Origin: Rubritalea profundi
Lineage (GTDB): Bacteria; Verrucomicrobiota; Verrucomicrobiia; Verrucomicrobiales; Akkermansiaceae
Direction of reading: 5' to 3'
Assembly: GCF_002954445.1 (NCBI RefSeq)
Contig: NZ_MQWA01000001.1
Location: 3,989,043 to 4,053,042, forward strand
Length of the DNA stretch: 64,000 bases
Both the position numbers and the translations under genes were made by a program. The notes beneath the pieces were generated by a model. That model saw only the letters and a list, made by a program, of their open reading frames with translations, made no database searches and was not told the origin of the DNA. This document shows positions 1 through 64,000 of this stretch, piece after piece (position 1 is the first letter of the stretch; the number at the start of each line of letters is the position of its first letter).

Positions 1-1
1 C

Positions 2-1465
2 AGGTTAATATACTACAGTAGCTCTGATCAAGATTTCCCTAAAAAGATTGGAGAGCTTAAAATTGGCGCCTTTGACTTTACGCAAGGTAGGCCTCCATTA
101 GACACGGAGTTTGAATCATTTCCTGATCACTATTTTTCTTTAGGGCAAGAAGACACTTATTATGAAAATCTAAATGAAATAGGTGACACATACAGAGCCG
201 AGGCCCTCATAGCCTTAAGAGACATAGCAGCAAATGACTCTATATATCAAGAAGTCAAAGAATTAGAGATCACTAAAATTTCTGTAACTAGAGGTGTGAA
301 AGAGTCTTGGATTCTTAATCAATTCAGACGCATGACTAAGGGGGCAGCCCGACTCACGGAATATGACTTTCTATATAATCTACCAAGGGCTAGAGGAGAT
401 CAAAGCTCGGGTAGAACGCTATCGTTTGTGGTCAAACCCGAGTCGTTACCGCCATCGAACATTCACGTTCTGATAGGTAGAAACGGCGTAGGCAAGAGCC
501 GTACGCTAAACAAGATGGCAAAATCTCTGATCTACCCATCAAGGTCTGCAGCTCAACACGGAAATTTCGTTACGAGGACTGGAAGCAGAATGCAAGCTGG
601 CAACTACCTATTCTCTAACTTAGTTTCTGTCAGTTTTAGCGCTTTCGATGATTTTGACCTCTCAGCTGAAGACTCCGAACTGACTTATAAATATATAGGC
701 TTACGCAGGACTAGCAATCGAGGAGCGCCAGTGGGCACCCCGAAAAGCCCAGATATGCTTGCAAATGATTTCCATGAAAACTTTTGCGCTTGTTCGGCAG
801 CTTCAGCTAAAACGAGAAGATTAAAATTGGTCATAGAGAGACTATCCAATGATACTCTCTTCGCATATACGAACCCTCTATGCCTATTTGAGATGTGGGA
901 GAGTCATAAACCAGCCGTCGACACACCTGAAGCATGGTCTATAGCAAATGAAGGTCATAGACTCGAGGTATGTAAGTGGTTTAAAAAACTTAGTTCAGGG
1001 CACCAAATTATACTTCTAACCCTCACGGCTTTAGTTGAGCACACGGAAGAGAAGACACTAGTTCTACTTGATGAACCAGAAGGTCACCTCCATCCCCCTC
1101 TCATTGCAGCATTTATTAGAGCTCTCTCGGACTTGCTCACAGACCGAAACGGCGTAGCTATTGTAGCTACTCACTCCCCTGTAATTTTACAAGAAGTTCC
1201 AAAAAGCTGTGTCTGGAGAATGGATAGATATGGAGCTGATGTTAGCTTAAGCCGACCCACGATTGAAACATTCGGTGAAAACACAGGTATATTAACTCGG
1301 GAAATTTTTGGGATAATCGTCGATCAAGCCGGCTTTCATTCCTTACTCGAGCAGGCCGTGGATAATTTCGTTTCGTTCGATGAAGCTATGGAAGATTTTA
1401 ATGGCTCACTAGGGTTCGAAGCTCAAGCGATCTTAAGAAACCTATTCGCGACTAAAAATCAATAG
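2..1465 (+). CDS. AAA/ABC-type ATPase, Septu PtuA-like (5' end outside window)
   Basis: The reading frame is open from the first bases, so the N-terminus lies to the left and 487 residues are visible. Walker A is GRNGVGKS near visible residue 159. Walker B is LVLLDEPEGHLHPP near 355, followed by a switch histidine in ATHSP. This is the OLD/RecF-like ABC ATPase pattern of AAA_15/AAA_21 defence ATPases. The stop is 3 bp before an HNH nuclease gene, the arrangement of Septu (PtuA + PtuB) and of retron-associated ATPase-HNH effectors. Family knowledge: the ATPase senses infection or nucleotide state and controls the nuclease. The gene is visibly more A+T-rich than the genes from 2.3 kb onward, which fits recent transfer. 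Other defence ATPase families are possible. A GTG at 296 gives a shorter frame but the upstream codons look coding. Confidence 0.75.
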   Translation, partial: RLIYYSSSDQDFPKKIGELKIGAFDFTQGRPPLDTEFESFPDHYFSLGQEDTYYENLNEIGDTYRAEALIALRDIAANDSIYQEVKELEITKISVTRGVKESWILNQFRRMTKGAARLTEYDFLYNLPRARGDQSSGRTLSFVVKPESLPPSNIHVLIGRNGVGKSRTLNKMAKSLIYPSRSAAQHGNFVTRTGSRMQAGNYLFSNLVSVSFSAFDDFDLSAEDSELTYKYIGLRRTSNRGAPVGTPKSPDMLANDFHENFCACSAASAKTRRLKLVIERLSNDTLFAYTNPLCLFEMWESHKPAVDTPEAWSIANEGHRLEVCKWFKKLSSGHQIILLTLTALVEHTEEKTLVLLDEPEGHLHPPLIAAFIRALSDLLTDRNGVAIVATHSPVILQEVPKSCVWRMDRYGADVSLSRPTIETFGENTGILTREIFGIIVDQAGFHSLLEQAVDNFVSFDEAMEDFNGSLGFEAQAILRNLFATKNQ

Positions 1466-1468
1466 TCT

Positions 1469-2323
1469 ATGATCAAATTCGAGCTTCCTCCTATTAGCGC
1501 AATCGAGAGCTATGAACTATGCATCAGTAAAGTCAGAGTCATGCAGTCTCAGCCTGACCTGAAAGTTAGGTTCGAGTCTATTGCTCAAGAAATCAATACC
1601 CGTGAGAACACATACATTGATCATGCCCCTAAGTATGATCTACACCTCCTACCTAAGGATGAAGTAGCTATTGGATCAGTTACCAATAAAGAGCTTGTAA
1701 AAGTCTACACCGATAGGATGGCGAAAGAAAAGGCTGCAGGCTACTCTATATATTCTCGAATTATGGTCACTCAAGGCGACCTAAAAATGTGTCCGTATTG
1801 TGGTACACGCCCCTTCAACACTCTAGATCACTTCCTACCTGAAAGCCGCTACCCAGCATACGTTGTTACTCCATGTAACCTAATCCCCTCATGTTCAGAG
1901 TGCAACAAAGAGAAACATGCTGATGTTCCGAGCTCTCAAAATGATCATTACATTCACCCCTATTTCGACGATGACACGAGTTCTGAATGGGTAATAGCCG
2001 AGCTTGATGCTACATGGTCTGCTGTTTCATACAGAACTACCTCGCCAACTCATTGGTCACCTGAACAACTAGCCAGAGCTCAACACCACTTTGATCAACT
2101 CAAACTTGCAGAATTATATGCAACGTACTCAGCTGATGAGCTAGCATGTCAAAAACTCACTCTCACCAGCCTAACTGAAACAGCCGGTATAGATATTACT
2201 AGGCTTCACTTAGAGAAGCAACTTGAGGCAGCTCGATCAATTAACGTAAACAGTTGGAAAGCCCCTTTATACAGGGCTATTCTAAACTCCTTGCCTGATT
2301 TCCTTGAAGCTCTGTCGGACTAA
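1469..2323 (+). CDS. HNH endonuclease, Septu PtuB-like
   Basis: A 284-residue protein with a zinc-finger HNH core at about 108-146: CPYCG, then the catalytic-type DHFLP, then NLIPSC and CSECN. This CxxC...DHxxP...N...CxxC spacing is typical of the PtuB/retron-associated HNH family. The start is 3 bp after the ATPase stop, so the two are surely co-transcribed. The predicted role is the DNA- or RNA-cleaving effector of the ATPase-nuclease pair in the cytoplasm. The N-terminal 100 residues are helical and probably contact the ATPase (inference). A+T-rich like its partner. Membership of the HNH family is near certain; assignment to Septu rather than another ATPase-HNH system is an inference from gene pairing. 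Confidence 0.78.
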   Translation: MIKFELPPISAIESYELCISKVRVMQSQPDLKVRFESIAQEINTRENTYIDHAPKYDLHLLPKDEVAIGSVTNKELVKVYTDRMAKEKAAGYSIYSRIMVTQGDLKMCPYCGTRPFNTLDHFLPESRYPAYVVTPCNLIPSCSECNKEKHADVPSSQNDHYIHPYFDDDTSSEWVIAELDATWSAVSYRTTSPTHWSPEQLARAQHHFDQLKLAELYATYSADELACQKLTLTSLTETAGIDITRLHLEKQLEAARSINVNSWKAPLYRAILNSLPDFLEALSD

Positions 2324-2325
2324 TC

Positions 2326-2661
2326 ATGATCTCCCACGCAAAAACCATCCAGATATTCCTGCCCGACGGTAACCCGCGAGGTATGAAGATCGCCGAGTTC
2401 ACCAGCCGCACAATCCAAGCCGTACAGGTGCCACGCACCCAGCTAGAGCTAGCACTCAAACGCTCTGAGCTTGCGAATGTCGGCGTCTACTTCCTCTTCG
2501 GCGACACGACACCCGGCAAGCTCACCCAGCTCTACATCGGCGAAGCTGAAGACTGCGGCACACGTCTCAAACAACACAACAAGCAGAAGGACTGGTGGAA
2601 CGTAGCGCTGGTGTGCATATCCAAGACCATGGAGTTCACCAAGGCGCACTTCAGAGAATAG
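2326..2661 (+). pseudogene. GIY-YIG nuclease family protein, N-terminal fragment
   Basis: The translation begins MISHAKTIQIFLPDGNPRG and runs through VGVYFLFGDT and LYIGEAEDC, the GIY-YIG core (here GVY...YIG), as in the family of about 280-300 residues that ends in a DUF4357 domain. The frame stops after 111 residues at AHFRE, where intact relatives continue. The stop codon arises from the inverted repeat that starts at 2656. A C-terminal scrap of the same family survives at 3131-3178. The middle of the gene, roughly 170-180 codons, is gone, so this is a broken gene. GIY-YIG genes of this type often sit inside type I restriction loci, which fits hsdR downstream. A retained nuclease fold in the fragment cannot be excluded. 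Confidence 0.75.
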
Positions 2662-3125
2662 TGAATGATGAGGATTGAATGGTGAAAGCTAGGACGATGA
2701 AGCAGAAGCATGAAGAGTGAAATCTAGGACGATGAAACAAGGAAAAGACATACAGGAGCGCTCCTTTGAGTTTGCAGCACGCGTGGTGAAACTTTGTCAG
2801 AAGTTGAATGATTCTCCAGGCGTTTCGCGCACGCTTTCTAACCAACTTCTCCGATCAGGAACCTCTGTTGGTGCCAACATTGAGGAAGCACAAGGCAGCC
2901 AAAGCAAACGCGACTTCACGGCTAAAATGTCTATTGCCTGTAAAGAGGCCCGCGAGACTCACTACTGGCTGCGGCTACTCATTAAATGCGATATCATTGC
3001 CGAAGCTCAGCTCTCAGGCTTGCTCGACGAATCCAACCAACTTGTCGCCATCCTCACCACCATTGTAAAAAATTCCCGCGAAGCCTAACTTCCATTCACT
3101 TTTCAATCTTCACCATTCACTCTTC
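2656..3125. mobile_element. Four-helix-bundle ORF unit with 31-bp imperfect terminal inverted repeats
   Basis: The stretch 2656-2686 matches the reverse complement of 3095-3125 at about 26 of 31 positions (core GTGAATGATGAGGATTGAA against GTGAATGGTGAAGATTGAA). Between the repeats lies only the S23/four-helix-bundle ORF. On the left the repeat begins exactly where the GIY-YIG gene breaks; six bases right of the right repeat the tail of that same gene resumes. A near-direct repeat, GTGAAA(G/T)CTAGGACGATGAA, also occurs at 2682 and 2717, just before the ORF. I read this as a small inserted unit that came with, or caused, loss of the central part of the host gene. No transposase is present. Confidence 0.55.
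2732..3088 (+). CDS. Four-helix bundle protein (S23 / 23S rRNA intervening-sequence type)
   Basis: A 118-residue, all-helical protein. It carries the family signature RSFEFAARVVKLCQKL, then QLLRSGTSVGANIEEAQG, a KARETHYWLRLL-like segment (KEARETHYWLRLLIKCDII) and a C-terminal helix. This is the pentameric four-helix-bundle family first noticed inside 23S rRNA intervening sequences, related in fold to the Avd protein of diversity-generating retroelements. Its function is unknown; RNA or nucleic-acid binding is suspected. The ATG at 2732 is preferred over a GTG at 2717 because the family motif starts just after it. It lies inside an inverted-repeat unit that disrupts a GIY-YIG gene. Confidence 0.85.
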   Translation: MKQGKDIQERSFEFAARVVKLCQKLNDSPGVSRTLSNQLLRSGTSVGANIEEAQGSQSKRDFTAKMSIACKEARETHYWLRLLIKCDIIAEAQLSGLLDESNQLVAILTTIVKNSREA

Positions 3126-3130
3126 TATTG

Positions 3131-3178
3131 TACCCAGACGGCAAGACACTGGATGAAGTGAAGCGGAAGAACAGCTAA
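3131..3178 (+). pseudogene. C-terminal remnant of GIY-YIG/DUF4357 gene
   Basis: The frame reads YPDGKTLDEVKRKNS followed by a stop. This resembles the extreme C-terminus of DUF4357 (a W-x-x-x-DGKTLDE-like ending) found in full-length GIY-YIG proteins related to the fragment at 2326-2661. It is in a different frame from that fragment and directly follows the right inverted repeat, so it marks the far side of the disruption. Confidence 0.55.
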
Positions 3179-3215
3179 GCTGCGACCTCTAGACTAAACA
3201 GCAACAAATACCCCC

Positions 3216-3235
3216 ATTTCACCATCCGGTGAAAT
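3216..3235. promoter_or_regulatory. Palindromic operator 1 of the AbiE-like locus
   Basis: The site is ATTTCACCATCCGGTGAAAT, with perfect 8-bp arms around ATCC. The same core TTTCACC-N4-GGTGAAA recurs 66 bp downstream, and isolated GTGAAA half-sites lie at about 3247 and 3312. Known AbiEi antitoxins repress their own operon by binding inverted repeats, so this is probably an autoregulatory operator. Confidence 0.75.
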
Positions 3236-3281
3236 ATCTAATATTAGTGAAAACTTGACAACGCAACCACGTTTTGACAGG

Positions 3282-3301
3282 GTTTCACCAAACGGTGAAA
3301 C
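3282..3301. promoter_or_regulatory. Palindromic operator 2 of the AbiE-like locus
   Basis: The site is GTTTCACCAAACGGTGAAAC, perfect 8-bp arms around AAAC, centre 66 bp from operator 1. It ends 8 bp before the preferred ATG at 3309. Two TTGACA-like hexamers (3255-3260, 3274-3279) lie between the palindromes, so a protein bound at both sites would cover a promoter there. The region would be coding if the TTG at 3255 were used as start, which I think unlikely. Confidence 0.75.
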
Positions 3302-3308
3302 AACGAAC

Positions 3309-4418
3309 ATGAGTGAAAAAACAATAGAGGAGTTCCAGCAAGAGGCGCATGCATACCTGCAGACTTACCTTGGTAAATTACCTAGTGTCGAGTCTGTACC
3401 GGAGCACCAATGGGTTGGTCGAGAAGTCGGTCACCCCTCTGACCTTCGTTATTCCCTCAAGCAAGTAGTGCATGTCGGAGATTCCACGTGGACTCTCCAT
3501 GCTGTGCTTCTACCTAACGCTCAACCACGCCATCTGCGCAACGCCATCTACGCTGCGAAAGCGCAGTGGAAGCGACAGCCTACCTCCAACACCTACCTAC
3601 TCATCGTATCCCCCTACATCTCCGAACAAGCGGCGGCAATCTGTCGCGAGGAAGACGTGGGCTACCTTGACCTTAGCGGTAACGCCTACCTCTCGTTTAG
3701 CTCCGTCTACGTTGAAATAGCGGGGAAACCCAACCTGTACAAAGAATCACGCCCACTCAAGTCCCTCTTCTCGGAGAAATCCTGCCGGGTGCTGAGGGCA
3801 CTACTACAAGGCCCACTAAAAGCGCATAAGGTGCAGGACCTCGCCACAACTGCGGGTGTCAGTCTAGGGCTGGTCAGTAAGGTGCGTAAGCTACTCATCG
3901 ATCACGAGTATGCGCATGACACCGAGAAGGGCATTATCATCACCCAGCCCGGCAAGCTGCTGGATGCCTGGTTAGCGGCAGATAAGTTCAGCGAGCGCAC
4001 TGAGGTCCGAGAGTATTCCATACTGGAGTGCGACGTAGAACATCTCTCTAGTTCCATCGAGGCTATGCTAGTGCCTGCGCTGGATATCGATCTGGCTTAC
4101 ACCCAGTGGTATGCAGGCTACTTGAGGAAACCCTACACCGTTCCCCCGGTGGTGAGCCTTTATGTCAGTGACTTCATTGACGAAATTTCACTAAAAACTA
4201 TTCTACAAGCCCGTCGTGTAAAATCAGGAGGCAGACTCCGCCTGATACGCAGTAAAGACCATAAAGGGGTGACGTTAGGTAAGCAACAGGTCAACGGCCA
4301 CACATTAGTCTCTGACCTACAGATCCTCCTCGATCTCCAAGGTGCCGGGCTGCGTGCGGATGAACAAGCAAATGAGCTGAGAACTGACGATAACTTCAAC
4401 GGAGGCTGGAAAGCATGA
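3309..4418 (+). CDS. Type IV toxin-antitoxin antitoxin/regulator, AbiEi family
   Basis: A 369-residue protein from ATG 3309. An upstream in-frame TTG at 3255 would add 18 residues but sits in the operator/promoter region. An N-terminal restriction-endonuclease-like region (about 1-150, including the family-typical YLDLSGNAYL) is followed by a winged helix at about 157-215 (CRVLRALLQGPLKAHKVQDL, then AGVSLGLVSKVRKLL). The C-terminal part is of AbiEi_2-like type. The ATGA overlap with the next gene, a nucleotidyltransferase, is the classic AbiEi-AbiEii bicistron. Family knowledge: AbiEi represses the operon through inverted repeats and neutralises AbiEii without forming a stable complex. Two matching palindromes directly upstream support autoregulation. 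Confidence 0.75.
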   Translation: MSEKTIEEFQQEAHAYLQTYLGKLPSVESVPEHQWVGREVGHPSDLRYSLKQVVHVGDSTWTLHAVLLPNAQPRHLRNAIYAAKAQWKRQPTSNTYLLIVSPYISEQAAAICREEDVGYLDLSGNAYLSFSSVYVEIAGKPNLYKESRPLKSLFSEKSCRVLRALLQGPLKAHKVQDLATTAGVSLGLVSKVRKLLIDHEYAHDTEKGIIITQPGKLLDAWLAADKFSERTEVREYSILECDVEHLSSSIEAMLVPALDIDLAYTQWYAGYLRKPYTVPPVVSLYVSDFIDEISLKTILQARRVKSGGRLRLIRSKDHKGVTLGKQQVNGHTLVSDLQILLDLQGAGLRADEQANELRTDDNFNGGWKA

Positions 4419-5251
4419 ACGAACAAAGACCTACAGAACTCACCAACTACCCAGCGCACAGTCTAGTATCTGCAGAAGTGGCCTTACTAGAAATGTGGCA
4501 AGGTCTAGAGAACTACCATCGTGACCTTGTGTTGGTAGGAGGTCTCGCAGTCCACTACCACACCAAGGATAAAACCCAACCGCGTTACCGTGGCACCTGC
4601 ACCCTAGACATCGATCTAGGAATCAGCCTTGCTACTGATGGCGGCATGTCTGGATCAGTCGACTGGGACCTAGGGATGCTAGGCTACAGGCCTGATGAGA
4701 ATAGGCGCATGGTCAAGCGTGGTGAGTTTGGCAACCTCTACATCGACTTCCTCACTGAGCACCGACCTGCTAACCTGCCAGGCACCCGGAATGTCAGCGA
4801 CGTAACTGCGACTGTGTGCCCAGGAATCGACCGGGCTCTAGCATGTAGGAAGTTAGTGCCGATCACAGGGCTCAATCGCCATGAGGAAGAACAAGTCTTT
4901 CACATCCCGCTCTGCGGTATAGGCCCCCTTCTCGTACTCAAGCTTAATGCCTTTGGTCAGCGAAACGAACAAGACCGCATGAAGGACGCCTACGATATTC
5001 TAGTTGCTGTGAGCTCCTACTCAGAGGGCGCACAGGCCGCTATCGATGGCTTCCTAGCTGAAGCGAGCGAGGACAACTCAGGCTTCGCCTTCGCCCAACA
5101 AGTACTGCGCGAACATTTTAGTGAAGACACATCGGCCGGACCACGGGCAGCCTGCAACTTTTACCTTGGTGCAGGTGGCGGCAATGAAGAAGAAAGAGAT
5201 CTACTACGCCAAGACCTAGTGAGCATAGCTCTCTCCCTTTTAGGTGACTAA
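4415..5251 (+). CDS. Nucleotidyltransferase toxin, AbiEii/AbiGii-like
   Basis: A 278-residue protein whose start overlaps the AbiEi stop by 4 bp. It shows the nucleotidyltransferase signature GGLAVHYH near 41-48 and TLDIDLGI near 62-69, giving the GG...DxD metal/nucleotide site of the AbiEii/MenA-like DNA-polymerase-beta superfamily. A later KLNAFGQRNEQDRMKDAYDI segment supplies the conserved Lys and the K-D-x-x-D element of this toxin family. Family knowledge: AbiEii-type toxins add nucleotides to tRNA acceptor ends or otherwise block translation when the antitoxin fails, causing growth arrest during phage infection. The alternative is a general nucleotidyltransferase-like protein; pairing with AbiEi favours the toxin. 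Confidence 0.72.
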   Translation: MNEQRPTELTNYPAHSLVSAEVALLEMWQGLENYHRDLVLVGGLAVHYHTKDKTQPRYRGTCTLDIDLGISLATDGGMSGSVDWDLGMLGYRPDENRRMVKRGEFGNLYIDFLTEHRPANLPGTRNVSDVTATVCPGIDRALACRKLVPITGLNRHEEEQVFHIPLCGIGPLLVLKLNAFGQRNEQDRMKDAYDILVAVSSYSEGAQAAIDGFLAEASEDNSGFAFAQQVLREHFSEDTSAGPRAACNFYLGAGGGNEEERDLLRQDLVSIALSLLGD

Positions 5252-5603
5252 CGAGACGCCCTAACTTTTCCGCTGGTAACGGCACTAGCTACAAGCTAAC
5301 AGTTTAGCATGCGTGGTGCACGCAGCTACTTATGTCCTACTCCCGCCCATGGAAAAACCGCACTAAGCAACTAAGAAATGTGTGCACCTATAATTGGGAG
5401 GACTGGCCTCCATGGAAGTAACACCAGACATCAGGGCAAAAGAAAACCCCCGCGTTTCCGAAGAAAGAGGCGGAGGCCGTATTGACTTTTATTTCGCACA
5501 GATATCCGGATCCGTCAACTTATTAGTGCCCCACACACCAACAAGCATCAGCAGTCACGTTGACCCTTCACACTTTAAACTCCCAACTTCACACTCCTAA
5601 TAC
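5252..5603. other. Non-coding spacer before hsdR
   Basis: No convincing gene. A 68-codon frame (5394-5600) has no family features and low-complexity content. The end, 5560-5598, read on the minus strand, carries GTGTGAAG-type direct repeats that resemble the inverted repeats of the 2656-3125 unit in degenerate form. No clear terminator follows the AbiE-like pair. Confidence 0.5.
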
Positions 5604-8600
5604 ATGTCCTACACCGAAGACCATCTCGTCGAGCAACCCGCCATAGCTATCCTGAAAGACCAGCTTGGCTGGGAGTACCTGAATTGTTACAGCGAGACAT
5701 TCGGTGAGGCTGGCACGCTCGGGCGCAAGACGAAGCATGAGGTTGTGCTAAAGAGCCGACTACGCGCCGCTCTGGTCAGGCTCAACCCAGCCGTCCCGGA
5801 AGAAGGTATCGACCAGGCGCTAGAAGAACTTCCACGCGATCGCTCGGCACTGAGTCTAGTAGAAGCGAACCGAGAAATCTATCACCTGCTGAAGGAAGGC
5901 GTGAAGGTCAAGGTCACTGACCCGGCAAACCAGCAGCAGGAAACCAAACAGGTGGCAGCTATCGACTGGAGCACGCCTGAGAACAACGACTACTTCCTCA
6001 CCTCCCAGCTCTGGGTGGAAGGTGAGCACTACACCAAGCGCCCGGACTGCGTAGGCTTTGTCAACGGACTCCCTCTCGTGCTGATGGAGTTCAAGAAGCC
6101 GAGTGTCCGCGTCAGCGAAGGGTTCAACAAGAACATCAAGGACTACAAGTCGAGCATCCCGAAGTTGTTTCACTACAATGCCTTCATCCTAGTCTCCAAT
6201 GGAGTGGAGAACAAACTAGGCAGCCTGACTGCGCCGTGGGAGCACTACAACGACTGGAAGAAGGCGGCGAGTGAGAGCGAAGAACCGGAAACCAGCTTAG
6301 ACAATTTACTGATTGGCACATGTGAGCCTAGCAGGCTGATCGATCTACTAGAGAGCTACACGCTCTTTTCCGAGAGCAAGGGCACGGTCAACAAGCTAGT
6401 CGCGCGTAACCACCAGTTCCTCGGAGTGAACCGCACCGTGGAAGCTCTGCAAACGACCAAGGACCACCGGGTCGGTGTATTCTGGCACACCCAGGGCTCA
6501 GGCAAGAGTTACTCGATGGTGTTCTTTGCTGAGAAGGTTTTCCGTAAGATAGCAGGCAACTGGACCTTTGTGATTATCACCGACCGCAAGGAACTCGATA
6601 AACAGATTTACCGTACCTTTGCTACTTGTGGTGCTGCACGTGGTGTCGAGTGCCACGCGGAGAACTCCAAGCAACTACGCACGCTGCTAGGACAGGACCA
6701 CCGTTACGTGTTCACACTGATTCACAAGTTCCGTACCGAACCCGGCGAGACACACCCAGTGCTCTCCGAGCGCGACGACATTATCGTGCTCACTGACGAA
6801 GCGCACCGCAGCCAGTACAACACGCTCGCGATGAATATGCGCAGCGCTCTGCCGAATGCTAAGTTCGTCGCCTTCACCGGCACACCACTCATCTCTGGAG
6901 AAGAACGGACGAAAGAGGTCTTCGGTGAATACTCAAGTGTCTACGACTTTAAACAATCCGTCGACGATGGCGCGACTGTCCCCCTCTACTACGAGAACCG
7001 CACGCCTGAGCTAGAGATCACTAACCCAGATCTCAACGAGGAAATCTACGATGTCATCGAAGATGCCAACCTCGACGAAGATCAGGAGAAGAAGTTGGAA
7101 CTAGTCCTTGGCAAGAAGTACCACCTTATCACCCGGGACGACCGGCTCGAAAAGATCGCCAAAGACATTGTCCACCACTTCCTCAACCGTGGCTACCAAG
7201 GTAAGGCTATGGTGGTATCCATCGATAAGCTCACCACACTGAAGATGTACCACAAGGTTCACGACGAGTGGTTAGCCGAGACCGAACGTGTCCGCACCAA
7301 GGTTCTAGCCATGAGCCCGCAGTCACCTGACTACGCAGGACTCCACGCACGCCTCACTATCCTCACCGATACCGACATGGCTGTGGTCGTCTCGACCGGT
7401 CAGAACGAAGTCGAGGACATGAAGAAGCACGGCATCGATATGCGACCGCACCGTGAGCGCATCATCAAAGAGGATCTAGAAGAACGCTTCAAGGACCCCG
7501 AGGACAATTTCCGTATCGCCTTTGTCTGTGCGATGTGGCTGACCGGCTTTGACTCTCCTAACTGCTCGACTCTCTATCTCGACAAGCCGATGCGTGGTCA
7601 CACGCTGATGCAGACTATCGCCCGTGCCAACCGGGTCTATGGCGACAAGATGAACGGACTCATCATCGACTACGCCAACGTCTTCCAGGAACTTGAGAAA
7701 GCACTGGCGATCTACGGCACAGGCAGCAAGGGCGGTGAGCTCCCAGTGAAGGATAAGACTGAGCTCGTCGAGGCCCTCACGATAGCACTAGAGCAGGTTG
7801 CTGATTTTTGTAGTAAACAAGGCGTTAGTCTCAGTGACGTTCAGCAAGACACGCAGAAGCACTTCTATTCGGCGGTCAACTCACTGCTGAAGAACGACGA
7901 GATCAAGGACAATTTCCTAGCGCAAGCTACCGACGTCAACAGGCTCTACAAGGCTGTGATGCCAGACCCGATCATTCCGACTCTCGCCCCGACTTGCCAG
8001 GTCATCAGTGAACTAGCTAAAGCCATCCATGCCACGAAGCCGCTGGTAGACATCTCTCAAGTGCTCGATGACATCAGCAGTAAGCTCGACTCCTCCATCA
8101 TCGCTGAGCCCCAGCTAGAGCCCGGTGCTGTAGCCAAGACTGTCGACCTCAGTAAGATCGACTTCGAAGCGCTAGAGAGCAAATTTGAACAGACTCCGAA
8201 CAAGAACACCGAGACGCAGAAGCTCCGGGCGCTCATCGAGCAGAAGCTTGATAAGCTGATCCGCCTGAACAGCACGCGCCACGACTACCTAGATCGCTTC
8301 CACAAGATGATCGAAGACTACAACAACGGTGCCCACAGCATCGAAGAACTCTTCGAGCAACTCGTCAACCTATCCAAGGAACTCAACGAGGAAGAACAGC
8401 GCCACATGCGCGAGAACATCAGCGAGGAAGAACTCGCGGTGTTCGACATCCTCACTCGCCCGGGTCCAGACCTAAGCGATGCTGAAACCACAGCGATCAA
8501 GAAAGTCTGCCGTGATATGCTAGCCAAGCTCAAGACCGAGAAGCTAGTACTCTCCTGGCGTCAGAAGCGCACAGCCAGAGCAGCAGTGCGTATCGCCATC

Positions 8601-8738
8601 GAGGAGATGCTCGATGCCGGCCTCCCAGAGAAGTACACTATCGATCTGTTCGAAGCCAAGTGCGGAGCCCTCTACCAACACGTCCTCCAGAAGTACCCCG
8701 ACACCGGAGAAAGCGTCTATGGTGGGCACGTGGCGTAG
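5604..8738 (+). CDS. hsdR: Type I restriction enzyme, R (endonuclease/translocase) subunit
   Basis: A 1044-residue protein of full family length. The N-terminal nuclease has RPD near 146 and MEFKK (ExK) near 160, a PD-(D/E)xK site. The superfamily 2 motor has Walker A TQGSGKS near 295-301, LTDEAHRSQY (DEAH-box) near 395 and FTGTP near 423. The C-terminal helicase lobe has MRGHTLMQTIARANRVY and a helical tail for binding the methylase core. It cuts unmodified DNA after ATP-driven translocation when joined to HsdM2S. hsdM and hsdS are not visible; in such loci they commonly lie upstream with accessory genes between S and R, so they are probably left of the window. The region is richer in G+C than the ATPase-HNH pair. 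No strong ribosome-binding site precedes ATG 5604. Confidence 0.95.
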   Translation: MSYTEDHLVEQPAIAILKDQLGWEYLNCYSETFGEAGTLGRKTKHEVVLKSRLRAALVRLNPAVPEEGIDQALEELPRDRSALSLVEANREIYHLLKEGVKVKVTDPANQQQETKQVAAIDWSTPENNDYFLTSQLWVEGEHYTKRPDCVGFVNGLPLVLMEFKKPSVRVSEGFNKNIKDYKSSIPKLFHYNAFILVSNGVENKLGSLTAPWEHYNDWKKAASESEEPETSLDNLLIGTCEPSRLIDLLESYTLFSESKGTVNKLVARNHQFLGVNRTVEALQTTKDHRVGVFWHTQGSGKSYSMVFFAEKVFRKIAGNWTFVIITDRKELDKQIYRTFATCGAARGVECHAENSKQLRTLLGQDHRYVFTLIHKFRTEPGETHPVLSERDDIIVLTDEAHRSQYNTLAMNMRSALPNAKFVAFTGTPLISGEERTKEVFGEYSSVYDFKQSVDDGATVPLYYENRTPELEITNPDLNEEIYDVIEDANLDEDQEKKLELVLGKKYHLITRDDRLEKIAKDIVHHFLNRGYQGKAMVVSIDKLTTLKMYHKVHDEWLAETERVRTKVLAMSPQSPDYAGLHARLTILTDTDMAVVVSTGQNEVEDMKKHGIDMRPHRERIIKEDLEERFKDPEDNFRIAFVCAMWLTGFDSPNCSTLYLDKPMRGHTLMQTIARANRVYGDKMNGLIIDYANVFQELEKALAIYGTGSKGGELPVKDKTELVEALTIALEQVADFCSKQGVSLSDVQQDTQKHFYSAVNSLLKNDEIKDNFLAQATDVNRLYKAVMPDPIIPTLAPTCQVISELAKAIHATKPLVDISQVLDDISSKLDSSIIAEPQLEPGAVAKTVDLSKIDFEALESKFEQTPNKNTETQKLRALIEQKLDKLIRLNSTRHDYLDRFHKMIEDYNNGAHSIEELFEQLVNLSKELNEEEQRHMRENISEEELAVFDILTRPGPDLSDAETTAIKKVCRDMLAKLKTEKLVLSWRQKRTARAAVRIAIEEMLDAGLPEKYTIDLFEAKCGALYQHVLQKYPDTGESVYGGHVA

Positions 8739-9356
8739 AAGCTTGTTACTTTAAATTTATAAGACTAATAAAGCTGGGAATTGAGAAATCCTTTTGCTTA
8801 TAAGGGATTCAAAAGTGGAGAGGAACCCTGCGGGCGGGCATTGAGGCCGATCAATGGTCAATGAGCCAGCGGCACAGAGTTGATGGCACAACAAGAGCAG
8901 GTTGATCTGTCTCATACTGACCACCTGACAATTTTCGACCTATTACAACTCACTTCTAACTATTAGAATGTTAACCAGTGTTTATATTTTCAGCATCGTC
9001 TAGACAGATGACAGCAATTGCTAAATTGCCAACATGGCAGAATTAGACACCCACCTCTCTGAAGTGAAAGCTCCTCATCGGCATCGTAATGGCACCATGT
9101 GACAGTCTATATAGGTCTGAATGGTAGGTGGCAGCTCGCTGGTGAGGTCTGAGAGCTGTGAAGTCAGCAGCTTCGCTGGGATTATTTTGAGCGACCGAGA
9201 CGGTCGCGCTACTCCAATTAAGAATTTCTGTGCTTTGGAATCTAGCATCCCAGCCTTGCGATTAGTAAAATTCGTGTAATTCGTGGTGGAGCTGTTTCAT
9301 CGTGCTAGCCTTTACGAGCTTTCGTACTTTTCGCGTGTTTCGCGGTTAGAAATTCA
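8739..9356. other. Intergenic region between hsdR and narB, with a hairpin
   Basis: No gene seen in 618 bp. It contains a perfect hairpin GCGACC-N5-GGTCGC at 9191-9207 and stuttering segments (AATTCGTGTAATTCGTGG near 9268; CTTTCGTACTTTTCGCGTG near 9320). Similar CTTTCGTCTTTTTCGCGG text recurs near 56418, so this is probably dispersed repeat debris. It marks the join between the defence island and the nitrate cluster. Confidence 0.5.
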
Positions 9357-11576
9357 CTATACCACGATCTCGACAGCGCAGAATTTGTAACTGGGCTGGC
9401 GTGAGTAGGGATCGAAGGATGCTTGGGTCAGCTGATTTGCCTTGGCGTAGTGCATTGGCATGAAGAGTTGGCCGGGGAAAACGCTTGGGGTGACACTGGC
9501 TGTCACCTCGATAGTTGCTCGGCGTGACTTCACCTTGATCAGGCTGTTAGGAGTGATTGCTAGGCGTTCAGCATCATCTGGGTGGATTTCGATATAGATA
9601 GATGCTGGATAGAGTTTGCGTAGAACGGCTGATTTTTTGGTGCGAGTCTCTGTATGCCACTGGGCTGAGGTTCCCCTGCCGGTGAGTAGGACGAAGGGAT
9701 ATTCCTTGCTCGTCGGCTCTGCCACTTCTGTCGGCTCTGCGAAGATGAACTTCGCCTTTGAGTCGGTATGGTAGAAAAGATTATAAGTAAATAGCCTACG
9801 TTGATTATCAGAGGCCAGGCCTGCGACATCGCTTGGTTTGCACGGCCATTGAACACCGCCTAGATCATCGACCATTCGATAGCCCGTAACACCTGAGAAG
9901 TCACACGGTTGGTCTTGGCTCAGTTCCGCAAGTAACTTAAAGGTAGCTTCGGGTGTGCTCCATTTTTTGAACATCTCTGCACATCCCCAATAATGAGAAA
10001 TGAGCTTGAAAATATTGAAATCTGACAGTGCTTCAGCCGGTGCTTCAGCCACTTTTTTCACCAATCCGATCCGGCGCTCAGAATTGATAAAGACGCCATC
10101 CTTCTCAGCCCAGCCAGCGGCGGGTAAAATGAGATCAGCCTGCTGGGCGGTCTCGGTGGTGGAATACATGTCCTGCACGACGAGGTAGTCGAGCTTCTCC
10201 ATTGCTTCCTTATAGCGTTCCTGGTGGATCCACGAATGCGATCCATTGGTGGCAAGCACCCAGAGACCTTTGATTTTTCCGGCGTGGATGCCCTCGACAA
10301 TCTGGTCGTATGCCATGCCTAATTCGCGAGGGATACGGTCTTCATCGATTTCGAGAATCTTCGCGACTTTAGCTCGGTGCTCGGAGTTTGCGAAATCGTG
10401 ACCGCCTAACAAGTTGGTGGTGTTCGAGAAGAGCCGCGAGCCCATCGCGTTGCATTGGCCAGTGATCGAGTTAGCACCTGTGCCTGGTCGTCCGATATTT
10501 CCAGTCATCAATGCGAGGTTGATAATCGCCTGCGCCGTACGCACTCCTTCGTGGCTTTGGTTGACTCCCATCGTCCACCAAAACGAGACACGCTCGCCGC
10601 GGTGAATGGTCTCAGCAAGCTTGAGCATTTGCTCGGCAGTGATGCCACTTTGTTGCTCTACCTGCTCGGCGGTGAATGTCTGCACGTGGCTACAGAATGC
10701 TTCGTACTCATTGGTGTGTTGAGCAATCCATTGTTCATCAACCCAGCCATTTTCGATCAAGACTCGTGCGAGTCCGTAGAGAAAGTAGAGGTCTGATTTC
10801 GGTAAAATTGGAAAATGTTGGGTTGCTGCGACAGCTGTCTCCGTCTTGCGAGGGTCGACAACGATGATCTCTGGGTTGTGCTTATTTCGCTCGATTCGCT
10901 GCCACATGATAGGGTGTGCGATACAGAGGTTAGAACCGATGAGCACGATCACATCTGACTCTTCAAAATCTTGATAAGTGTAGGGTGGCGCATCAAATCC
11001 GAAGCTCTGTTTGTAGGCAACCACGGAGGTCGCCATGCACTGACGGGTGTTACCATCGCCGTGGCGTATTCCCATACCAAATTTTGCGAGCGCCCCGAGG
11101 AAGGCCATCTCCTCAGTGACTATCTGGCCAGTACTAATAAAAGCAACTGACTCATCACCATGCTCTTGCTGGATGTTTTTAAAGTTAGAGCAGAATGAGC
11201 TCATCGCCGACTCCCAACTCACTGGTTCTAGTTCCCCACCCCGCTGTTTGCGAATCATTGGTGTCGTGGCTCGATCATCTGCCTCGAGAGGAGTGAGTGC
11301 CTCCCAACCTTTTGGACACGCCATGCCGAGGTTGACTGGGTAATCGGTGGATGGTGTCAGCCCTACTGCCTTGCCATCTTTGAGGTGAATATTCAGCCCA
11401 CAGCCGGTAGAACAAAAACCGCAAACGACATTGGTGGTGGCATCTGGTTGGCATTTCTCAGGAACTTGGCCAAGGCCAAATTTTCCCGGCGTACGCAACA
11501 ATTCAGAAGTCTTCGGCCCATGCCACTGTTGGAGTGGTGGAATGACTTTTTCTAATGCTGCTCGAATTTTTGCCAT
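9357..11576 (-). CDS. narB: Assimilatory nitrate reductase, catalytic molybdopterin subunit
   Basis: A 739-residue protein from ATG 11576, 5 bp after the preceding gene; a longer frame to 11660 would overlap that gene. An N-terminal [4Fe-4S] site has C52-x2-C55-x3-C59-x27-C87, followed by molybdopterin oxidoreductase domains ([24 protein letters not shown]-like [14 protein letters not shown] with [12 protein letters not shown]) and a C-terminal dinucleotide-binding domain ([17 protein letters not shown]). No signal peptide, so it is cytoplasmic. It reduces nitrate to nitrite using bis-MGD molybdenum. It is the last gene of a leftward unit started by the fused Fe-S/membrane anchor, which probably supplies its electrons, and it feeds NirBD. 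Relatives include NasA and NarB. Confidence 0.93.
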
Positions 11577-11581
11577 GAAAT

Positions 11582-13273
11582 TTAGTGTGACGATTGATTG
11601 AGTTCGCCGGGCATCTTGAGAGTAACTACTGCCTGGAAGAAGATACGACGCTCCAGCCATTCACCAAGTAGTATCGTTGGTAATACAAGCAAGGCTATGG
11701 ATGGCATGTAGAGAGATACTACTCCACAAATCAATGCTGCAGCAAAACTCGTCCAACGTAGCTTGAGGATTGATCTGAGTGAGCGCAACTGGATCAAGGC
11801 ACTCTTTTTTGAATAGCTCCATTCCTTACTTCTAACTGGAACTAACAAGCAGGCTTCCACAAAAACCTTAAATAGCAGTGCAGCTAAGAAAGCGACGCCA
11901 GTAGTTGCAGCCACCTCCCCGTTGATCAATCCCTCTGTGAAAATGAGACCAGAAAATCCGCCAAGAAGCATCGAACCAAAGAATCTACCCGCTGTTCGCT
12001 TCATCGTCCAGAAATCTCTCTTAGTGTCCACGTATACCATGATGGAACAAAAGACACTGAGGATACCCAAGCCTGCTGCTGCTAATGCTGATAGAGTGAT
12101 TACTGTAGTAGGTATTTCCAGCTGCAAAGCGCTAGCTAAGAAATTGCTGCAGACTGGGAACCAGACGAGAGATGCATAGAGCATCAAAGCTGGCATCCAC
12201 GCTCCAAAGATTACAATTTCACGGCTGAGCCACGATGTTTTGAGGCCAAGGAATACCCTCCAAGCTCCCAGTGGACTGCCTAAATGGAGTAAGCTCGATC
12301 CTAGACCAATATTCCCTAACACCACGGCTATAACCGTGAGCACCTGAGAGAGTGATTCAAAATGCTCTGGCGCAAACAATCGCCCAAGACCATCGATCAC
12401 AGAGACCCCCACTGCCACCTGAGTGAGCATTAACATCCACACCAAGGGAGAGTGGCCATGCGCGGGAGTGAGGTCCATCTCATCGGCGGATTCCATGCCA
12501 GATGTCAGCTTCCGCTTTGTCCTGAAATTAGTAGTCGGCAGTGTGTAGTCTGAGCGGAATGCTCCAGCAATCATACTCCCGCCCTGTGTCGCTTCCGCTT
12601 TTTTCTCTTCGACATTTATCAGCTGAATGGAAATAGCACCACTCGGGCATGACTGAACACAGGCTGGTGCCTCGCCTTCTGCCAGACGCTCGTGGCACAT
12701 ATCGCACTTCCTAACAATGCCTAGGCTCTTGTCGTACTTTGGTACGTCGTAGGGGCATTTTAGTGAACAATACTGGCAGCCGATGCATTGGTCATCTAAA
12801 TGACGCACCACACCAGTGTCTGGCATTTTCTCATAGGCTCCTACTGGACAACCGCTGAGGCAGGCTGGATCAAGGCAATGATGGCAGGCCGATGTGACAG
12901 TTTGCTGCTCCGCAACTCCATCCGCAATACCGCGGATGGCTCCGATATCCCTCCAGGACTCTTCCTCTTTCAAGCCATTGAGACTGTGACAGGCGACAAC
13001 GCAGGCCTTGCAGCCAGTGCATTTATCTAGATCGACCTCAAAGCCGTATTGCTCGCCAGTGGATGGCTTGCGAATCGGTATGAGGTCTTGGTAATATTTT
13101 GACTGAATCGGTGCCGTAGCATCCTCATGTTTCTGGCTGAAGCGCTCGACAGCTGTGAGTGTGCGCTGCTCCGTTAAAAGTTGGTCGATGAGGGTGATTT
13201 CACTGTTGGTGTCAAGTAGGTCAGAAATCACTGATGTGTCGATGCGATCTCCTGCACGCATCTTTTTACTCAT
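11582..13273 (-). CDS. Fused DmsB-like 4Fe-4S ferredoxin and DmsC-like membrane anchor
   Basis: About 563 residues from an ATG at 13273; an ATG at 13282 adds three residues but starts on the predicted transcription start. Residues about 80-215 carry four ferredoxin cysteine clusters ([40 protein letters not shown]...CVQSC), as in DmsB/NrfC. Residues about 270-560 form roughly eight membrane helices of the DmsC/NrfD quinol-oxidising anchor. The two are normally separate proteins. Placed 5 bp before narB, it would pass electrons from membrane quinol to a cytoplasmic nitrate reductase (inference) instead of soluble ferredoxin or NADH. A sigma-54-type promoter sits directly upstream. Confidence 0.88.
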
Positions 13274-13293
13274 CTCAGCCATACTCTGTATTC

Positions 13294-13309
13294 AGCACGA
13301 TGCGTGCCA
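13294..13309 (-). promoter_or_regulatory. Sigma-54 promoter for the Fe-S anchor/narB unit
   Basis: On the minus strand TGGCACGCATCGTGCT matches the -24/-12 consensus TGGCACR-N4-TTGCW with exact GG-N10-GC spacing. The predicted start of transcription (12 bp beyond the GC) is near 13283, right at the upstream ATG, which favours ATG 13273 as the true start. Confidence 0.8.
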
Positions 13310-13347
13310 GCAGAGCTGCAATCAATGAATCAAATCAAATGCTGTGA

Positions 13348-13362
13348 ATGAATCTATTTCAT
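13348..13362. promoter_or_regulatory. Nitrate-regulon palindrome (narB unit)
   Basis: ATGAATCTATTTCAT matches ATGAA-N5-TTCAT. Its centre is 47 bp upstream of the -24 GG. It overlaps the last codons of the phosphatase-kinase gene. The same motif precedes narK, the binding-protein gene, the porin gene and nirB. Confidence 0.75.
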
Positions 13363-15110
13363 CGATCACTTAAAAACAGAAGCAGCAAGACAATCACAAA
13401 GAGCACACCAGATACAGTCTTCCAGAAAGATAGCGGGTCACGCTCCATGAGAGGCATGTGGCGTGATTCGATAAAGAGCGGATTTGGCTCCTTCAGGTCG
13501 GCTACAAATTCGCTCATGCTCGTGTAGCGCGACTCGGCGTGGATGCTTAGAGCCTTGCGCAGTGCCCCATCGATCCAGACTGGGACCATTGGCTTATGCT
13601 TGAAGGCTGGAGTGTGGATTAACTCACTAAAATCGCTATAAGTTCGGGCCTTTGTCCACTTATCACCGTAGGGACATTTCCCGCCAGTCAGTAAGTGGTA
13701 GGCAATCATGGCTATCGAAAATTGATCAGAACGCACTCCTATAGAGGACTCCATTTCAAGACGGTATTCTGGCGCTGAAAAATCAATCGTCCCCAGCGCG
13801 GTCGGTTGCTCAACCCCAGTATTCTTACCATGCAGGCTCTCGACACGACACGAACCGTAGTCGATCACGACTGGCCGCATTCCATCGGCAAACATGATGT
13901 TATCAAGCTTGAGGTCTTGGTGGATTGTTTCTTTGCGATGAAGCGCACGCACTCCTGATACTACCTGCTCGATCACCCGAACAACCTTCAAGGTATCCAC
14001 GTCCCCCTTGTGACCGTCCATCCACTGAGCCAAAGTCTCCCCTTTCACTTCCTCCATCAAATAATAGAGAAATGTGGCTTTCTGTGGGCGCTCTATAAGT
14101 TTGATGAGATTCTTGTGGTCGACTCGCCTGCCTATCCATTCTTCCGCGACGAAGCGCTCGATGTACGCTGGGTCATCGATGTAGTTCGGAGAAGGTGTTT
14201 TCATGACAAACCCCTCACCAGTCACGGTGTCCCGCACTTTGTAAAGTTGGCTTCGGGGGCTTTCAAATAGAATTTCTTCTACCTCTAGGCCATCCATCGT
14301 CATCCCGGGATAAAGCAATGGTGGAAATGGACGCTCGCGCAAAAAGCGCTGAATCTCCTCGTGATTTGCCTTAGGCACCTCATCCACTCGTACTAACAAG
14401 CACGTCACATTATCACTGCTGCCAGCAGCTAGCGCGGCATCAACAATGTTACTTGCGGCCTCGTCTAGCGAATCATGCCCATCAACGAATTGCGCCAACT
14501 GTTCATCCCGGAGCCATTCATGGACACCATCGGTGCTCATCAGGAAAATATCACCCACCTCTACGCCGAACTCTTTGAAATCCACTTTGGGATTCAGGTT
14601 CAAGCCCATCGCGCGACTCAGGTAGGTCGTCTTCTTAGAAATCTGTGTGCTGTGGTCGTTGGTCATCTGCTCGATGTCACCACCGCGCATGCGGTAGATT
14701 CTCGAGTCACCTATGTGAAAAATGTGAGCTGTGTTTGACGACACCACGATGGAGCTATGAGTCGACAAATAGCCCTTTTCATTTGCTAAGCCCTCACTAT
14801 GCCCTTGGCTATAAAGCCAGCGATTCAGAGCGGTAAGCACCCTTTGACCAGAGGTCTTCACCGACCAGGAATCTGGCGTGCTGTAGTAGTCAGATATAAA
14901 ACTCTGCACACACATCCTTGCCGCAATTTTGCCGCCACTCGCCGCACTCACCCCGTCTGCTATGACGGCAGCAATCCCCTTCGTATACAGCGAGGCTGGA
15001 TCTGGAACATGCACCCCAGTGCAGTCTTCATTTTGCAGCTTCAGTCCAGCACGGGAGCATTGGCCTACTGAGATTTTCAGCGCCACCTCAGTAAGTGATT
15101 GGGGAATCAT
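13359..15110 (-). CDS. Bifunctional PP2C phosphatase / Ser-Thr protein kinase
   Basis: A 583-residue protein with a GGAGGTGA ribosome-binding site upstream. Residues about 10-240 are a PP2C phosphatase (AVIADGVSAASGG, HIGDSRIYR, LMSTDGVHEWL, AGSSDNVTCLL). Residues about 265-540 are a Hanks-type kinase (FVMKTPSP lysine, IHQDLKLDNIMF catalytic loop, VIDYGS where DFG is usual). A single membrane helix (VSGVLFVIVLLLLFL) ends the protein, so both domains face the cytoplasm. Proteins of this design are often encoded next to narK-type nitrate transporter genes in other phyla. It lies between narK and narB on the same strand, suggesting control of nitrate uptake or reduction by phosphorylation; the target is unknown. 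Confidence 0.9.
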   Translation of the reverse strand: MIPQSLTEVALKISVGQCSRAGLKLQNEDCTGVHVPDPASLYTKGIAAVIADGVSAASGGKIAARMCVQSFISDYYSTPDSWSVKTSGQRVLTALNRWLYSQGHSEGLANEKGYLSTHSSIVVSSNTAHIFHIGDSRIYRMRGGDIEQMTNDHSTQISKKTTYLSRAMGLNLNPKVDFKEFGVEVGDIFLMSTDGVHEWLRDEQLAQFVDGHDSLDEAASNIVDAALAAGSSDNVTCLLVRVDEVPKANHEEIQRFLRERPFPPLLYPGMTMDGLEVEEILFESPRSQLYKVRDTVTGEGFVMKTPSPNYIDDPAYIERFVAEEWIGRRVDHKNLIKLIERPQKATFLYYLMEEVKGETLAQWMDGHKGDVDTLKVVRVIEQVVSGVRALHRKETIHQDLKLDNIMFADGMRPVVIDYGSCRVESLHGKNTGVEQPTALGTIDFSAPEYRLEMESSIGVRSDQFSIAMIAYHLLTGGKCPYGDKWTKARTYSDFSELIHTPAFKHKPMVPVWIDGALRKALSIHAESRYTSMSEFVADLKEPNPLFIESRHMPLMERDPLSFWKTVSGVLFVIVLLLLFLSDR

Positions 15111-15225
15111 ATGTATTTAAAGTCACCTCCGGCAACCCGTATTAGCGTTGTCGCTATTACTTACAGAGTAGTCGGAAAGAAATATTGCGTATCGATTGGT
15201 TCTTATTCAAGGGTGGATATTACCC

Positions 15226-16698
15226 TTAAGCAACTTCGATCAACTCAACGGAACCGTCAGGCATCACCTCAGCTGTATGTCCAGCAGGCTCTTCGAGGAA
15301 GTAGGTAGCGATAAAGCCGATTGAACTTGAGGCAGCAATGACCATGAAGAAGGTTGACGCATCAACAAAGGAGAAAATCGTAAGAAATACAACAGCTCCC
15401 ACATTTCCGTAGGCTCCGGCCATTCCGGCAATCTGCCCAGTCATGCGCCGCTGCACCAGCGGCACCATGGCGAACACTGCACCCTCGCCAGACTGTACGA
15501 AAAATGAACAGCACATAGTCGCTAGCACTGCGAGCGGGATTGCCCATGTGCCATCAATCTGGCTCATTAATGTGTAGCCCAGTGCTAGGCCAACCATGAA
15601 GATCATCATGCTTTTACGACGGCCAAACTTATCAGAAATAAGTCCCCCAGCTGGGCGAGCGATCAAATTCATAAAAGCAAAGCCTGAAGCCAGAAGTCCT
15701 GCAGTTACTGGTGATAGGTTAAATGTCTCCATGAAGAAGAATGGTAGCATTGACACGACGGCAAGTTCAGAACCAAAAGTGACGAAGTAGTTGAGATCAA
15801 GAATAGCGACTTGCTTAAACTTGTAGCGGAACATTTCAGGAACATCTCCCTCTTTAAGCATCGTCTTATTGACACGGTAAATCTGACTCACCTGAAATGC
15901 GAAGAGCCCGACCAGTCCTGCGTAAATAAGATACACTGCTGACTGACTAAGAAGATTTATGTTGGATGGGGAAAGCTTCCAAGCGAGGACAGCAAGAGCA
16001 GCATACATAGGAATGGTCATCACAATGAGAAAATAGAAATCACGACGAGTGCTCACCTCCATACCTCCATTTTTCTTCGGTTTGAAGTAGGTAGACCCTT
16101 TGGGTGTGTCACGTGCCACGATGTAAAAAAATATGCCGTACGCGAAGGCTATCACTGCTGTGCAGTAGAGAGAATATCTCCAGCCATTTTCACCACCAAA
16201 GAGGGTTGCTAGTATTGGTAAGGTCATCGCTGCCGCAGCAGAACCAAAGTTCCCCCAACCTCCATAGATCCCTTCGGCTAGTCCCACTTGGCGTGCTGGG
16301 AACCACTCACCAACCATACGAATGCCGATCACGAATCCAGCACCCACAAAACCCATTGCAAAACGTGCAATCGCTAGTTGCTCATAAGTCTGAGCTGAGG
16401 CAAACAAAGCACAGAGAATGCCGGATACCAAGAGGAGCGTAGAGAAGGTTTTTCTCGGCCCTAATTTATCCACCAGCATTCCAACAATCACTCGCGAAGG
16501 AATCGTGAGAGCTACGTTAAGTATCAGAAGAGCTTTCCACTGTGGCTTAGTTAGATTGAAAGCTTCCGAAATCACAGCACCTAGTGGAGCGTGGTTAAAC
16601 CACACTACGAAGCTAATGAAAAATGCGACCCAAGAAATGTGCAAGGTTCGAATGCTAGGATTCTTAAGATTAAGGACATTAAGTTTTTCGTTATTCAC
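15226..16698 (-). CDS. narK: Nitrate/nitrite transporter, major facilitator family
   Basis: A 490-residue, twelve-helix MFS protein. It shows the NarK/NrtP nitrate signature regions ([22 protein letters not shown] with the nitrate-binding arginine; [30 protein letters not shown] for the second nitrate signature). It imports nitrate or exchanges it for nitrite at the inner membrane. The GTG at 16698 is the only convenient start before helix 1, and it lies one base after the transcription start predicted from the sigma-54 element, so the mRNA may be nearly leaderless or a TTG (codon 19) may be used. It runs toward the phosphatase-kinase gene (115-bp gap) and probably shares its transcript. Confidence 0.92.
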
Positions 16699-16709
16699 CT
16701 TTTGGCCTT

Positions 16710-16725
16710 AGCATTGACCGTGCCA
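16710..16725 (-). promoter_or_regulatory. Sigma-54 promoter for narK
   Basis: On the minus strand TGGCACGGTCAATGCT, GG-N10-GC. The predicted transcription start is 16699, adjacent to the annotated GTG. Confidence 0.8.
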
Positions 16726-16764
16726 ATCATTATTCAGAGAGCTTTACTATAAATAATTCTATTG

Positions 16765-16779
16765 ATGAATGGGATTCAT
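16765..16779. promoter_or_regulatory. Nitrate-regulon palindrome (narK)
   Basis: ATGAATGGGATTCAT, 6-bp arms with a 3-bp spacer, centre 48 bp upstream of the -24 GG. It overlaps a second perfect palindrome GATTCATGAATC at 16773-16784, so an extra half-site may extend the operator. Confidence 0.78.
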
Positions 16780-16812
16780 GAATCTATGGGGTCAAGTTCC
16801 TGAGTATCTGTA

Positions 16813-17703
16813 TTAGGCGACAACCCCCATATGATTGTCTGTCAAATCTTTGATCTGCCCTTTCTTTAGAAAGCCCATCATATCACCGCCACTAAACAGC
16901 CGCGTATCCCCCTTGATGTGTGATCGTTGCTCCAGAAACGCCAGCAAGTGCTCTCGATAGCCGAAGAATTTAGGATCATTGAAAATATCACGCCGGTTAC
17001 GTGGTCTGGGGAAGTCGATTTCGAGGATTTCACCTAGTCCCGCTCGCGGGCCATTAGACATCATCACGCATCGATCAGCCATAAAGATAGCCTCATCGAC
17101 ATCATGGGTGACAATCATAGCCGTCAGCTTTTCACGCTCTAGCACCTCAATGATGACATCTTGGAGCTCCATCCTTGTCAAAGAATCCAAACGACCAAAG
17201 GGTTCATCTAACAAGAGAACTTTTGGCTGAAGAGCTATAGCACGGGCAATACCTACACGTTGCTGCATCCCGCCTGAAAGCTCTTTTGGGTACTTCTTCA
17301 TAGAATCAGCAAGTCCGACTACAGAGAGAGAATGTTCAACTATTTGCGTCTGAGTCGCCTTATCAACATGTGGGTAGACATTCTTAACACCCAGCATCAC
17401 ATTTCCGAATGCATTAAGCCAAGGCATCAAGCATGGTGATTGGAAGACCACAGCTCTATCAGGGCCCGGACCATCGATTTCCTTGTTACCAAGAATGATA
17501 CCTCCCCCTGAAATTTCATTGAGTCCCGCCAGCATAGTGAGCACAGTGGATTTACCACATCCGGAGTGACCAATGAGCGAAATAAATTCACCTTCTTTGA
17601 TTTTTAGATTAAAGTCTTCGACGACTCGAAATGGATCACCGTAGGGGTTAGGGTATTCTTTTATCAGGTTTGAGATTTCAACAAATTTTGAATTTTCGGT
17701 CAT
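16813..17703 (-). CDS. Nitrate-type ABC transporter ATPase 2 (NrtC/NrtD family)
   Basis: A 296-residue ABC ATPase: Walker [10 protein letters not shown]-loop [12 protein letters not shown], signature [15 protein letters not shown], Walker [13 protein letters not shown], switch VTHDVDEA. The VFQSPxLLPWL Q-loop and the C-terminal [11 protein letters not shown] tail are typical of the NrtD/SsuB/TauB group, and of nitrate types in particular. It lacks the NrtA-like extension of cyanobacterial NrtC. It follows a second ATPase gene by 2 bp and completes the permease-ATPase-ATPase unit that drives nitrate (possibly also cyanate or bicarbonate) import. Confidence 0.87.
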
Positions 17704-17705
17704 AA

Positions 17706-18608
17706 TTATGCTACGTTGCTTGAATTTTTAACAGGCACAGGATTCTGTTTAAATGTGGGAGACATGACGGGTAGTGAAAAGCTTTTCGGTTTCACCTTTG
17801 GCATCGGTATTACATCTCCAGTGCCTTTTTTACTTTCTTGATTAAGCCCCATCATAAAGGCTGTGATCTCGGATTTCAGCCGCATGAACTCAGGATGGTC
17901 ATTGAGAGTATGTCGATTACGTGGCCGCTCCATATTGACCTTAAATTCATCTGAGAGTGTCGCAGCAGGTCCCATTGTAAGTGGAATAATCCGGTCCGCC
18001 ATCAGTACCGCTTCGTCCACATCATTGGTGATCATAACGACAGTTCTTTTATTCTTTTCCCAAATATTGAGTATCTGATCCTGTAGCTCCGAGCGAGTCA
18101 GCGCATCCAGGGCGGATAAGGGTTCATCCAACAAGAGAACCTCTGGATCCAGTGATAAGGTTCGGGCTAGTGATGCGCGTTGGCGCATCCCTCCAGAGAG
18201 TTCTTGAGGTTTTTTATCCACAGCGTGATCCAACTTCACCATTTTCACATAATGATGCGCTTTTTCATCCAGTGCAGATTTACTCAACTTGGGTTGGACA
18301 GCATTGATAGCAATCTTCACATTATCCAATACGCTCAACCACGGAAGTAAGGAGTAATTCTGAAACATTATCCCCAAATCTGGCCTAGGCTCTGATATCG
18401 GCTTCTGTTTGAATAAAACCTTCCCACTTGTTGCCTTCTGTAGACCCGCGAGCAGTGACATCAAGGTCGATTTCCCAGCTCCAGAAAAACCAATGATTGC
18501 TACAAACTCATTTTCTTCAACCTTTAGGTTCAGGTCATTGAGTACTTCATAACGGTTTGAAATAGGTCCAAAGCTTACGGACGCGTTATTTACTTCTAAA
18601 ATTGCCAT
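17706..18608 (-). CDS. Nitrate-type ABC transporter ATPase 1 (NrtC/NrtD family)
   Basis: A 300-residue ABC ATPase: Walker [10 protein letters not shown]-loop [12 protein letters not shown], signature [16 protein letters not shown], Walker [13 protein letters not shown], switch ITNDVDEA with Asn in place of the usual switch-region His, seen also in nitrate-type ATPases. A basic C-terminal tail of about 50 residues ([16 protein letters not shown]) has no clear domain. It lies between the permease gene (21 bp) and the second ATPase gene (2 bp), so the two probably form a heterodimer under the permease. Confidence 0.87.
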
Positions 18609-18629
18609 AGTAATAGTTCTTTAAATTAG

Positions 18630-20249
18630 TTACACGCTCACAGTTCCTTCGAATGTGACTAAGCGTTGGAACACGATCATGATTCTATCGAGAATCAGTC
18701 CAATGATACCTACGAGGAAGACCACAACCATCATCTTGGCCAACGAATCTGAAGCGCCATTGTTGAACTGATCCCATACAAACTTACCAATACCTTCAGA
18801 GGATGAGAGTAGCTCCGCGGCAATCAGCACCATCCAGCCAACTCCAAGGGAGATGCGCAAACCTGCGAAGATAAGTGGCAGGGCAGATGGGATAACAATC
18901 TTAAAGAGTCTAGCAAAGAAACCGAGCTTAAGTACACGGGCGACATTGATGTAGTCTTTATCGATCGATGCCACGCCGAGTGCTGTATTAGCAAGCGTTG
19001 CCCACAATGAGCACAAGGCTACAGTCACGGCCGATGCTATGAATGCGGGGTTTATTTTATACACTCCAATAAATGGTAGATCCCAGAGGAACTCGATAAA
19101 TGGGTTGTTGTCTGGATCTGGAATTAATCCACTCACAACAATCAGCGCGATTGGTAACCACACAATGGGAGAAACCGGCTTAAAGATAGCAATGAACGGA
19201 GTCATTGCCGCCATGAAGGTTGAGTTCAAGCCACAGAATATGCCCACAGGTACAGCAATCGCAGTACCTATAAGGAAACCAGTGAAAACACAGAAAACCG
19301 AACGTTTCACTTGGTACCAAATAGTCGCAGGCTTAGCGTAAGATGAATCTCCCATTTTACTTAATCGGGATTGTTCCCTGGCAATCGTGCGAGCCTTGGC
19401 GTAGGCATCCTTACCAGTGAGTGATAGAAAATCTTTTTTGTAATCTAATATTTTACCGGTCGCAGCCTCCACTTGGATTGCACGATTACGATCACTTAAT
19501 AATTCGATCTGTTTCATCAAAAACTGCTGCTCTTCTGCAGCTAAAGTTTGTTCATTCAAAGCATCTGCAACATCTGGTGACTTAATCTCACGAATCTTGT
19601 CGATTTCTTTTTTCAATAAACTCAACTCATCTTTATCCGCCTCATTATGTGATTCAGCAGCTTTGACCTCAGCTAGGAATTTTTCGTAAGCTTCTACATT
19701 TCCTAAAGGTAAGGATTCCGCAGCTAGAATAAGGAATTCCTTACGCTCTAACGCAGTTGCCTTAAACTCAGACTTCTTCTCTTTATATTCTGTATCGAGT
19801 GGCTCAATGAGAGCTTTGGTTTCTATTTCAATTGCCTCTTTAGCTCTAGTCACCTCTGCATTTGTACTAACTACACGCGGCGCCACCAATGAAAGCTGTA
19901 GTCGAGCATCAGCCAACATCTCCTCTCTCTCTTCCCCTACTATATCGTAGGCCTCCATTTTGAGGTTTTCGCGCTCAGCATGAGCATTGATGGCTTTATA
20001 ACCACGCCAAGTTTGTTCAGGATTAGGCAAGGTTCCAGACTTGGTTTTGATGCTCCCAGAAGTCACATGCCAAAGAAACAAAAACGCCAAAACTCCAGCG
20101 ATAGGAACGAGAATCCACTGGCCAATTTTCTGCAACTGTACCTTTGGTTCCTCGCCGTAACATAAGCGAATAACTGGTGACAAGAAGGTCATTCCACTAA
20201 GGTCAATCACTTTTAAAAGTGTGTATTTAAATTTATCTGTAAACTTCAT
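18630..20249 (-). CDS. nrtB: Nitrate-type ABC transporter permease (NrtB family) with coiled-coil insert
   Basis: A 539-residue protein from ATG 20249; a TTG at 20255 adds two residues. The last 230 residues are a BPD_transp_1 permease ending in the EAA loop region (NVARVLKLGFFARLFKIVIPSALPLIFAGLRISLGVGWMVLIAAELL). The first helix (about 45-63) is separated from the rest by about 240 residues rich in Glu, Lys and Ala with heptad character (for example EVTRAKEAIEIETKALIEPL). The usual NrtB is about 280 residues. If helix 1 is normally oriented, the coiled coil faces the periplasm, where it could hold the binding protein or reach the wall (inference). Confidence 0.85.
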   Translation of the reverse strand: MKFTDKFKYTLLKVIDLSGMTFLSPVIRLCYGEEPKVQLQKIGQWILVPIAGVLAFLFLWHVTSGSIKTKSGTLPNPEQTWRGYKAINAHAERENLKMEAYDIVGEEREEMLADARLQLSLVAPRVVSTNAEVTRAKEAIEIETKALIEPLDTEYKEKKSEFKATALERKEFLILAAESLPLGNVEAYEKFLAEVKAAESHNEADKDELSLLKKEIDKIREIKSPDVADALNEQTLAAEEQQFLMKQIELLSDRNRAIQVEAATGKILDYKKDFLSLTGKDAYAKARTIAREQSRLSKMGDSSYAKPATIWYQVKRSVFCVFTGFLIGTAIAVPVGIFCGLNSTFMAAMTPFIAIFKPVSPIVWLPIALIVVSGLIPDPDNNPFIEFLWDLPFIGVYKINPAFIASAVTVALCSLWATLANTALGVASIDKDYINVARVLKLGFFARLFKIVIPSALPLIFAGLRISLGVGWMVLIAAELLSSSEGIGKFVWDQFNNGASDSLAKMMVVVFLVGIIGLILDRIMIVFQRLVTFEGTVSV

Positions 20250-20283
20250 AACCAATTAACTGAATGATAGTTAATTAATGTAA

Positions 20284-20299
20284 AGCAGACTGCATACCA
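20284..20299 (-). promoter_or_regulatory. Sigma-54-like promoter for the permease/ATPase unit
   Basis: On the minus strand TGGTATGCAGTCTGCT, GG-N10-GC, weaker in the -24 box than its siblings. The predicted start at 20273 leaves a 23-nt leader before ATG 20249. Confidence 0.7.
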
Positions 20300-20327
20300 C
20301 TACTTATTAGTTATACTCATAGCGTTG

Positions 20328-20338
20328 ATGAAGTTCAT
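20328..20338. promoter_or_regulatory. Variant nitrate-regulon palindrome (permease unit)
   Basis: ATGAAGTTCAT has the same arms as the other sites but a 1-bp spacer instead of 5, centre 35 bp from the -24 GG. It may be a degenerate or differently bound site. The rest of the 303-bp gap 20256-20558 holds the promoter, a terminator and nothing recognisable as a gene. Confidence 0.45.
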
Positions 20339-20494
20339 GAGAATTCCAGTATCGAGTAGGTAGCTGAACTACTCCGGCCGCCGACAATTGAGGGCGCTAA
20401 TGATGACACCTCGCGAGACTCAGCTGTTCGTTCAACTGACCGAGCCCACAAAAGGCCTGCTCCCCCCCCTTAAGCCAATTTGCATTGTCGGGCA

Positions 20495-20532
20495 CAAAAA
20501 ATGAGCCACCTGAAATCAGCTGACTCAAAAAA
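20495..20532 (-). terminator. Terminator after the nitrate-binding protein gene
   Basis: On the minus strand a stem TGAGTCAGCT / AGGTGGCTCA (one wobble, one mismatch) is followed by six T. It lies between the binding-protein gene and the permease promoter, so the binding protein can be made in excess over the membrane parts. Confidence 0.65.
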
Positions 20533-20558
20533 CAACAACGTTTATACTAGGTCTAAAT

Positions 20559-21941
20559 TCAATGAGTGCTTTTTGCCTCAGGATCTTTGTTGCCGATCTT
20601 GTGAGAATTCAGGTATTTGATTGGCTCTTTACCATCGTACTCAACACCGTCAATGAAGTCAGTTGTAGCCACTTTGAAGCCATCTGTATCCCATGGGATG
20701 TCAGCTTTCTTCACCTTGCCTTCTTCAAGAAGCATTTCAGCCGCTTTTAGATAGATAGCAGGTTTGTAGACACTCTTTGCGGTTTCAAGATACCAAGACT
20801 TTGGACGAGCCTCAGAAATCTGTCCCCATCGACGCATTTGAGTGAGAAACCAGACTCCATCTGAATACCAAGGGTAGGTGGCGTGACCTTTAAAGAAAAC
20901 GTTAAACTCAGGCATTTCACGTTTATCAGTTTTTTGAAACATGAAGAAGCCAGTCATTGAGTTCTTGATGATGTCGTAGTCAGCACCGACATAGTCTGAA
21001 CGTGATAAAATTCGTGCTGCTTCCTCACGGTTCTTGAAGTTGCCATCCGCGTCAATCTCATCCAACCACTGACCTGCGAGGATCAATGCTTTAGTCACCG
21101 CGATGTATGTGTTTGGATTTTCATCTGCCCAAGACTTGGAAACGCCAAATACTTTTTCCGGATTATTTTTCCAAATATCATAGTTAGTAGTCACTGGGAC
21201 ACCGATACCCATGCTGACAGCTTTCTGGTTCCATGGTTCACCAACACAGTAACCTTGAATATTACCAGACTCTAGAGTTGCCGGCATCATCGGTGGTGGT
21301 GTCACAGAGAGCTCAACTTGAGCATCGGTACGCCCTCCTACATCAGATTTTGTATACATCCCTGGATTTATCCCTGCAGCAGCTAACCAATAGCGAAGTT
21401 CGTAGTTGTGCGTCGATGTTGGGAACACCATTCCCATCTGTAACTTCTCACCATCTGCAAGCTTTTCCTTAACCACAGGAACTAAAGAGTCTGCTGTTAT
21501 CGGATGTGGAGGAGTATCCGAATCTAATTTTGGGTCGTTACCCTGCATTTGTTTCCAAACATTATTGGAAACTGTGATACCATTACCGTTTAGATCCATA
21601 GTAAAAGATGTGATGATGTGCGCTTTTGTTCCAAAGCCTATAGTGGCAGCCAAGGGCTGACCTGAAAGCATGTGTGCTCCATCTAGATCACCACTGATAA
21701 CATTATCTAGCAGAGTTTTCCAGTTTGGTTGAGCTACTACATCTACCTGCAGTCCCTCGTCATCAAAAAACCCCTTTTCCTTTGCTATGACGATAGGTGC
21801 ACAGTCAGTCAGTTTGATGAAGCCAAACTTGAGTGAATCTTTTTCCACATCAAGTTGTTCAGCAAATGATGTAGGGCTAGTAACCACACTCATAAGAACT
21901 ACAAGTGTGCCAGCTTTCTTTAATATTGGATATGTTTTCAT
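20559..21941 (-). CDS. nrtA: Nitrate-type ABC transporter substrate-binding protein (NrtA/CmpA family)
   Basis: A 460-residue protein from ATG 21941, chosen because it begins a signal peptide ([20 protein letters not shown]...TSFAEQ); a longer frame to 21986 runs through the promoter. It has the NrtA/CmpA fold text: [62 protein letters not shown] and [17 protein letters not shown]. It binds nitrate (or nitrite/bicarbonate in relatives) in the periplasm and delivers it to the permease. It has its own sigma-54-type promoter and terminator, separate from the permease unit. Confidence 0.9.
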
Positions 21942-21963
21942 AATAAGAAGACAATAACAACCG

Positions 21964-21979
21964 AGCATCCATCGTGCCA
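21964..21979 (-). promoter_or_regulatory. Sigma-54 promoter for nrtA
   Basis: On the minus strand TGGCACGATGGATGCT, GG-N10-GC. The predicted start at 21953 gives an 11-nt leader before ATG 21941. Confidence 0.8.
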
Positions 21980-22018
21980 ATTTCACCTACCCAGCTTGTT
22001 CGATTAGACATCGTTTGC

Positions 22019-22033
22019 ATGAACGCCATTCAT
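22019..22033. promoter_or_regulatory. Nitrate-regulon palindrome shared by nrtA and the lysR gene
   Basis: ATGAACGCCATTCAT lies between divergent promoters: centre 48 bp from the nrtA -24 GG and 21 bp from that of the regulator gene. A single site could activate one direction and autoregulate the other. Confidence 0.75.
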
Positions 22034-22045
22034 AAAGCAATAATT

Positions 22046-22061
22046 TGGTACGCAACGTGCT
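22046..22061 (+). promoter_or_regulatory. Sigma-54-like promoter for the LysR-type regulator
   Basis: TGGTACGCAACGTGCT, GG-N10-GC. The predicted start near 22072 leaves a 36-nt leader before ATG 22108. The alternative TTG start at 22045 would fall upstream of this transcription start, which argues against it. Confidence 0.7.
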
Positions 22062-22107
22062 TGATGGACTATATCCATCGCTCTACAGCCATTACCACCA
22101 TTTATTT

Positions 22108-23040
22108 ATGACATTACCTGAAATTCGCCAACTCAAAATATTCATCGCGCTAGAAGAAACGCGTTCCTTCACCGCAGCGGCGAGTAAGAATTTTATAACT
22201 CAATCCGCAGTTTCGCATTCCATTAAGTCACTTGAAAAGCAACTAGACTGCGCGCTGATCGAACGCATGGGAAAACGCATCACACTTACCCCATATGGAG
22301 AAGTGTTCCTGCATCACGCTAAGAGAGTGATTGTTGAACTTGAAACAGCATTGACGAAAATTGAGACCCTTAAGCGTTGGGGGTATTCCTCAATACGAAT
22401 TGGCACTTCAGATACCGTGTGCCAATACATCATGCCGAAAATACTTAAGGAATTTGCAAAAAAACATCCCAGATGCGAAGTTACAATCGATCTAGGTGAC
22501 ACTCCAGATATGCTGAAAAAGCTTACCCGAGGCAGGCTCGATCTAGCCATTGGTATACACCTAGCTCCCAGCGACAATAATTTCATATTCACTCCACTCA
22601 CTGATGACACTCTTTGTTTTGTCACCTCACCTGAACATGACTGGGTCTCTAGGCAGACTAACCGTGGTGGGTCACTCAAAGATGTGCGGCTTATTTCCTA
22701 TAGCGCAGAGAGTGAAACTATGCGGCTCATTACAAAACACTTTAATGATAACACAATAACTTTTCACCACCCACTCACGCTTGGGAATATGGAAGCTATT
22801 AAGGAAATGGCTAAACAGGGCTTGGGAGTTGGTATTATTCCACCGTGGGTTGCTAAACAAGAATTCGCTAGAGGTGAATTAGTGGCACACGTTATTTCTA
22901 CACCACCACCGAAACGTAACTGGGGAGCATTCTCAAATAGTGGCAAAACATTCTCACTCCCTGAAGAAGACTTTCTTACTATATGTCGCACTGAAATGAG
23001 TAATGCAATCCATGCTGGGCGCCAATTAGAAGCACTCTAA
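22108..23040 (+). CDS. LysR-type transcriptional regulator of the nitrate cluster
   Basis: A 310-residue protein. An N-terminal winged helix (LPEIRQLKIFIALEETRSFT, FITQSAVSHSIKSLEKQL) is followed by the two-lobed effector domain (SIRIGTSDTVCQYIMPKILKEFAKKHP; KEMAKQGLGVGIIPPWVAKQEF) of the CysB/CynR/NirR group. It is divergent from nrtA and followed by the porin and nirB. The T-N11-A palindromes ATGAA-N5-TTCAT upstream of the cluster's units have the geometry of LysR boxes, so this protein is the leading candidate to bind them. LysR proteins usually work with sigma-70, so pairing with sigma-54-type promoters would be unusual; an unlinked NtrC-type activator may be needed. Confidence 0.9.
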   Translation: MTLPEIRQLKIFIALEETRSFTAAASKNFITQSAVSHSIKSLEKQLDCALIERMGKRITLTPYGEVFLHHAKRVIVELETALTKIETLKRWGYSSIRIGTSDTVCQYIMPKILKEFAKKHPRCEVTIDLGDTPDMLKKLTRGRLDLAIGIHLAPSDNNFIFTPLTDDTLCFVTSPEHDWVSRQTNRGGSLKDVRLISYSAESETMRLITKHFNDNTITFHHPLTLGNMEAIKEMAKQGLGVGIIPPWVAKQEFARGELVAHVISTPPPKRNWGAFSNSGKTFSLPEEDFLTICRTEMSNAIHAGRQLEAL

Positions 23041-23045
23041 GCATC

Positions 23046-23060
23046 ATGAATATTACTCAT
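23046..23060. promoter_or_regulatory. Nitrate-regulon palindrome (porin)
   Basis: ATGAATATTACTCAT, one mismatch from ATGAA-N5-TTCAT, centre 48 bp upstream of the -24 GG. Confidence 0.7.
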
Positions 23061-23099
23061 GTAGATAATGTGCAAAGTCTAGCTCTACGAGACTAATAT

Positions 23100-23115
23100 T
23101 GGCACACTCGCTGCT
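23100..23115 (+). promoter_or_regulatory. Sigma-54 promoter for the porin gene
   Basis: TGGCACACTCGCTGCT, GG-N10-GC. The predicted start near 23126 gives a leader of about 4 nt before ATG 23130. Confidence 0.75.
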
Positions 23116-23129
23116 CAGTGATGTGATGT

Positions 23130-24365
23130 ATGAATAACAAAAAATTATTATTACCCTTATTAGCTCTCACCCCATGCTCACTCTTTGCCGGAGAAACTCT
23201 GCCAATCACTGAAGAAAAAACTGAGTGGTTTAAATTTTCAGTCGAAGCTAGGGCACGTATCGAGCAGCGCAACCAACAAGGAGCAGACAACTCATGGGCT
23301 GGGACATTCCGTATCAGACCTGGCTTCTACCTAGGTAAGGATGAAGGCTTTGCTGCATTTGTACAGACTGAGCATACTCTAGCGTTCATCGACGACTACC
23401 AGGTCGGAAGCCCTCAGTCAGCGCAGTTCACCCCACACACACCAGGCAACACTGCAATTTCTGACCCTGAAAATAACGAACTGAATCAGCTTTATGCTCA
23501 GTATAAGGGACACGGTGCTCTTGCACGAGTTGGCCGTCAGCGACTCATCTATGACAATGCGGCATTCATCGGTAATGTCGGATGGCGTCAGAATGAGCAG
23601 ACCCTTGACGCTGGCTTGCTAGATTACAAAAAGGAGGCATTCCAGTTTAAGTATGCCTATGCGAATCGCGTCAATCGCATCTTTGGCTCAGATGCATCGG
23701 GAGCAGTCAAGGCGCTGGAGGGCGATGCGCACCTATTGAATGGTTCTTACAAATTTAAAGAACATAAGTTCACTGGCTACGCCTACCTCATGGACTTCTC
23801 CGAACAGCAATTTAAACGTGCTAGCAACAATACCTTTGGTGGCTCATTTGATTTCAGCCTCCCCCGCGGAAATCTCCATACAGAGTTAGCCTACCAAACA
23901 GAAGCAGGTAACCAAGCAGAGTACGAAGATGTCTATGGACATGTCTATTACGGCAATAAAGTGAATGATTTTTCTTACAACTTTGGTGTCGAGTATATAG
24001 GAAAAGACTTCGTCACACCTCTAGCAACAGTGCATGCCTTCAATGGTTTTGCTGATCTATTCATTGCTGACCGGCTTGGACTCACCGCTGGACCAGCTCA
24101 GTGGGACGGTCTCACCGATATGTATGCCAGTGTCGGAACTAAAATCCCTGGCGGAGTGGCCCTTAAAGGATTTGTCCACGGCTTCTTTGATAAGGACGTC
24201 GATCAGTTCTATGGTTTAGAATTCGACGTAGTAGCAGCGAAAAAACTGAGTGATGAGCTCAAGGCTGTTGTTAAGTATGCCTATTTCTTCGGAGACAATG
24301 ACGCGACCAATAAATTCGACAACAACGTTGCTCAGTTTTCCGTAGAGCTCAACTACACCTTCTAA
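23130..24365 (+). CDS. Outer-membrane porin (alginate-export/OprD-like beta-barrel) of the nitrate cluster
   Basis: A 411-residue protein with a signal peptide (MNNKKLLLPLLALTPCSLFAG), then alternating beta-strand text and a terminal aromatic strand (VAQFSVELNYTF), the outer-membrane barrel signature. Segments such as GRQRLIYDNAAFIGNVGWRQ and LDAGLLDYK resemble the alginate-export (Alg44/AlgE-like) porin family often seen with nitrate genes in marine bacteria. It carries the nitrate cluster's operator and sigma-54 promoter and ends in a strong terminator before nirB, so it probably lets nitrate or nitrite through the outer membrane (inference). Confidence 0.8.
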   Translation: MNNKKLLLPLLALTPCSLFAGETLPITEEKTEWFKFSVEARARIEQRNQQGADNSWAGTFRIRPGFYLGKDEGFAAFVQTEHTLAFIDDYQVGSPQSAQFTPHTPGNTAISDPENNELNQLYAQYKGHGALARVGRQRLIYDNAAFIGNVGWRQNEQTLDAGLLDYKKEAFQFKYAYANRVNRIFGSDASGAVKALEGDAHLLNGSYKFKEHKFTGYAYLMDFSEQQFKRASNNTFGGSFDFSLPRGNLHTELAYQTEAGNQAEYEDVYGHVYYGNKVNDFSYNFGVEYIGKDFVTPLATVHAFNGFADLFIADRLGLTAGPAQWDGLTDMYASVGTKIPGGVALKGFVHGFFDKDVDQFYGLEFDVVAAKKLSDELKAVVKYAYFFGDNDATNKFDNNVAQFSVELNYTF

Positions 24366-24394
24366 TCTCCCGGTTATACACCTAGAAAAAAATC

Positions 24395-24432
24395 ATCTGG
24401 TCTATGAATTTAGTTCATAGACCAGATTTTTT
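24395..24432 (+). terminator. Terminator after the porin gene
   Basis: A perfect 14-bp stem ATCTGGTCTATGAA / TTCATAGACCAGAT with loop TTTAG, followed by six T. The stem embeds the nitrate-regulon palindrome, so one sequence may serve as porin terminator and nirB operator. Confidence 0.88.
24404..24418. promoter_or_regulatory. Nitrate-regulon palindrome (nirB) inside the terminator stem
   Basis: ATGAATTTAGTTCAT matches ATGAA-N5-TTCAT perfectly, centre 24 bp from the nirB -24 GG, half the usual spacing. A perfect hairpin that happens to contain ATGAA would give this match, so chance is possible. Confidence 0.5.
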
Positions 24433-24433
24433 A

Positions 24434-24449
24434 TGGCACGTCACTTGCT
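24434..24449 (+). promoter_or_regulatory. Sigma-54 promoter for nirB
   Basis: TGGCACGTCACTTGCT is a full match to the sigma-54 consensus including TTGCT. The predicted start near 24460 leaves 22 nt before ATG 24482. Confidence 0.85.
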
Positions 24450-24481
24450 AAACATCATGTAAGCCAAATGGCACTAAATTT

Positions 24482-27013
24482 ATGAAAGAGAGAGTAATAG
24501 TTATCGGAAATGGAATGGTCGGCTACAAGTTTTGTGAACGACTCGCTGAGAAAGATAGTGAAAACAAATTTCAGATCGTCACGTTCTGCGAAGAGCCTCG
24601 ACCAGCGTATGACCGAGTGCATCTGTCCGAGTACTTTTCTGGAAAATCAGCTGATGATCTCAGCATGGCTAAGTTCGATTGGTATGAAGAAAATGGTGTG
24701 GAACTCCACGTCGGTGAAAAAGTCACACAGATCGATAAAGTGGCAAAGCACGTCATCACTTCGTCAGGAAAAGTAGTTAAATATGACAAGTTGGTCATGG
24801 CTACAGGTTCCGCCCCTTTCGTTCCTCCAGTCCCCGGTATCGATAACAAAGGTGTCTTCGTCTACCGTACGATCGAAGATCTTGATGCTATAAAAGAATA
24901 TTCAAAGGGCGCGAGAACATGTGCTGTCATCGGCGGTGGACTACTCGGCCTAGAGGCTGCCAAAGCAGCCCAGGATCTCGGATTGACGACACACGTTGTC
25001 GAGTTCGCTCCGCGCCTCATGCCCAGACAGCTCGACAATGCTGCTGGAACTCTCCTTAAAGATGTCATTGAAGACCGAGGTATCAAGGTGCACCTCTCGA
25101 AGTCCACTTCCAACATTGCCGGAGATGGTGAAGTAAAGGCCATGGAGTTCGCCGACGGTTCTGAACTCAAGGTCGACATGATTATCGTTTCCGCAGGCAT
25201 CAAGCCTCGTGACGAGCTTGCCAGAGATACAGGGCTCGAAGTGGGACCTCGGGGAGGTATCCAAGTCGATAGCTACCTTCTTACAAGCGACCCTAACATC
25301 TTCGCCATTGGCGAGTGTGCTCTCTACGAAGGCATGATCTACGGCCTTGTGGCTCCCGGCTACCAGATGGCTGATGCTGTGAGTGAGTTATTGATGGGCA
25401 ATGAAGCGACCTTCACAGGCGCAGACATGTCAACCAAGCTCAAACTCATCGGTACAGATGTCGCAAGCTTTGGTGCTATTGAAATCCCAGCAGACTCCAA
25501 TGCGCGTGAGATCGTTATCAACGATACCCACAACAACCTATTTAAGAAGCTCATCATCTCTGAAGATGGCACGAAGCTGCTCGGCGGCATCCTAGTCGGT
25601 GACGCAAGCGCTTACGGCACACTCCACCAGATGTATCTGAACGAGATGACGATCAAATGCGATCCAATCCAACTCATCATGCCAGCCAGCGATGGTGAGC
25701 CAGCTGGTGTTGGTGTAGGCGATTTACCGGACTCAGCACAGATTTGTTCCTGTGAGGCTGTGACCAAGGGAGATCTTTGTTCCGCAATTGAAAAGGGTTG
25801 TTCGTCAGTTGCAGAACTCAAGTCTTGCACCAAGGCTGGTACTGGCTGTGGTGGTTGTGTCCCGATGATAACCGACCTGTTTAAGCAAAAAATGCGCGAA
25901 TCTGGTGCCGAAGTAAGTGACCGCCTCTGCGAGCACTTCGACCTTTCACGCAAGCAAATGTACCAAGTCGTACGCGCTACTGGCATCAAGAGCTTTGACG
26001 AACTACTAGAAAAGCACGGCACCGGACTCGGTTGTGAAATCTGTAAGCCAGCTGCAGCCAACATCCTGGCATCCACTTGGAACTTGCCTATCCTAGAGCA
26101 CTCCTCGTTACAGGATTCAAACGATGCATTCCTTGCAAACATCCAGCAAGACGGAACCTATTCAGTCATCCCCCGCATCCCCGGTGGGGAAATCACACCT
26201 GACAAGCTCATCGTGATTGGAGAAGTGGCTAAAAAGTACAATCTCTACATGAAGCTCACTGGTGGTCAGAGAATCGACCTATTAGGTGCCCGCGCCGCGG
26301 ACCTCCCACCTATTTGGAAAGAGCTCATTGATGCTGGTTTTGAATCTGGTCACGCTTACGGAAAAGCACTTCGTACTGTGAAGTCCTGCGTCGGCTCGAC
26401 TTGGTGCCGCTTCGGCGTCCAAGACTCCACCACCCTCGCTATCGACATTGAAAAGCGCTACCGCGGAATCCGCTCACCTCACAAACTAAAGGGTGGCGTT
26501 TCCGGTTGTACTCGCGAATGCGCTGAAGCTCGCAGCAAAGATTTCGGCATTATTGCCACTGAAAAAGGCTGGAACCTCTTTGTCTGTGGAAATGGTGGCA
26601 TCACCCCTCGCCACGGCGACCTCTTCGCCACCGACCTCGACCGTGAGACTCTAATCAAATACATCGATCGATTCCTCATGTACTACATCAAGACTGCCGA
26701 CAGACTCGAGCGAACATCCACATGGATGACCAAGCTCGAAGGCGGCCTCGCTCACCTCCAAGACGTGGTCATCAACGACTCGCTCGGCATCTGTGAAGAA
26801 CTTGAATCACAAATGGCACACCTCATTGGTAGCTACGAATGTGAATGGAAAAACGCCATTGAAGACCCCGAGAAACTCAAGCGATTCAGCCACTTCCAAA
26901 ACACGGAGGAAGTAGATGAAACTGTCGAATTTGTAGACATTCGTGGTCAGATCTGCCCAGCCCGCCTCAACGAGGCAAATGAGGAAGAATCAGATGAACT
27001 CGCAAAAGCATAA
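24482..27013 (+). CDS. nirB: Assimilatory nitrite reductase, large subunit
   Basis: An 843-residue protein of full NirB length. The FAD/NADH oxidoreductase part has VIVIGNGMVGYKF and CAVIGGGLLGLEAA. A BFD-like [2Fe-2S] site has ICSCEAVTKGDLC and CTKAGTGCGGC. The siroheme/[4Fe-4S] domain has KSCVGSTWCRFGVQD and GGVSGCTRECAEA. It reduces nitrite to ammonium with NAD(P)H in the cytoplasm, together with NirD encoded 244 bp downstream. It has the cluster's best sigma-54-type promoter. The long nirB-nirD gap contains a large palindrome that could lower NirD expression or be an inserted repeat. Confidence 0.95.
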   Translation: MKERVIVIGNGMVGYKFCERLAEKDSENKFQIVTFCEEPRPAYDRVHLSEYFSGKSADDLSMAKFDWYEENGVELHVGEKVTQIDKVAKHVITSSGKVVKYDKLVMATGSAPFVPPVPGIDNKGVFVYRTIEDLDAIKEYSKGARTCAVIGGGLLGLEAAKAAQDLGLTTHVVEFAPRLMPRQLDNAAGTLLKDVIEDRGIKVHLSKSTSNIAGDGEVKAMEFADGSELKVDMIIVSAGIKPRDELARDTGLEVGPRGGIQVDSYLLTSDPNIFAIGECALYEGMIYGLVAPGYQMADAVSELLMGNEATFTGADMSTKLKLIGTDVASFGAIEIPADSNAREIVINDTHNNLFKKLIISEDGTKLLGGILVGDASAYGTLHQMYLNEMTIKCDPIQLIMPASDGEPAGVGVGDLPDSAQICSCEAVTKGDLCSAIEKGCSSVAELKSCTKAGTGCGGCVPMITDLFKQKMRESGAEVSDRLCEHFDLSRKQMYQVVRATGIKSFDELLEKHGTGLGCEICKPAAANILASTWNLPILEHSSLQDSNDAFLANIQQDGTYSVIPRIPGGEITPDKLIVIGEVAKKYNLYMKLTGGQRIDLLGARAADLPPIWKELIDAGFESGHAYGKALRTVKSCVGSTWCRFGVQDSTTLAIDIEKRYRGIRSPHKLKGGVSGCTRECAEARSKDFGIIATEKGWNLFVCGNGGITPRHGDLFATDLDRETLIKYIDRFLMYYIKTADRLERTSTWMTKLEGGLAHLQDVVINDSLGICEELESQMAHLIGSYECEWKNAIEDPEKLKRFSHFQNTEEVDETVEFVDIRGQICPARLNEANEEESDELAKA

Positions 27014-27042
27014 GGGTAGCTATGGTAACTAGCGATGATGAT

Positions 27043-27140
27043 GCAGGAAAGTAAAACAAGTAGAGCAAGGCGCATTTCACACAGAGATAAATATCTCTGT
27101 GTGAAATGGAACGAAGCGATACGCAGGGTTACTTTTCTGC
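27043..27140. repeat. 98-bp imperfect palindrome between nirB and nirD
   Basis: The core 27074-27107 has perfect 16-bp arms (ATTTCACACAGAGATA and its complement) around AA. The ends 27043-27054 and 27129-27140 also pair at 11 of 12 positions (GCAGGAAAGTAA against GCAGAAAAGTAA), with loosely matching sequence between. There is no T tract, so it is not a standard terminator. It looks like a MITE/REP-type element in the operon; in RNA it would form a long hairpin. Confidence 0.7.
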
Positions 27141-27257
27141 CCGTAAGTTTCTATTTTAATCATCTAAGCTTCGCTTACAAATTTTTAACCTAAACATACA
27201 AAACAGCATCGTCGGTAGTTGCCGGAGGTGCCCATATATCAAACTAGAACAACTATC

Positions 27258-27593
27258 ATGATCACTGAATCCACATGGACAAATATCGGTCCAGTATCGA
27301 ACTACCCACTCAACCTTGGCAGCTGCGTGAAAGTCGGCGGCAAACAAATCGCCATCTTCAATCTCCCAACGGAGCAAAAGTGGTACGCAGTACAAAACTT
27401 CAACCCACAGAACCAGCGCATGGTGCTCTCACGTGGACTCACTGGTGATGCCGATGGTGTGCCAATCGTCATTTGCCCGCTCCATAAATACCGCTACTCA
27501 CTCGAAACTGGCGAGTGCTTCACGGAAAGCACGTACAGCCTGGAAACCTTCCCGATCAAAGTCGACGGCGACTCGCTAGTCATCGAAGCTTAG
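27258..27593 (+). CDS. nirD: Assimilatory nitrite reductase, small subunit
   Basis: A 111-residue Rieske-fold protein from ATG 27258; a TTG at 27219 gives 13 extra residues without family likeness. The text YAVQNFNPQNQRMVLSRGL and GVPIVICPLHKYRYSLETGEC fits NirD. The Rieske cluster ligands are mostly replaced (NP and SRG where CxH would be), as is normal for NirD, which lacks the Fe-S cluster. It supports NirB in nitrite reduction and ends in a bidirectional terminator. Confidence 0.9.
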   Translation: MITESTWTNIGPVSNYPLNLGSCVKVGGKQIAIFNLPTEQKWYAVQNFNPQNQRMVLSRGLTGDADGVPIVICPLHKYRYSLETGECFTESTYSLETFPIKVDGDSLVIEA

Positions 27594-27612
27594 AGAACTC
27601 TTCAACAGGAAT

Positions 27613-27650
27613 AAAAACGCCTAGCCAATTTATTGCCTAGGCGTTTTTAT
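27613..27650. terminator. Bidirectional terminator between nirD and the beta-propeller gene
   Basis: Stem AAAACGCCTAG / CTAGGCGTTTT with a 12-nt loop, T-rich on the right and A-rich on the left, between convergent genes, so it can end both transcripts. Confidence 0.82.
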
Positions 27651-27698
27651 TTATCCGCTGTATCGAATACAGCTAGATGAATATTTTTTATTGAGTTC

Positions 27699-29198
27699 CT
27701 ACTTGGTGTAAACTTCGTGCGCTGTGTAGAAAAACCGAGGTTCTATCAATTTCCCGAGCTCGTCAGACTTAACTCCCGTTAGAGTAATGTCGTAGATTTG
27801 TTTAGGTACCATTTCAGACGCAAAGTCGAATTCAATCACGGCCTCATCCACATTGATTGATTTTGTACCGAGGGATGTTTCGTCGACCTTAGGTGAACCG
27901 TATTTTTTGTGGTAATGCAGGCCGTATCTCACAGCTTTCACTGCAATATCCGTGGCGTCTGCGGCTTCATTCAGAGTCACCCTAAATCCCGACTTAGTCA
28001 TTTCTATCTTATCGATAGCGAGGTGCGGAGTGCTATTGTATTTCAACGCCACGATGCCTTGATCACCCGCCCACGACAAATGGGTTTTCCCCACATAAAT
28101 CGTGTCATCCGCAGCTAATGCCAGCTTTGCATTCCCCATTCCTAACTCAGGGTGCTCCATGAATTTCATCACCGCCCCTTGATCTTTGCCATTCACTTCA
28201 TCGGGAAGAAATCTAACCAAGCGTGCCTGATTCATCTCCCCCATAATAAGATCTCCACCATAGGGACCAAAACCATCCTCAGGCAGTGTGAGTATCTGCG
28301 TCGGTGAGTTGGCCAAATCCCCTTGTGGTAAAAAGCACAGTGATTTCGTGCGTAACTTGTCCAGTTCCTCTCCGGCAAGTTCTGACGGCGTCCCACGGTC
28401 CCATCCGTCCATCCAAATCAAACTATCGGCATGGCCGTAAAATTTCCCTTGCTCGATTTTGTAGAGCTTACTCGACCCTAGCCAGTCACCTTGGTTGTCA
28501 TTGATAAAGAGCTCACCGGCTTCGTTGACATGTACTCCATGTGGAGTTCGTAAACCAGAGGCTACAGGTGTGATCTCACCAGATTTAGGATTGATTTTTA
28601 TCACAAAACCTCGGTAAGGAACACGGGCAAACATTCTAGGTAGAGATTTTTCCCTCTTACCCGTCCAAGTCGGCTTCGTGCTTTCATGGGTAATACCACC
28701 GGCATCATTCCAAGCGCCACGGATTTCAGGTCTGGTGCCGCCATTATTAGAACCTGTCCCCAGGGCAACATAGAAATCACCATCCGGCGCCTTCGCAGCA
28801 CCAAATGCAAACTCGTGGTAGTTGCCAGTCATCCCCCATCCTGAACTGAGTGACTGATAAGTATCCGCAACGCCATTCGCATCAGTATCCGAGATCTTAG
28901 TGAGTTCAGCCCTCTGAACCACCACGATCGAGCCATCATTCTCCACGTGCATTCCCAGCGGTTCATGCAACCCCGACGCCCAGAGCTTCCACTTACCACC
29001 CTCTAACACCATAACCTCACCGCGGTGAAATGCCGCAATGATATTTCCATTTGGCAACAGCCCTAATGCCCCAATCTGGGGATCGATCCCACTGGGAAGC
29101 GGGAGTTTGGAATAGTCACAAATATCGGACCAAGTCTCCGCCGCCATCAAATTGGACACAGACAGCGTACCTAGCAAAATTCTTAATAATTTATTCAT
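27699..29198 (-). CDS. Secreted beta-propeller protein, sorbosone dehydrogenase-like
   Basis: A 499-residue protein from ATG 29198 with a GTG codon just before. Signal peptide MNKLLRILLGTLSVSNLMAA, then propeller blades with the pattern of glucose/sorbosone-dehydrogenase-like proteins (LGMHVENDGSIVVVQRAELTKI, GLRTPHGVHVNEAGELFINDN, FGPYGGDLIMGEM). The last 110 residues look like an Ig-like domain. Together with the cytochrome c gene 11 bp upstream it forms a pair of the type common in Verrucomicrobiota and Planctomycetota, often linked to periplasmic oxidation of sugars or polysaccharide breakdown. No substrate can be named. Confidence 0.72.
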   Translation of the reverse strand: MNKLLRILLGTLSVSNLMAAETWSDICDYSKLPLPSGIDPQIGALGLLPNGNIIAAFHRGEVMVLEGGKWKLWASGLHEPLGMHVENDGSIVVVQRAELTKISDTDANGVADTYQSLSSGWGMTGNYHEFAFGAAKAPDGDFYVALGTGSNNGGTRPEIRGAWNDAGGITHESTKPTWTGKREKSLPRMFARVPYRGFVIKINPKSGEITPVASGLRTPHGVHVNEAGELFINDNQGDWLGSSKLYKIEQGKFYGHADSLIWMDGWDRGTPSELAGEELDKLRTKSLCFLPQGDLANSPTQILTLPEDGFGPYGGDLIMGEMNQARLVRFLPDEVNGKDQGAVMKFMEHPELGMGNAKLALAADDTIYVGKTHLSWAGDQGIVALKYNSTPHLAIDKIEMTKSGFRVTLNEAADATDIAVKAVRYGLHYHKKYGSPKVDETSLGTKSINVDEAVIEFDFASEMVPKQIYDITLTGVKSDELGKLIEPRFFYTAHEVYTK

Positions 29199-29209
29199 CA
29201 CTTTCGTAA

Positions 29210-30139
29210 TTATTTTTGTTTAGCTGAAAAACGGATTTCAAACTCACTCGCATCCTTCGAATTAAGCACCAATGCACCATCAACAAGTTTCCCTTTAGAG
29301 TAGCTGAAGTCACACTTGCTCAGATCGCCAAGAGGATAAGTGAGCGCACCGACCACTCCAGAGGTCTTGATAGTTATTTCCATTTTCCCTGAAGCATTTG
29401 AAATGGTCTCTGAAACCTTCACTTGGCCGATTGAGTACTGAAACTCAGGTAAGCCATTGATTACTTTGTATCCTTCATATTTCGGCTTGGCTGAGCTATC
29501 TGCCAGCGTCATTGATGCTGCAAGACCCAGCGGAGCTTGGTAATAAATATCTCCTACGATCTTGGCGACTTGGCCACCATTACCTCGCCAATACGGGTAC
29601 CCATCTATGAATCCACCCTTCCAAACATAACGCAGCCGGCAGCTTAGCGTGTCCCAGCAAAGGGAATGCTCACCATCCAGAGTAATTGCCACTGAGGCGG
29701 GGCTGGAGAATGGCAGGAAAATTCTTTGTATCCGTGGCTCTTTCGAGTCTTTTTCACTAATTTTATAAGGATCAACCGGCTTTTTTTTCTTAACTTCTTT
29801 AACAAAAGTTTTCCCCTTGGTAGATTCCTTTATCCAGCCATGGACAGCTGCCAATTCCTCTTTTTTCAAGTGGGCCATTGACGGCATCTGGATAGCACCC
29901 GCGCGGACTTTGCCCGGCTTGACACACCAATCTATAAATTTTTTCTCATCCCCTTGATAGAGATGGTTTATTTCAACTAAACTCGGCCCCACCACTGGCT
30001 TTTTTTCATTAGCTAGCTGGTGGCACGCAGAACAATTTTTCTTAAAGATCTCACTCGCAGGCTCTATAGCGAAAGCTTGCGATGATGCCGCAATCGACAT
30101 GAGAATGGCGAGGACTCGGTGCTGTGTTCGGTGTTCCAT
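29210..30139 (-). CDS. Periplasmic c-type cytochrome with C-terminal beta domain
   Basis: A 309-residue protein with a signal peptide (LAILMSIAASSQAFA), then a haem site NCSACHQLA near 35-43 with a later SMAHL methionine candidate. This is a class I cytochrome c of about 90 residues. The remaining 180 residues (IFLPFSSPASVAITLDGEHS onward) are beta-rich and of unknown function, seen next to sorbosone-dehydrogenase-like genes in related phyla. It probably takes electrons from the partner encoded 11 bp downstream (inference). Confidence 0.75.
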   Translation of the reverse strand: MEHRTQHRVLAILMSIAASSQAFAIEPASEIFKKNCSACHQLANEKKPVVGPSLVEINHLYQGDEKKFIDWCVKPGKVRAGAIQMPSMAHLKKEELAAVHGWIKESTKGKTFVKEVKKKKPVDPYKISEKDSKEPRIQRIFLPFSSPASVAITLDGEHSLCWDTLSCRLRYVWKGGFIDGYPYWRGNGGQVAKIVGDIYYQAPLGLAASMTLADSSAKPKYEGYKVINGLPEFQYSIGQVKVSETISNASGKMEITIKTSGVVGALTYPLGDLSKCDFSYSKGKLVDGALVLNSKDASEFEIRFSAKQK

Positions 30140-30241
30140 ACATTTATCTAAAACAATCTAGCATTATCAATTGGCTCATGATAATTGAATTGCGTCTAAA
30201 CACCATACTCTATGCGACAGATCGTTCTTACATCTACCTGC

Positions 30242-32059
30242 CTAACTAAATTTTCGCTCAAGCTCCTTTAGCGAAAGCTGGATCAATGTTGGCCTGCCGT
30301 CTGGGGCACAGTAGGGTAAGTCACAAGAAAAGAGCGCTTCGAGAAATGGCTCAACACCGTTCCGTTTAGCCACCTCATTCCAAGCAGCACGTTTGGCTAG
30401 CTTTTCGGCAAACACCTCAAACGCCATCGACTTCCCCCGCTTTCCTCCCACCGTGTCGACCAACTCATCGATCAATGCCGTGATGAATGCCCGCGGGTCT
30501 TTATCAGCTAGCACGGCAGGCATACTCCGCACCTGGATTGTTCCTCCACCGAATGGTTCCAAGCTGATGCCAGCTTCGGTAAAATTCTCCAGATTGGTCA
30601 TGACCACATCAAAATCCCTTGGGTCGAGGTCGACGAGTTCCGGGACCAGCAGACCTTGGGACTCCACACCCGCAGAACCGTCATCGAGCAAGGACTCGTA
30701 GACTAAACGCTCTCTAGCAGCCTTTGGGTCCATGACGACTAATCCATCATCCCCCTGCAGTAAAATATATCGGTCGTGCAGCACGCCTAGAATCAAAAAT
30801 TGAGGAGTGTCTTTGACATTAGCCTCTACCTCTAACTCTTTTTGTTCCACCGTAGTCTTCACTGCAAAACTTGGTTTCACCTCAGGTTCAGTTGAGGCAT
30901 TTTTCTCAGATTGGCTAGATGTCGGAGCCGACACAGCCTCGCGACTATGAGCTGGTGGATGCACCTCGGGCTCAGATTTATTCTCAAATGGCTGCCTCAC
31001 TGGTGAACTAGATCCATCCTTACGTGAAATGATTTTTGGCTCACCACGGAGCGAACTCGCAGTCTCCGATTTAGCGCCCAAAGCGGCCTCCACAGCAGTG
31101 AGGACCAAGTGACGGACTTCAAAGGGCTTGTGAAAACGCACCTCTTTTTTCGCTGGGTGGACATTCACATCCACCAACTTTGGATCCATCTCTATCCACA
31201 ACCAGGCCGACGGATTCAACCCATCAGCCAAAGCTCCTTTGAAAGCATCTTTCAGTGCTCGGCTAATGGCTGGGTCTTCGATTGGGCGTCCATTAAGAAA
31301 GACAAATTGCTGGCGCCGTCCCTTGCGGGCAAATTCTGCGGGCAAGATATACCCATGCACCTCCATGCCAGACTCCTCACATGGCGGCACTTCAATCAAT
31401 GCTCTACCCGCATCCGAGCCAGAAACTCCTGATATACGCATACGCTTATCCGTCGTTGCCGGGAGATCAAAAATCGTCCTGCCATCTTTGCGCATGGTGA
31501 ATCGCACATTCGGCCAGGCCAAGGCATGCAGCTTCACCTGGTGCTCGACATGCGCGCTCTCAGTCGACTCAGCACGCATAAATTTCCGACGCGCTGGAAT
31601 ATTGAAAAATAACTGGCGAATCTCAAAAATTGTCCCCGGCTGCAGCCCCGCCACCTTAACATCCTGGACAATACCACCATCAACGATGATCTCAGTTCCC
31701 TCTACCGCGTCGTGTTCGCGTGTTGCTAGACGGAACTTTGAGACCGATGCAATACTCGGCACCGCCTCACCGCGAAATCCCATTGTCGTGATGGCCGAGA
31801 GTTGCTTCGCATTTTTCAGCTTACTAGTCGCGTGGCGCTCTAGACACATCAGCGCATCTTCCCTCCCCATACCTGAGCCATCATCAGTGATCTTGATCAG
31901 GCTCGCTCCGCCTTTTTGAATTTCGACTTCGATCGACTTCGCCCCCGCATCGATCGAGTTTTCCACCATCTCCTTCACCACACTCGCTGGACGTTCGACC
32001 ACTTCACCCGCCGCTACTTGGCTGGCTAAAACATCTGGTAGTATCGCAATCTTTGGCAT
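30242..32059 (-). CDS. mutL: DNA mismatch repair protein MutL
   Basis: A 605-residue protein from ATG 32059; the frame reaches 32080 but the conserved MPKIAILP start is here. GHKL ATPase motifs: EVVERPASVVKEMVENSIDA, DDGSGM, ATSKL and TMGFRGEA. A linker of about 90 residues and the C-terminal dimer domain follow. Where endonuclease-type MutL has DQHAxxExxxxE this protein has DPKAARERLVYE, and the later CPHGRP site reads APDGRP, so metal ligands are missing. It may work as a matchmaker only. The HerA-like ATPase gene lies upstream on the same strand. Confidence 0.95.
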   Translation of the reverse strand: MPKIAILPDVLASQVAAGEVVERPASVVKEMVENSIDAGAKSIEVEIQKGGASLIKITDDGSGMGREDALMCLERHATSKLKNAKQLSAITTMGFRGEAVPSIASVSKFRLATREHDAVEGTEIIVDGGIVQDVKVAGLQPGTIFEIRQLFFNIPARRKFMRAESTESAHVEHQVKLHALAWPNVRFTMRKDGRTIFDLPATTDKRMRISGVSGSDAGRALIEVPPCEESGMEVHGYILPAEFARKGRRQQFVFLNGRPIEDPAISRALKDAFKGALADGLNPSAWLWIEMDPKLVDVNVHPAKKEVRFHKPFEVRHLVLTAVEAALGAKSETASSLRGEPKIISRKDGSSSPVRQPFENKSEPEVHPPAHSREAVSAPTSSQSEKNASTEPEVKPSFAVKTTVEQKELEVEANVKDTPQFLILGVLHDRYILLQGDDGLVVMDPKAARERLVYESLLDDGSAGVESQGLLVPELVDLDPRDFDVVMTNLENFTEAGISLEPFGGGTIQVRSMPAVLADKDPRAFITALIDELVDTVGGKRGKSMAFEVFAEKLAKRAAWNEVAKRNGVEPFLEALFSCDLPYCAPDGRPTLIQLSLKELERKFS

Positions 32060-32113
32060 CAAAAGAAAAATGCCAGCCACACCCGAAGAAACAACCCCGA
32101 ATTTAGAAAATAG

Positions 32114-32139
32114 AAGCTGGGAGCGCCAAGCCCCAGCTT
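32114..32139 (-). terminator. Possible weak terminator between the HerA-like gene and mutL
   Basis: Stem AAGCTGGG / CCCAGCTT with a 10-nt loop; on the minus strand it is followed by CTATTTTC rather than a clean T tract. It may only attenuate. Confidence 0.4.
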
Positions 32140-32167
32140 TGCAGTACCTAAAAAAACCGAGTCCCCA

Positions 32168-34555
32168 CTACTCCCCCAGCCAAAGCAACCCGACAGCTTC
32201 GATGCTGATATCCTTTTTGTAAGGCTTGATACTCAGGGTCTCTAACTCCAAAGCGCTCGGATCAAACTTTTCTTCCAAGGCATCTATATCATCAGCGAGT
32301 TCCGTTTGCATTTCATGCATAATCGCCTGAATGTCATCAGCTTTTGCTTCAGCTACTTCAATGTCTCGATGCTGTTGTGCTGCCCTACCCGCCGATCGGG
32401 CAAACGATGACCCTCGGCGGATATTTGTAGATGACAGTTTCTTCGACCCTAGCAACACACCAAAAATGGTGTTCAGTATGCTCGCCCCCGCGTCGATCTT
32501 AGCTGACTGCGCCTGTGACTTCTCACGATCCACGGCTGCGAGCGCTCGCGTCAGTTGACTCTCCTTGGTGCGTAACTTGCTTTGCATTTTGTCACGCAAC
32601 TTTTCTATTGCGGAGTCCCGCACTTCACGGGCTTGGTGCGCGATCCTAGCTCTAAACTCTCCCTCACCTTCTCCCATTTTTGAATATTCTTTCACCAATG
32701 GCGCGTGAAAAACATGGACTCGCTCATTGCGGTAGATCTGGTCCTGCCAATCTTTCTCGACACTCTTGTAGTTCGCCTGATTCATTGCGTAACCAGCTAA
32801 GGGTTCAAAAGCGCTCCCAGATTCTGGCTCTGTGGCTAGATGACTGAGCGCAGTGTCACAGTTCACCATTTCATTCCAATCAATCGCTGATTCCTTGATT
32901 GGGTTGACTAAGCGCAGCATTCGAGAGCCATCGACTCCTGACTTCGTGTTGTGGAAATAGATTCTGGCTTGGCGTATAAGGTGTGGTGAATATTGGCCGT
33001 CACCGTCGAACCACTCGCTGACACCATTACCGAGCGATGGTCTGGTAGCATTTTTAACTACTCGATTACCAGAACTAGGCAAGCCCATCGGGTTACTCGG
33101 CGCGGTAGTTGACTCGTTAGTCCAAGCGGCGCGCTTGGGATCCATTAGCGACTTTATTTGTGAGCGAGTCAAAGGGCCACGCATGTAATTCATCACCCAC
33201 CTCACATGGAATACTGTGGGCGCACTGTCGTGTACGTTGTTCATCAGAAATACCCGGCTATCTAGTCCAGCTAACAATTGCTCCATCTGCTGGCGGTCAA
33301 ATCCTCCGTCTTGCGACGCCGCAGCTCCCTCAAGACCATCCAACACACGCATCTTGTCGCGCTCGGTCTGTAGCCGGCCCAGCCACCACGTCCCGATATT
33401 TGATAATGCTTTGTAATCAAGATCGACTGGATTCTGCGTCGCCAGCAATGCACCTAAGCCAAATGCTCGACCCTGCTTGAGAATCGTCATCATCGGCTTT
33501 TTGCTCGGAGGATTGGCGCTTGGTGGTAGGTAGCCGTAGATCTCATCCATATAAAGCATGGCTCGGAGGCTCGTCGTTCCACTCTGAGTCCGCATCCAGG
33601 CTAACATTTTATTTAGCAATATACTGACAAAAAACATCCGCTCGCTATCGCTGAGATGGGCGATTGAAAAGATAGAAATCCTCGCCTTTCCATTGTCTTG
33701 GTAGAGAAATTTTTGAATATCTAGATCTGGCCCTTGCATCCATGTGCTAAACCCTGGTGAAGCTATCAGATTGTTAAAGCGGATCGCTAGGTCCTGGCGC
33801 TTTTTAGCTGGGTAATACGATTCGAGATCGATCACGCCCACCTTGCCGAAAGGTGGCTTCTGGATGGTGCGAATGAGGCCCTCCATCGTCAGACTTTCGC
33901 CAGCTTGCCAGTGATGATTGAAAATTGATCCTAACAAGACAGCTTCTGGACTCTGAATGCTGTCCTCATTAATTCCCACCAAAGAAAGCAAGGAACTGAC
34001 CGAGCTCTCGATGTAGTCTCCTAATAACTCACTGTCATCCAGCACCTCAAATGGCGGGGCAGCCAATGAACCCAAGATAGACACTGGAACACCAGCCTTG
34101 CTGCCTGGTGTGAAGATGTTGACGTCGACATTCTCTTTGAAGAATCTGACACGATCCGAATTTTGCCCCCAGTCAGAAGTTCCTTTCTGCCACATTTTAG
34201 CAGTCTTCTCAGCATAGTCATCCGGACTTAGTCCCTTATTCTGAGCGTCTGATTCATTTATCCACGGTCGAAAATCTGACCCTTTAAAATCGGGAAATGT
34301 CAGCATTAGGTTGGCTATATCCCCTTTCGGATCGATCACGATAGCTGGGATGTTGTCCATAGCCGCCTCTTCTAGCAGGCTCAAACATAGACCAGTCTTC
34401 CCCGATCCCGTCATTCCTAACACCACACCATGCGTCACTAAATCTTTAGAATCGTACAGCACGAGATCGTCTCGAAGCGCCTTCTTTGGCTGGTCGTACT
34501 CACGCCCTAAATAGAAGGAACCTAATTTCTGGAAAGCACTTTGCTCAATATTCAT
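32168..34555 (-). CDS. HerA-like (DUF87-type) ATP-binding protein
   Basis: A 795-residue protein of a widespread uncharacterised family. Walker A GMTGSGKTG near 48-56 and AIVIDPKGDIANL near 73 are followed by the FtsK/HerA-type Walker B YMDEIYGYLPP near 335 and ATQNPVDLDYKAL. A C-terminal coiled coil of about 180 residues (EVRDSAIEKLRDKMQSKLR) follows. By fold it should be a hexameric DNA-translocase-type ATPase; no function is established for this subfamily. It lies divergent from alr and upstream of mutL, with which it may be co-transcribed across a 108-bp gap. Confidence 0.8.
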   Translation of the reverse strand: MNIEQSAFQKLGSFYLGREYDQPKKALRDDLVLYDSKDLVTHGVVLGMTGSGKTGLCLSLLEEAAMDNIPAIVIDPKGDIANLMLTFPDFKGSDFRPWINESDAQNKGLSPDDYAEKTAKMWQKGTSDWGQNSDRVRFFKENVDVNIFTPGSKAGVPVSILGSLAAPPFEVLDDSELLGDYIESSVSSLLSLVGINEDSIQSPEAVLLGSIFNHHWQAGESLTMEGLIRTIQKPPFGKVGVIDLESYYPAKKRQDLAIRFNNLIASPGFSTWMQGPDLDIQKFLYQDNGKARISIFSIAHLSDSERMFFVSILLNKMLAWMRTQSGTTSLRAMLYMDEIYGYLPPSANPPSKKPMMTILKQGRAFGLGALLATQNPVDLDYKALSNIGTWWLGRLQTERDKMRVLDGLEGAAASQDGGFDRQQMEQLLAGLDSRVFLMNNVHDSAPTVFHVRWVMNYMRGPLTRSQIKSLMDPKRAAWTNESTTAPSNPMGLPSSGNRVVKNATRPSLGNGVSEWFDGDGQYSPHLIRQARIYFHNTKSGVDGSRMLRLVNPIKESAIDWNEMVNCDTALSHLATEPESGSAFEPLAGYAMNQANYKSVEKDWQDQIYRNERVHVFHAPLVKEYSKMGEGEGEFRARIAHQAREVRDSAIEKLRDKMQSKLRTKESQLTRALAAVDREKSQAQSAKIDAGASILNTIFGVLLGSKKLSSTNIRRGSSFARSAGRAAQQHRDIEVAEAKADDIQAIMHEMQTELADDIDALEEKFDPSALELETLSIKPYKKDISIEAVGLLWLGE

Positions 34556-34613
34556 ACTCTAGCAATACGACACTCGTGCTACTTCACGCAAGAAAACTCA
34601 GCATAATCAGACA

Positions 34614-35747
34614 TTGCTGCTTTTCAGAAGCCTAACTAGCCATTTCAATAGTACCGCTTTGACACACCCAACGATATCACCACCTCGCGCATGGGCTGAG
34701 ATTAGTTTCTCAGCTCTCAAGCATAATTTAGACTTCATCCGCAGCCATTCTAACCAAGCGGTAATGGCGGTGCTGAAAGCGGGTGCCTATGGTCATGGAA
34801 TCGAGCAAATCGCTCTCGCTCTAGAATCAGAAAACCTCGCCTACTTCGGCGTAGCGAGCGTCATCGAGGCCCGTAAAATCACCCAAGCTGGCATACAAAC
34901 CCCCATCTATTTACTCGGACCCACCTTCCATGAGGAGCGTGCTGAAGTTATTGAAAATGGCTGGACTCCGAGTATTTCTTCTCTTGAAGAAGCTGAAGAC
35001 TTTAACCGACTCGCTTCAGCCAGCAAGATAAATGTAGTGCACATTACGCTCGATACTGGCATGGGCCGTGGTGGATTTTTACCAGCAGCGCTCGATACAG
35101 CAATCGATAAGATCACTCAGCTACCAAATATCAAGATTGAAGGAATTGGCTCACATCTCCCGAGTGCGGATGAAGACCGAGCATTCACCCTCAGACAGTT
35201 TGCAACATTCGAGGCGGCAGTGAAGGATAAGCCATTCAAATACATCCACCTCTCAAACTCAGCGGGGCTGCTAGACTACTCATCAGATTCGACAAACCTC
35301 GTTCGGCCAGGCCTCATGCTCTACGGCATATCCCCGATTGCTAGCTACCAGCAAATGTTACAGCCTGTGATGACTCTGAAATCACGCGTTTCCCTCATCC
35401 GCACCCTGCCGGCAGGTCACGGCATATCTTATGGCCGTGATGCTATTTTAAAGAAGGACACACGAGTGGCGACTATCGGTGCCGGCTATGGAGACGGATA
35501 CCCCCGAGCAATTTCAAATAATGGTGCCGAAGTTTTCATCCGTAATCAACGTTGCCCAGTGTTAGGGCGAGTCACCATGGATCAAATCATGGTGGATGTT
35601 AGCGATCTACCACTCTGTGAATCTGGTGACGAAGTAGAACTCTTTGGCTCCAACATTCTCGTCTCAGAAATTGCTGAGAAGGCGCACACCATCGCCTGGG
35701 AAGTACTCACAGGCATCACACCGCGTGTCACCCGCACCTATCAATAG
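34614..35747 (+). CDS. alr: Alanine racemase
   Basis: A 377-residue PLP enzyme making D-alanine for peptidoglycan. PLP lysine in AVMAVLKAGAYGHG near 53, catalytic tyrosine region GAGYGDGYPR near 281, and GRVTMDQIMVDV near 320. No ATG is available before the conserved RAWAEISFSALKHNL; a TTG at 34614 opens the frame and another TTG at 34659 gives a tighter N-terminus. Its stop overlaps the end of the convergent gene by 7 bp. Confidence 0.93.
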   Translation: MLLFRSLTSHFNSTALTHPTISPPRAWAEISFSALKHNLDFIRSHSNQAVMAVLKAGAYGHGIEQIALALESENLAYFGVASVIEARKITQAGIQTPIYLLGPTFHEERAEVIENGWTPSISSLEEAEDFNRLASASKINVVHITLDTGMGRGGFLPAALDTAIDKITQLPNIKIEGIGSHLPSADEDRAFTLRQFATFEAAVKDKPFKYIHLSNSAGLLDYSSDSTNLVRPGLMLYGISPIASYQQMLQPVMTLKSRVSLIRTLPAGHGISYGRDAILKKDTRVATIGAGYGDGYPRAISNNGAEVFIRNQRCPVLGRVTMDQIMVDVSDLPLCESGDEVELFGSNILVSEIAEKAHTIAWEVLTGITPRVTRTYQ

Positions 35748-36430
35748 TCGATTTTTGGCGCGCTGAGTTCAGCGAAGATGTCTCTTCCAGCCACTTCACC
35801 GAGAGCATGGAGCTCTTTCTCCAGCACTCGCCATGCGGGCTCGCCACCTTTCTCAGCACGTCCGCAATGGGTGCAAGAAGCGAATCCCGGGTAGCCGTCA
35901 GTCTTTTGAGGGTCTTTATCTAACTGCACAATCGTAATGATTGGTCGAGGGCGTTCCCTTGACTTAGGTAAGATAACAATGGGGTGAATCCAACACGTCA
36001 GCGGCTTAAGGTACCAATCGCCAAGGTCATCCTCCATGCACATTCTCTGGATGCCGCAGCGCCCTAAACTATCAAGAAAGACACAGCGGGTTTTCTCGAA
36101 ATGCTGTGGAAAATCTTTAGCAAGCTCACCAACTTCGGCGGGCCGTGTGGCGGTCTTTTGCGCTTTGCCATTTCTCACCTTCACCACGGTATCCGTTGGT
36201 AGCTTTAAGCCATAGTCGACAAACCTCTCACGCTCATTCTCAACTAACCAGTTCACTCCCCTAGCCTCCTCATCTGAGAGGTAAACCCCATCATAGCAAC
36301 ATGTGGCTGAGCAACGCTCCAAAGTACATGGCTTCAGAAGAGTTTCAAATGCCTCATGGTCGATGAGAGCCTCATCTAACTGCATGCGGAGATCTGCGGC
36401 GGTCTCTTTATAATGGGTAAGTTCAGACAC
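35741..36430 (-). CDS. Cysteine-rich protein, YkgJ/DUF3109-like
   Basis: A 229-residue cytoplasmic protein starting at GTG 36430. Cysteines cluster as KPCTLERCSATCCYDGVYLS near 33-52, TRCVFLDSLGRCGIQ near 115 and FASCTHCGRAE near 188. This is the metal-chelating cysteine pattern of the YkgJ/DUF3109 group. No function is known; Zn or Fe-S binding is inferred. It lies 3 bp after a rhodanese-domain gene and is probably co-transcribed with it. Confidence 0.65.
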   Translation of the reverse strand: MSELTHYKETAADLRMQLDEALIDHEAFETLLKPCTLERCSATCCYDGVYLSDEEARGVNWLVENERERFVDYGLKLPTDTVVKVRNGKAQKTATRPAEVGELAKDFPQHFEKTRCVFLDSLGRCGIQRMCMEDDLGDWYLKPLTCWIHPIVILPKSRERPRPIITIVQLDKDPQKTDGYPGFASCTHCGRAEKGGEPAWRVLEKELHALGEVAGRDIFAELSAPKIDY

Positions 36431-36433
36431 GGT

Positions 36434-36931
36434 TTAGAGTCCTGACATTTTCCACAGCTCCCAGCCACCTTTAAAAACACTCACCTTGTATCCAGATTTC
36501 GCAAGCGACCTAGCCATTTTGAGTGAGTCTGGACACTTTTCGCTCTGACAATAGATAACGATCTTCTTCCCTTTAGTAACAGCAGCATCGAGGGTGCTCC
36601 TTGAGGACTCAAAGTTCTTGTCAAACGATTTCAAAGGGAGACTGTAGGCTCCATCAATATGGCCAAGCTTATAGAAAATTGGCGATCTTGTATCGATCAA
36701 AAGAATAGAACCTGTCTGTTGTAGCTCGAACACCTTCTCTATCGGCAATTCACTGACCACCACAGGAGCTGCTGTTTCCTTCTCAGCTCCCGCACTCTCC
36801 GCGACCTGTTTCTCTTTTACTTGCGTGGCGGAACTCTCGGCATCGCTCTTATCTAGCTCTGACAAACTGCTGGTACAGCTGCTAGTCACAGCTCCACCAA
36901 TAAGGATGGAAATCACGGAGATTGTTTTCAT
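36434..36931 (-). CDS. Exported rhodanese-domain protein
   Basis: A 165-residue protein. N-terminal hydrophobic signal (MKTISVISILIGGAVTSSC), possibly a lipoprotein with Cys19 although the lipobox lacks the usual Leu, then an acidic Ala/Glu-rich linker to about 60. A rhodanese domain follows: ILLIDTRSPIFYKLGHIDGA, and active cysteine in VIYCQSEKCPDS. It would act as a periplasmic sulfur-transfer or redox protein. The cysteine-rich gene follows 3 bp later. Confidence 0.78.
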   Translation of the reverse strand: MKTISVISILIGGAVTSSCTSSLSELDKSDAESSATQVKEKQVAESAGAEKETAAPVVVSELPIEKVFELQQTGSILLIDTRSPIFYKLGHIDGAYSLPLKSFDKNFESSRSTLDAAVTKGKKIVIYCQSEKCPDSLKMARSLAKSGYKVSVFKGGWELWKMSGL

Positions 36932-37010
36932 GGCGCTATTCTATGCCTAACAAAGCAATCTCGGCAAGTCACTTGCTTGTAATAGCAATCTACGAGTCAA
37001 ATTAGGCGAC

Positions 37011-39182
37011 TCACTCCAAATCCCGATAATCTACTTTCCTTTTGTCGTTTGTCTTTGCTTGCCGTATTTTCTCTCTTTGCTGTAACTCTTCGATTTGGTC
37101 GCGGAGGTGGGCGGCTCGCTCGAATTCTAGTCTGCCAGCGGCTTCGCGCATTTCTTCTTGGAGCTGAGAAATGATCTCAAGTGCATTATAAGTAACCTCA
37201 TCTTCAGCCACCCTAAGCATGGGCACAGAACTAGCTGCTTCATCATCATCACCATATGTCTGAAGGCTCTGCTGGACTGGCCGCACGACACTTCGCGGCA
37301 CTACTCCATGCTTCTCATTGTAGGCAATTTGGATTTCGCGTCGGTATTCGGTGATCGAAAGTAACTGCTTTATAGATTCAGTCACTTTATCACAGAACAG
37401 TACACACTCACCATTGAGGTGACGTGCCGCTCGTCCTGCAGTCTGCACCAGGCTTGTTTCGTTCCTCAAGAATCCTTCTTTGTCTGCATCTAAAATGCAC
37501 ACTAACGAAACCTCTGGAAGATCCAAGCCCTCACGCAAGAGATTGATGCCAATCAGAATATCGAACTCGGCGGCTCGCAGGGCGCGGAGGATTTCCACCC
37601 GTTCAACCGTATCGATGTCTGAGTGCAAGTAGCGAGCCTTCAAACCCACTTTCTCTAAATAGTCAGCTAAATCCTCGGCAGTCTTCTTGGTTAAAGTAGT
37701 AATCAACACTCGCTCATGCTTCTTCACCCGTTCTCTACAAAGTTCGATCGTTTTATCGATCTGCCCATCCAGCGGTAATAGAGTCAACACGGGATCCAAC
37801 AATCCAGTAGGCCGGATGATTTGTTCAGCCATAAGTGTGGCGCCACGCGTGCATACGTCAAAGTCCTCGACGCTCTCTAACGATGGACTCGGTGAGATCT
37901 GCTTGCGCAGCATCTTGATTGCCTGATTAGCGGACATCTCCCCCTTCACCCAAGGAATGTAGCGCTTATTTTCTGGCCGCGAATTGATCATCTCAAATGG
38001 CCCAGGAGTCGCGGAAACATACACTCGTTGGTTTGTCATCTCCATGAACTCGGCAAAGCGTAGAGGACGGTTATCTAGCGCACTCGGCAAACGGAAGCCA
38101 TGATTTACCAGCATCGTCTTACGACTTTTATCTCCTTCAAACATCCCACCGACCTGCGGAATAGTCGCATGACTCTCATCGACTAACAAAAGGTAATCCT
38201 CGGGAAAAAAATCCAATAAGGTGTATGGTCTAGCTCCCGGAGCACGACCAGTCACATGCCGCGAGTAATTCTCGATTCCTTGGCAGAATCCCATCTCGCG
38301 CATCATCTCAATATCGTACTCAGTACGCATCCGCACTCGCTGAGCTTCGATCAATTTCCCATCTTTCTCAAAATCGGCAACCGTCTCCTTCATCTCCTTG
38401 CGGATCGACTTGATCGCCTCCTTCATTTTAGGACCAGACGAGACGAATTGCTTTGCTGGAAAAAAAAGGTAATCCTTCATCTCGCCGCGCTTGGTGCCAC
38501 TCGTCGCTGAGATCTCAGAAATACGATCAATCTCGTCACCAAAGAACTCCACGCGTATTGCGGTGTCTTCGAGGTATGCAGGACGCACCTCCACCACATC
38601 GCCACGGACTCGGAAATGACCCCGCTGGAATGCGATGTCGTTGCGCTCAAATAACACCTCAACCAACATCGCCAAGAATTCATCTCGTCCGATCTGTTGC
38701 CCGACATTCACTGGCAGCATCATGTCCTTATAGTCATCCGGCGAGCCCAGACCATAGATACAACTGACCGAGGCGATCACGATCACGTCATCGCGGGTGA
38801 TCAGACTTCCCATCGTACTGAGCCGCATGCGCTCGATCTCTTCATTGATCGCTGAGTCCTTCTCAATGTAGGTATCAGAAGCTGGGATGTAGGCTTCGGG
38901 CTGGTAGTAATCGAAGTAACTCACGAAATACTCGACCGCATTATTGGGAAAGAAGGCTCTAAATTCCGAATAGAGTTGGGCGGCAAGAGTCTTGTTGTGA
39001 CTCATAATCAAGGTCGGTTTATTCACCTGCTTGATGACATTTGCCATAGTGAATGTCTTACCTGAACCTGTGACACCAAGCACCGATTGGTGACCATTAC
39101 CCACCTGCAAAGATTTGACCATTTTATCAATCGCCTGTTGCTGATCACCTTCCGGCGTGTATTCACTTACTAACTCGAACAT
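37011..39182 (-). CDS. uvrB: Excinuclease ABC subunit B
   Basis: A 723-residue protein from ATG 39182 (MFELVSEYTPEGDQQQAI); the frame extends to 39254 without family likeness. Helicase motifs: GVTGSGKTFT, the beta-hairpin region YFDYYQPEAYIP, LLVDESHATIPQ, VSATPGPFE, then LREGLDLPEVSLV and QTAGRAARH. A C-terminal UVR motif (REAAGRLEFERAAHLRDQI) ends it. Between VSATPGPFE and EQIIRPTGLLDP there are about 50 extra residues (including NQAIKMLRKQISPSPSLESV) compared with the usual 660-680-residue protein. It loads onto damaged DNA with UvrA and recruits UvrC. Confidence 0.95.
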   Translation of the reverse strand: MFELVSEYTPEGDQQQAIDKMVKSLQVGNGHQSVLGVTGSGKTFTMANVIKQVNKPTLIMSHNKTLAAQLYSEFRAFFPNNAVEYFVSYFDYYQPEAYIPASDTYIEKDSAINEEIERMRLSTMGSLITRDDVIVIASVSCIYGLGSPDDYKDMMLPVNVGQQIGRDEFLAMLVEVLFERNDIAFQRGHFRVRGDVVEVRPAYLEDTAIRVEFFGDEIDRISEISATSGTKRGEMKDYLFFPAKQFVSSGPKMKEAIKSIRKEMKETVADFEKDGKLIEAQRVRMRTEYDIEMMREMGFCQGIENYSRHVTGRAPGARPYTLLDFFPEDYLLLVDESHATIPQVGGMFEGDKSRKTMLVNHGFRLPSALDNRPLRFAEFMEMTNQRVYVSATPGPFEMINSRPENKRYIPWVKGEMSANQAIKMLRKQISPSPSLESVEDFDVCTRGATLMAEQIIRPTGLLDPVLTLLPLDGQIDKTIELCRERVKKHERVLITTLTKKTAEDLADYLEKVGLKARYLHSDIDTVERVEILRALRAAEFDILIGINLLREGLDLPEVSLVCILDADKEGFLRNETSLVQTAGRAARHLNGECVLFCDKVTESIKQLLSITEYRREIQIAYNEKHGVVPRSVVRPVQQSLQTYGDDDEAASSVPMLRVAEDEVTYNALEIISQLQEEMREAAGRLEFERAAHLRDQIEELQQREKIRQAKTNDKRKVDYRDLE

Positions 39183-39319
39183 CTCTCCTTGAAGAGTTGA
39201 GAATCTAGTAGATAGAATCAAGCACCAACGAACAGAACCTCGATTTGATTTCATTAATAACGTCCAAATTGCAGTGGTATCCTCGCCAAATGAGTGTTAG
39301 GAAAATCTACCTCGACCTG

Positions 39320-39526
39320 ATGATTGACAATCAAAACATGACAATGAGCCCATGCTCAAACAACTGTAATCTAGGTGACGATCAAATATGCCTCGGTTGC
39401 CACCGCTCGATAGACGAAATCATCGATTGGTCGAATATGGGCACAGATCAAAAAATGAAAATCCTCGAAAGATGTAATGCCTCTGCGAGCTTGAACGAGA
39501 ATGATACGAGAGCTATACTCGGGTAA
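39320..39526 (+). CDS. DUF1289 small cysteine protein
   Basis: A 68-residue protein. The motif SPCSNNCNLGDDQICLGCHR followed by IDEIIDWSNM and a helix with ILERC is the DUF1289 (YdhL-like) pattern, a probable small Fe-S or Zn protein. Upstream in-frame ATG at 39290 and codons back to 39245 could extend it, but they overlap the uvrB leader and are not conserved in kind. Divergent from uvrB. Confidence 0.75.
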   Translation: MIDNQNMTMSPCSNNCNLGDDQICLGCHRSIDEIIDWSNMGTDQKMKILERCNASASLNENDTRAILG

Positions 39527-39666
39527 ATAAAAATTTTATTACTATTAGCCTGCCTAATAATTTTCGTTCGCCACTTAGAAGAGCGCTTCCGACCTCTTTG
39601 CTCCATCTGCATGTATTTGTTCTTCCAGCATTGACTGACACCACATTATTCCCACTAATCTAAACC

Positions 39667-41391
39667 ATGGACCGAGAAGATATAGCCGACGTATTAGACC
39701 AAATCGCACTCCTTCTTGAGTTGAAGGGCGAAAATATCTTTAAGACACGCGCTTACAGGAATGGTGCTGAGATTGTGCGCTCAAATGATGCGGATATCGT
39801 TGCCCTTGCCAAAGAAAACAAACTCGACGGCATTGCTGGACTAGGCAAGGCGCTACAGCAAAAAATCCACGAACTTGCGACAACTGGAAAGCTCGAGTTT
39901 TATGAGAACCTGCGTGCTGAGTTCCCTCCTACTCTTTTTGATCTTTTTGAAATTCAAGGTCTTGGACCTAAAAAGATCAAAGCCCTCTACGATCAACTCA
40001 AAATTGATTCGGTCGAGTCACTCAAAACTGCCTGCGAAAGTGGCTCTATTAGCGCACTAAAAGGCTTTGCTAAGAAGACGGTTGAAAAAATCTTAGCGGC
40101 TATCGAGCTCAGAGAGAAATTTGCCTCACACTTCCGACTCGGTGACGTCGCTGTGATGGCAGAAACATTACTCGACCACGTGCGAGCGCACCCAGCGACT
40201 CTTCGTTGCTGTCACGCAGGATCATATCGCCGTTCCAAAGAGATTTTACACGATATCGACATCCTGGTAGCAACCGACAGACCAGCGGAACTTACTGAGT
40301 ATTTCTCCCAGTTAGATGAAGTCGCCGAGGTAATCGTCTGTGGCGAAACCAAAGTTTCTATCAGACTCGATGGCGGCCTCCAAGCTGATCTTCGAGCTGT
40401 CTCTAACTCAGCCTTCCCGTTCGCCCTGCAATACTTTAGCGGCAGCAAAGAACACAATGTGGCGATCCGCCAACGCGCACTCAAGCGTGGATGGTCGCTC
40501 AACGAGTACGACTTCACCGTCAAAGAAGGAGCCGAGCAACCACCAGTAGTCCACGAAGAAGCCGATATCTATCAAGCTCTCGGGCTCGACTTCATTCCGC
40601 CCGAACTGCGCGAAAACCGGGGTGAAATCGAAGCTGCTGAGAATGGGAAGATCCCCCGTCTCATCGAACTAGAAAACCTTCGTGGTACCTTCCACAATCA
40701 CACAACGGCCTCAGACGGTAGGAACTCTCTCGAAGAAATGGCAGAAGCCGCGATCGAGCTCGGGCTGGAGTACTTAGGCATCGCCGATCACTCCAAGGCG
40801 TCATTCCAGGCAAATGGGCTCTATCCTGACCGCCTCCTCCGCCAGGTAGCAGAAATCAAGAAGCTCAACCAACAATGGAATGGCTCCTTTCGCCTTCTCG
40901 CCGGCTCAGAGGTAGATATTCTTAAGGATGGCACACTCGATTTCGCTGATGATATTCTCTCACAGTTAGATTATGTGGTAGCCTCAGTGCACAATTCTTT
41001 CACCCTACCAGAGAAAGAAATGACGGCTCGTATTATTCGTGCCATGGAGAACCCACACGTTACTATGTTAGGTCACGTCACTGGCCGACTTCTATTACGC
41101 CGCGAGGCCTACGCGGTAAATATCGATAAAATTATCGACTGCGCAGCGGCGACCGGAACCATCATTGAACTCAACTGTAATCCACGTCGACTCGACATGG
41201 ATTGGCGTCATTGGAATAAAGCGCGTGAAAAAGGTGTTAAATGTGCTATCAATCCGGACGCGCATCGTTTAGAACAATTACAATTCTTAGCATTTGGAGT
41301 TCGTCTTGCCCGTAAAGGCTGGCTTAGCAAGTCTGATGTAATCAACACCAAGGCACTCCCAGAAATCCTCGATTTCCTTTCTATCCAATAA
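39667..41391 (+). CDS. polX: DNA polymerase/3'-5' exonuclease PolX
   Basis: A 574-residue protein. Helix-hairpin-helix N-terminus ([34 protein letters not shown]), polymerase-beta nucleotidyltransferase ([19 protein letters not shown] with DxD, then [12 protein letters not shown]), and C-terminal PHP domain ([37 protein letters not shown]). It acts in base-excision-type gap filling. Length and domain order are normal. Confidence 0.93.
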
Positions 41392-41408
41392 CCACCAAAC
41401 ACATAAAG

Positions 41409-42446
41409 ATGTACTCACATTTCCTAGCCCAAGGCCCAGCTGACCCACCTAGCATCATTTTCTTAATCATCGCAGGCGTGATCCTTCTTTTCGGACTCAT
41501 CTTTGCATACCTCCTGCTTAAGTTTTTCAAAACTTGGCTCCGTGCAAAACTCTCACAAGCACCCGTCGATTTCCTCTCACTGATTGGAATGTGGCTGCGT
41601 AAAGTACCATTTGAGCTCATCGTCGATAGCCGAATCACTGCAGTCAAAGCTGGACTCGACTACAGCACAGATAACCTCGAAGCTCACTACCTCGCCGGTG
41701 GTGACATTTCCAATGTCGTGCTCGCTCTCATCGCAGCAGACAAGGCCGGCATCAGCCTCGATTACCAACGTGCTTGCGCGATTGACCTCGCGACGAAGGA
41801 CACTGGGAAATCCGTACTTGAAGCGGTTCGTACATCGATCAACCCTATGGTTATTGATTGCCCGACTCCAACCAATGGCATCAACAAAATTACTGCCGTA
41901 GCCAAAGACGGTATTGCTGTAAATGCTCGCGCCCGAGTCACTGTCAGAACAAACCTTGATGGATTTGTTGGTGGAGCTACCGAAGAAACCATTATCGCCC
42001 GTGTGGGTGAAGGCATCGTTACTGCCGTGGGTTCAGCTGAGTCCTACAAGGCTGTCCTAGAAAACCCCGACTCCATTTCGAAGCTTGTCCTTTCTAAAGG
42101 AGTGGACACAGCCACCGCATTTGAAATCCTCTCCATTGATATTGCTGATGTGGATGTCTCAGACAACATTGGTGCTCGCCTCCAGGCCGAGCAAGCCGAA
42201 GCGGATAAGCAAATCGCTCAGGCTCGTGCCGAAGTTCGCCGTGCAGCAGCCGTCGCTGAAGAGCAAGAAATGTCAGCTAGAACTCAAGAAATGCGAGCTA
42301 AAGTGGTAGAAGCTGAAGCTGAAATCCCAATGGCGATCGCTGAAGCATTCCGCAATGGAAACCTTGGTGTCATGGACTACGCTAAGTATCAAAACATCAA
42401 CTCAGACACCAAGATGCGTGACTCACTCGCTGACGGTGAAGAGTAA
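41409..42446 (+). CDS. floA: Flotillin-like protein FloA
   Basis: A 345-residue protein. One N-terminal membrane hairpin ([21 protein letters not shown]), the band-7-like core ([27 protein letters not shown]) and a Glu/Ala coiled coil ([20 protein letters not shown]) match the FloA/YqfA (UPF0365) family. It organises functional membrane microdomains. It is 17 bp after polX and 23 bp before a small membrane protein gene, probably one unit with the latter. Confidence 0.92.
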
Positions 42447-42469
42447 GATCTAAACTAACTTTCATTATT

Positions 42470-43000
42470 ATGTTCACTGAGCTACTTGCAGAAACTGAAA
42501 TTCCAGCACAAGCGATTCTATTTATCATTGTGATGGTCTTCAGTTTTCTGAAGTGGCTCTTTGGTAAATTTACGGAAAAAAAAGAAGAAGGTGACTCCTC
42601 CACACTGGAGTCACTTTATGACCAATACCGTGATGAAATAAGAGCACATCAAGCTCCACCCACTACCCCCCAAAGGGACGTAGCTGCCACCCCTCCGCAA
42701 CGCACATCCACTGCGTCACCCCCTCCGGCTCTGCCGAAAACTGTCGCCTCAAAATCGATTACTCCTCTTCCGGTCGTAGAGCAGAAGCCACGCTTCAACA
42801 TGGACGATGTTGAGCGAGCTCGCAAAGCAAAGCAAAACAGCGCCTATGAGCGCCCAAGCGTAAGCTCTGCTAAAGCCGATAAAAAACGGACATCTAACAT
42901 CACTCTCATCCCTTTACACAGGAAATTACGCCACAAGGGAAGCCTGCGCCAGGCATTGCTCGTAAAGCAAATCCTAGGTACACCTAAGGCCTTTCAATAG
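42470..43000 (+). CDS. Small membrane protein with proline-rich tail, unknown function
   Basis: A 176-residue protein not recognised. An N-terminal helix (AQAILFIIVMVFSFLKWLFG) anchors it, followed by an acidic/helical stretch (STLESLYDQYRDEIRAHQ) and a Pro/Thr/Ala linker. The C-terminus ends in a basic segment (RKLRHKGSLRQALLVKQILG). Such a layout of anchor, disordered linker and basic end motif resembles other small verrucomicrobial proteins paired with floA; a role at FloA-rich membranes is a guess from the 23-bp spacing. Confidence 0.65.
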   Translation: MFTELLAETEIPAQAILFIIVMVFSFLKWLFGKFTEKKEEGDSSTLESLYDQYRDEIRAHQAPPTTPQRDVAATPPQRTSTASPPPALPKTVASKSITPLPVVEQKPRFNMDDVERARKAKQNSAYERPSVSSAKADKKRTSNITLIPLHRKLRHKGSLRQALLVKQILGTPKAFQ

Positions 43001-43153
43001 AGGATCGCTGCGCTCCAATTAGCAGTTTAGAATTAGCAATCGATACATTCGAAGACTCGTTCTCAAGCAGGTAACCAAAAATAAATTTTGTCCATTCTTA
43101 GAAATTCTGAAAATCCTGTATAAAAAACAGTATTACCTGAATTTATGAGATGC

Positions 43154-43957
43154 TTACCTAATCCGCTCGACACCCGCGTAGCAATTGAACCTAGGTGGCC
43201 GCAAAAAACCGATGAGCGTCTGGCCACTTTCTTGAGCGAAATCTACAGCTAGACTGGTGGGTGCTGAGATCGCCGAAATCATTGGCACTCCAAGCGCATG
43301 CGCTTTCTGCATTACCTCGAATGAGACTCGACCCGAGACCTGAAGAATCACCGAACTTAAATCCAGTGACTCCACAGCGGCAAAGCCTAACACCTTATCG
43401 ATGGCATTGTGACGTCCCACATCTTCGCGCAACACAAGAAGCGTCCCTTCGCTGTCAAATAATCCAGCGGCATGCAGTCCTCCTGTGCTCTCAAATACTC
43501 GTTGCGCCTCACGCAGCTTATCCGGCAGGCCTAACAAGACTTCACTCTTCACACTAAACTCTCCCATCACTCTCGGGTGATTTTGCCGAATCGAGTCAAT
43601 AGTGGCCTTGCCACAAATCCCACAGGATGAGGCTGAGTATAAATTTCGTTGGTGACGTGCGAAATCCACGGTGACCTCGTCCTTCAGAAACACCAATGCG
43701 TGGTTTTGATTCTTCTCTAGGTCGATCCTAGTCACACCATCAAGGTTTGGTAAAACACCCTCACTTAGCAGAAATCCTCTAACTAGATCGAGATCATCGC
43801 ATGGTGTCCGCATCACCACAGCAATCGGATGCCCATCCAGAGTGATTTGTAGCGGCTCTTCCGCTGAGATACTATCTTCCACCGTAGCACGAGCACCAGC
43901 CCTGTACTGCACTATAGAATAGTGCTGGGACCTAGTCTCAGGCTTCACTCTCGACAT
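43154..43957 (-). CDS. fdhD: Formate dehydrogenase accessory sulfurtransferase FdhD
   Basis: A 267-residue protein from ATG 43957; an ATG at 43981 adds eight residues and lengthens the overlap with the MOSC gene from 20 to 44 bp. SSCGICGK near 112 carries the sulfur-transfer cysteines and LLVLREDVGRHNAIDKVLG is the family signature. FdhD passes sulfur to the molybdenum centre of formate dehydrogenase. No formate dehydrogenase gene is in the window, so it may serve an unlinked enzyme. Confidence 0.9.
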   Translation of the reverse strand: MSRVKPETRSQHYSIVQYRAGARATVEDSISAEEPLQITLDGHPIAVVMRTPCDDLDLVRGFLLSEGVLPNLDGVTRIDLEKNQNHALVFLKDEVTVDFARHQRNLYSASSCGICGKATIDSIRQNHPRVMGEFSVKSEVLLGLPDKLREAQRVFESTGGLHAAGLFDSEGTLLVLREDVGRHNAIDKVLGFAAVESLDLSSVILQVSGRVSFEVMQKAHALGVPMISAISAPTSLAVDFAQESGQTLIGFLRPPRFNCYAGVERIR

Positions 43958-44441
43958 CCCCCAATACTTTAAAATTGGCATCTCCAGCCACCAGTGAACC
44001 TCCGCTCACAATCCTAGCTCTCAGCCCGCCTCTACCTTTAAGGAAATCTTCTGCTCCATCCCCCACTGCCTCGTCCATCCAAAAGCAGGGCGAGCATTCG
44101 CAGGAGCCGGTGAATTCCATCCCATTGATGCGAAATCTTTTTCCTATCAAACTATTGAGATCCACTCCCTCGACTACGACATTCCGTCGAAAAACGGCAG
44201 CAGCAAATTCCTCGGCAGGGAATCTTGAACTAATTTTCTGATACACAGCCCAGTCAAAAAAGGTGATTTGCCCCTTATAGTCTGGCTCGTAATCAAAGAA
44301 CCGATCACTGACAATTCCACTACCAGCGACTAGCTCAAGGGAATCACATTCCACAATAGGATTCTTCATCGAAGCCATTCCGTATCGACCAAAATAATTG
44401 TGATCAGGTGAAATATAGAGATGCTTTATCGTCGCTTTCAT
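43938..44441 (-). CDS. MOSC domain-containing protein
   Basis: A 167-residue protein from ATG 44441; an ATG at 44450 adds three residues. MKATIKHLYISPDHNYFG, VAGSGIVSDRFFD and the cysteine-bearing TGSCECSPCFWMDEAVG near 115-130 fit the small MOSC family that handles sulfur for the molybdenum cofactor. It overlaps fdhD at its 3' end and diverges from moaC, so the three probably serve cofactor maturation together. Confidence 0.85.
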   Translation of the reverse strand: MKATIKHLYISPDHNYFGRYGMASMKNPIVECDSLELVAGSGIVSDRFFDYEPDYKGQITFFDWAVYQKISSRFPAEEFAAAVFRRNVVVEGVDLNSLIGKRFRINGMEFTGSCECSPCFWMDEAVGDGAEDFLKGRGGLRARIVSGGSLVAGDANFKVLGDVESEA

Positions 44442-44560
44442 AGAGGTCATTTGGGATGCAACTCATCAAAGCAAGCATTACAGCCAAATACCACACCAGA
44501 TTCAGCCATTCCGCAAAAAAAATCCTTTGCCTCATCCCGTCGAACTTTCACAATCAAGCC

Positions 44561-45040
44561 ATGCACCCATTCACCCACGTCGATCCAGAGAACCAACCCG
44601 GTATGGTCGACGTCTCAAATAAAGACACCACACGCCGCGAAGCCACCGCTGAGTCTATTGTCACGCTAGGTACTGAAATCATGCAGCACATGCAGGATGG
44701 TGATATCGAGTCTAAGAAAGGCCCGGTTTTTCAGACCGCCATTATTGCTGGCACCATGGCAGCAAAGAAAACTTCCGATTGGATCCCCTTTTGCCACCCG
44801 CTACCGCTGGAGAAATGTAAGTTTAAAATCGAGGCTATCAATACGACGCAAGTCCGCGTGCAGTGCACATGCCTCACCACTGCCAGAACTGGGATTGAAA
44901 TGGAAGCTCTCACAGGGGCCTCAGCAGCAGCACTCACCATTTATGATATGTGCAAGGCTGTAAGTAAATCCATCACCATCGAACACACTCGGTTGCTTAG
45001 TAAAACTGGCGGGAAATCCGATTTCAAGAGTGAGTACTGA
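44561..45040 (+). CDS. moaC: Cyclic pyranopterin monophosphate synthase MoaC
   Basis: A 159-residue protein from ATG 44561, chosen to fit the family start; the frame is open to 44456. GMVDVSNKDTTRREATAES, WIPFCHPLPL with the catalytic-region His and GIEMEALTGASAAALTIYDM are diagnostic. It makes cPMP, the first stable intermediate of the molybdenum cofactor needed by NarB. Divergent from the MOSC gene. Confidence 0.95.
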   Translation: MHPFTHVDPENQPGMVDVSNKDTTRREATAESIVTLGTEIMQHMQDGDIESKKGPVFQTAIIAGTMAAKKTSDWIPFCHPLPLEKCKFKIEAINTTQVRVQCTCLTTARTGIEMEALTGASAAALTIYDMCKAVSKSITIEHTRLLSKTGGKSDFKSEY

Positions 45041-45073
45041 CTTTAGTTCAATACACGCCTAATCAGCCTAGAT

Positions 45074-45106
45074 GAAAAAAAATGCACCAGCCGTAGATGG
45101 TGCATT
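45074..45106 (-). terminator. Terminator after the carbonic anhydrase gene
   Basis: Read on the minus strand, stem AATGCACC / GGTGCATT with a 10-nt loop is followed by TTTTTT, 29 bp past the stop codon. It lies between convergent genes. Confidence 0.82.
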
Positions 45107-45134
45107 CTAAATGTTAGTAATATAATATCTACTG

Positions 45135-45824
45135 TTATTTAAGTAGTGTGACTCCACCTGTGTGCAGGTCGTAAACTGCTCCAACAATCATGATGTCGCC
45201 ACTTTTCTCGAGATCAGCTAGAACCTTACTGCGCTCACGGATGTCACTCACAGTCTGGCGTACGTTGGCTTCCACCACATCGTTGACGAACTCAATATTC
45301 TTAGAGTTACGACCTTTTTCCTCGTGGCCTTTTACTGCTTCAACCGCAGGTTTTATTTTAGCTAGCAGAGCAGTCAAGTTACCCATCTCAGCATGATCAC
45401 ATGCGCCTTTTACAGCTCCACAGGCAGTGTGACCGAGTACCATAACGAGTTTTGATCCGGCTAACTTAGTAGCAAACTCCATCGATCTTAACTGATCCAC
45501 ATTTTCCACGTTACCCGCCACCCGGCCGACAAAAAGATCACCAATTCCTTGGTCAAAGACGATTTCTACTGGAACACGTGAATCGAGACAGGATAGTGTC
45601 ACAGCCTTTGGGTGCTGGCCTTTCGTTGTGGCTTCTATACGTTTTAGGATTTCTGGTGATGTCACGTCTCCTTTCATGTAGCGTTTATTTCCTTCCAGTA
45701 ATTCACTGAGAACTGCTTTGGGCGTGATTGATTTTTGCGTCTCAATACTCGTCTGCGCGCTAGCAGAAAAAGCTAGTCTGAGAGATGTTACAGAGATTGC
45801 GGCTACTTTAGTGAATATATTCAT
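45135..45824 (-). CDS. Exported beta-carbonic anhydrase
   Basis: A 229-residue protein from ATG 45824, which starts a signal peptide (MNIFTKVAAISVTSLRLAFSASAQ); the frame extends to 45848. Zinc ligands of the beta class: SCLDSRVP and LGHTACGAVKGA, with QGIGDLFVGRVAGN between. It converts CO2 and bicarbonate in the periplasm, unlike the usual cytoplasmic enzymes. It has its own terminator. It may supply bicarbonate or buffer the periplasm (inference). Confidence 0.92.
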   Translation of the reverse strand: MNIFTKVAAISVTSLRLAFSASAQTSIETQKSITPKAVLSELLEGNKRYMKGDVTSPEILKRIEATTKGQHPKAVTLSCLDSRVPVEIVFDQGIGDLFVGRVAGNVENVDQLRSMEFATKLAGSKLVMVLGHTACGAVKGACDHAEMGNLTALLAKIKPAVEAVKGHEEKGRNSKNIEFVNDVVEANVRQTVSDIRERSKVLADLEKSGDIMIVGAVYDLHTGGVTLLK

Positions 45825-46001
45825 CGGCTTATTTTTTGGGATTATCAATTTTCATTCACAGTCACCCCATAGCAACTCAATGAGTAGCTGTAATCCTTGA
45901 GTTAGCGTTATTTTTTGACCGATTCGGCGACTTCGTTTTTTGAATTCAAGAAGAGACGTTCTTTATTTACTGGCTTCCTGCCCGCGTGCTGTCCCATAGA
46001 A

Positions 46002-46307
46002 TTATGGAGCAAAACCTACTAGGTATGATGTCTCGCAAGCTATCCGCATTCGATAGCTGCCACCTGCTGTCCCATAGGATTTGAGCAGGCTCATCAGATT
46101 TATTCGATCCCAGACCACCCCACGAACTATAGCGAGTAGACGTGAAAAACTGTGAGACCATCCTGCTACTTGACCTTGAAAACACATCAAGACGTACAGA
46201 AGCAAAGCTGCCCATAGTTGCCAGCGTATCGCATGCTTACTGTGTCCTAGGAAGTCACAAACTTGTAGGGTCTGTTTGATCTGCTTAAAGAATACTTCGA
46301 TGCCCCG
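46002..46307 (-). pseudogene. IS4-family transposase, C-terminal relic
   Basis: The frame reads GIEVFFKQIKQTLQVCDFLG, then HAIRWQLWAALLLYVL and WDRINLMSLLKSYGTAGGSY to a stop, text typical of the C-terminal end of IS4-type DDE transposases (the last E region). An in-frame stop at 46308 and loss of the rest of the catalytic domain show decay. No terminal inverted repeats could be fixed. Confidence 0.75.
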
Positions 46308-46491
46308 TCAAAATGTCCACATCACTAATCTTGTCAGAGCGGGCTGAAAGTCGCTTTGCAAATAGTCTGGCGAGTGGTGTGTGATAGGATAGTATAGATC
46401 CGGTGAGATTTAAGCCGCCTTGAGCATTGATCCTTTCGTTGATCAGTGATAATTTCATCTTGGTAACCCGTTGGGTGGTTGTGGTAAACAA
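46285..46491 (-). pseudogene. Possible N-terminal scrap of the same transposase
   Basis: A 68-codon frame with ERINAQGGLNLTGSILSYHT and a following Leu/Arg-rich helix runs in another frame directly into the transposase C-terminal relic. It may be the start of a transposase with the middle deleted. Weak. The rest of the 810-bp gap 45849-46658 holds promoter-type A+T-rich sequence and no other gene. Confidence 0.3.
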
Positions 46492-46582
46492 CTCTTAAGC
46501 TAGTAACTAGGAAGATTCCCAATATTTTCTCAAAACTAACTCACGGATTCAGGATAGAGAGATATTGCTAAAGAAGGTAAAT

Positions 46583-46621
46583 AAAAAATGCTCTATCCGA
46601 AAGTCGAATAGAGCATTTTAT
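46583..46621 (-). terminator. Terminator after the OprO/P-type porin gene
   Basis: Stem AAAATGCTCTAT / ATAGAGCATTTT with an inner CGA/TCG pairing, followed on the minus strand by A/T-rich sequence with TTTTTTAT. It lies 38 bp past the stop codon. Confidence 0.82.
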
Positions 46622-46658
46622 GTTCGATTTAATGAGGATCTAAGTCGCAGCAATCATC

Positions 46659-47810
46659 TTAGAAGTAGAAACGGAATGCACCCCAAAGAGTAGTGGCATT
46701 GTTGCCGCCATCTGGAGTATCCAAAGCTTCGTACTCAATACCAGTCACTAGCTTAGCGTTATGTCCGCAAAGATAGTAGTTAAGACCAGCATAGACACTA
46801 TGGTGCATGTCACCACTCCCACCAAGAGCTTTACTTGAAACACGGCTATTTGGCTTAATACCACTTTCGTTATCAGATGCCTGGAAGTAGTAACGACCTA
46901 CAATCTCAAGCTTATCTTCGATGATGTACTTAGATGGCTGCACTACAAGACCATAGAAAAGGCCGTCTTCCTCCTCGTCACCGAGTACTGCGTTGAGAGC
47001 CAGATCCCAGTCAAACACCTCTGTACGGTATGCTACAGATGTTGCCCAATTATTTCTATAGTCACTATCAACTTCGTCTGCATCAGGATTGATAATGAGA
47101 TCGACGATGAGATCTCCACCCGTAAGCCCGAATGTTGAAGTCGCGTAGAAAAACTTTTCTGAACTGAAGTCATCAAAAAGTACTTCATCGTCACCTTCGT
47201 CTGCAGAGAATACACCAACGGCGCCTTTCCAGTCACCTTTTTCAAGGCTCAGAGCGAATCCTGTTGAGTTATCTGGGCGAATTTTGCCAGTGAGAGCTGT
47301 ACGCTCTACAGTTTTGATCTTCTTAGAAGAGGTGTGCACATCTTCACCGATCTCAATCTTGTCACGACCATAAGAAAGGTAAACTTTATCGAAAGAATCG
47401 ATACCAAATGCCTTACCTAAGTTTACACCAACTTTAGCTTCATCATAACCACCAAATTCAAAGTTGTGATCATTTCTACCACCATTTTCTAAGTTTGCGC
47501 GTAGCATTACGTCGAAGAATTTAGCAAATTTCACCTGAGCTCCGAGACGAACACGACGCCATTCAGAATAGCCTTCTGACTCTTCTGAGCCATCAACATA
47601 TCCGTACTGGAACTGACCGCGACCGAAGAACTTAACTTCCTGAATGAATGGATTAAAATCATCCTTGTAAAGCTTACCGAGCGACTTAAGCGCATCACAT
47701 GTGTGACTCTCAGCTGTAGGCTGTGGTTGTTCAGCTACTACTTCACCAGCGTAAGCAGCACCGGCAAAAGCTGCAGCGCTGATCATTGTTGTTACTACTT
47801 TGTTTTTCAT
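46659..47810 (-). CDS. Phosphate/pyrophosphate-type porin (OprO/OprP family)
   Basis: A 383-residue protein. Signal peptide MKNKVVTTMISAAAFAGAAYA, then a beta-barrel starting GRGQFQYGYVDGSE, WRRVRLGAQVKFAKFFDVMLRANLE, and ending in the aromatic strand TTLWGAFRFYF. This is the layout of OprO/OprP porins, which pass anions such as phosphate. Monocistronic with its own terminator, 200 bp from the LysR-HAD gene. Substrate is not provable from the sequence. Confidence 0.82.
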   Translation of the reverse strand: MKNKVVTTMISAAAFAGAAYAGEVVAEQPQPTAESHTCDALKSLGKLYKDDFNPFIQEVKFFGRGQFQYGYVDGSEESEGYSEWRRVRLGAQVKFAKFFDVMLRANLENGGRNDHNFEFGGYDEAKVGVNLGKAFGIDSFDKVYLSYGRDKIEIGEDVHTSSKKIKTVERTALTGKIRPDNSTGFALSLEKGDWKGAVGVFSADEGDDEVLFDDFSSEKFFYATSTFGLTGGDLIVDLIINPDADEVDSDYRNNWATSVAYRTEVFDWDLALNAVLGDEEEDGLFYGLVVQPSKYIIEDKLEIVGRYYFQASDNESGIKPNSRVSSKALGGSGDMHHSVYAGLNYYLCGHNAKLVTGIEYEALDTPDGGNNATTLWGAFRFYF

Positions 47811-48011
47811 AATTAATATGTGGTTTTGCGAATTGGCTAAGAGTAGAAACTCTCGCTATTTCGTTTCGCACAATCTGTTTAGGATATATTGAGGATTACG
47901 GAAATATATTTGTGTGTAAGATTTGTCACAATCCAAAAAACACTCGGGGAATCATGGATCTATTTACAAAGTCCAGTGACACTTTAAGTATTCAATGAAA
48001 TATCTAATCAA

Positions 48012-49703
48012 CTATGGATAAAAACCTATGGCCTGTTTTGCGCATGCAACTGCGAATTCCCACTTCGACTGCGTTGGCCTCAATGGGTTAATCTCAAGCC
48101 AACCGAATCTTTTGCCATATTCCCGCAATTTATCAGTAGGATGAACCATCACATTGCGCTCACACAACATCAGCATCGGCAGATCCGCGTGACTATCAGA
48201 ATAACCATAGCTATTGGGTAAGACGTCACCCTCTGCCCAATCAGCAGGAAAGTGGTGGCGCATTCTACCTATTTTCACCTCCCCCTTGTTATTCTTCCCT
48301 TGGATATCGGGAAAAAGTGAAACCCTCCCATTGATAACTACCTGCGTGCCATAGTAATGGTCGAAACCTAACTTCTCAGAGAGATGCTGCACCCAGATCT
48401 CCGGGCTCGCTGAGTTGAGGATAGTCAGTAATCCATCAGCCTTGTGCTTCTCCACAATTTTAACAACCTCAGAATACAAACCATTAGGCACGAGGTCATC
48501 TACAAAATCGCGCGCGTATTGGTCGAGTACTTGGCCATCCATACCTGCTAGGTAATTTAAAAATACCCGCTTCATTGTCTCAGGCCCCAAGAGTTTGGCA
48601 AAAGGAGAAAATGGGATAAACCCCAACAAATAGAGCGTTCTGATGCGCTGACGCTTTAAAATGAAATTGCAGAATAACAACTGCGTATCCCAGGGAACAA
48701 TTGTCTGGTCGAGATCGAATAGTGCATAGCCAGTGGGTGAGGATGTCGAAGTCACGCGCGGATTCTCTTCACGATTCCCACACATGGCAAGCAACAATCT
48801 CAGCCGAAATGACTTATTAATATTTCTCTGAAGATCGCTTTTGAGCCAACTCCCAGAGGCTGCCACACTCGCTCTCGCTTGACTTTTCTGGCTGGAGCAC
48901 AAGCCAACGATATAGGGATCCAACACCGGTGTGTTCTCTAAGACCTCTAGATCCTGTCTGAACGGGCTACGCTCTAACACAAGTTCAGGCACAACCCCAA
49001 CGCCACAACCTAGCCGAACCATTGCCAGAATTGCCTCATTGCCTGAAACCTCACTAATTCTAGCAGTATGTGCGCCTAGCTCCCGTAAACATTGATTGAC
49101 TCGAGAACGCGAAACACCGCTCCTAGCCAAAACTAAGGGCAATTTTTTGAGGTCGTTCGGTTCATTATAGCGCAGATCTGGCAACGGATTCTTTGGCCCA
49201 ACAAAAACTAAACGAGTCGTCACTAGAGGAATGAAATCCACACGCTCCAGTTGCCTATCAGGCAAAGCCGCAACAGCCATATCAATATCGCCAGTAAATA
49301 GCTTATCCAATGAATCCTCTGCAGCGCCAGTTCTCAGGCTCAAGCGCACCTTCGGGTAAGCATCTCTGTAAGCTTCTAATAAATCTGGAAGCACAGAATA
49401 GACAGCAGTCACCGATGCGTAGATAGAAACCACTCCCTCTACAGAGCCATCATCCACTAGATCTTCGCAAACACTCTGCCAATCCCTCATCGCCTTGACT
49501 GCATATCGAAGAAACTTCTCACCAGCCAAAGTGAGCTGTACCTGTCGCTTGTCACGAATGAATAACTCTTGATCGAGTTCATTTTCTAGCCTCTGAATAC
49601 TGCGAGTCAGTGCTGATGGACTCAGATTACACAGCACACTTGCACGTCCAAAATGGAGTTGTTCGGCTACAGTTAGAAAATTTTTTATCTCGTGGTGGTT
49701 CAA
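48012..49703 (-). CDS. LysR-type regulator (IlvY-like) fused to a HAD-family phosphatase
   Basis: A 563-residue single frame. Residues 1-60 are a LysR winged helix (HEIKNFLTVAEQLHFGRASV, LSPSALTRSIQRLENEL). Residues about 90-290 are an effector domain like IlvY (GVVSIYASVTAVYSVLPDLLEAY). After a linker, residues about 325-560 form a HAD-IB phosphatase: FDLDQTIVPWDT (nucleophile Asp), ILNSASPEIW, and GYSDSHADLPML (metal Asp). The HAD half resembles phosphoserine-phosphatase-like PlsC-linked enzymes. An internal ATG (MCGNREENPRV) could start the HAD domain separately. Divergent from modF. Confidence 0.85.
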   Translation of the reverse strand: MNHHEIKNFLTVAEQLHFGRASVLCNLSPSALTRSIQRLENELDQELFIRDKRQVQLTLAGEKFLRYAVKAMRDWQSVCEDLVDDGSVEGVVSIYASVTAVYSVLPDLLEAYRDAYPKVRLSLRTGAAEDSLDKLFTGDIDMAVAALPDRQLERVDFIPLVTTRLVFVGPKNPLPDLRYNEPNDLKKLPLVLARSGVSRSRVNQCLRELGAHTARISEVSGNEAILAMVRLGCGVGVVPELVLERSPFRQDLEVLENTPVLDPYIVGLCSSQKSQARASVAASGSWLKSDLQRNINKSFRLRLLLAMCGNREENPRVTSTSSPTGYALFDLDQTIVPWDTQLLFCNFILKRQRIRTLYLLGFIPFSPFAKLLGPETMKRVFLNYLAGMDGQVLDQYARDFVDDLVPNGLYSEVVKIVEKHKADGLLTILNSASPEIWVQHLSEKLGFDHYYGTQVVINGRVSLFPDIQGKNNKGEVKIGRMRHHFPADWAEGDVLPNSYGYSDSHADLPMLMLCERNVMVHPTDKLREYGKRFGWLEINPLRPTQSKWEFAVACAKQAIGFYP

Positions 49704-49756
49704 ATCTCATTCAGCATAGGCATAATCAATAGCATCGCAACCACGCAGTCGTATCA

Positions 49757-51220
49757 ATGTCGATCCTCCAAATCAAAAATAGTTCCAGCTCACTCACTCC
49801 TCTTCCCACAATTGAGGTGGAAAACTTCAGCCTCGAGAAACAACAACATTGGGTAGTCATTGGTGGCAACGGATCTGGGAAATCTACTTTCGCAAGGATG
49901 CTTAAAGACGCTGACTCCTCCCTACGAGCTCAATTCGTTTCCTTCGAAAATGAGCAAGCCTTGCTCGAACGTGAAATCTATGAGGATGACAGTGAATGGC
50001 TGAACCAAGTGGATAACGGTAGAACTACCAGAGAGCTCATCACTGAGAATTTATCTAACGACGTTACAATAGAGACGCTTATTGAAACTCTCCAGCTCCA
50101 GCAATGTATAGACACAGGGTTTCGGCTACTCTCCACTGGGGAACGTAGACGGCTTATGCTAGCGCGTGCTCTAGCAGCCAGCCCTATGCTACTCATCCTA
50201 GACGAACCATACGATGGGCTGGATAAGGAATTTACTAGCCACCTCTCCACAGTCATCACTTCCATTTCCAGGACTACACCCACAGTCCTCATCGTCAACC
50301 GTCTGTCTCACATCTCAGAAGCCACTACTCACATTGCCTGCCTCCATCAGATGGAGTTAGTCTACCAAGACACCAAGGAAGGCGCTCTCTCTAGCAAACT
50401 CTTCCAGCAACTTCAGTCGTTAGACCAAGGTCCGCACCAGCCTCTTCCATCCAAAATCCCCACAGTCAACTCGCCGTACACTCCTGTTCCTAATAAGGCA
50501 GTCATCAGCCTCAGCGACATAAGAGTCGCCTACCACAATAAGACGATCCTCGACGGCTTAAACTGGGAAATCATGCCCGGTCAGCACTGGAAAGTCAGTG
50601 GCCCAAATGGATGCGGTAAATCCACCCTCGTCAACCTTATCTCTGGCGACCACCCACAATGCTACTCTAACAACATCCACCTTTTCGGGCAAAAACGTGG
50701 CGGTGCCGAATCCATCTGGGAGGTGAAACACCACATGGGATTGATGTCTACTAGCCTACACCAACAATACAGGATCACAGTGACAGCTGAGACAGTCGTT
50801 CTCTCTGGATTTTTTGACACTATAGGAGTTTATCGACCCGTGACTCCCACACATAAACAAATTGCTAATGAGTGGTTAAAGTTTATCGGTCTCGACAAAT
50901 TCAAGGACACACACTTTCAGAACTTATCCTTTGGCCAACAACGGATGCTGCTGATTGCTAGAGCATTGATCAAGCGTCCTTATTTATTGATTCTCGATGA
51001 ACCTTGCCAAGGGCTCGACCCCATCAATAGAGCCCTAGTGATTCAGCTGATCGAGCAGATCGCTTGCCGCAAGATTGCGCAAATCATCTACATCTCTCAC
51101 GAGCCTGAAAATAAACTTCAATGCCTCACCCATGAGCTTAGTTTCACCTCCATTCCAGAGTTTACAGAAGCAGCCCCATCCACAGCACCTCTTTATTCTG
51201 TTCATCTCAGGCAACTCTAA
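49757..51220 (+). CDS. modF: ModF-like tandem ABC ATPase
   Basis: A 487-residue protein of two ABC domains without membrane parts. First: GGNGSGKST, LSTGERRRLMLARALAA, LLILDEPYDGLD. Second: GPNGCGKST, LSFGQQRMLLIARALIK, LLILDEPCQGLD. Colinear with E. coli ModF over its length, including SGDHPQCYSNNIHLFGQKRG and HMGLMSTSLHQQYR. ModF is linked to molybdate-related functions and to photorepair (PhrA), but its exact job is unclear. It fits the Mo-cofactor genes 5 kb away. Divergent from the LysR-HAD fusion. Confidence 0.9.
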   Translation: MSILQIKNSSSSLTPLPTIEVENFSLEKQQHWVVIGGNGSGKSTFARMLKDADSSLRAQFVSFENEQALLEREIYEDDSEWLNQVDNGRTTRELITENLSNDVTIETLIETLQLQQCIDTGFRLLSTGERRRLMLARALAASPMLLILDEPYDGLDKEFTSHLSTVITSISRTTPTVLIVNRLSHISEATTHIACLHQMELVYQDTKEGALSSKLFQQLQSLDQGPHQPLPSKIPTVNSPYTPVPNKAVISLSDIRVAYHNKTILDGLNWEIMPGQHWKVSGPNGCGKSTLVNLISGDHPQCYSNNIHLFGQKRGGAESIWEVKHHMGLMSTSLHQQYRITVTAETVVLSGFFDTIGVYRPVTPTHKQIANEWLKFIGLDKFKDTHFQNLSFGQQRMLLIARALIKRPYLLILDEPCQGLDPINRALVIQLIEQIACRKIAQIIYISHEPENKLQCLTHELSFTSIPEFTEAAPSTAPLYSVHLRQL

Positions 51221-51417
51221 CTTATGGATTGTGAGTAGAAAACTGTGATCAGGAGCTTTTCTAAAAAAAAATTAGAAGAAATGACCTTAGTCTGTAACTT
51301 AGCAGGATTATTTATAGCTACAGTATCCTGCTAGGAATATCAGCTCGTTTCCAAAAATCTTTTTATTGTCAGTCAAGCATTGTAGCCTATTCTAACCTCA
51401 CACTTAACAAGTAATTT

Positions 51418-52023
51418 ATGCCAAAAATCATTATCAATGAACCAGGGAAATCAGCACAACCCTACCGCCTTAAAGTTGACCGCGCCATGACTACGATTGG
51501 CCGAGGAAGTGACAATGACATCATTATCGAAGCTGGCTCGGCATCTACCCACCACTGCTTTATGAAACGTGCGCTTGGTGGCTTTACTCTGGAGGATCTA
51601 GGTTCGACTAATGGTATCAAAACTGATAACACACTCTTTCGCGTCATTGACCTAGAAGATGGAATGTCGGTGAAAATTGGCGATGACGTCACACTAGAGT
51701 TCACTCTCACTGAGGAAGAAATTGCAGAGCTTGGTTCAGAAGAATTCGAAAGCCAGCAGCAAGCAATGCTTCCAAGCCAAGTGCCCACAGAAGAAGAAGA
51801 AGTGGCTGAGGAAGAATTTATTGATAAGGAAGAAGAACAGGAAGAAGACTCCTTCGCCACTCCTGCTGTTGCCAAAGGTGGCATGGACACCATTCTCTTC
51901 GTTGTTCTTGCCATCCTCGCTCTCGCTCTAGGCTTCTACATTCGTCATTATCAAGACGTTCTATCGGCACCAGCCAAAGAAGCACCAGTGGCTCCAGCCG
52001 CACCGGCTACTCCTACTGAGTAA
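51418..52023 (+). CDS. FHA-domain membrane protein
   Basis: A 201-residue protein. FHA domain at about 1-100 (TTIGRGSDNDIIIEAGSAS, STHHCFMKR, LEDLGSTNGIKTDN) binds phosphothreonine. A very acidic linker (EEEEVAEEEFIDKEEEQEED) leads to one membrane helix (TILFVVLAILALALGFYI) and an Ala/Pro tail. It could read phosphorylation by a Hanks-type kinase such as the one at 13.4-15.1 kb (inference). Its stop is 1 bp from that of the convergent gene. Confidence 0.85.
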   Translation: MPKIIINEPGKSAQPYRLKVDRAMTTIGRGSDNDIIIEAGSASTHHCFMKRALGGFTLEDLGSTNGIKTDNTLFRVIDLEDGMSVKIGDDVTLEFTLTEEEIAELGSEEFESQQQAMLPSQVPTEEEEVAEEEFIDKEEEQEEDSFATPAVAKGGMDTILFVVLAILALALGFYIRHYQDVLSAPAKEAPVAPAAPATPTE

Positions 52024-52024
52024 G

Positions 52025-52699
52025 CTAAAGGCGCTTTCGCGTCCAAGCTGAGTTCCCATAACGCGCGCTCACCACTTTTGAGACATCACCGGGATCGCTT
52101 AAGCCTTTTTCTTTGGCATTGGTAGTCAGAGACTGGATCAATGCCACTTGCCAAGCCTCGCTATTCTCCACTCCCTGCACACTCCCCTGATGCAGTAAAC
52201 CATGGCGCGAGCGCTTTTGACCTGCGCCAGCCAACTTTCGACCGCTAGGATCAACGATATCAAATGGCACTGGCTTGACGAAACATGATCGCTTCTCGTT
52301 GTCAGTCCCTACCTCAGCCAACTCACACGCCACCCCACAGGCCTGCATCGACGTTGCTAGCGCCTGGTGAATCACGGCATAACTCGCACTGCCGCGTTGT
52401 TGCTCTAGCGGGTGTCCTTTTGGAATACTCAGCGTGTAAGTTAGATCAACTCGATGATCCACAATCCCGCCACCAGTCCAGCGACGCACGTACTCGATCT
52501 CCTCACCTGGGAAATCGCGCATCGCATCACTCAGTTTTTCAAAATAGCCAAAGCTAACAGCAGCACGACGCCAATGGTAAATGCGCAGCAGCGGAAGCTC
52601 ACCACTAGTAATGTGGAGCATTTCATCCACCGCCATATTCTCGGCACCACTCCGTGCAAGTGGGTCAATCCATACTTCTAGTTCTGAAAATACTGCCAT
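52025..52699 (-). CDS. Lipoate-protein ligase A family protein
   Basis: A 224-residue protein. ENMAVDEMLHI, RRWTGGGIVDHRVDLTYTL near 67-85 (the RRxxGGGxVxH-like lipoyl-binding loop) and the invariant lysine in GRKLAGAGQKRSRHGLLHQG near 152 identify the BPL/LplA/LipB fold. It is short, lacking the C-terminal accessory domain, like LipM/LipL-type octanoyl or lipoyl transferases. The exact transfer reaction is uncertain. Confidence 0.82.
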   Translation of the reverse strand: MAVFSELEVWIDPLARSGAENMAVDEMLHITSGELPLLRIYHWRRAAVSFGYFEKLSDAMRDFPGEEIEYVRRWTGGGIVDHRVDLTYTLSIPKGHPLEQQRGSASYAVIHQALATSMQACGVACELAEVGTDNEKRSCFVKPVPFDIVDPSGRKLAGAGQKRSRHGLLHQGSVQGVENSEAWQVALIQSLTTNAKEKGLSDPGDVSKVVSARYGNSAWTRKRL

Positions 52700-52700
52700 C

Positions 52701-52717
52701 CTCTACATCCTGTAGAG
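52701..52717. promoter_or_regulatory. Palindrome between the lipoate ligase-like and DAHP synthase genes
   Basis: CTCTACATCCTGTAGAG, perfect 7-bp arms around TCC, 2 bp from the minus-strand start codon. It could be an operator for the divergent genes. A second small hairpin CCCTG-N6-CAGGG lies at 52752-52767 in the DAHP synthase leader. Confidence 0.4.
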
Positions 52718-52781
52718 AGATTTTCATTCTGCCACAAACTAATACTTGAACCCCTGCCTGATCAGGGCAAAGTTATTTGCC

Positions 52782-53846
52782 GTGAACCATTCTCCAACTG
52801 AAGACTTACGTATCAAAGCCATTTCCCCTCTGATTTCACCGGCGGTGCTGTCCTACTACCTTCCAATCACTGAAAAAGCGGCTGACACCGTGACTAAAGC
52901 GCGCCAACAAGCTGAAGCTATCCTCTGCGGCAATGACGACCGCATCCTCGTTGTCGTTGGCCCATGTTCCATCCATGACCCTAGCGCTGCGATCGAATAC
53001 GCTGAACGCCTCAAGGCGCTCGCCGACCGCTACACAGACGACCTTTGCATCATCATGCGCGTCTATTTTGAGAAGCCTCGCACCACTGTTGGCTGGAAAG
53101 GTCTGATCAACGACCCACACCTCGATGGCACATTCGACATCAACCGCGGACTCCATATCGCACGTGAGCTGCTACTCGAACTCAACACCATGGGCATGCC
53201 TGCTGCCACAGAATTCCTCGATGCCATTTCCCCTCAGTTCATAGCCGACCTCATCTCCTGGGGAGCTATCGGTGCTCGCACCACTGAGTCACAAGTCCAC
53301 CGCGAACTAGCCTCTGGCCTCTCGATGCCAATCGGCTTCAAGAATGGCACCGGCGGTTCTATCCAAATCGCCCTCGATGCCATCCAGGCAGCCCAAGGTT
53401 CACACCACTTCCTTTCTGTCACCAAGCAAGGCGTCTCAGCGATTGTCACCACCACTGGCAACAATGCCGGACATATCATCCTCCGCGGTTCCTCAGATGG
53501 CCCTAACTTCTCTAAAGAAGACGTCGCCGCCTGCGCTGCCCGCCTCACTGCGAAAGGCCTACCAGAACAACTGATGGTAGACGCCTCACACGGCAACTCG
53601 AAAAAAGACTACCGCAACCAGCCCGCAGTCATCGAAGACCTCTGCACTCAGGTCGCAGCCGGCTCCAAAGCCGTTGCCTCCGTCATGATCGAATCTAACC
53701 TGATCGAAGGTGCTCAGAAACTTGGCGACGACTCATCGAAGCTCGTCTACGGCCAGTCCGTCACCGACCAATGTATCAGCTGGCAGAGCACCGAGGACGT
53801 CATCGACGCTCTCTCAGTCGCGGTAAAAGCACGCCGCGCACACTAA
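52782..53846 (+). CDS. 3-deoxy-7-phosphoheptulonate (DAHP) synthase, class I
   Basis: A 354-residue protein from GTG 52782; a TTG at 52746 would add 12 residues. VVGPCSIHDPSAAIEYAERL, RVYFEKPRTTVGWKGLINDP and DASHGNSKKDYRNQP are the AroF/AroG/AroH-type signatures. It condenses phosphoenolpyruvate with erythrose-4-phosphate, the first step of aromatic amino acid synthesis. Monocistronic, ending in a strong terminator. The AroG/F/H isozyme type, and thus the feedback ligand, cannot be told by eye. Confidence 0.93.
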   Translation: MNHSPTEDLRIKAISPLISPAVLSYYLPITEKAADTVTKARQQAEAILCGNDDRILVVVGPCSIHDPSAAIEYAERLKALADRYTDDLCIIMRVYFEKPRTTVGWKGLINDPHLDGTFDINRGLHIARELLLELNTMGMPAATEFLDAISPQFIADLISWGAIGARTTESQVHRELASGLSMPIGFKNGTGGSIQIALDAIQAAQGSHHFLSVTKQGVSAIVTTTGNNAGHIILRGSSDGPNFSKEDVAACAARLTAKGLPEQLMVDASHGNSKKDYRNQPAVIEDLCTQVAAGSKAVASVMIESNLIEGAQKLGDDSSKLVYGQSVTDQCISWQSTEDVIDALSVAVKARRAH

Positions 53847-53873
53847 ACTTTAGGCTCAAACCAATTTAAAACC

Positions 53874-53912
53874 ACAGCCGAGCGGGAATCTACTTCCTCT
53901 CGGCTGTTTTTT
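53874..53912 (+). terminator. Terminator after DAHP synthase
   Basis: Stem ACAGCCGAG / CTCGGCTGT with a 16-nt loop, followed by TTTTT. It ends 66 bp past the stop codon. The 53913-54144 spacer beyond it contains no gene. Confidence 0.85.
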
Positions 53913-54144
53913 ATTCACAGCTTAAATAAAGCTTCAGTCCCTCCCCCGATCCTCATAAGCAACCACCTTGATCTCAGAATCTAAATGGCTTATAATCTAT
54001 TTAAAGAAATCAACCTATTCACTGGAATCTAAGCGCATTTCATAAACTCAAAAAAACTCCGATATTCATGCAGTTTTTTATTGCATCTAAGCCAGAGTGA
54101 GCGTAATTATTCGCCCGCAGCCGCAAGGCAGTAAACAAATAGAT

Positions 54145-54218
54145 AGGCCTATAGTGTAATGGTAACACTCCGGATTTTGATTCCGTCATTCCAGGTTCGA
54201 GCCCTGGTAGGCCTACCA
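54145..54218 (+). tRNA. tRNA-Gln (anticodon TTG)
   Basis: A 74-nt cloverleaf with encoded CCA. Acceptor AGGCCTA/TAGGCCT, D-stem GTGT/ACAC, anticodon loop TTTTGAT, T-loop GGTTCGAGCCC. The anticodon TTG reads CAA/CAG. One C-T mismatch closes the anticodon stem. A strong terminator follows 50 bp later. Confidence 0.93.
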
Positions 54219-54261
54219 TTTTCTTCCCAACCGACTGGTTGCGACAGAGAGAGACTAAAGC

Positions 54262-54417
54262 TCACTGAACCCTTACTTTGTAAGGGTTTTTTGTTGTCTG
54301 GATCACTCGTATTCTTCTGATCACTTGCGACAGGCTTTGACCTGATTTTTCAGAAATATAAGTGACCATTTTTCGTTCCTGATCTACGGTTAGCAAAACG
54401 CACCTCCGCATTTTCAT
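54262..54417 (-). CDS. Possible small ribbon-helix-helix protein
   Basis: A 51-codon frame from ATG 54417: a strand-like RRCVLLTVDQE, then helix KMVTYISEKSG and helix QSLSQVIRRIRVIQ, the RHH/CopG pattern. No ribosome-binding site is seen, and its last codons overlap the terminator of tRNA-Gln on the other strand. Could be a chance frame. Confidence 0.3.
   Translation of the reverse strand: MKMRRCVLLTVDQERKMVTYISEKSGQSLSQVIRRIRVIQTTKNPYKVRVQ
54268..54291 (+). terminator. Terminator after tRNA-Gln
   Basis: Stem AACCCTTAC / GTAAGGGTT with loop TTT and a following T run. Together with the tRNA-Cys terminator it frames a 300-bp gap (54219-54518) with no certain gene. Confidence 0.85.
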
Positions 54418-54454
54418 GATTAAATCGCGTGATACACGCTGAGTAGTCAAACCG

Positions 54455-54474
54455 CGTTCGAACCCCACTCCGCC
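54455..54474 (+). other. Fragment resembling the 3' end of a tRNA-Ser gene
   Basis: CGTTCGAACCCCACTCCGCC (with A after it) has a T-loop TTCGAA, the 3' strand of an acceptor stem and an encoded CCA, but no matching 5' half lies upstream. Such 3' tRNA scraps are left by integrases as attachment-site copies. It is 45 bp from the tRNA-Cys gene, which has a different 3' end. Confidence 0.4.
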
Positions 54475-54475
54475 A

Positions 54476-54510
54476 AACAAAAAGAGCAACCACAATGGTT
54501 GCTCTTTTTT
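54476..54510 (-). terminator. Terminator after tRNA-Cys
   Basis: Stem AAAGAGCAACC / GGTTGCTCTTT with loop ACAAT, A-rich on the left and T-rich on the right, so it works in both directions. On the minus strand it is 8 bp past the tRNA-Cys 3' end. Confidence 0.85.
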
Positions 54511-54518
54511 ATTAACAC

Positions 54519-54595
54519 TGGAGGCGGAGGCGGGATTCGAACCCGCGAATACAGATTTTGCAAACCCGCGCCTTAGACCACTTGGCCACTCCGCC
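54519..54595 (-). tRNA. tRNA-Cys (anticodon GCA)
   Basis: A 77-nt cloverleaf on the minus strand with encoded CCA. Acceptor GGCGGAG/CTCCGCC, discriminator T, anticodon loop TTGCAAA, T-arm GCGGGTTCGAATCCCGC. The anticodon stem has two G-T pairs. The GCA anticodon and the U73 discriminator are normal for cysteine. Confidence 0.92.
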
Positions 54596-54667
54596 TGCTT
54601 GTATTGATGCGCCGAAGGAGATCCTTCAGTGCGGGGATTTGATAACTCTAGGGGGCCCAGCTGTCAA

Positions 54668-55996
54668 CTATTCAATGGTATTGTTTTTGCGGCCATCCGA
54701 AAGAACGGCAGTAATCCCTTGAGCAATAGCAGCAAAGGAAAGATCGATTTCTTCCGAGGTGATGCTGAGTGGTGGGAGAAACACAATGGTGTCGAGCACT
54801 GGCCGTGTGAGCAGGCCAAATTCGCGGGCAGCGAGGCAGACTTTTTCGCCTATTCGTAGGGCTTGGGGGTATGGGGAGCCATCGGCTTGGCGGAGCTCTA
54901 TGCCTGCGATCATGCCGCATTGGCGCGTTTGCCAGACTTCGGGGTGGCTGTCGGCTAGTTGTTGGAGCGCTTGTTGCAGGTGGTTTATCTTCGCTGGGAG
55001 TAGCTCGAGGACTTGGTCGCTGGTGAAGAGGTCTAGCGACGCGAGAGCGGCAGCGCATCCGAGCGGGTTGGCGGTGTAGCTGTGACCGTAGTAGAAGGCG
55101 TTTTCGCGTTCCCCGCTGAATCCATCGTAGATTTCCTCGCGCACCATGGTGGCAGCCATCGGCAGGTAGCCCGCGGTGAGTCCTTTGGCGAGACAGAGGA
55201 AATCAGGCACGACTTGTTCTTGCTGGCAGGCAAACATGGTGCCGGTGCGGCCGAATCCGGTCATGACCTCGTCTAAAATCAGGTGAATCCCCTGCTCTTG
55301 GGTGAATTCCCTTAGCTCACTGAGCATCCCCTGCGGCCAGACGTGAATCTGATTTACCCCCTGGACCAGCGGCTCGATCACTACACCTGCAACCCTATCA
55401 AGACCTTCCAACGCGCGCAGTTCATCGAGGTCGCGGACGAAGCGTACTGTCATGCCGAATTTACGAAAGCGTGAGAAGAAGGCTTCCACTCCACCGAGCG
55501 AGGCTGCGCCCATGGTGTCGCCGTGGTAGCAATTGATAAATGCGACGAACTCGCATCGCTCAGGCTGGCCGGTCTGCATTCGGTACTGCAGTGCCATTTT
55601 CAGTGCGCATTCGATGGCGGTGGATCCATCGTCGGAGAAGAATGTCCGGGACAATGAGGAGTTTGGGAAAAATTCGGCGAGTCTGGCGGATAGCTCGGCT
55701 GCTAGTGGATGGGAATACCCGAGGAATGAGGTGTGCGCCACTTTGGCTAACTGTGCGCTGATCGCGGCATTGAGCTGTGGGTGAGCGTGGCCGTGGATGT
55801 TAGTCCATATCGAGGAATTGCCATCGATATAACGCTTGCCGTGTGCGTCTTCTAGCCAGACACCATCGCCGGAGACGAGCATCAGAGGTTCGTGCTCAGA
55901 GGCAGTCCATGTGTCCTGGGCGGTAAAGGGGTGCCAGCAATACGCCTTGTCTTTGGCTATCCAATCTGCGAGTTGCTCATTCATTGATGCAGTCAT
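54668..55996 (-). CDS. bioA: Adenosylmethionine-8-amino-7-oxononanoate aminotransferase
   Basis: A 442-residue PLP enzyme. YCWHPFTAQDTW near 19 and DGNSSIWTNIHGHAHPQLN give the BioA N-terminus. FINCYHGDTMGAAS, ILDEVMTGFGRTG and the PLP lysine in FLCLAKGLTAGYLP near 262-277 match the family. It makes 7,8-diaminopelargonate in biotin synthesis, using SAM as amino donor. No other bio genes are in the window. An ATG at 55984 would drop four residues. Confidence 0.93.
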   Translation of the reverse strand: MTASMNEQLADWIAKDKAYCWHPFTAQDTWTASEHEPLMLVSGDGVWLEDAHGKRYIDGNSSIWTNIHGHAHPQLNAAISAQLAKVAHTSFLGYSHPLAAELSARLAEFFPNSSLSRTFFSDDGSTAIECALKMALQYRMQTGQPERCEFVAFINCYHGDTMGAASLGGVEAFFSRFRKFGMTVRFVRDLDELRALEGLDRVAGVVIEPLVQGVNQIHVWPQGMLSELREFTQEQGIHLILDEVMTGFGRTGTMFACQQEQVVPDFLCLAKGLTAGYLPMAATMVREEIYDGFSGERENAFYYGHSYTANPLGCAAALASLDLFTSDQVLELLPAKINHLQQALQQLADSHPEVWQTRQCGMIAGIELRQADGSPYPQALRIGEKVCLAAREFGLLTRPVLDTIVFLPPLSITSEEIDLSFAAIAQGITAVLSDGRKNNTIE

Positions 55997-56563
55997 GGGT
56001 AGCCAAGATGGTGGTGAGGTGCAATCCCAATTAGAGCGTGGAACGGGTGATAGATGATAAAGAAGTGAGGAGCCGGGACGATGGGTTTCTTTTTAGACAG
56101 AATTTACAGAATTAACAAAATTGGCTGTAGCTGTGAATTTGCTGAGTGTGATGTAATTCGACTACCCAGATTGGTGGAATGTGGGGGGTGTTCGCTCATA
56201 CACAACACTTTCAGCGTTGGCTGTGTTTCATGTGGTGACCTAGGGTAGCCACGCTGTGCCAACCCTAGGCTTAGTGGCGTTAGCCCGTTGGGCTAGTTAG
56301 TGTGGTGAGGTGCAATCCGAATTAGTGCGTAATGCGGGTGATAGATGAGGAGCTGGGACGGCGGGGAGCCAACCTCGCTGGACGATTTCTGAGAAACATC
56401 CCTGGCCTTTCGAAGCTTTCGTCTTTTTCGCGGTAAAATAGCTTCACTGGGCTAGATACCTAATACCACTTAGTGAATCAAAAGAGACCAATGTTGTTTT
56501 TTGGGCTTTTAGGAAAATGCGCTTTGCGGAATGAGTGCGCGCTGGGCGCTGATTCTTGATAAA
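55997..56563. repeat. Repeat-rich spacer with a direct repeat and hairpin
   Basis: The segments 56011-56083 and 56302-56363 are imperfect direct copies (shared GTGGTGAGGTGCAATCC, GGGTGATAGATGA, AGGAGC-GGGACG); the first copy has an 11-bp expansion. Between them lies a hairpin CCTAGGGT-N15-ACCCTAGG at 56239-56269 of a kind spread through verrucomicrobial and planctomycete genomes. CTTTCGTCTTTTTCGCGG near 56418 echoes 9320. No gene seen. Confidence 0.6.
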
Positions 56564-57019
56564 TCAGCGTTTCTCCTCAGTCCTGGTGCCCGTCCAAACC
56601 TTCTCAAGGATCTCGAACTGCACCTTCTCCATCGCTTGTCGCTCTGAATCAATTGCGTCTTCGTGCCCGGAAAGGTGTAATAGTCCATGAACAATGTAGA
56701 GCATCAGCTCTCTCTCAAAGCCATTGCTGTACTCCTTGGCGTAGCGCTGGGCAGTCTCCACACTAATAACAATCTCACCGTGGGCAAAAGTAATCACATC
56801 TGTGGGCCCTGAGATATCCATGAAATCGCGATGGACCTGATCGATCGTCGGGTCATCCACGATACTAACCTCCACGAGATCAAGCTCAGGCAAGACACCT
56901 CCTCCATGAGCTGGATTTGCTAACGCTAGTGGTAATGCCAGTTGAGCCACCTCCTCCAGCCTATCAAGAATCGTGTCGCTCAGAGCGACAGCATCTTGAT
57001 TATTATAAACCTCTACCAT
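56564..57019 (-). CDS. ybeY: Endoribonuclease YbeY
   Basis: A 151-residue protein. DVITFAHGEIVIS and the zinc site HGLLHLSGHED near 111-121 are diagnostic. It processes 16S rRNA 3' ends and helps 70S quality control. It lies 2 bp after the PgpH-type gene, the conserved pgpH-ybeY order of many bacteria. Confidence 0.94.
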   Translation of the reverse strand: MVEVYNNQDAVALSDTILDRLEEVAQLALPLALANPAHGGGVLPELDLVEVSIVDDPTIDQVHRDFMDISGPTDVITFAHGEIVISVETAQRYAKEYSNGFERELMLYIVHGLLHLSGHEDAIDSERQAMEKVQFEILEKVWTGTRTEEKR

Positions 57020-57021
57020 GT

Positions 57022-58704
57022 TTACTTGGCAGATTGGTCAAGCTTGTCTGTCTGTTTACCAGTCCGTTTACCAGACTTCCTATTCTCTAAAGAATTCTCA
57101 TTTTTGCGCTGAAGTGACGAAGGACGTCCAGCCATACGCAACTCAGCATCATTTTTACGATCAGCCTCTTTGGGATAATCAATGCGGCTGTGAAGCATGC
57201 TTCGAAGAGTTTTAGAGAAACTCTCACGGACTTTTTTCAGATCTTTAAGCGTCAAACCACAGTCATCCATCTGCCCTTCGGCGATACGTTTAGCTACGAT
57301 ATCATTCACCAAGCTCCCGATCTTAGCTGCTGTAGGCTTAGTCAACGAGCGTGAGGCACTCTCCACACAGTCAGCAAGGCTGATAATCCCACTCTCTGGT
57401 GTGCGCGGCCGTGGCCCGGCATAGCGGAAGTTTTTCTCGTCTACATCTGGAAGGTCTTCGATATTCTCCAAACCTTTACCTGCCTTATTCTCAGCGTCTC
57501 TTCGAGCTTCTCTCGCCTTGTGGTAGAAATAATAGACTAAAGAGTCACCATGATGCTCGCGAATCACATCAATAATCACTGGATTCAACTTCTTCTTGAT
57601 TGCTAGATCCACCCCATCTTTGACATGCGCAATGATTATCAATGCCGACATACTTGGCGTCAAACTATCGTGTGGATTTTCTTCCCCTTGATTCTCGATA
57701 AAGTACGTTGGTTTCTTCAGCTTTCCAATATCGTGGAAATAAGCACATACTCGGCACATGGTGGCATTTGCCCCCACTTCCTCGGCCGCCGCCTCAGCAA
57801 GTGACGCCACAATCAAGCTGTGGTGAAAAGTTCCTGGAGCCTCCAGCTGCATTTGACGTAGTAATTTGTGGTTAAGATCGCTCATTTCCAACCAACTAAT
57901 ATCAGTAGTAATTCCAAAAAGTGACTCCAGAGCCGGCAAAATACCGCTAACGATCATCGCAATCAAAAGACTCACACCCAGAGCGCCGAGAGCCTTTTTC
58001 ATCATTTCCTGGAACGCCACGGAATCAACCGGGATTTGAATCAGCTCAAAAATTACTCCTAAGACCAGGACTGCAACCCCAGCATAAAACCCAGCACGTA
58101 ACAATGATCCACGACGGCGCACTTGCTTGGTCAAAATCACAACCGCAACGCCCGTGATTAGACTCAGCACCATGTACTCCATCCCATAGCCTGCTGGCGC
58201 GAGCAAACCACCGAGCATTGTCACAACATACGTCGTAAACATACCGCTCAATCGGCCAAGTAAGACTGAATTCACTAACGGTGCAAACGCATAAGGCAAC
58301 ATGAGCAAGGTGTAGCTTACGTCAGACTCTGTAGCTGGCGCAAAAATGGACACAAAATAAATCACCGCCAAGTGCAGCAAGATACAACCAAACACCAAAC
58401 AAACCCGCCCATTACGCACTCGGTGCAAGTGCTGCATATCAAACATAACAATCAAACCTGACACCATCAAAATATTGACGAATACCGCGGTCATCGGTGT
58501 AATAATCCGTTCACCACCATTCACGGATGTAAATACCAACACGCTGCTAAACACCACGAACAAAAGATACAACAAAACACGAAAGAAAACGCTGCGATCA
58601 ATCGACCCAACCACTGCGCGCTCGCCTTGTGTGCGACGCTTCTTTCCCGAAGACATTCCCTTCTGGGTTAGTTGCCTTCTCTTTAATATATCGAATACTC
58701 CCAT
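57022..58704 (-). CDS. HD-domain membrane phosphodiesterase, PgpH/YqfF family
   Basis: A 560-residue protein with AAGGAG upstream of ATG 58704. Seven or eight helices at about 38-270 are followed by an HD domain at about 290-460 (PGTFHHSLIVASLAEAAAEE; CAYFHDIGKLKKP with the HD pair; HVKDGVDLA; REHHGDSLVYYF). Members of the family hydrolyse cyclic di-AMP. The usual long extracellular 7TMR-HDED domain before the helices is missing, since only about 20 residues separate helix 1 and helix 2. The tail (about 500-560) is basic and disordered. Likely co-transcribed with ybeY. Confidence 0.87.
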   Translation of the reverse strand: MGVFDILKRRQLTQKGMSSGKKRRTQGERAVVGSIDRSVFFRVLLYLLFVVFSSVLVFTSVNGGERIITPMTAVFVNILMVSGLIVMFDMQHLHRVRNGRVCLVFGCILLHLAVIYFVSIFAPATESDVSYTLLMLPYAFAPLVNSVLLGRLSGMFTTYVVTMLGGLLAPAGYGMEYMVLSLITGVAVVILTKQVRRRGSLLRAGFYAGVAVLVLGVIFELIQIPVDSVAFQEMMKKALGALGVSLLIAMIVSGILPALESLFGITTDISWLEMSDLNHKLLRQMQLEAPGTFHHSLIVASLAEAAAEEVGANATMCRVCAYFHDIGKLKKPTYFIENQGEENPHDSLTPSMSALIIIAHVKDGVDLAIKKKLNPVIIDVIREHHGDSLVYYFYHKAREARRDAENKAGKGLENIEDLPDVDEKNFRYAGPRPRTPESGIISLADCVESASRSLTKPTAAKIGSLVNDIVAKRIAEGQMDDCGLTLKDLKKVRESFSKTLRSMLHSRIDYPKEADRKNDAELRMAGRPSSLQRKNENSLENRKSGKRTGKQTDKLDQSAK

Positions 58705-58934
58705 GTATTTAGTCGCTCCTTTTTAAATACGAAAAGGCGCATCGCGCCCTTTCAGTAATTCAGCATTAGTCGCTCATCCACCACATAGCAATACACAAAT
58801 TTGCACCTTTAGAGACATAATGTCCCAGTCCATACAAGAAAGCTGCGATACAAAACTAATCGTATCGCCACTTAAGAAAATTTGGCCCGTATTGAAGGCG
58901 GGCTTTCTAAGCATCTACAACAATCAGCTCAGAG

Positions 58935-59048
58935 TCACAACCGTCGTCGCCCTGAGTGACTGCCTGTGATCACCTTGTGCTTGAGCATACTTGTGAGTGT
59001 CGCTTTGCCCATATTCCCTTTTGCCCCGATTACGATGACTGTTTTCAT
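58935..59048 (-). pseudogene. Short-chain dehydrogenase/NAD-binding protein, N-terminal remnant
   Basis: MKTVIVIGAKGNMGKATLTS followed by MLKHKVITGSHSG gives a Rossmann start with a GxxGxxG turn as in small SDR proteins, but a stop comes after 37 residues and no continuation is visible. It is divergent from the LysR relic, a common SDR/LysR pairing. Confidence 0.6.
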
Positions 59049-59169
59049 ATACTTATTTCCTTTGTTTATGGTCAAATCACCCAACCGATTGAGCACACAG
59101 TAACTGAGATCAGTCACAAGCAGAAACAGATTTCACTTATAGATGATACCGGATTTGCTTGTATCACAA

Positions 59170-59490
59170 GTGTGCTAGATAGACTCGAAATACGCCAAAT
59201 AAGAATCTTCTAGGCTCTCTCACGCGAGCTAAATGTAACACGTGTTGCGGCTCAGATCGGCCTGACTCAGCAAGTAACCAGTGATCAACTACGTAAACTG
59301 CGCGATATCTTTGGCGACTCGTTGTTCTTGAGAAAGAGCAACGGACTGACACCTACTTTTTACGCTAAATGATTGGGCGTGCAGATCGAAACACTTCTGC
59401 GCAACTTCGACCAACTCATCCAATTGGAACTAGATGACGGCCCAATCGACTTTGAGATCATCGCAGCATGGCACCCACACAGCGCTAATG
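59170..59490 (+). pseudogene. LysR-type regulator relic with two in-frame stops
   Basis: The frame reads VLDRLEIRQIRIF-stop-ALSRELNVTRVAAQIG, LTQQVTSDQLRKLRDIFGDS, LFLRKSNGLTPTFYAK-stop-LGVQIETLLRNFDQLIQ. This is a clear LysR winged helix with two stops (near 59212 and 59368) and no effector domain. With the SDR scrap it forms a decayed divergent pair. The remaining gap 58705-59775 has no further gene. Confidence 0.78.
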
Positions 59491-59775
59491 ATCCCTCCAC
59501 CAATGGATCATTCAATTACTGCAGGATAAATACCTCCTAAATGACTAGACACCTCTTTAGTAGGCTGAGCTGCACTCATCCAAATGTACCACTCATCACA
59601 AACTTATTCACAATAATTCTATTGAGTCAAAAATAACTGTTGCAATCTAGGTCTAATCCCCCTTAATTCGCGCCCCGCGAGACCGTCCAAATGGTTGTAG
59701 GTCCTCTATGGCTTTATCTTTCAGATATCCGCCGCTTACTCGCTAGAGGGTAACCCAACTCACTTACTAGACAAC

Positions 59776-60906
59776 ATGTCAGAAGAAACGACAAATACTG
59801 AAGAACAAACACCAGAAGAGAAGAAGGCTATCCTTCTTGATCGCTTCGAATTGCCAAACCGCGTCATCAAAGACGAGGACACTGAGACTGATACATACGC
59901 ACAATTCACCGCCGAGCCTTTCGAGCGTGGATTTGGCCACACTATCGGTAACTCGCTCCGCCGCGTACTCCTTTCATCACTTGAAGGTGCCGCTATCACA
60001 TCCGTACGTATCGCAGGTGTGCAACACGAATTCTCATCACTTGCTGGTGTTGTTGAAGATGTCACTGACATCATCCTCAACCTCAAGAAGGTCAAATTCA
60101 AGCACCACGACAAAGAGCCGCGCGTTCTCAAGCTTCAAGTTGAGAAAGAAGGCATCGTCACAGCTGGCGACATCCAAGGCGACAACATCTACGAAGTTGT
60201 CAACAAGGATCAAATCATCTGTACACTTGATCGCAAGACTAAGTTCGATTGTGAATTCGAAATCAAGGTTGGACGTGGTTTCAACACTGGTGACGAAAAC
60301 AAGCGTCCTGAAATGCCAATCGGCGTCATCGCAATCGACTCCATCTTCTCGCCAGTTACTCGCGTGAAATACTCAGTTGGCCAGACTCGTGTTGGCCAAA
60401 TGACTGACTTCGACAAACTCGTTATCGACGTTTGGACCGACGGTCGTGTTTTGCCACCTGACGCCATCCTTCAAGCATCTGCTATCCTTCGCCACCACCT
60501 CGACGCCTTCGTTAACTACGACGACGACGCAGTTGAATTTGAATCTGCTCAGCCAGAACAAAGCGAAGAAAATGCAGCTCTCAAGAAGCTTCTCAACATG
60601 AGCGTGAACGAGATTGAACTCTCCGTACGTGCTGCAAACTGCCTCAACAACGCGAACATCACGTCCGTTGGCCAGCTTGCCATGAAGACTGAAGCCGAAA
60701 TGCTCAAATACCGTAACTTCGGTAAGAAATCCCTTAACGAAATTAAGGACAAACTCGTCGAGCTCGGTCTCGGTCTTGGCATGTCCTTTGATCCTACACT
60801 CCTTTCAGGCCCAATGCCATCCGTCGCCGCACCACGCCTCGGGATTGAAGAAGAAGCACCGGTGGGTCTCGCAGACCTCATCGCACAGAACCTTAACGAC
60901 GAATAA
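59776..60906 (+). CDS. rpoA: DNA-directed RNA polymerase subunit alpha
   Basis: A 376-residue protein. GFGHTIGNSLRRVLLSSLEG and the dimerisation/insert regions give the N-terminal domain, and ELSVRAANCLNNANITSVGQ with FGKKSLNEIKDKLVELGL gives the C-terminal DNA-binding domain. There is an N-terminal acidic extension (TTNTEEQTPEEKKAI) and a C-terminal tail of about 40 residues. It precedes rplQ by 5 bp, the normal order, but the ribosomal protein genes usually upstream (rpsM, rpsK, rpsD) are absent. Confidence 0.97.
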   Translation: MSEETTNTEEQTPEEKKAILLDRFELPNRVIKDEDTETDTYAQFTAEPFERGFGHTIGNSLRRVLLSSLEGAAITSVRIAGVQHEFSSLAGVVEDVTDIILNLKKVKFKHHDKEPRVLKLQVEKEGIVTAGDIQGDNIYEVVNKDQIICTLDRKTKFDCEFEIKVGRGFNTGDENKRPEMPIGVIAIDSIFSPVTRVKYSVGQTRVGQMTDFDKLVIDVWTDGRVLPPDAILQASAILRHHLDAFVNYDDDAVEFESAQPEQSEENAALKKLLNMSVNEIELSVRAANCLNNANITSVGQLAMKTEAEMLKYRNFGKKSLNEIKDKLVELGLGLGMSFDPTLLSGPMPSVAAPRLGIEEEAPVGLADLIAQNLNDE

Positions 60907-60911
60907 CCAAG

Positions 60912-61313
60912 ATGAGAAAACGACGCAAGACAGTCAAACTCCAGCGTGATGCAGCACACCGCCGCTCACTCCTAGCAAACCTTACATGCAGCCTTATCGA
61001 GCATGGTAGGATCCGCACAACACTCGCCAAAGCCAAAGCTCTCCGCCCAGTTGCAGAGAGAATGGTAACACTTGGCAAGCGTGGCGATCTACACGCTCGC
61101 CGTCAGGCTGTGGCATTCCTTCGTCAGAAGGATGTTGTGAAGGCTCTTTTCGAAGACATCGCACCAGCTGCAGCTGAGCGCGTAGGCGGTTACTGCCGCA
61201 TCATCAAACTCGGTGCACGCCAGAGCGATTCCGCTCCTATGGCACTCATCGAGTGGGTTGACGCACCAGTTACAGCAGAAGCTACTGAAGTAGCTGAAGT
61301 AGTCGAAGCATAA
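60912..61313 (+). CDS. rplQ: 50S ribosomal protein L17
   Basis: A 133-residue protein. AHRRSLLANLTCSLIEHGRI, TTLAKAKALRPVAERMVTLG and RVGGYCRIIKLGARQSDSAP are L17 signatures. The Glu/Ala-rich tail (TAEATEVAEVVEA) extends it slightly. It follows rpoA by 5 bp and ends in a terminator. Confidence 0.97.
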   Translation: MRKRRKTVKLQRDAAHRRSLLANLTCSLIEHGRIRTTLAKAKALRPVAERMVTLGKRGDLHARRQAVAFLRQKDVVKALFEDIAPAAAERVGGYCRIIKLGARQSDSAPMALIEWVDAPVTAEATEVAEVVEA

Positions 61314-61320
61314 GAGAATA

Positions 61321-61380
61321 TCAGCTCACTGAGCTGACAGCAAATTTCAAAGCACACCTGAGTAATCGGGTGTGCTTTTT
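61321..61380 (+). terminator. Terminator after rplQ with preceding hairpin
   Basis: A perfect small hairpin TCAGCTC-ACT-GAGCTGA (61321-61337) is followed by the terminator stem AAAGCACACC / GGTGTGCTTT (61349-61378) and TTGT. The second is the intrinsic terminator. Confidence 0.85.
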
Positions 61381-61826
61381 GTGTGGTCATGATTTTTCGG
61401 CCTATAGGGAAGCTCCGACCTCGTGGCTCGGATATTGACCTCTAGCCTTCGGCTTACTCCTGCTGTGTTATCCCGACACGGTAGTGACCCTCTCTACCGA
61501 GCCCACAACAAGAGACTTTAACTCTCAAGCCAGTGCGCTCTGTCGCACTAGCCAAAAAAATACCTAACGGACGCTATGCTCGTTAGGTATTGAATCAAAA
61601 TTCTAGGCGATCCTTATACCATTCTGCCATTTATATTAACGGAATGATAGGTTTGTAGGATTCATGCTTGGAAGCCTAGCTGGATTGGTGAAGGGCTCTC
61701 TGATCCCTTCAAATCCTAGCAGCGTTACGCGTCAGTCACATAGCTCGCTATATTCCTTCATTGTGCCTTGCTAGAACTTAAAAAAATTCTCAGAGTCATT
61801 CGGACAATCTAACTGCTGAAATGGTA
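61381..61826. other. Spacer between rplQ and accA
   Basis: No gene seen in 446 bp. It holds the accA terminator at 61553-61591 and scattered short inverted repeats (for example AAGCTCCGACCTCGTGGCTC region), probably repeat debris. Confidence 0.5.
61553..61591 (-). terminator. Terminator downstream of accA
   Basis: On the minus strand, stem AATACCTAACG / CGTTAGGTATT with an 11-nt loop is followed by TTTTTT. It is about 235 bp past the accA stop codon, so accA mRNA would have a long 3' end. Confidence 0.75.
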
Positions 61827-62786
61827 TTACTCTCCGTGCCACTGTCCGTACTGGCGGTATTTGTTATATCTGGCATCAAGCATCTCGTCAGTAGAAAGCG
61901 CCTGCACTTCAGCTAGTTGCTTTAAAATGATAACCTTAAAGTTCTCAGCGGCAGCCTCATGATCCACATGTGCGCCACCTTTAGGCTCAGTGATAACTTC
62001 ATCAATGAGCTTAAGCTTCCCAAGATCAGGAGCTGTAATCTTCATTGCCTCCGCCGCCTCAGGAGCATGCTTACGATGCTTCCATAGAATAGCTGCGCAG
62101 CCTTCTGGACTAATAACAGAATAGTAGGCATTTTCCATCATCAGTACACGGTCGGCCACGCCAATACCGAGTGCACCACCAGAGCCGCCCTCTCCTAGCA
62201 CACATGCTATGATCGGAACTTTAAGCAAAGTCATTTCACGAAGATTGAATGCAATCGCCTCCGCAATATTACGCTCTTCTGCTCCAATACCAGGAAATGC
62301 TCCTGGAGTATCAATCATGCAAATCACTGGCAGACCAAATCTCTCTGCCAATTTCATCAAGCGGAGCGCCTTGCGATAGCCCTCTGGGTGAGCGCTACCA
62401 AAGTTACGCTTCAAATTCTCTTTAGTGTCTCGCCCCTTCTGGTGACCAATCACAACCACACGCTGATCTCCAATCCGTGCAAATCCTCCAGGCATAGAGT
62501 GATCATCCCCAATATGACGATCACCGTGAAGTTCACAGAAATCAGAAAAGGCATGGAACACGTAATCTAACATGAACGGGCGATTTGTATGTCTAGCGAT
62601 CTGTACACGTTGCCACGGAGTAAGATTGTTGTAAATATCATTTCTAGTCTCCTGCAAAGTCGCCTCCATAGACGCAATTTGCTCGCTCATATCAATCTTT
62701 TGAGAAGTCGACTTCACTTTAAGTTTCTGAATCTCGGACTCGAGTTCTGCGATCGGTTTTTCAAATTCTAGCGGTTTGATACTCAT
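61827..62786 (-). CDS. accA: Acetyl-CoA carboxylase carboxyltransferase subunit alpha
   Basis: A 319-residue protein. N-terminal coiled coil (PIAELESEIQKLKVKS), then TPWQRVQIARHTNRP, LHGDRHIGDD, CMIDTPGAFPGIGAEERN and VLGEGGSGGALGIGVADRVL, the carboxyltransferase core. With AccD it moves CO2 from biotin to acetyl-CoA, making malonyl-CoA. It follows the LysM-protein gene by 42 bp and the right-edge gene beyond it, all leftward. Confidence 0.96.
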   Translation of the reverse strand: MSIKPLEFEKPIAELESEIQKLKVKSTSQKIDMSEQIASMEATLQETRNDIYNNLTPWQRVQIARHTNRPFMLDYVFHAFSDFCELHGDRHIGDDHSMPGGFARIGDQRVVVIGHQKGRDTKENLKRNFGSAHPEGYRKALRLMKLAERFGLPVICMIDTPGAFPGIGAEERNIAEAIAFNLREMTLLKVPIIACVLGEGGSGGALGIGVADRVLMMENAYYSVISPEGCAAILWKHRKHAPEAAEAMKITAPDLGKLKLIDEVITEPKGGAHVDHEAAAENFKVIILKQLAEVQALSTDEMLDARYNKYRQYGQWHGE

Positions 62787-62828
62787 AAATTTTAGATAGC
62801 TTGAATGAATCTTGGCTTTAGGAAAAGT

Positions 62829-63728
62829 CTAATATCGGATTTCTACAGAATTATCAGCACGTAGCAACAATGCTAATTCCTCAAGATCCACAGCGTTAAG
62901 ATAAAGTCCGACGACCCCTTCCTCTGGAGTTCCTGTGTAGGGTCGGATTTCAGCTTGGGGGCTCTTGAGAACTAATACTTTTTCAGCAGAACGGTAACTG
63001 CTACTCGGCAGCGCTATTCGATCTCCTTTTGATTGAGCTTCTATCGAGACTAGCTTCGTCTCCTTCACTTTACTCCCCTTAGGCAAACTTGAGTGCTTGA
63101 TTTCGTACCCCTTTATATAACGCACGCCATCCCATATACCCAGCACTCTACGCTGCATGTCGATAACTAGACGGAAATGAAGAGGCATTACGGTAAAAAC
63201 ATCTCCCGGATGCAAACGATCAAGTCGCTTGAGGTCATTAAGAAACATTAACAAGTCCAAGTTCGTCTCATTGTCTCTGATGATCTTTAAAAATGAATCG
63301 CCACTCTTTACTTTGTATTGCTTTAGATCAGCGAATTCTTTCCCAGAAAACAACCTATCCATATTCATCTCACCTAAGATACGTCTCGCTTCTGGTGCCG
63401 ACACAGCTGTCGGGTAATACGTATTGACATACTTTAGCTTTTCTTCAGCTGCGACGTAGTCGTGTTTGACCAACAATTCTCGGGCGTTCTCAAAAGCGCG
63501 CTCACCAGGAGTCACATCAGGCAGGTTTTCGACTTCTAGCTTTGCCACTAAGGCTGAAACAGCCTCGGCGCTCGCTTCATTCGCCGGGATCAGAGCTTCC
63601 AGCTTATTTGCTGGCGGCTTCTGTTGCTCACCCTTAAACAGAGATCGCTTAGCTATCACCAAAGTGATTACTAAAGCTGAGATGACGGAAATCGCAGCAA
63701 AAAAACGGATAATTGTGGAAAATCGCAT
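62829..63728 (-). CDS. Membrane-anchored LysM protein with degenerate L,D-transpeptidase fold
   Basis: A 299-residue protein. N-terminal anchor (FFAAISVISALVITLVIA), a helical region to about 125, a LysM domain near 138-180 (YKVKSGDSFLKIIRDNETNL, LHPGDVFTVMP), then YkuD-like strands (LVIDMQRRVLGIWDGVRYIK). The end GLYLNAVDLEELALLLRADN matches the region just after the catalytic SHGC motif of L,D-transpeptidases, but HG(T) and SHGCIR are absent. So it probably binds peptidoglycan without cross-linking it. 42 bp upstream of accA. Confidence 0.75.
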   Translation of the reverse strand: MRFSTIIRFFAAISVISALVITLVIAKRSLFKGEQQKPPANKLEALIPANEASAEAVSALVAKLEVENLPDVTPGERAFENARELLVKHDYVAAEEKLKYVNTYYPTAVSAPEARRILGEMNMDRLFSGKEFADLKQYKVKSGDSFLKIIRDNETNLDLLMFLNDLKRLDRLHPGDVFTVMPLHFRLVIDMQRRVLGIWDGVRYIKGYEIKHSSLPKGSKVKETKLVSIEAQSKGDRIALPSSSYRSAEKVLVLKSPQAEIRPYTGTPEEGVVGLYLNAVDLEELALLLRADNSVEIRY

Positions 63729-63749
63729 AACTTCCTGATGGGATCGACA

Positions 63750-64000
63750 CTAGAGCAGCCCTCGTCGTTTAAAATCAAATTCGTTAATCGACTGTGATTT
63801 TTCAATCATGTCGATGGTAAATTTTAGGAGTCCAATTTCCCAAGCGTCGTCGATGCCTTCAACCAGCGCTAGCATCGGATCATCCTCAATGGAGGCCTCC
63901 TCTAACAGGCGTTCCTTTACCAGTTCGATATTCTCGCTGAAAATTTGCTCCCGCACAGCTGTGCGGAGAAAATGGAAGCCGTATTGGAAAAAGACTGGCT
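63750..64000 (-). CDS. Unknown protein, C-terminal part (start outside window)
   Basis: The frame is open from the right edge to a stop at 63750, giving 83 visible residues: QYGFHFLRTAVREQIFSEN, ELVKERLLEEASIEDDP, then WEIGLLKFTIDMIEKSQS and a basic end. It is helical and soluble with no recognised motif. An internal GTG at 63956 could also start a short product. It precedes the LysM gene by 21 bp, so the two are probably one unit. Confidence 0.5.
   Translation of the reverse strand, partial: PVFFQYGFHFLRTAVREQIFSENIELVKERLLEEASIEDDPMLALVEGIDDAWEIGLLKFTIDMIEKSQSINEFDFKRRGLL

What the first reader, a model, noticed from the sequence alone, without database searches (positions are those of the whole stretch)
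2326..3178. Four-helix-bundle ORF inside 31-bp inverted repeats replaces the middle of a GIY-YIG gene
The GIY-YIG N-terminus stops exactly at one repeat and its DUF4357 tail resumes beside the other. The S23-like ORF between has no transposase. S23 proteins are known from 23S rRNA intervening sequences, so a version behaving as an insertion in a protein gene could be a new type of mobile unit.
Basis: partly seen in the sequence, partly recalled or inferred. Interest (0 to 1): 0.7.

Follow-up and report, generated by a model that had tools for sequence, protein, structure and literature searches.

The report
S23 gene units with heptamer arms
A small gene of unknown use, flanked by matching mirror-image strings of 7-letter repeats, sits in the middle of a broken nuclease gene, and the same kind of unit, with different repeats each time, turns up between genes across many bacterial phyla and is present or absent at exact sites in closely similar plasmids, so it looks like a little-known kind of mobile DNA.

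Summary
An S23/four-helix-bundle ORF (TIGR02436) lies between 32-nt inverted arms (27/32 paired) inside a GIY-YIG/DUF4357 gene that keeps its first ~110 and last ~16 codons; about 165 codons are gone. It is one of a class. Around 77 S23 ORFs of related genomes and 79 from many phyla, flanks carry period-7 arrays, and left and right arms match each other locus by locus far more than mismatched pairs or other genes do, plainly in about half of the relatives. Arm sequence differs between copies but follows the S23 protein lineage even across phyla (0/1000 permutations). Similar cyanobacterial plasmids with and without the unit show ORF plus both arms as one block (428/414, 417, 506 bp; three clean sites); an arms-only unit interrupts an S23 gene. 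One operon site holds, by species, an intact unit, a damaged S23, arms only, nothing, or a GxxExxY-nuclease ORF. GxxExxY ORFs share the layout with period-9 arms. I read it as a mobile S23-arm unit, of which the 23S rRNA intervening sequence is one case. The inserting enzyme is unknown; a resident reverse transcriptase is not required. Ten searches of the held library found no paper linking S23 outside rRNA to such arms.

The parts
2326..2661 (+). 5' remnant of a GIY-YIG/DUF4357 (PADLOC PDC-S14-like) gene; ends at a TAG inside the left arm
   Evidence: PF01541 E 0.0013, below its cut-off; PDC-S14 positions 15-120 of 301; alignment with intact homologues
2655..2686 (+). left inverted arm, imperfect heptamers (TGAATGA/TGAATGG type)
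   Evidence: 27/32 pairing with the right arm
2676..2739 (+). two 29-nt direct repeats (86%), overlapping the end of the left arm and the S23 start
2732..3088 (+). S23 / four-helix-bundle ORF (118 aa from ATG; GTG start at 2717 also possible)
   Evidence: TIGR02436, PF05635; AlphaFold pLDDT 95.2, four helices; Foldseek 2rld TM 0.85-0.89
3095..3126 (+). right inverted arm
3128..3178 (+). 3' remnant of the same GIY-YIG/DUF4357 gene, LYPDGKTLDEVKRKNS and stop

Best explanation
It is one copy of a mobile unit of about 410-510 bp made of one S23/Avd-like four-helix-bundle ORF between inverted arrays of heptamers. ORF and both arms are present or absent as one block. Arms go with the S23 lineage rather than with the site, so I infer that each S23 protein (a pentamer in a solved relative) recognises its own arms, as DNA or as the RNA hairpin. 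Units persist mostly in short gaps between genes; the arms can form a hairpin in the transcript, as in 23S rRNA IVSs where RNase III cuts it, which would make insertion tolerable. Over time the arms turn over while left and right stay complementary; S23 can decay or be lost, leaving arms. Here a unit landed in a candidate defence nuclease gene, and about 500 bp of the gene were lost with or after the insertion. Shown: architecture, generality, block presence/absence, arm-protein coupling. Inferred: binding of arms by S23, RNA-level tolerance, that the differences are insertions rather than losses. Unknown: the enzyme that does the insertion.
For: Left/right arm matching: relatives n=77, own 18.8 vs mismatched 10.3, own right flank the best of all for 39/77; multi-phylum n=79, own 16.8 vs 10.8, best for 21/79. 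Other ORFs in the same loci: 3/132 non-adjacent and 11/268 in all exceed the threshold that 36/76 S23 exceed; in the named set 1/333 other ORFs against 14/84 S23 (before N-filtering). Period 7: lag-7 match 0.358 and 0.374 vs 0.276 in 336 control flanks. Arms follow the S23 protein across phyla: similar arms in 7/548 pairs below 40% identity and 46/154 above 65%, 0/1000 permutations, unchanged after GC correction. Empty sites in plasmids at 92-99% identity: 428/414, 417 and 506 bp inserts holding ORF and both arms. Arms-only 182-bp insert inside an S23 gene. Same ribonucleotide reductase operon gap: intact unit, damaged S23, arms only, empty, or a GxxExxY ORF. Concerted arm turnover: there own pairing averages 18.9, cross-species 10.0, although S23 at the site is one clade. 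dN/dS 0.09-0.14 in 4 pairs.
Against: No enzyme of movement is known; S23 has no catalytic motif that I could name. No consistent target duplication: GTAAT (5), none exact, ATG (3) at the three clean sites; three further plasmid sites are replacements or align poorly. Gain and loss are not polarised at most sites; the nrd-site S23 clade looks vertically inherited. 41 of 77 relatives' and 68 of 79 multi-phylum S23 ORFs do not pass the 99th-percentile arm threshold one by one, among them two of the own genome's five (L002 and L004, score 11 each). At the nrd site 2 of 10 units (L055, L064) have weak own pairing. dS exceeded 1.2 in 3 of the 4 usable pairs and was saturated in 4 others. The window copy has no close empty-site partner.
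Confidence: 0.65

Rival explanations
1. Host-useful operon device, not a mobile element: S23 and its hairpin arms process or tune the operon transcript and are inherited vertically; absences are losses.
For: S23 at the ribonucleotide reductase site of 9 genomes form one clade; purifying selection; recurrent sites lie in conserved operons: ribonucleotide reductase, S-adenosylmethionine synthetase, gyrase, Hsp70, NADH dehydrogenase (families checked); arms co-evolve.
Against: Whole-unit presence/absence among similar plasmids, including site B2 where 1 plasmid has the unit and 4 shown do not; arms-only insert in an S23 gene; unit inside a nuclease gene here; same arm dialect in different phyla.
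Confidence: 0.2
2. RNA-mediated spread: S23 works like Avd of diversity-generating retroelements, carrying the excised hairpin RNA to a reverse transcriptase in trans.
For: PHROG Avd model hits a cyanobacterial S23 at 3.4e-10; the S23 model resembles Avd chains in 4dwl and DGR complexes, TM 0.72-0.78 for the better chains; PF05635-Avd likeness noted in PMC10053308 (one passage); upstream gene co-directional 67/69 vs 50/64 controls in relatives; reverse transcriptase in 26/43 S23-positive vs 2/15 S23-negative genomes.
Against: 17/43 S23-positive genomes, among them single-contig G040 with 7 S23 and G029 with 3, have no RVT_1 match; no orientation excess in the multi-phylum set, 56/71 vs 40/53; genome size confounds the association; no Avd hit for the window S23 and Foldseek E for Avd only 0.2-0.5; other Avd chains fit worse (TM 0.53-0.62).
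Confidence: 0.2
3. DNA-level movement in trans by an IS200/IS605-type Y1 (RAYT) transposase acting on the arm hairpins, as for REPINs.
For: Y1_Tnp in 42/43 S23-positive and 10/15 S23-negative genomes; hairpin ends; no transposase in the unit.
Against: The Y1 gene near an S23 unit in L072 has REP-like hairpins unlike S23 arms; arms are long, period 7 and lineage-specific; S23-positive G037 has no Y1 match; genome size confounds.
Confidence: 0.15
4. Two unrelated things: heptamer repeats are ordinary intergenic repeats (STRR-like) and S23 merely sits between them.
For: Heptamer arrays without S23 exist (L214, L258); heptamer repeats are in print without mention of S23 (PMC4692102, PMC4679880; term searches and passages only).
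Against: Left-right matching is nearly confined to S23 and GxxExxY ORFs; arms are inside the inserted block; arms follow the S23 lineage.
Confidence: 0.05

Closest known systems
23S rRNA intervening sequence (IVS) with S23 ORF (Leptospira, Coxiella)
   Same: S23 ORF in sense orientation, inverted terminal stem, heptamers before the ORF (GACAGAT repeats in the Coxiella IVS, PMC4990558 section 16 passage), ~430 bp
   Different: Here in protein-coding DNA and gaps between genes, not in rRNA; arms differ by lineage; several copies per genome; plasmid empty sites
REP/REPIN with RAYT (Y1) transposase
   Same: Hairpin-type ends, arms-only units, link between a protein lineage and its repeats (the last from recall)
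   Different: No nuclease in the unit; arms are period-7 arrays; the hairpins of the Y1 gene in L072 are unrelated
MITEs and IS elements
   Same: Terminal inverted repeats, block insertion, sometimes a short direct duplication
   Different: No transposase, arms not shared between copies of a genome, no consistent target duplication
Avd of diversity-generating retroelements
   Same: Family and fold likeness of the protein
   Different: No reverse transcriptase next to the unit; resident RT not required
Intergenic heptamer repeats (STRR of cyanobacteria, TAACTGA of Beggiatoaceae, GGGAATC of Xanthomonas/Nostoc)
   Same: Period 7, intergenic, sometimes convergent pairs (PMC4692102 passage)
   Different: In print as repeats; the two papers term-searched do not mention S23

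Membership tests
S23 / TIGR02436 / PF05635 protein family | profile score above cut-off | tested here: met
   103.3 bits vs 24; 84.8 vs 33.8
S23 / TIGR02436 / PF05635 protein family | four-helix bundle fold as 2gsc/2rld | tested here: met
S23 / TIGR02436 / PF05635 protein family | homopentamer | not testable with these tools
   pentamer stated for the Xanthomonas protein in PMC4990558 (introduction); not predicted here
23S rRNA IVS | located in helix 9, 25 or 45 of 23S rRNA | tested here: not met
   window copy lies in a GIY-YIG gene; no rRNA match in the 10 of 80 named loci searched
23S rRNA IVS | inverted ends able to form a stem around the ORF | tested here: met
23S rRNA IVS | excision of the RNA by RNase III | not testable with these tools
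   needs RNA work
DNA transposon / IS | encoded transposase | tested here: not met
   the only family match in the unit is S23
DNA transposon / IS | fixed-length target site duplication | tested here: not met
   5, 0 and 3 bp at three clean sites
REPIN/RAYT | REP-type hairpins shared by copies in a genome | tested here: not met
   arms differ between the copies of the own genome; hairpins of the Y1 gene in L072 unrelated
DGR accessory protein Avd | sequence or fold likeness | tested here: inconclusive
   PHROG Avd hit for L128 S23 (3.4e-10), none for the window S23; TM 0.72-0.78 for the better Avd chains, E 0.2-0.5
DGR accessory protein Avd | adjacent reverse transcriptase | tested here: not met
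   RVT_1 matches of the own genome lie ~1.29 Mb and ~1.27 Mb from the unit

The most novel reading that the evidence does not exclude
A previously unrecognised class of mobile elements without transposase, in which a small non-enzymatic protein (S23 with period-7 arms) or a small PD-(D/E)XK protein (GxxExxY with period-9 arms) is coupled to its own lineage-specific inverted repeat arrays, spreads through gaps between genes across phyla, and of which the 23S rRNA IVS is only the best-known outpost.
Probability: 0.4. Interest if true: 0.9.

Novelty: new variant of a known kind. Interest (0 to 1): 0.75.

Why it matters
What S23 proteins do and how rRNA intervening sequences move is still called unclear in the 2016 paper on the Coxiella IVS (discussion). 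That S23 ORFs go with their own lineage-specific heptamer arms, between genes in many phyla and with exact empty sites in similar plasmids, turns both into direct tests: does S23 bind its arms, as DNA or RNA, and what inserts the unit? It may also explain part of the heptamer repeats reported between bacterial genes, and it gives GxxExxY proteins a context.

Tried and rejected
Considered and rejected: chance or low-complexity arms; S23 as part of the defence locus (the window S23 has no PADLOC match); arms as REP hairpins; an obligate resident reverse transcriptase. Led nowhere: S23 in phage records (one query, no match); Rfam on ten of the 80 named loci (one tRNA only); GxxExxY on plasmids (8 records, no empty site pursued). 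Only the PDB was used of the structure libraries. Paper searches.

Corrected on the way: the first arm-protein correlations were inflated by masked N runs in L145, L165 and L172 that matched each other; they are replaced, which drop units with N in either flank (3 of 159). (84 ORFs) was made before that filter. Phylum labels are mine, read from record titles; one search merges the Desulfobacterota names and leaves out the three loci titled only 'bacterium' (76 units in 16 groups). The orientation excess holds for the relatives only. The GxxExxY ORF at the ribonucleotide reductase site of G020 (L217) scores only 11 for arm pairing over 160-bp flanks; its arms were read by eye. Which species lack arms at that site (G001, G003, G011) was also read by eye. 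A note of mine says six genera for the nrd clade; one search shows four.

Full report
What is in the window. At 2732-3088 lies an ORF of 118 codons (a GTG start at 2717 is also open) that belongs to TIGR02436 (7.9e-30) and PF05635 (5.8e-24), the S23 or four-helix-bundle family. AlphaFold gives four helices at mean pLDDT 95.2; the closest solved structures are 2rld (TM 0.85-0.89) and 2gsc (TM 0.76-0.82); chains of Avd from diversity-generating retroelements come further down (0.72-0.78 for the better ones, others 0.53-0.62, E 0.2-0.5). It is bounded by inverted arms 2655-2686 and 3095-3126 (27 of 32 positions). Outside the arms stand the two ends of one gene: a GIY-YIG N-terminus and the last residues of a DUF4357-type tail. 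Intact homologues aligned are about 290 aa, and the PADLOC model PDC-S14 is covered only at 15-120 of 301, so roughly 165 codons are missing.

It is one of a class. The own genome has five PF05635 copies. Reading the other four with flanks showed short repeat arrays around each, of different sequence; three of the five (L001, L003, the window copy) also pass the inverted-arm threshold, L002 and L004 do not. Of 58 genomes, the own one included, 43 have the family. Of 76 S23 ORFs with both 160-bp flanks, 36 have left and right flanks that match each other in inverted orientation above the 99th percentile of mismatched pairs, against 3 of 132 non-adjacent other ORFs and 11 of 268 other ORFs in all in the same loci. 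After dropping units with N in a flank (3 of 159), relatives n=77: own 18.8, mismatched 10.3, own right flank the best partner in 39; named set n=79: own 16.8, mismatched 10.8, best partner in 21. So the arms are plain in about half of the relatives and in fewer of the named set. The flanks have period 7: match at lag 7 is 0.358 (relatives) and 0.374 (named), 0.276 in 336 control flanks; lags 14 and 21 are raised too.

Arms go with the S23 lineage. Copies in one genome have different arms, while similar arms recur with similar S23 proteins in different phyla. Over 76 units in 16 groups and 2535 between-group pairs, an arm similarity of 18 or more is seen in 7 of 548 pairs below 40% protein identity and 46 of 154 above 65%; Spearman 0.28, 0.29 after allowing for GC difference, 0 of 1000 permutations as high. 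Homologous neighbours were not excluded in that call, only same-group pairs. This is what recognition of the arms by the protein, or long joint travel, would give.

Arms turn over in concert. S23 units between the small and large chain genes of ribonucleotide reductase (families checked) in nine genomes of four genera form one clade (support 97/92), yet their arms are of several unlike kinds. Within that site (10 units) left-right pairing is 18.9 on average within a genome and 10.0 between genomes, with two weak units (L055, L064); at the S-adenosylmethionine synthetase site (7 units) 20.6 and 10.9. In the own genus the first site holds an intact S23 (G002, G004, G006, G010), an S23 with stops (G005) or matched only in part (G009), two facing arrays with no S23 (the window's own genome, L214), or nothing that I could see (G001, G003, G011); in G020 of the same family it holds a GxxExxY ORF. 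Four S23 pairs gave dN/dS 0.09-0.14, three of them with dS above 1.2; in four others dS was saturated.

Block presence and absence. S23 occurs on 32 plasmid records (one query). Three sites give clean pairs. Site A: Trichormus variabilis and Scytonema plasmids carry 428 and 414 bp that the four fetched of six listed conjugative plasmids lack (junctions of four; the three pairs aligned are 98-99% identical outside the block); GTAAT stands once in the empty and twice in the filled site; a seventh plasmid (L228) has a shortened S23 there. Site B: 417 bp in Nostoc C052 and ATCC 53789, absent from three compared relatives at 92-95%; no exact duplication. Site B2: 506 bp with another S23 and other arms in one plasmid, absent from the two compared by alignment and from two more shown; 3-bp duplication. 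In each the block holds the ORF and both arms. Three further sites (D, E, F), and site C, are filled against empty but the empty side has other sequence in place or aligns poorly, so they are not counted as clean. In Nostoc N6 a 182-bp unit with heptamer arms and no S23 ORF interrupts the S23 gene, with no evident duplication. Which side is derived is not proven; site B2 with one filled plasmid favours gain.

A sister architecture. Among the control ORFs the three non-adjacent ones above threshold were a Y1 transposase and two PDDEXK_3 (GxxExxY) proteins. GxxExxY ORFs, present in 41 of 58 genomes, have own flank pairing 20.1 against 10.4, 15 of 31 above the 99th percentile, but period 9 instead of 7, and their arms resemble S23 arms far less often than each group resembles itself (0.75% against 5.3% and 6.0% of pairs at 18 or more). 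The Y1 transposase has REP-like hairpins.

How it may work. Shown: architecture, generality, arm-protein coupling, block presence/absence. Inferred: S23 binds its arms; the arm hairpin in the transcript lets hosts tolerate the unit, as RNase III does for rRNA IVSs (PMC4990558: abstract, introduction and discussion read, passages of the results; that IVS has GACAGAT heptamers before its S23 ORF). Unknown: the inserting enzyme. S23 ORFs follow a co-directional gene in 67 of 69 relatives' cases against 50 of 64 controls, but in 56 of 71 against 40 of 53 in the named set, so orientation is not a general rule.

What is known. S23 in 23S rRNA IVSs, the likeness of PF05635 to Avd (PMC10053308, one passage) and intergenic heptamer repeats (PMC4692102 and PMC4679880, passages only) are in print; the last paper even considers a repeat-binding protein as the mobile part. 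In ten searches of the held open-access library (listings seen, and the papers named here opened) I found no paper that links S23 ORFs outside rRNA with such arms, or GxxExxY with arms; papers of subscription journals are mostly not held. I rate it a new variant of a known kind, with a fair chance that the whole class deserves its own name.

Noticed in passing
window 296-2323: AAA ATPase and HNH pair matching PADLOC PDC-M01A/PtuA and PDC-M01B, directly before the broken GIY-YIG gene (PDC-S14), with a type I restriction R subunit at 5604-8738: a likely defence island.
   Followed up: partly
L037 8743-9144, L039 549-947, L095-L124: GxxExxY (PDDEXK_3) ORFs have the same inverted-arm layout with period-9 arms, and several lie within a few kb of S23 units.
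   Followed up: partly
L214: Own genome, ribonucleotide reductase site: two facing heptamer arrays with no S23 between them, where related species have S23.
   Followed up: partly
L239 1022-1600: S23 gene of a Nostoc plasmid interrupted by an arms-only unit with the same heptamer dialect.
   Followed up: yes
L073 3967-4330: Near relative of the window S23: unit placed at the start of what reads by eye like an HsdR frame, apparently restarted inside the right arm.
   Followed up: no
L001, L002: Two S23 units of the own genome, 58 kb apart, lie between GDP-sugar enzyme genes (L001 neighbours checked, L002 by clustering) but have different arms and are not sister sequences.
   Followed up: partly
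window 2693-2740, L104, L109, L072, L214: A short motif like CACGATGAAGC or AGGACGATGAAGC recurs by eye in intergenic DNA of this genus, also beside units.
   Followed up: no
L224 and L245: S23 units sit inside CRISPR-Cas operons on cyanobacterial plasmids (cas10-S23-cmr3, cas6-S23-cas4; record annotation).
   Followed up: partly
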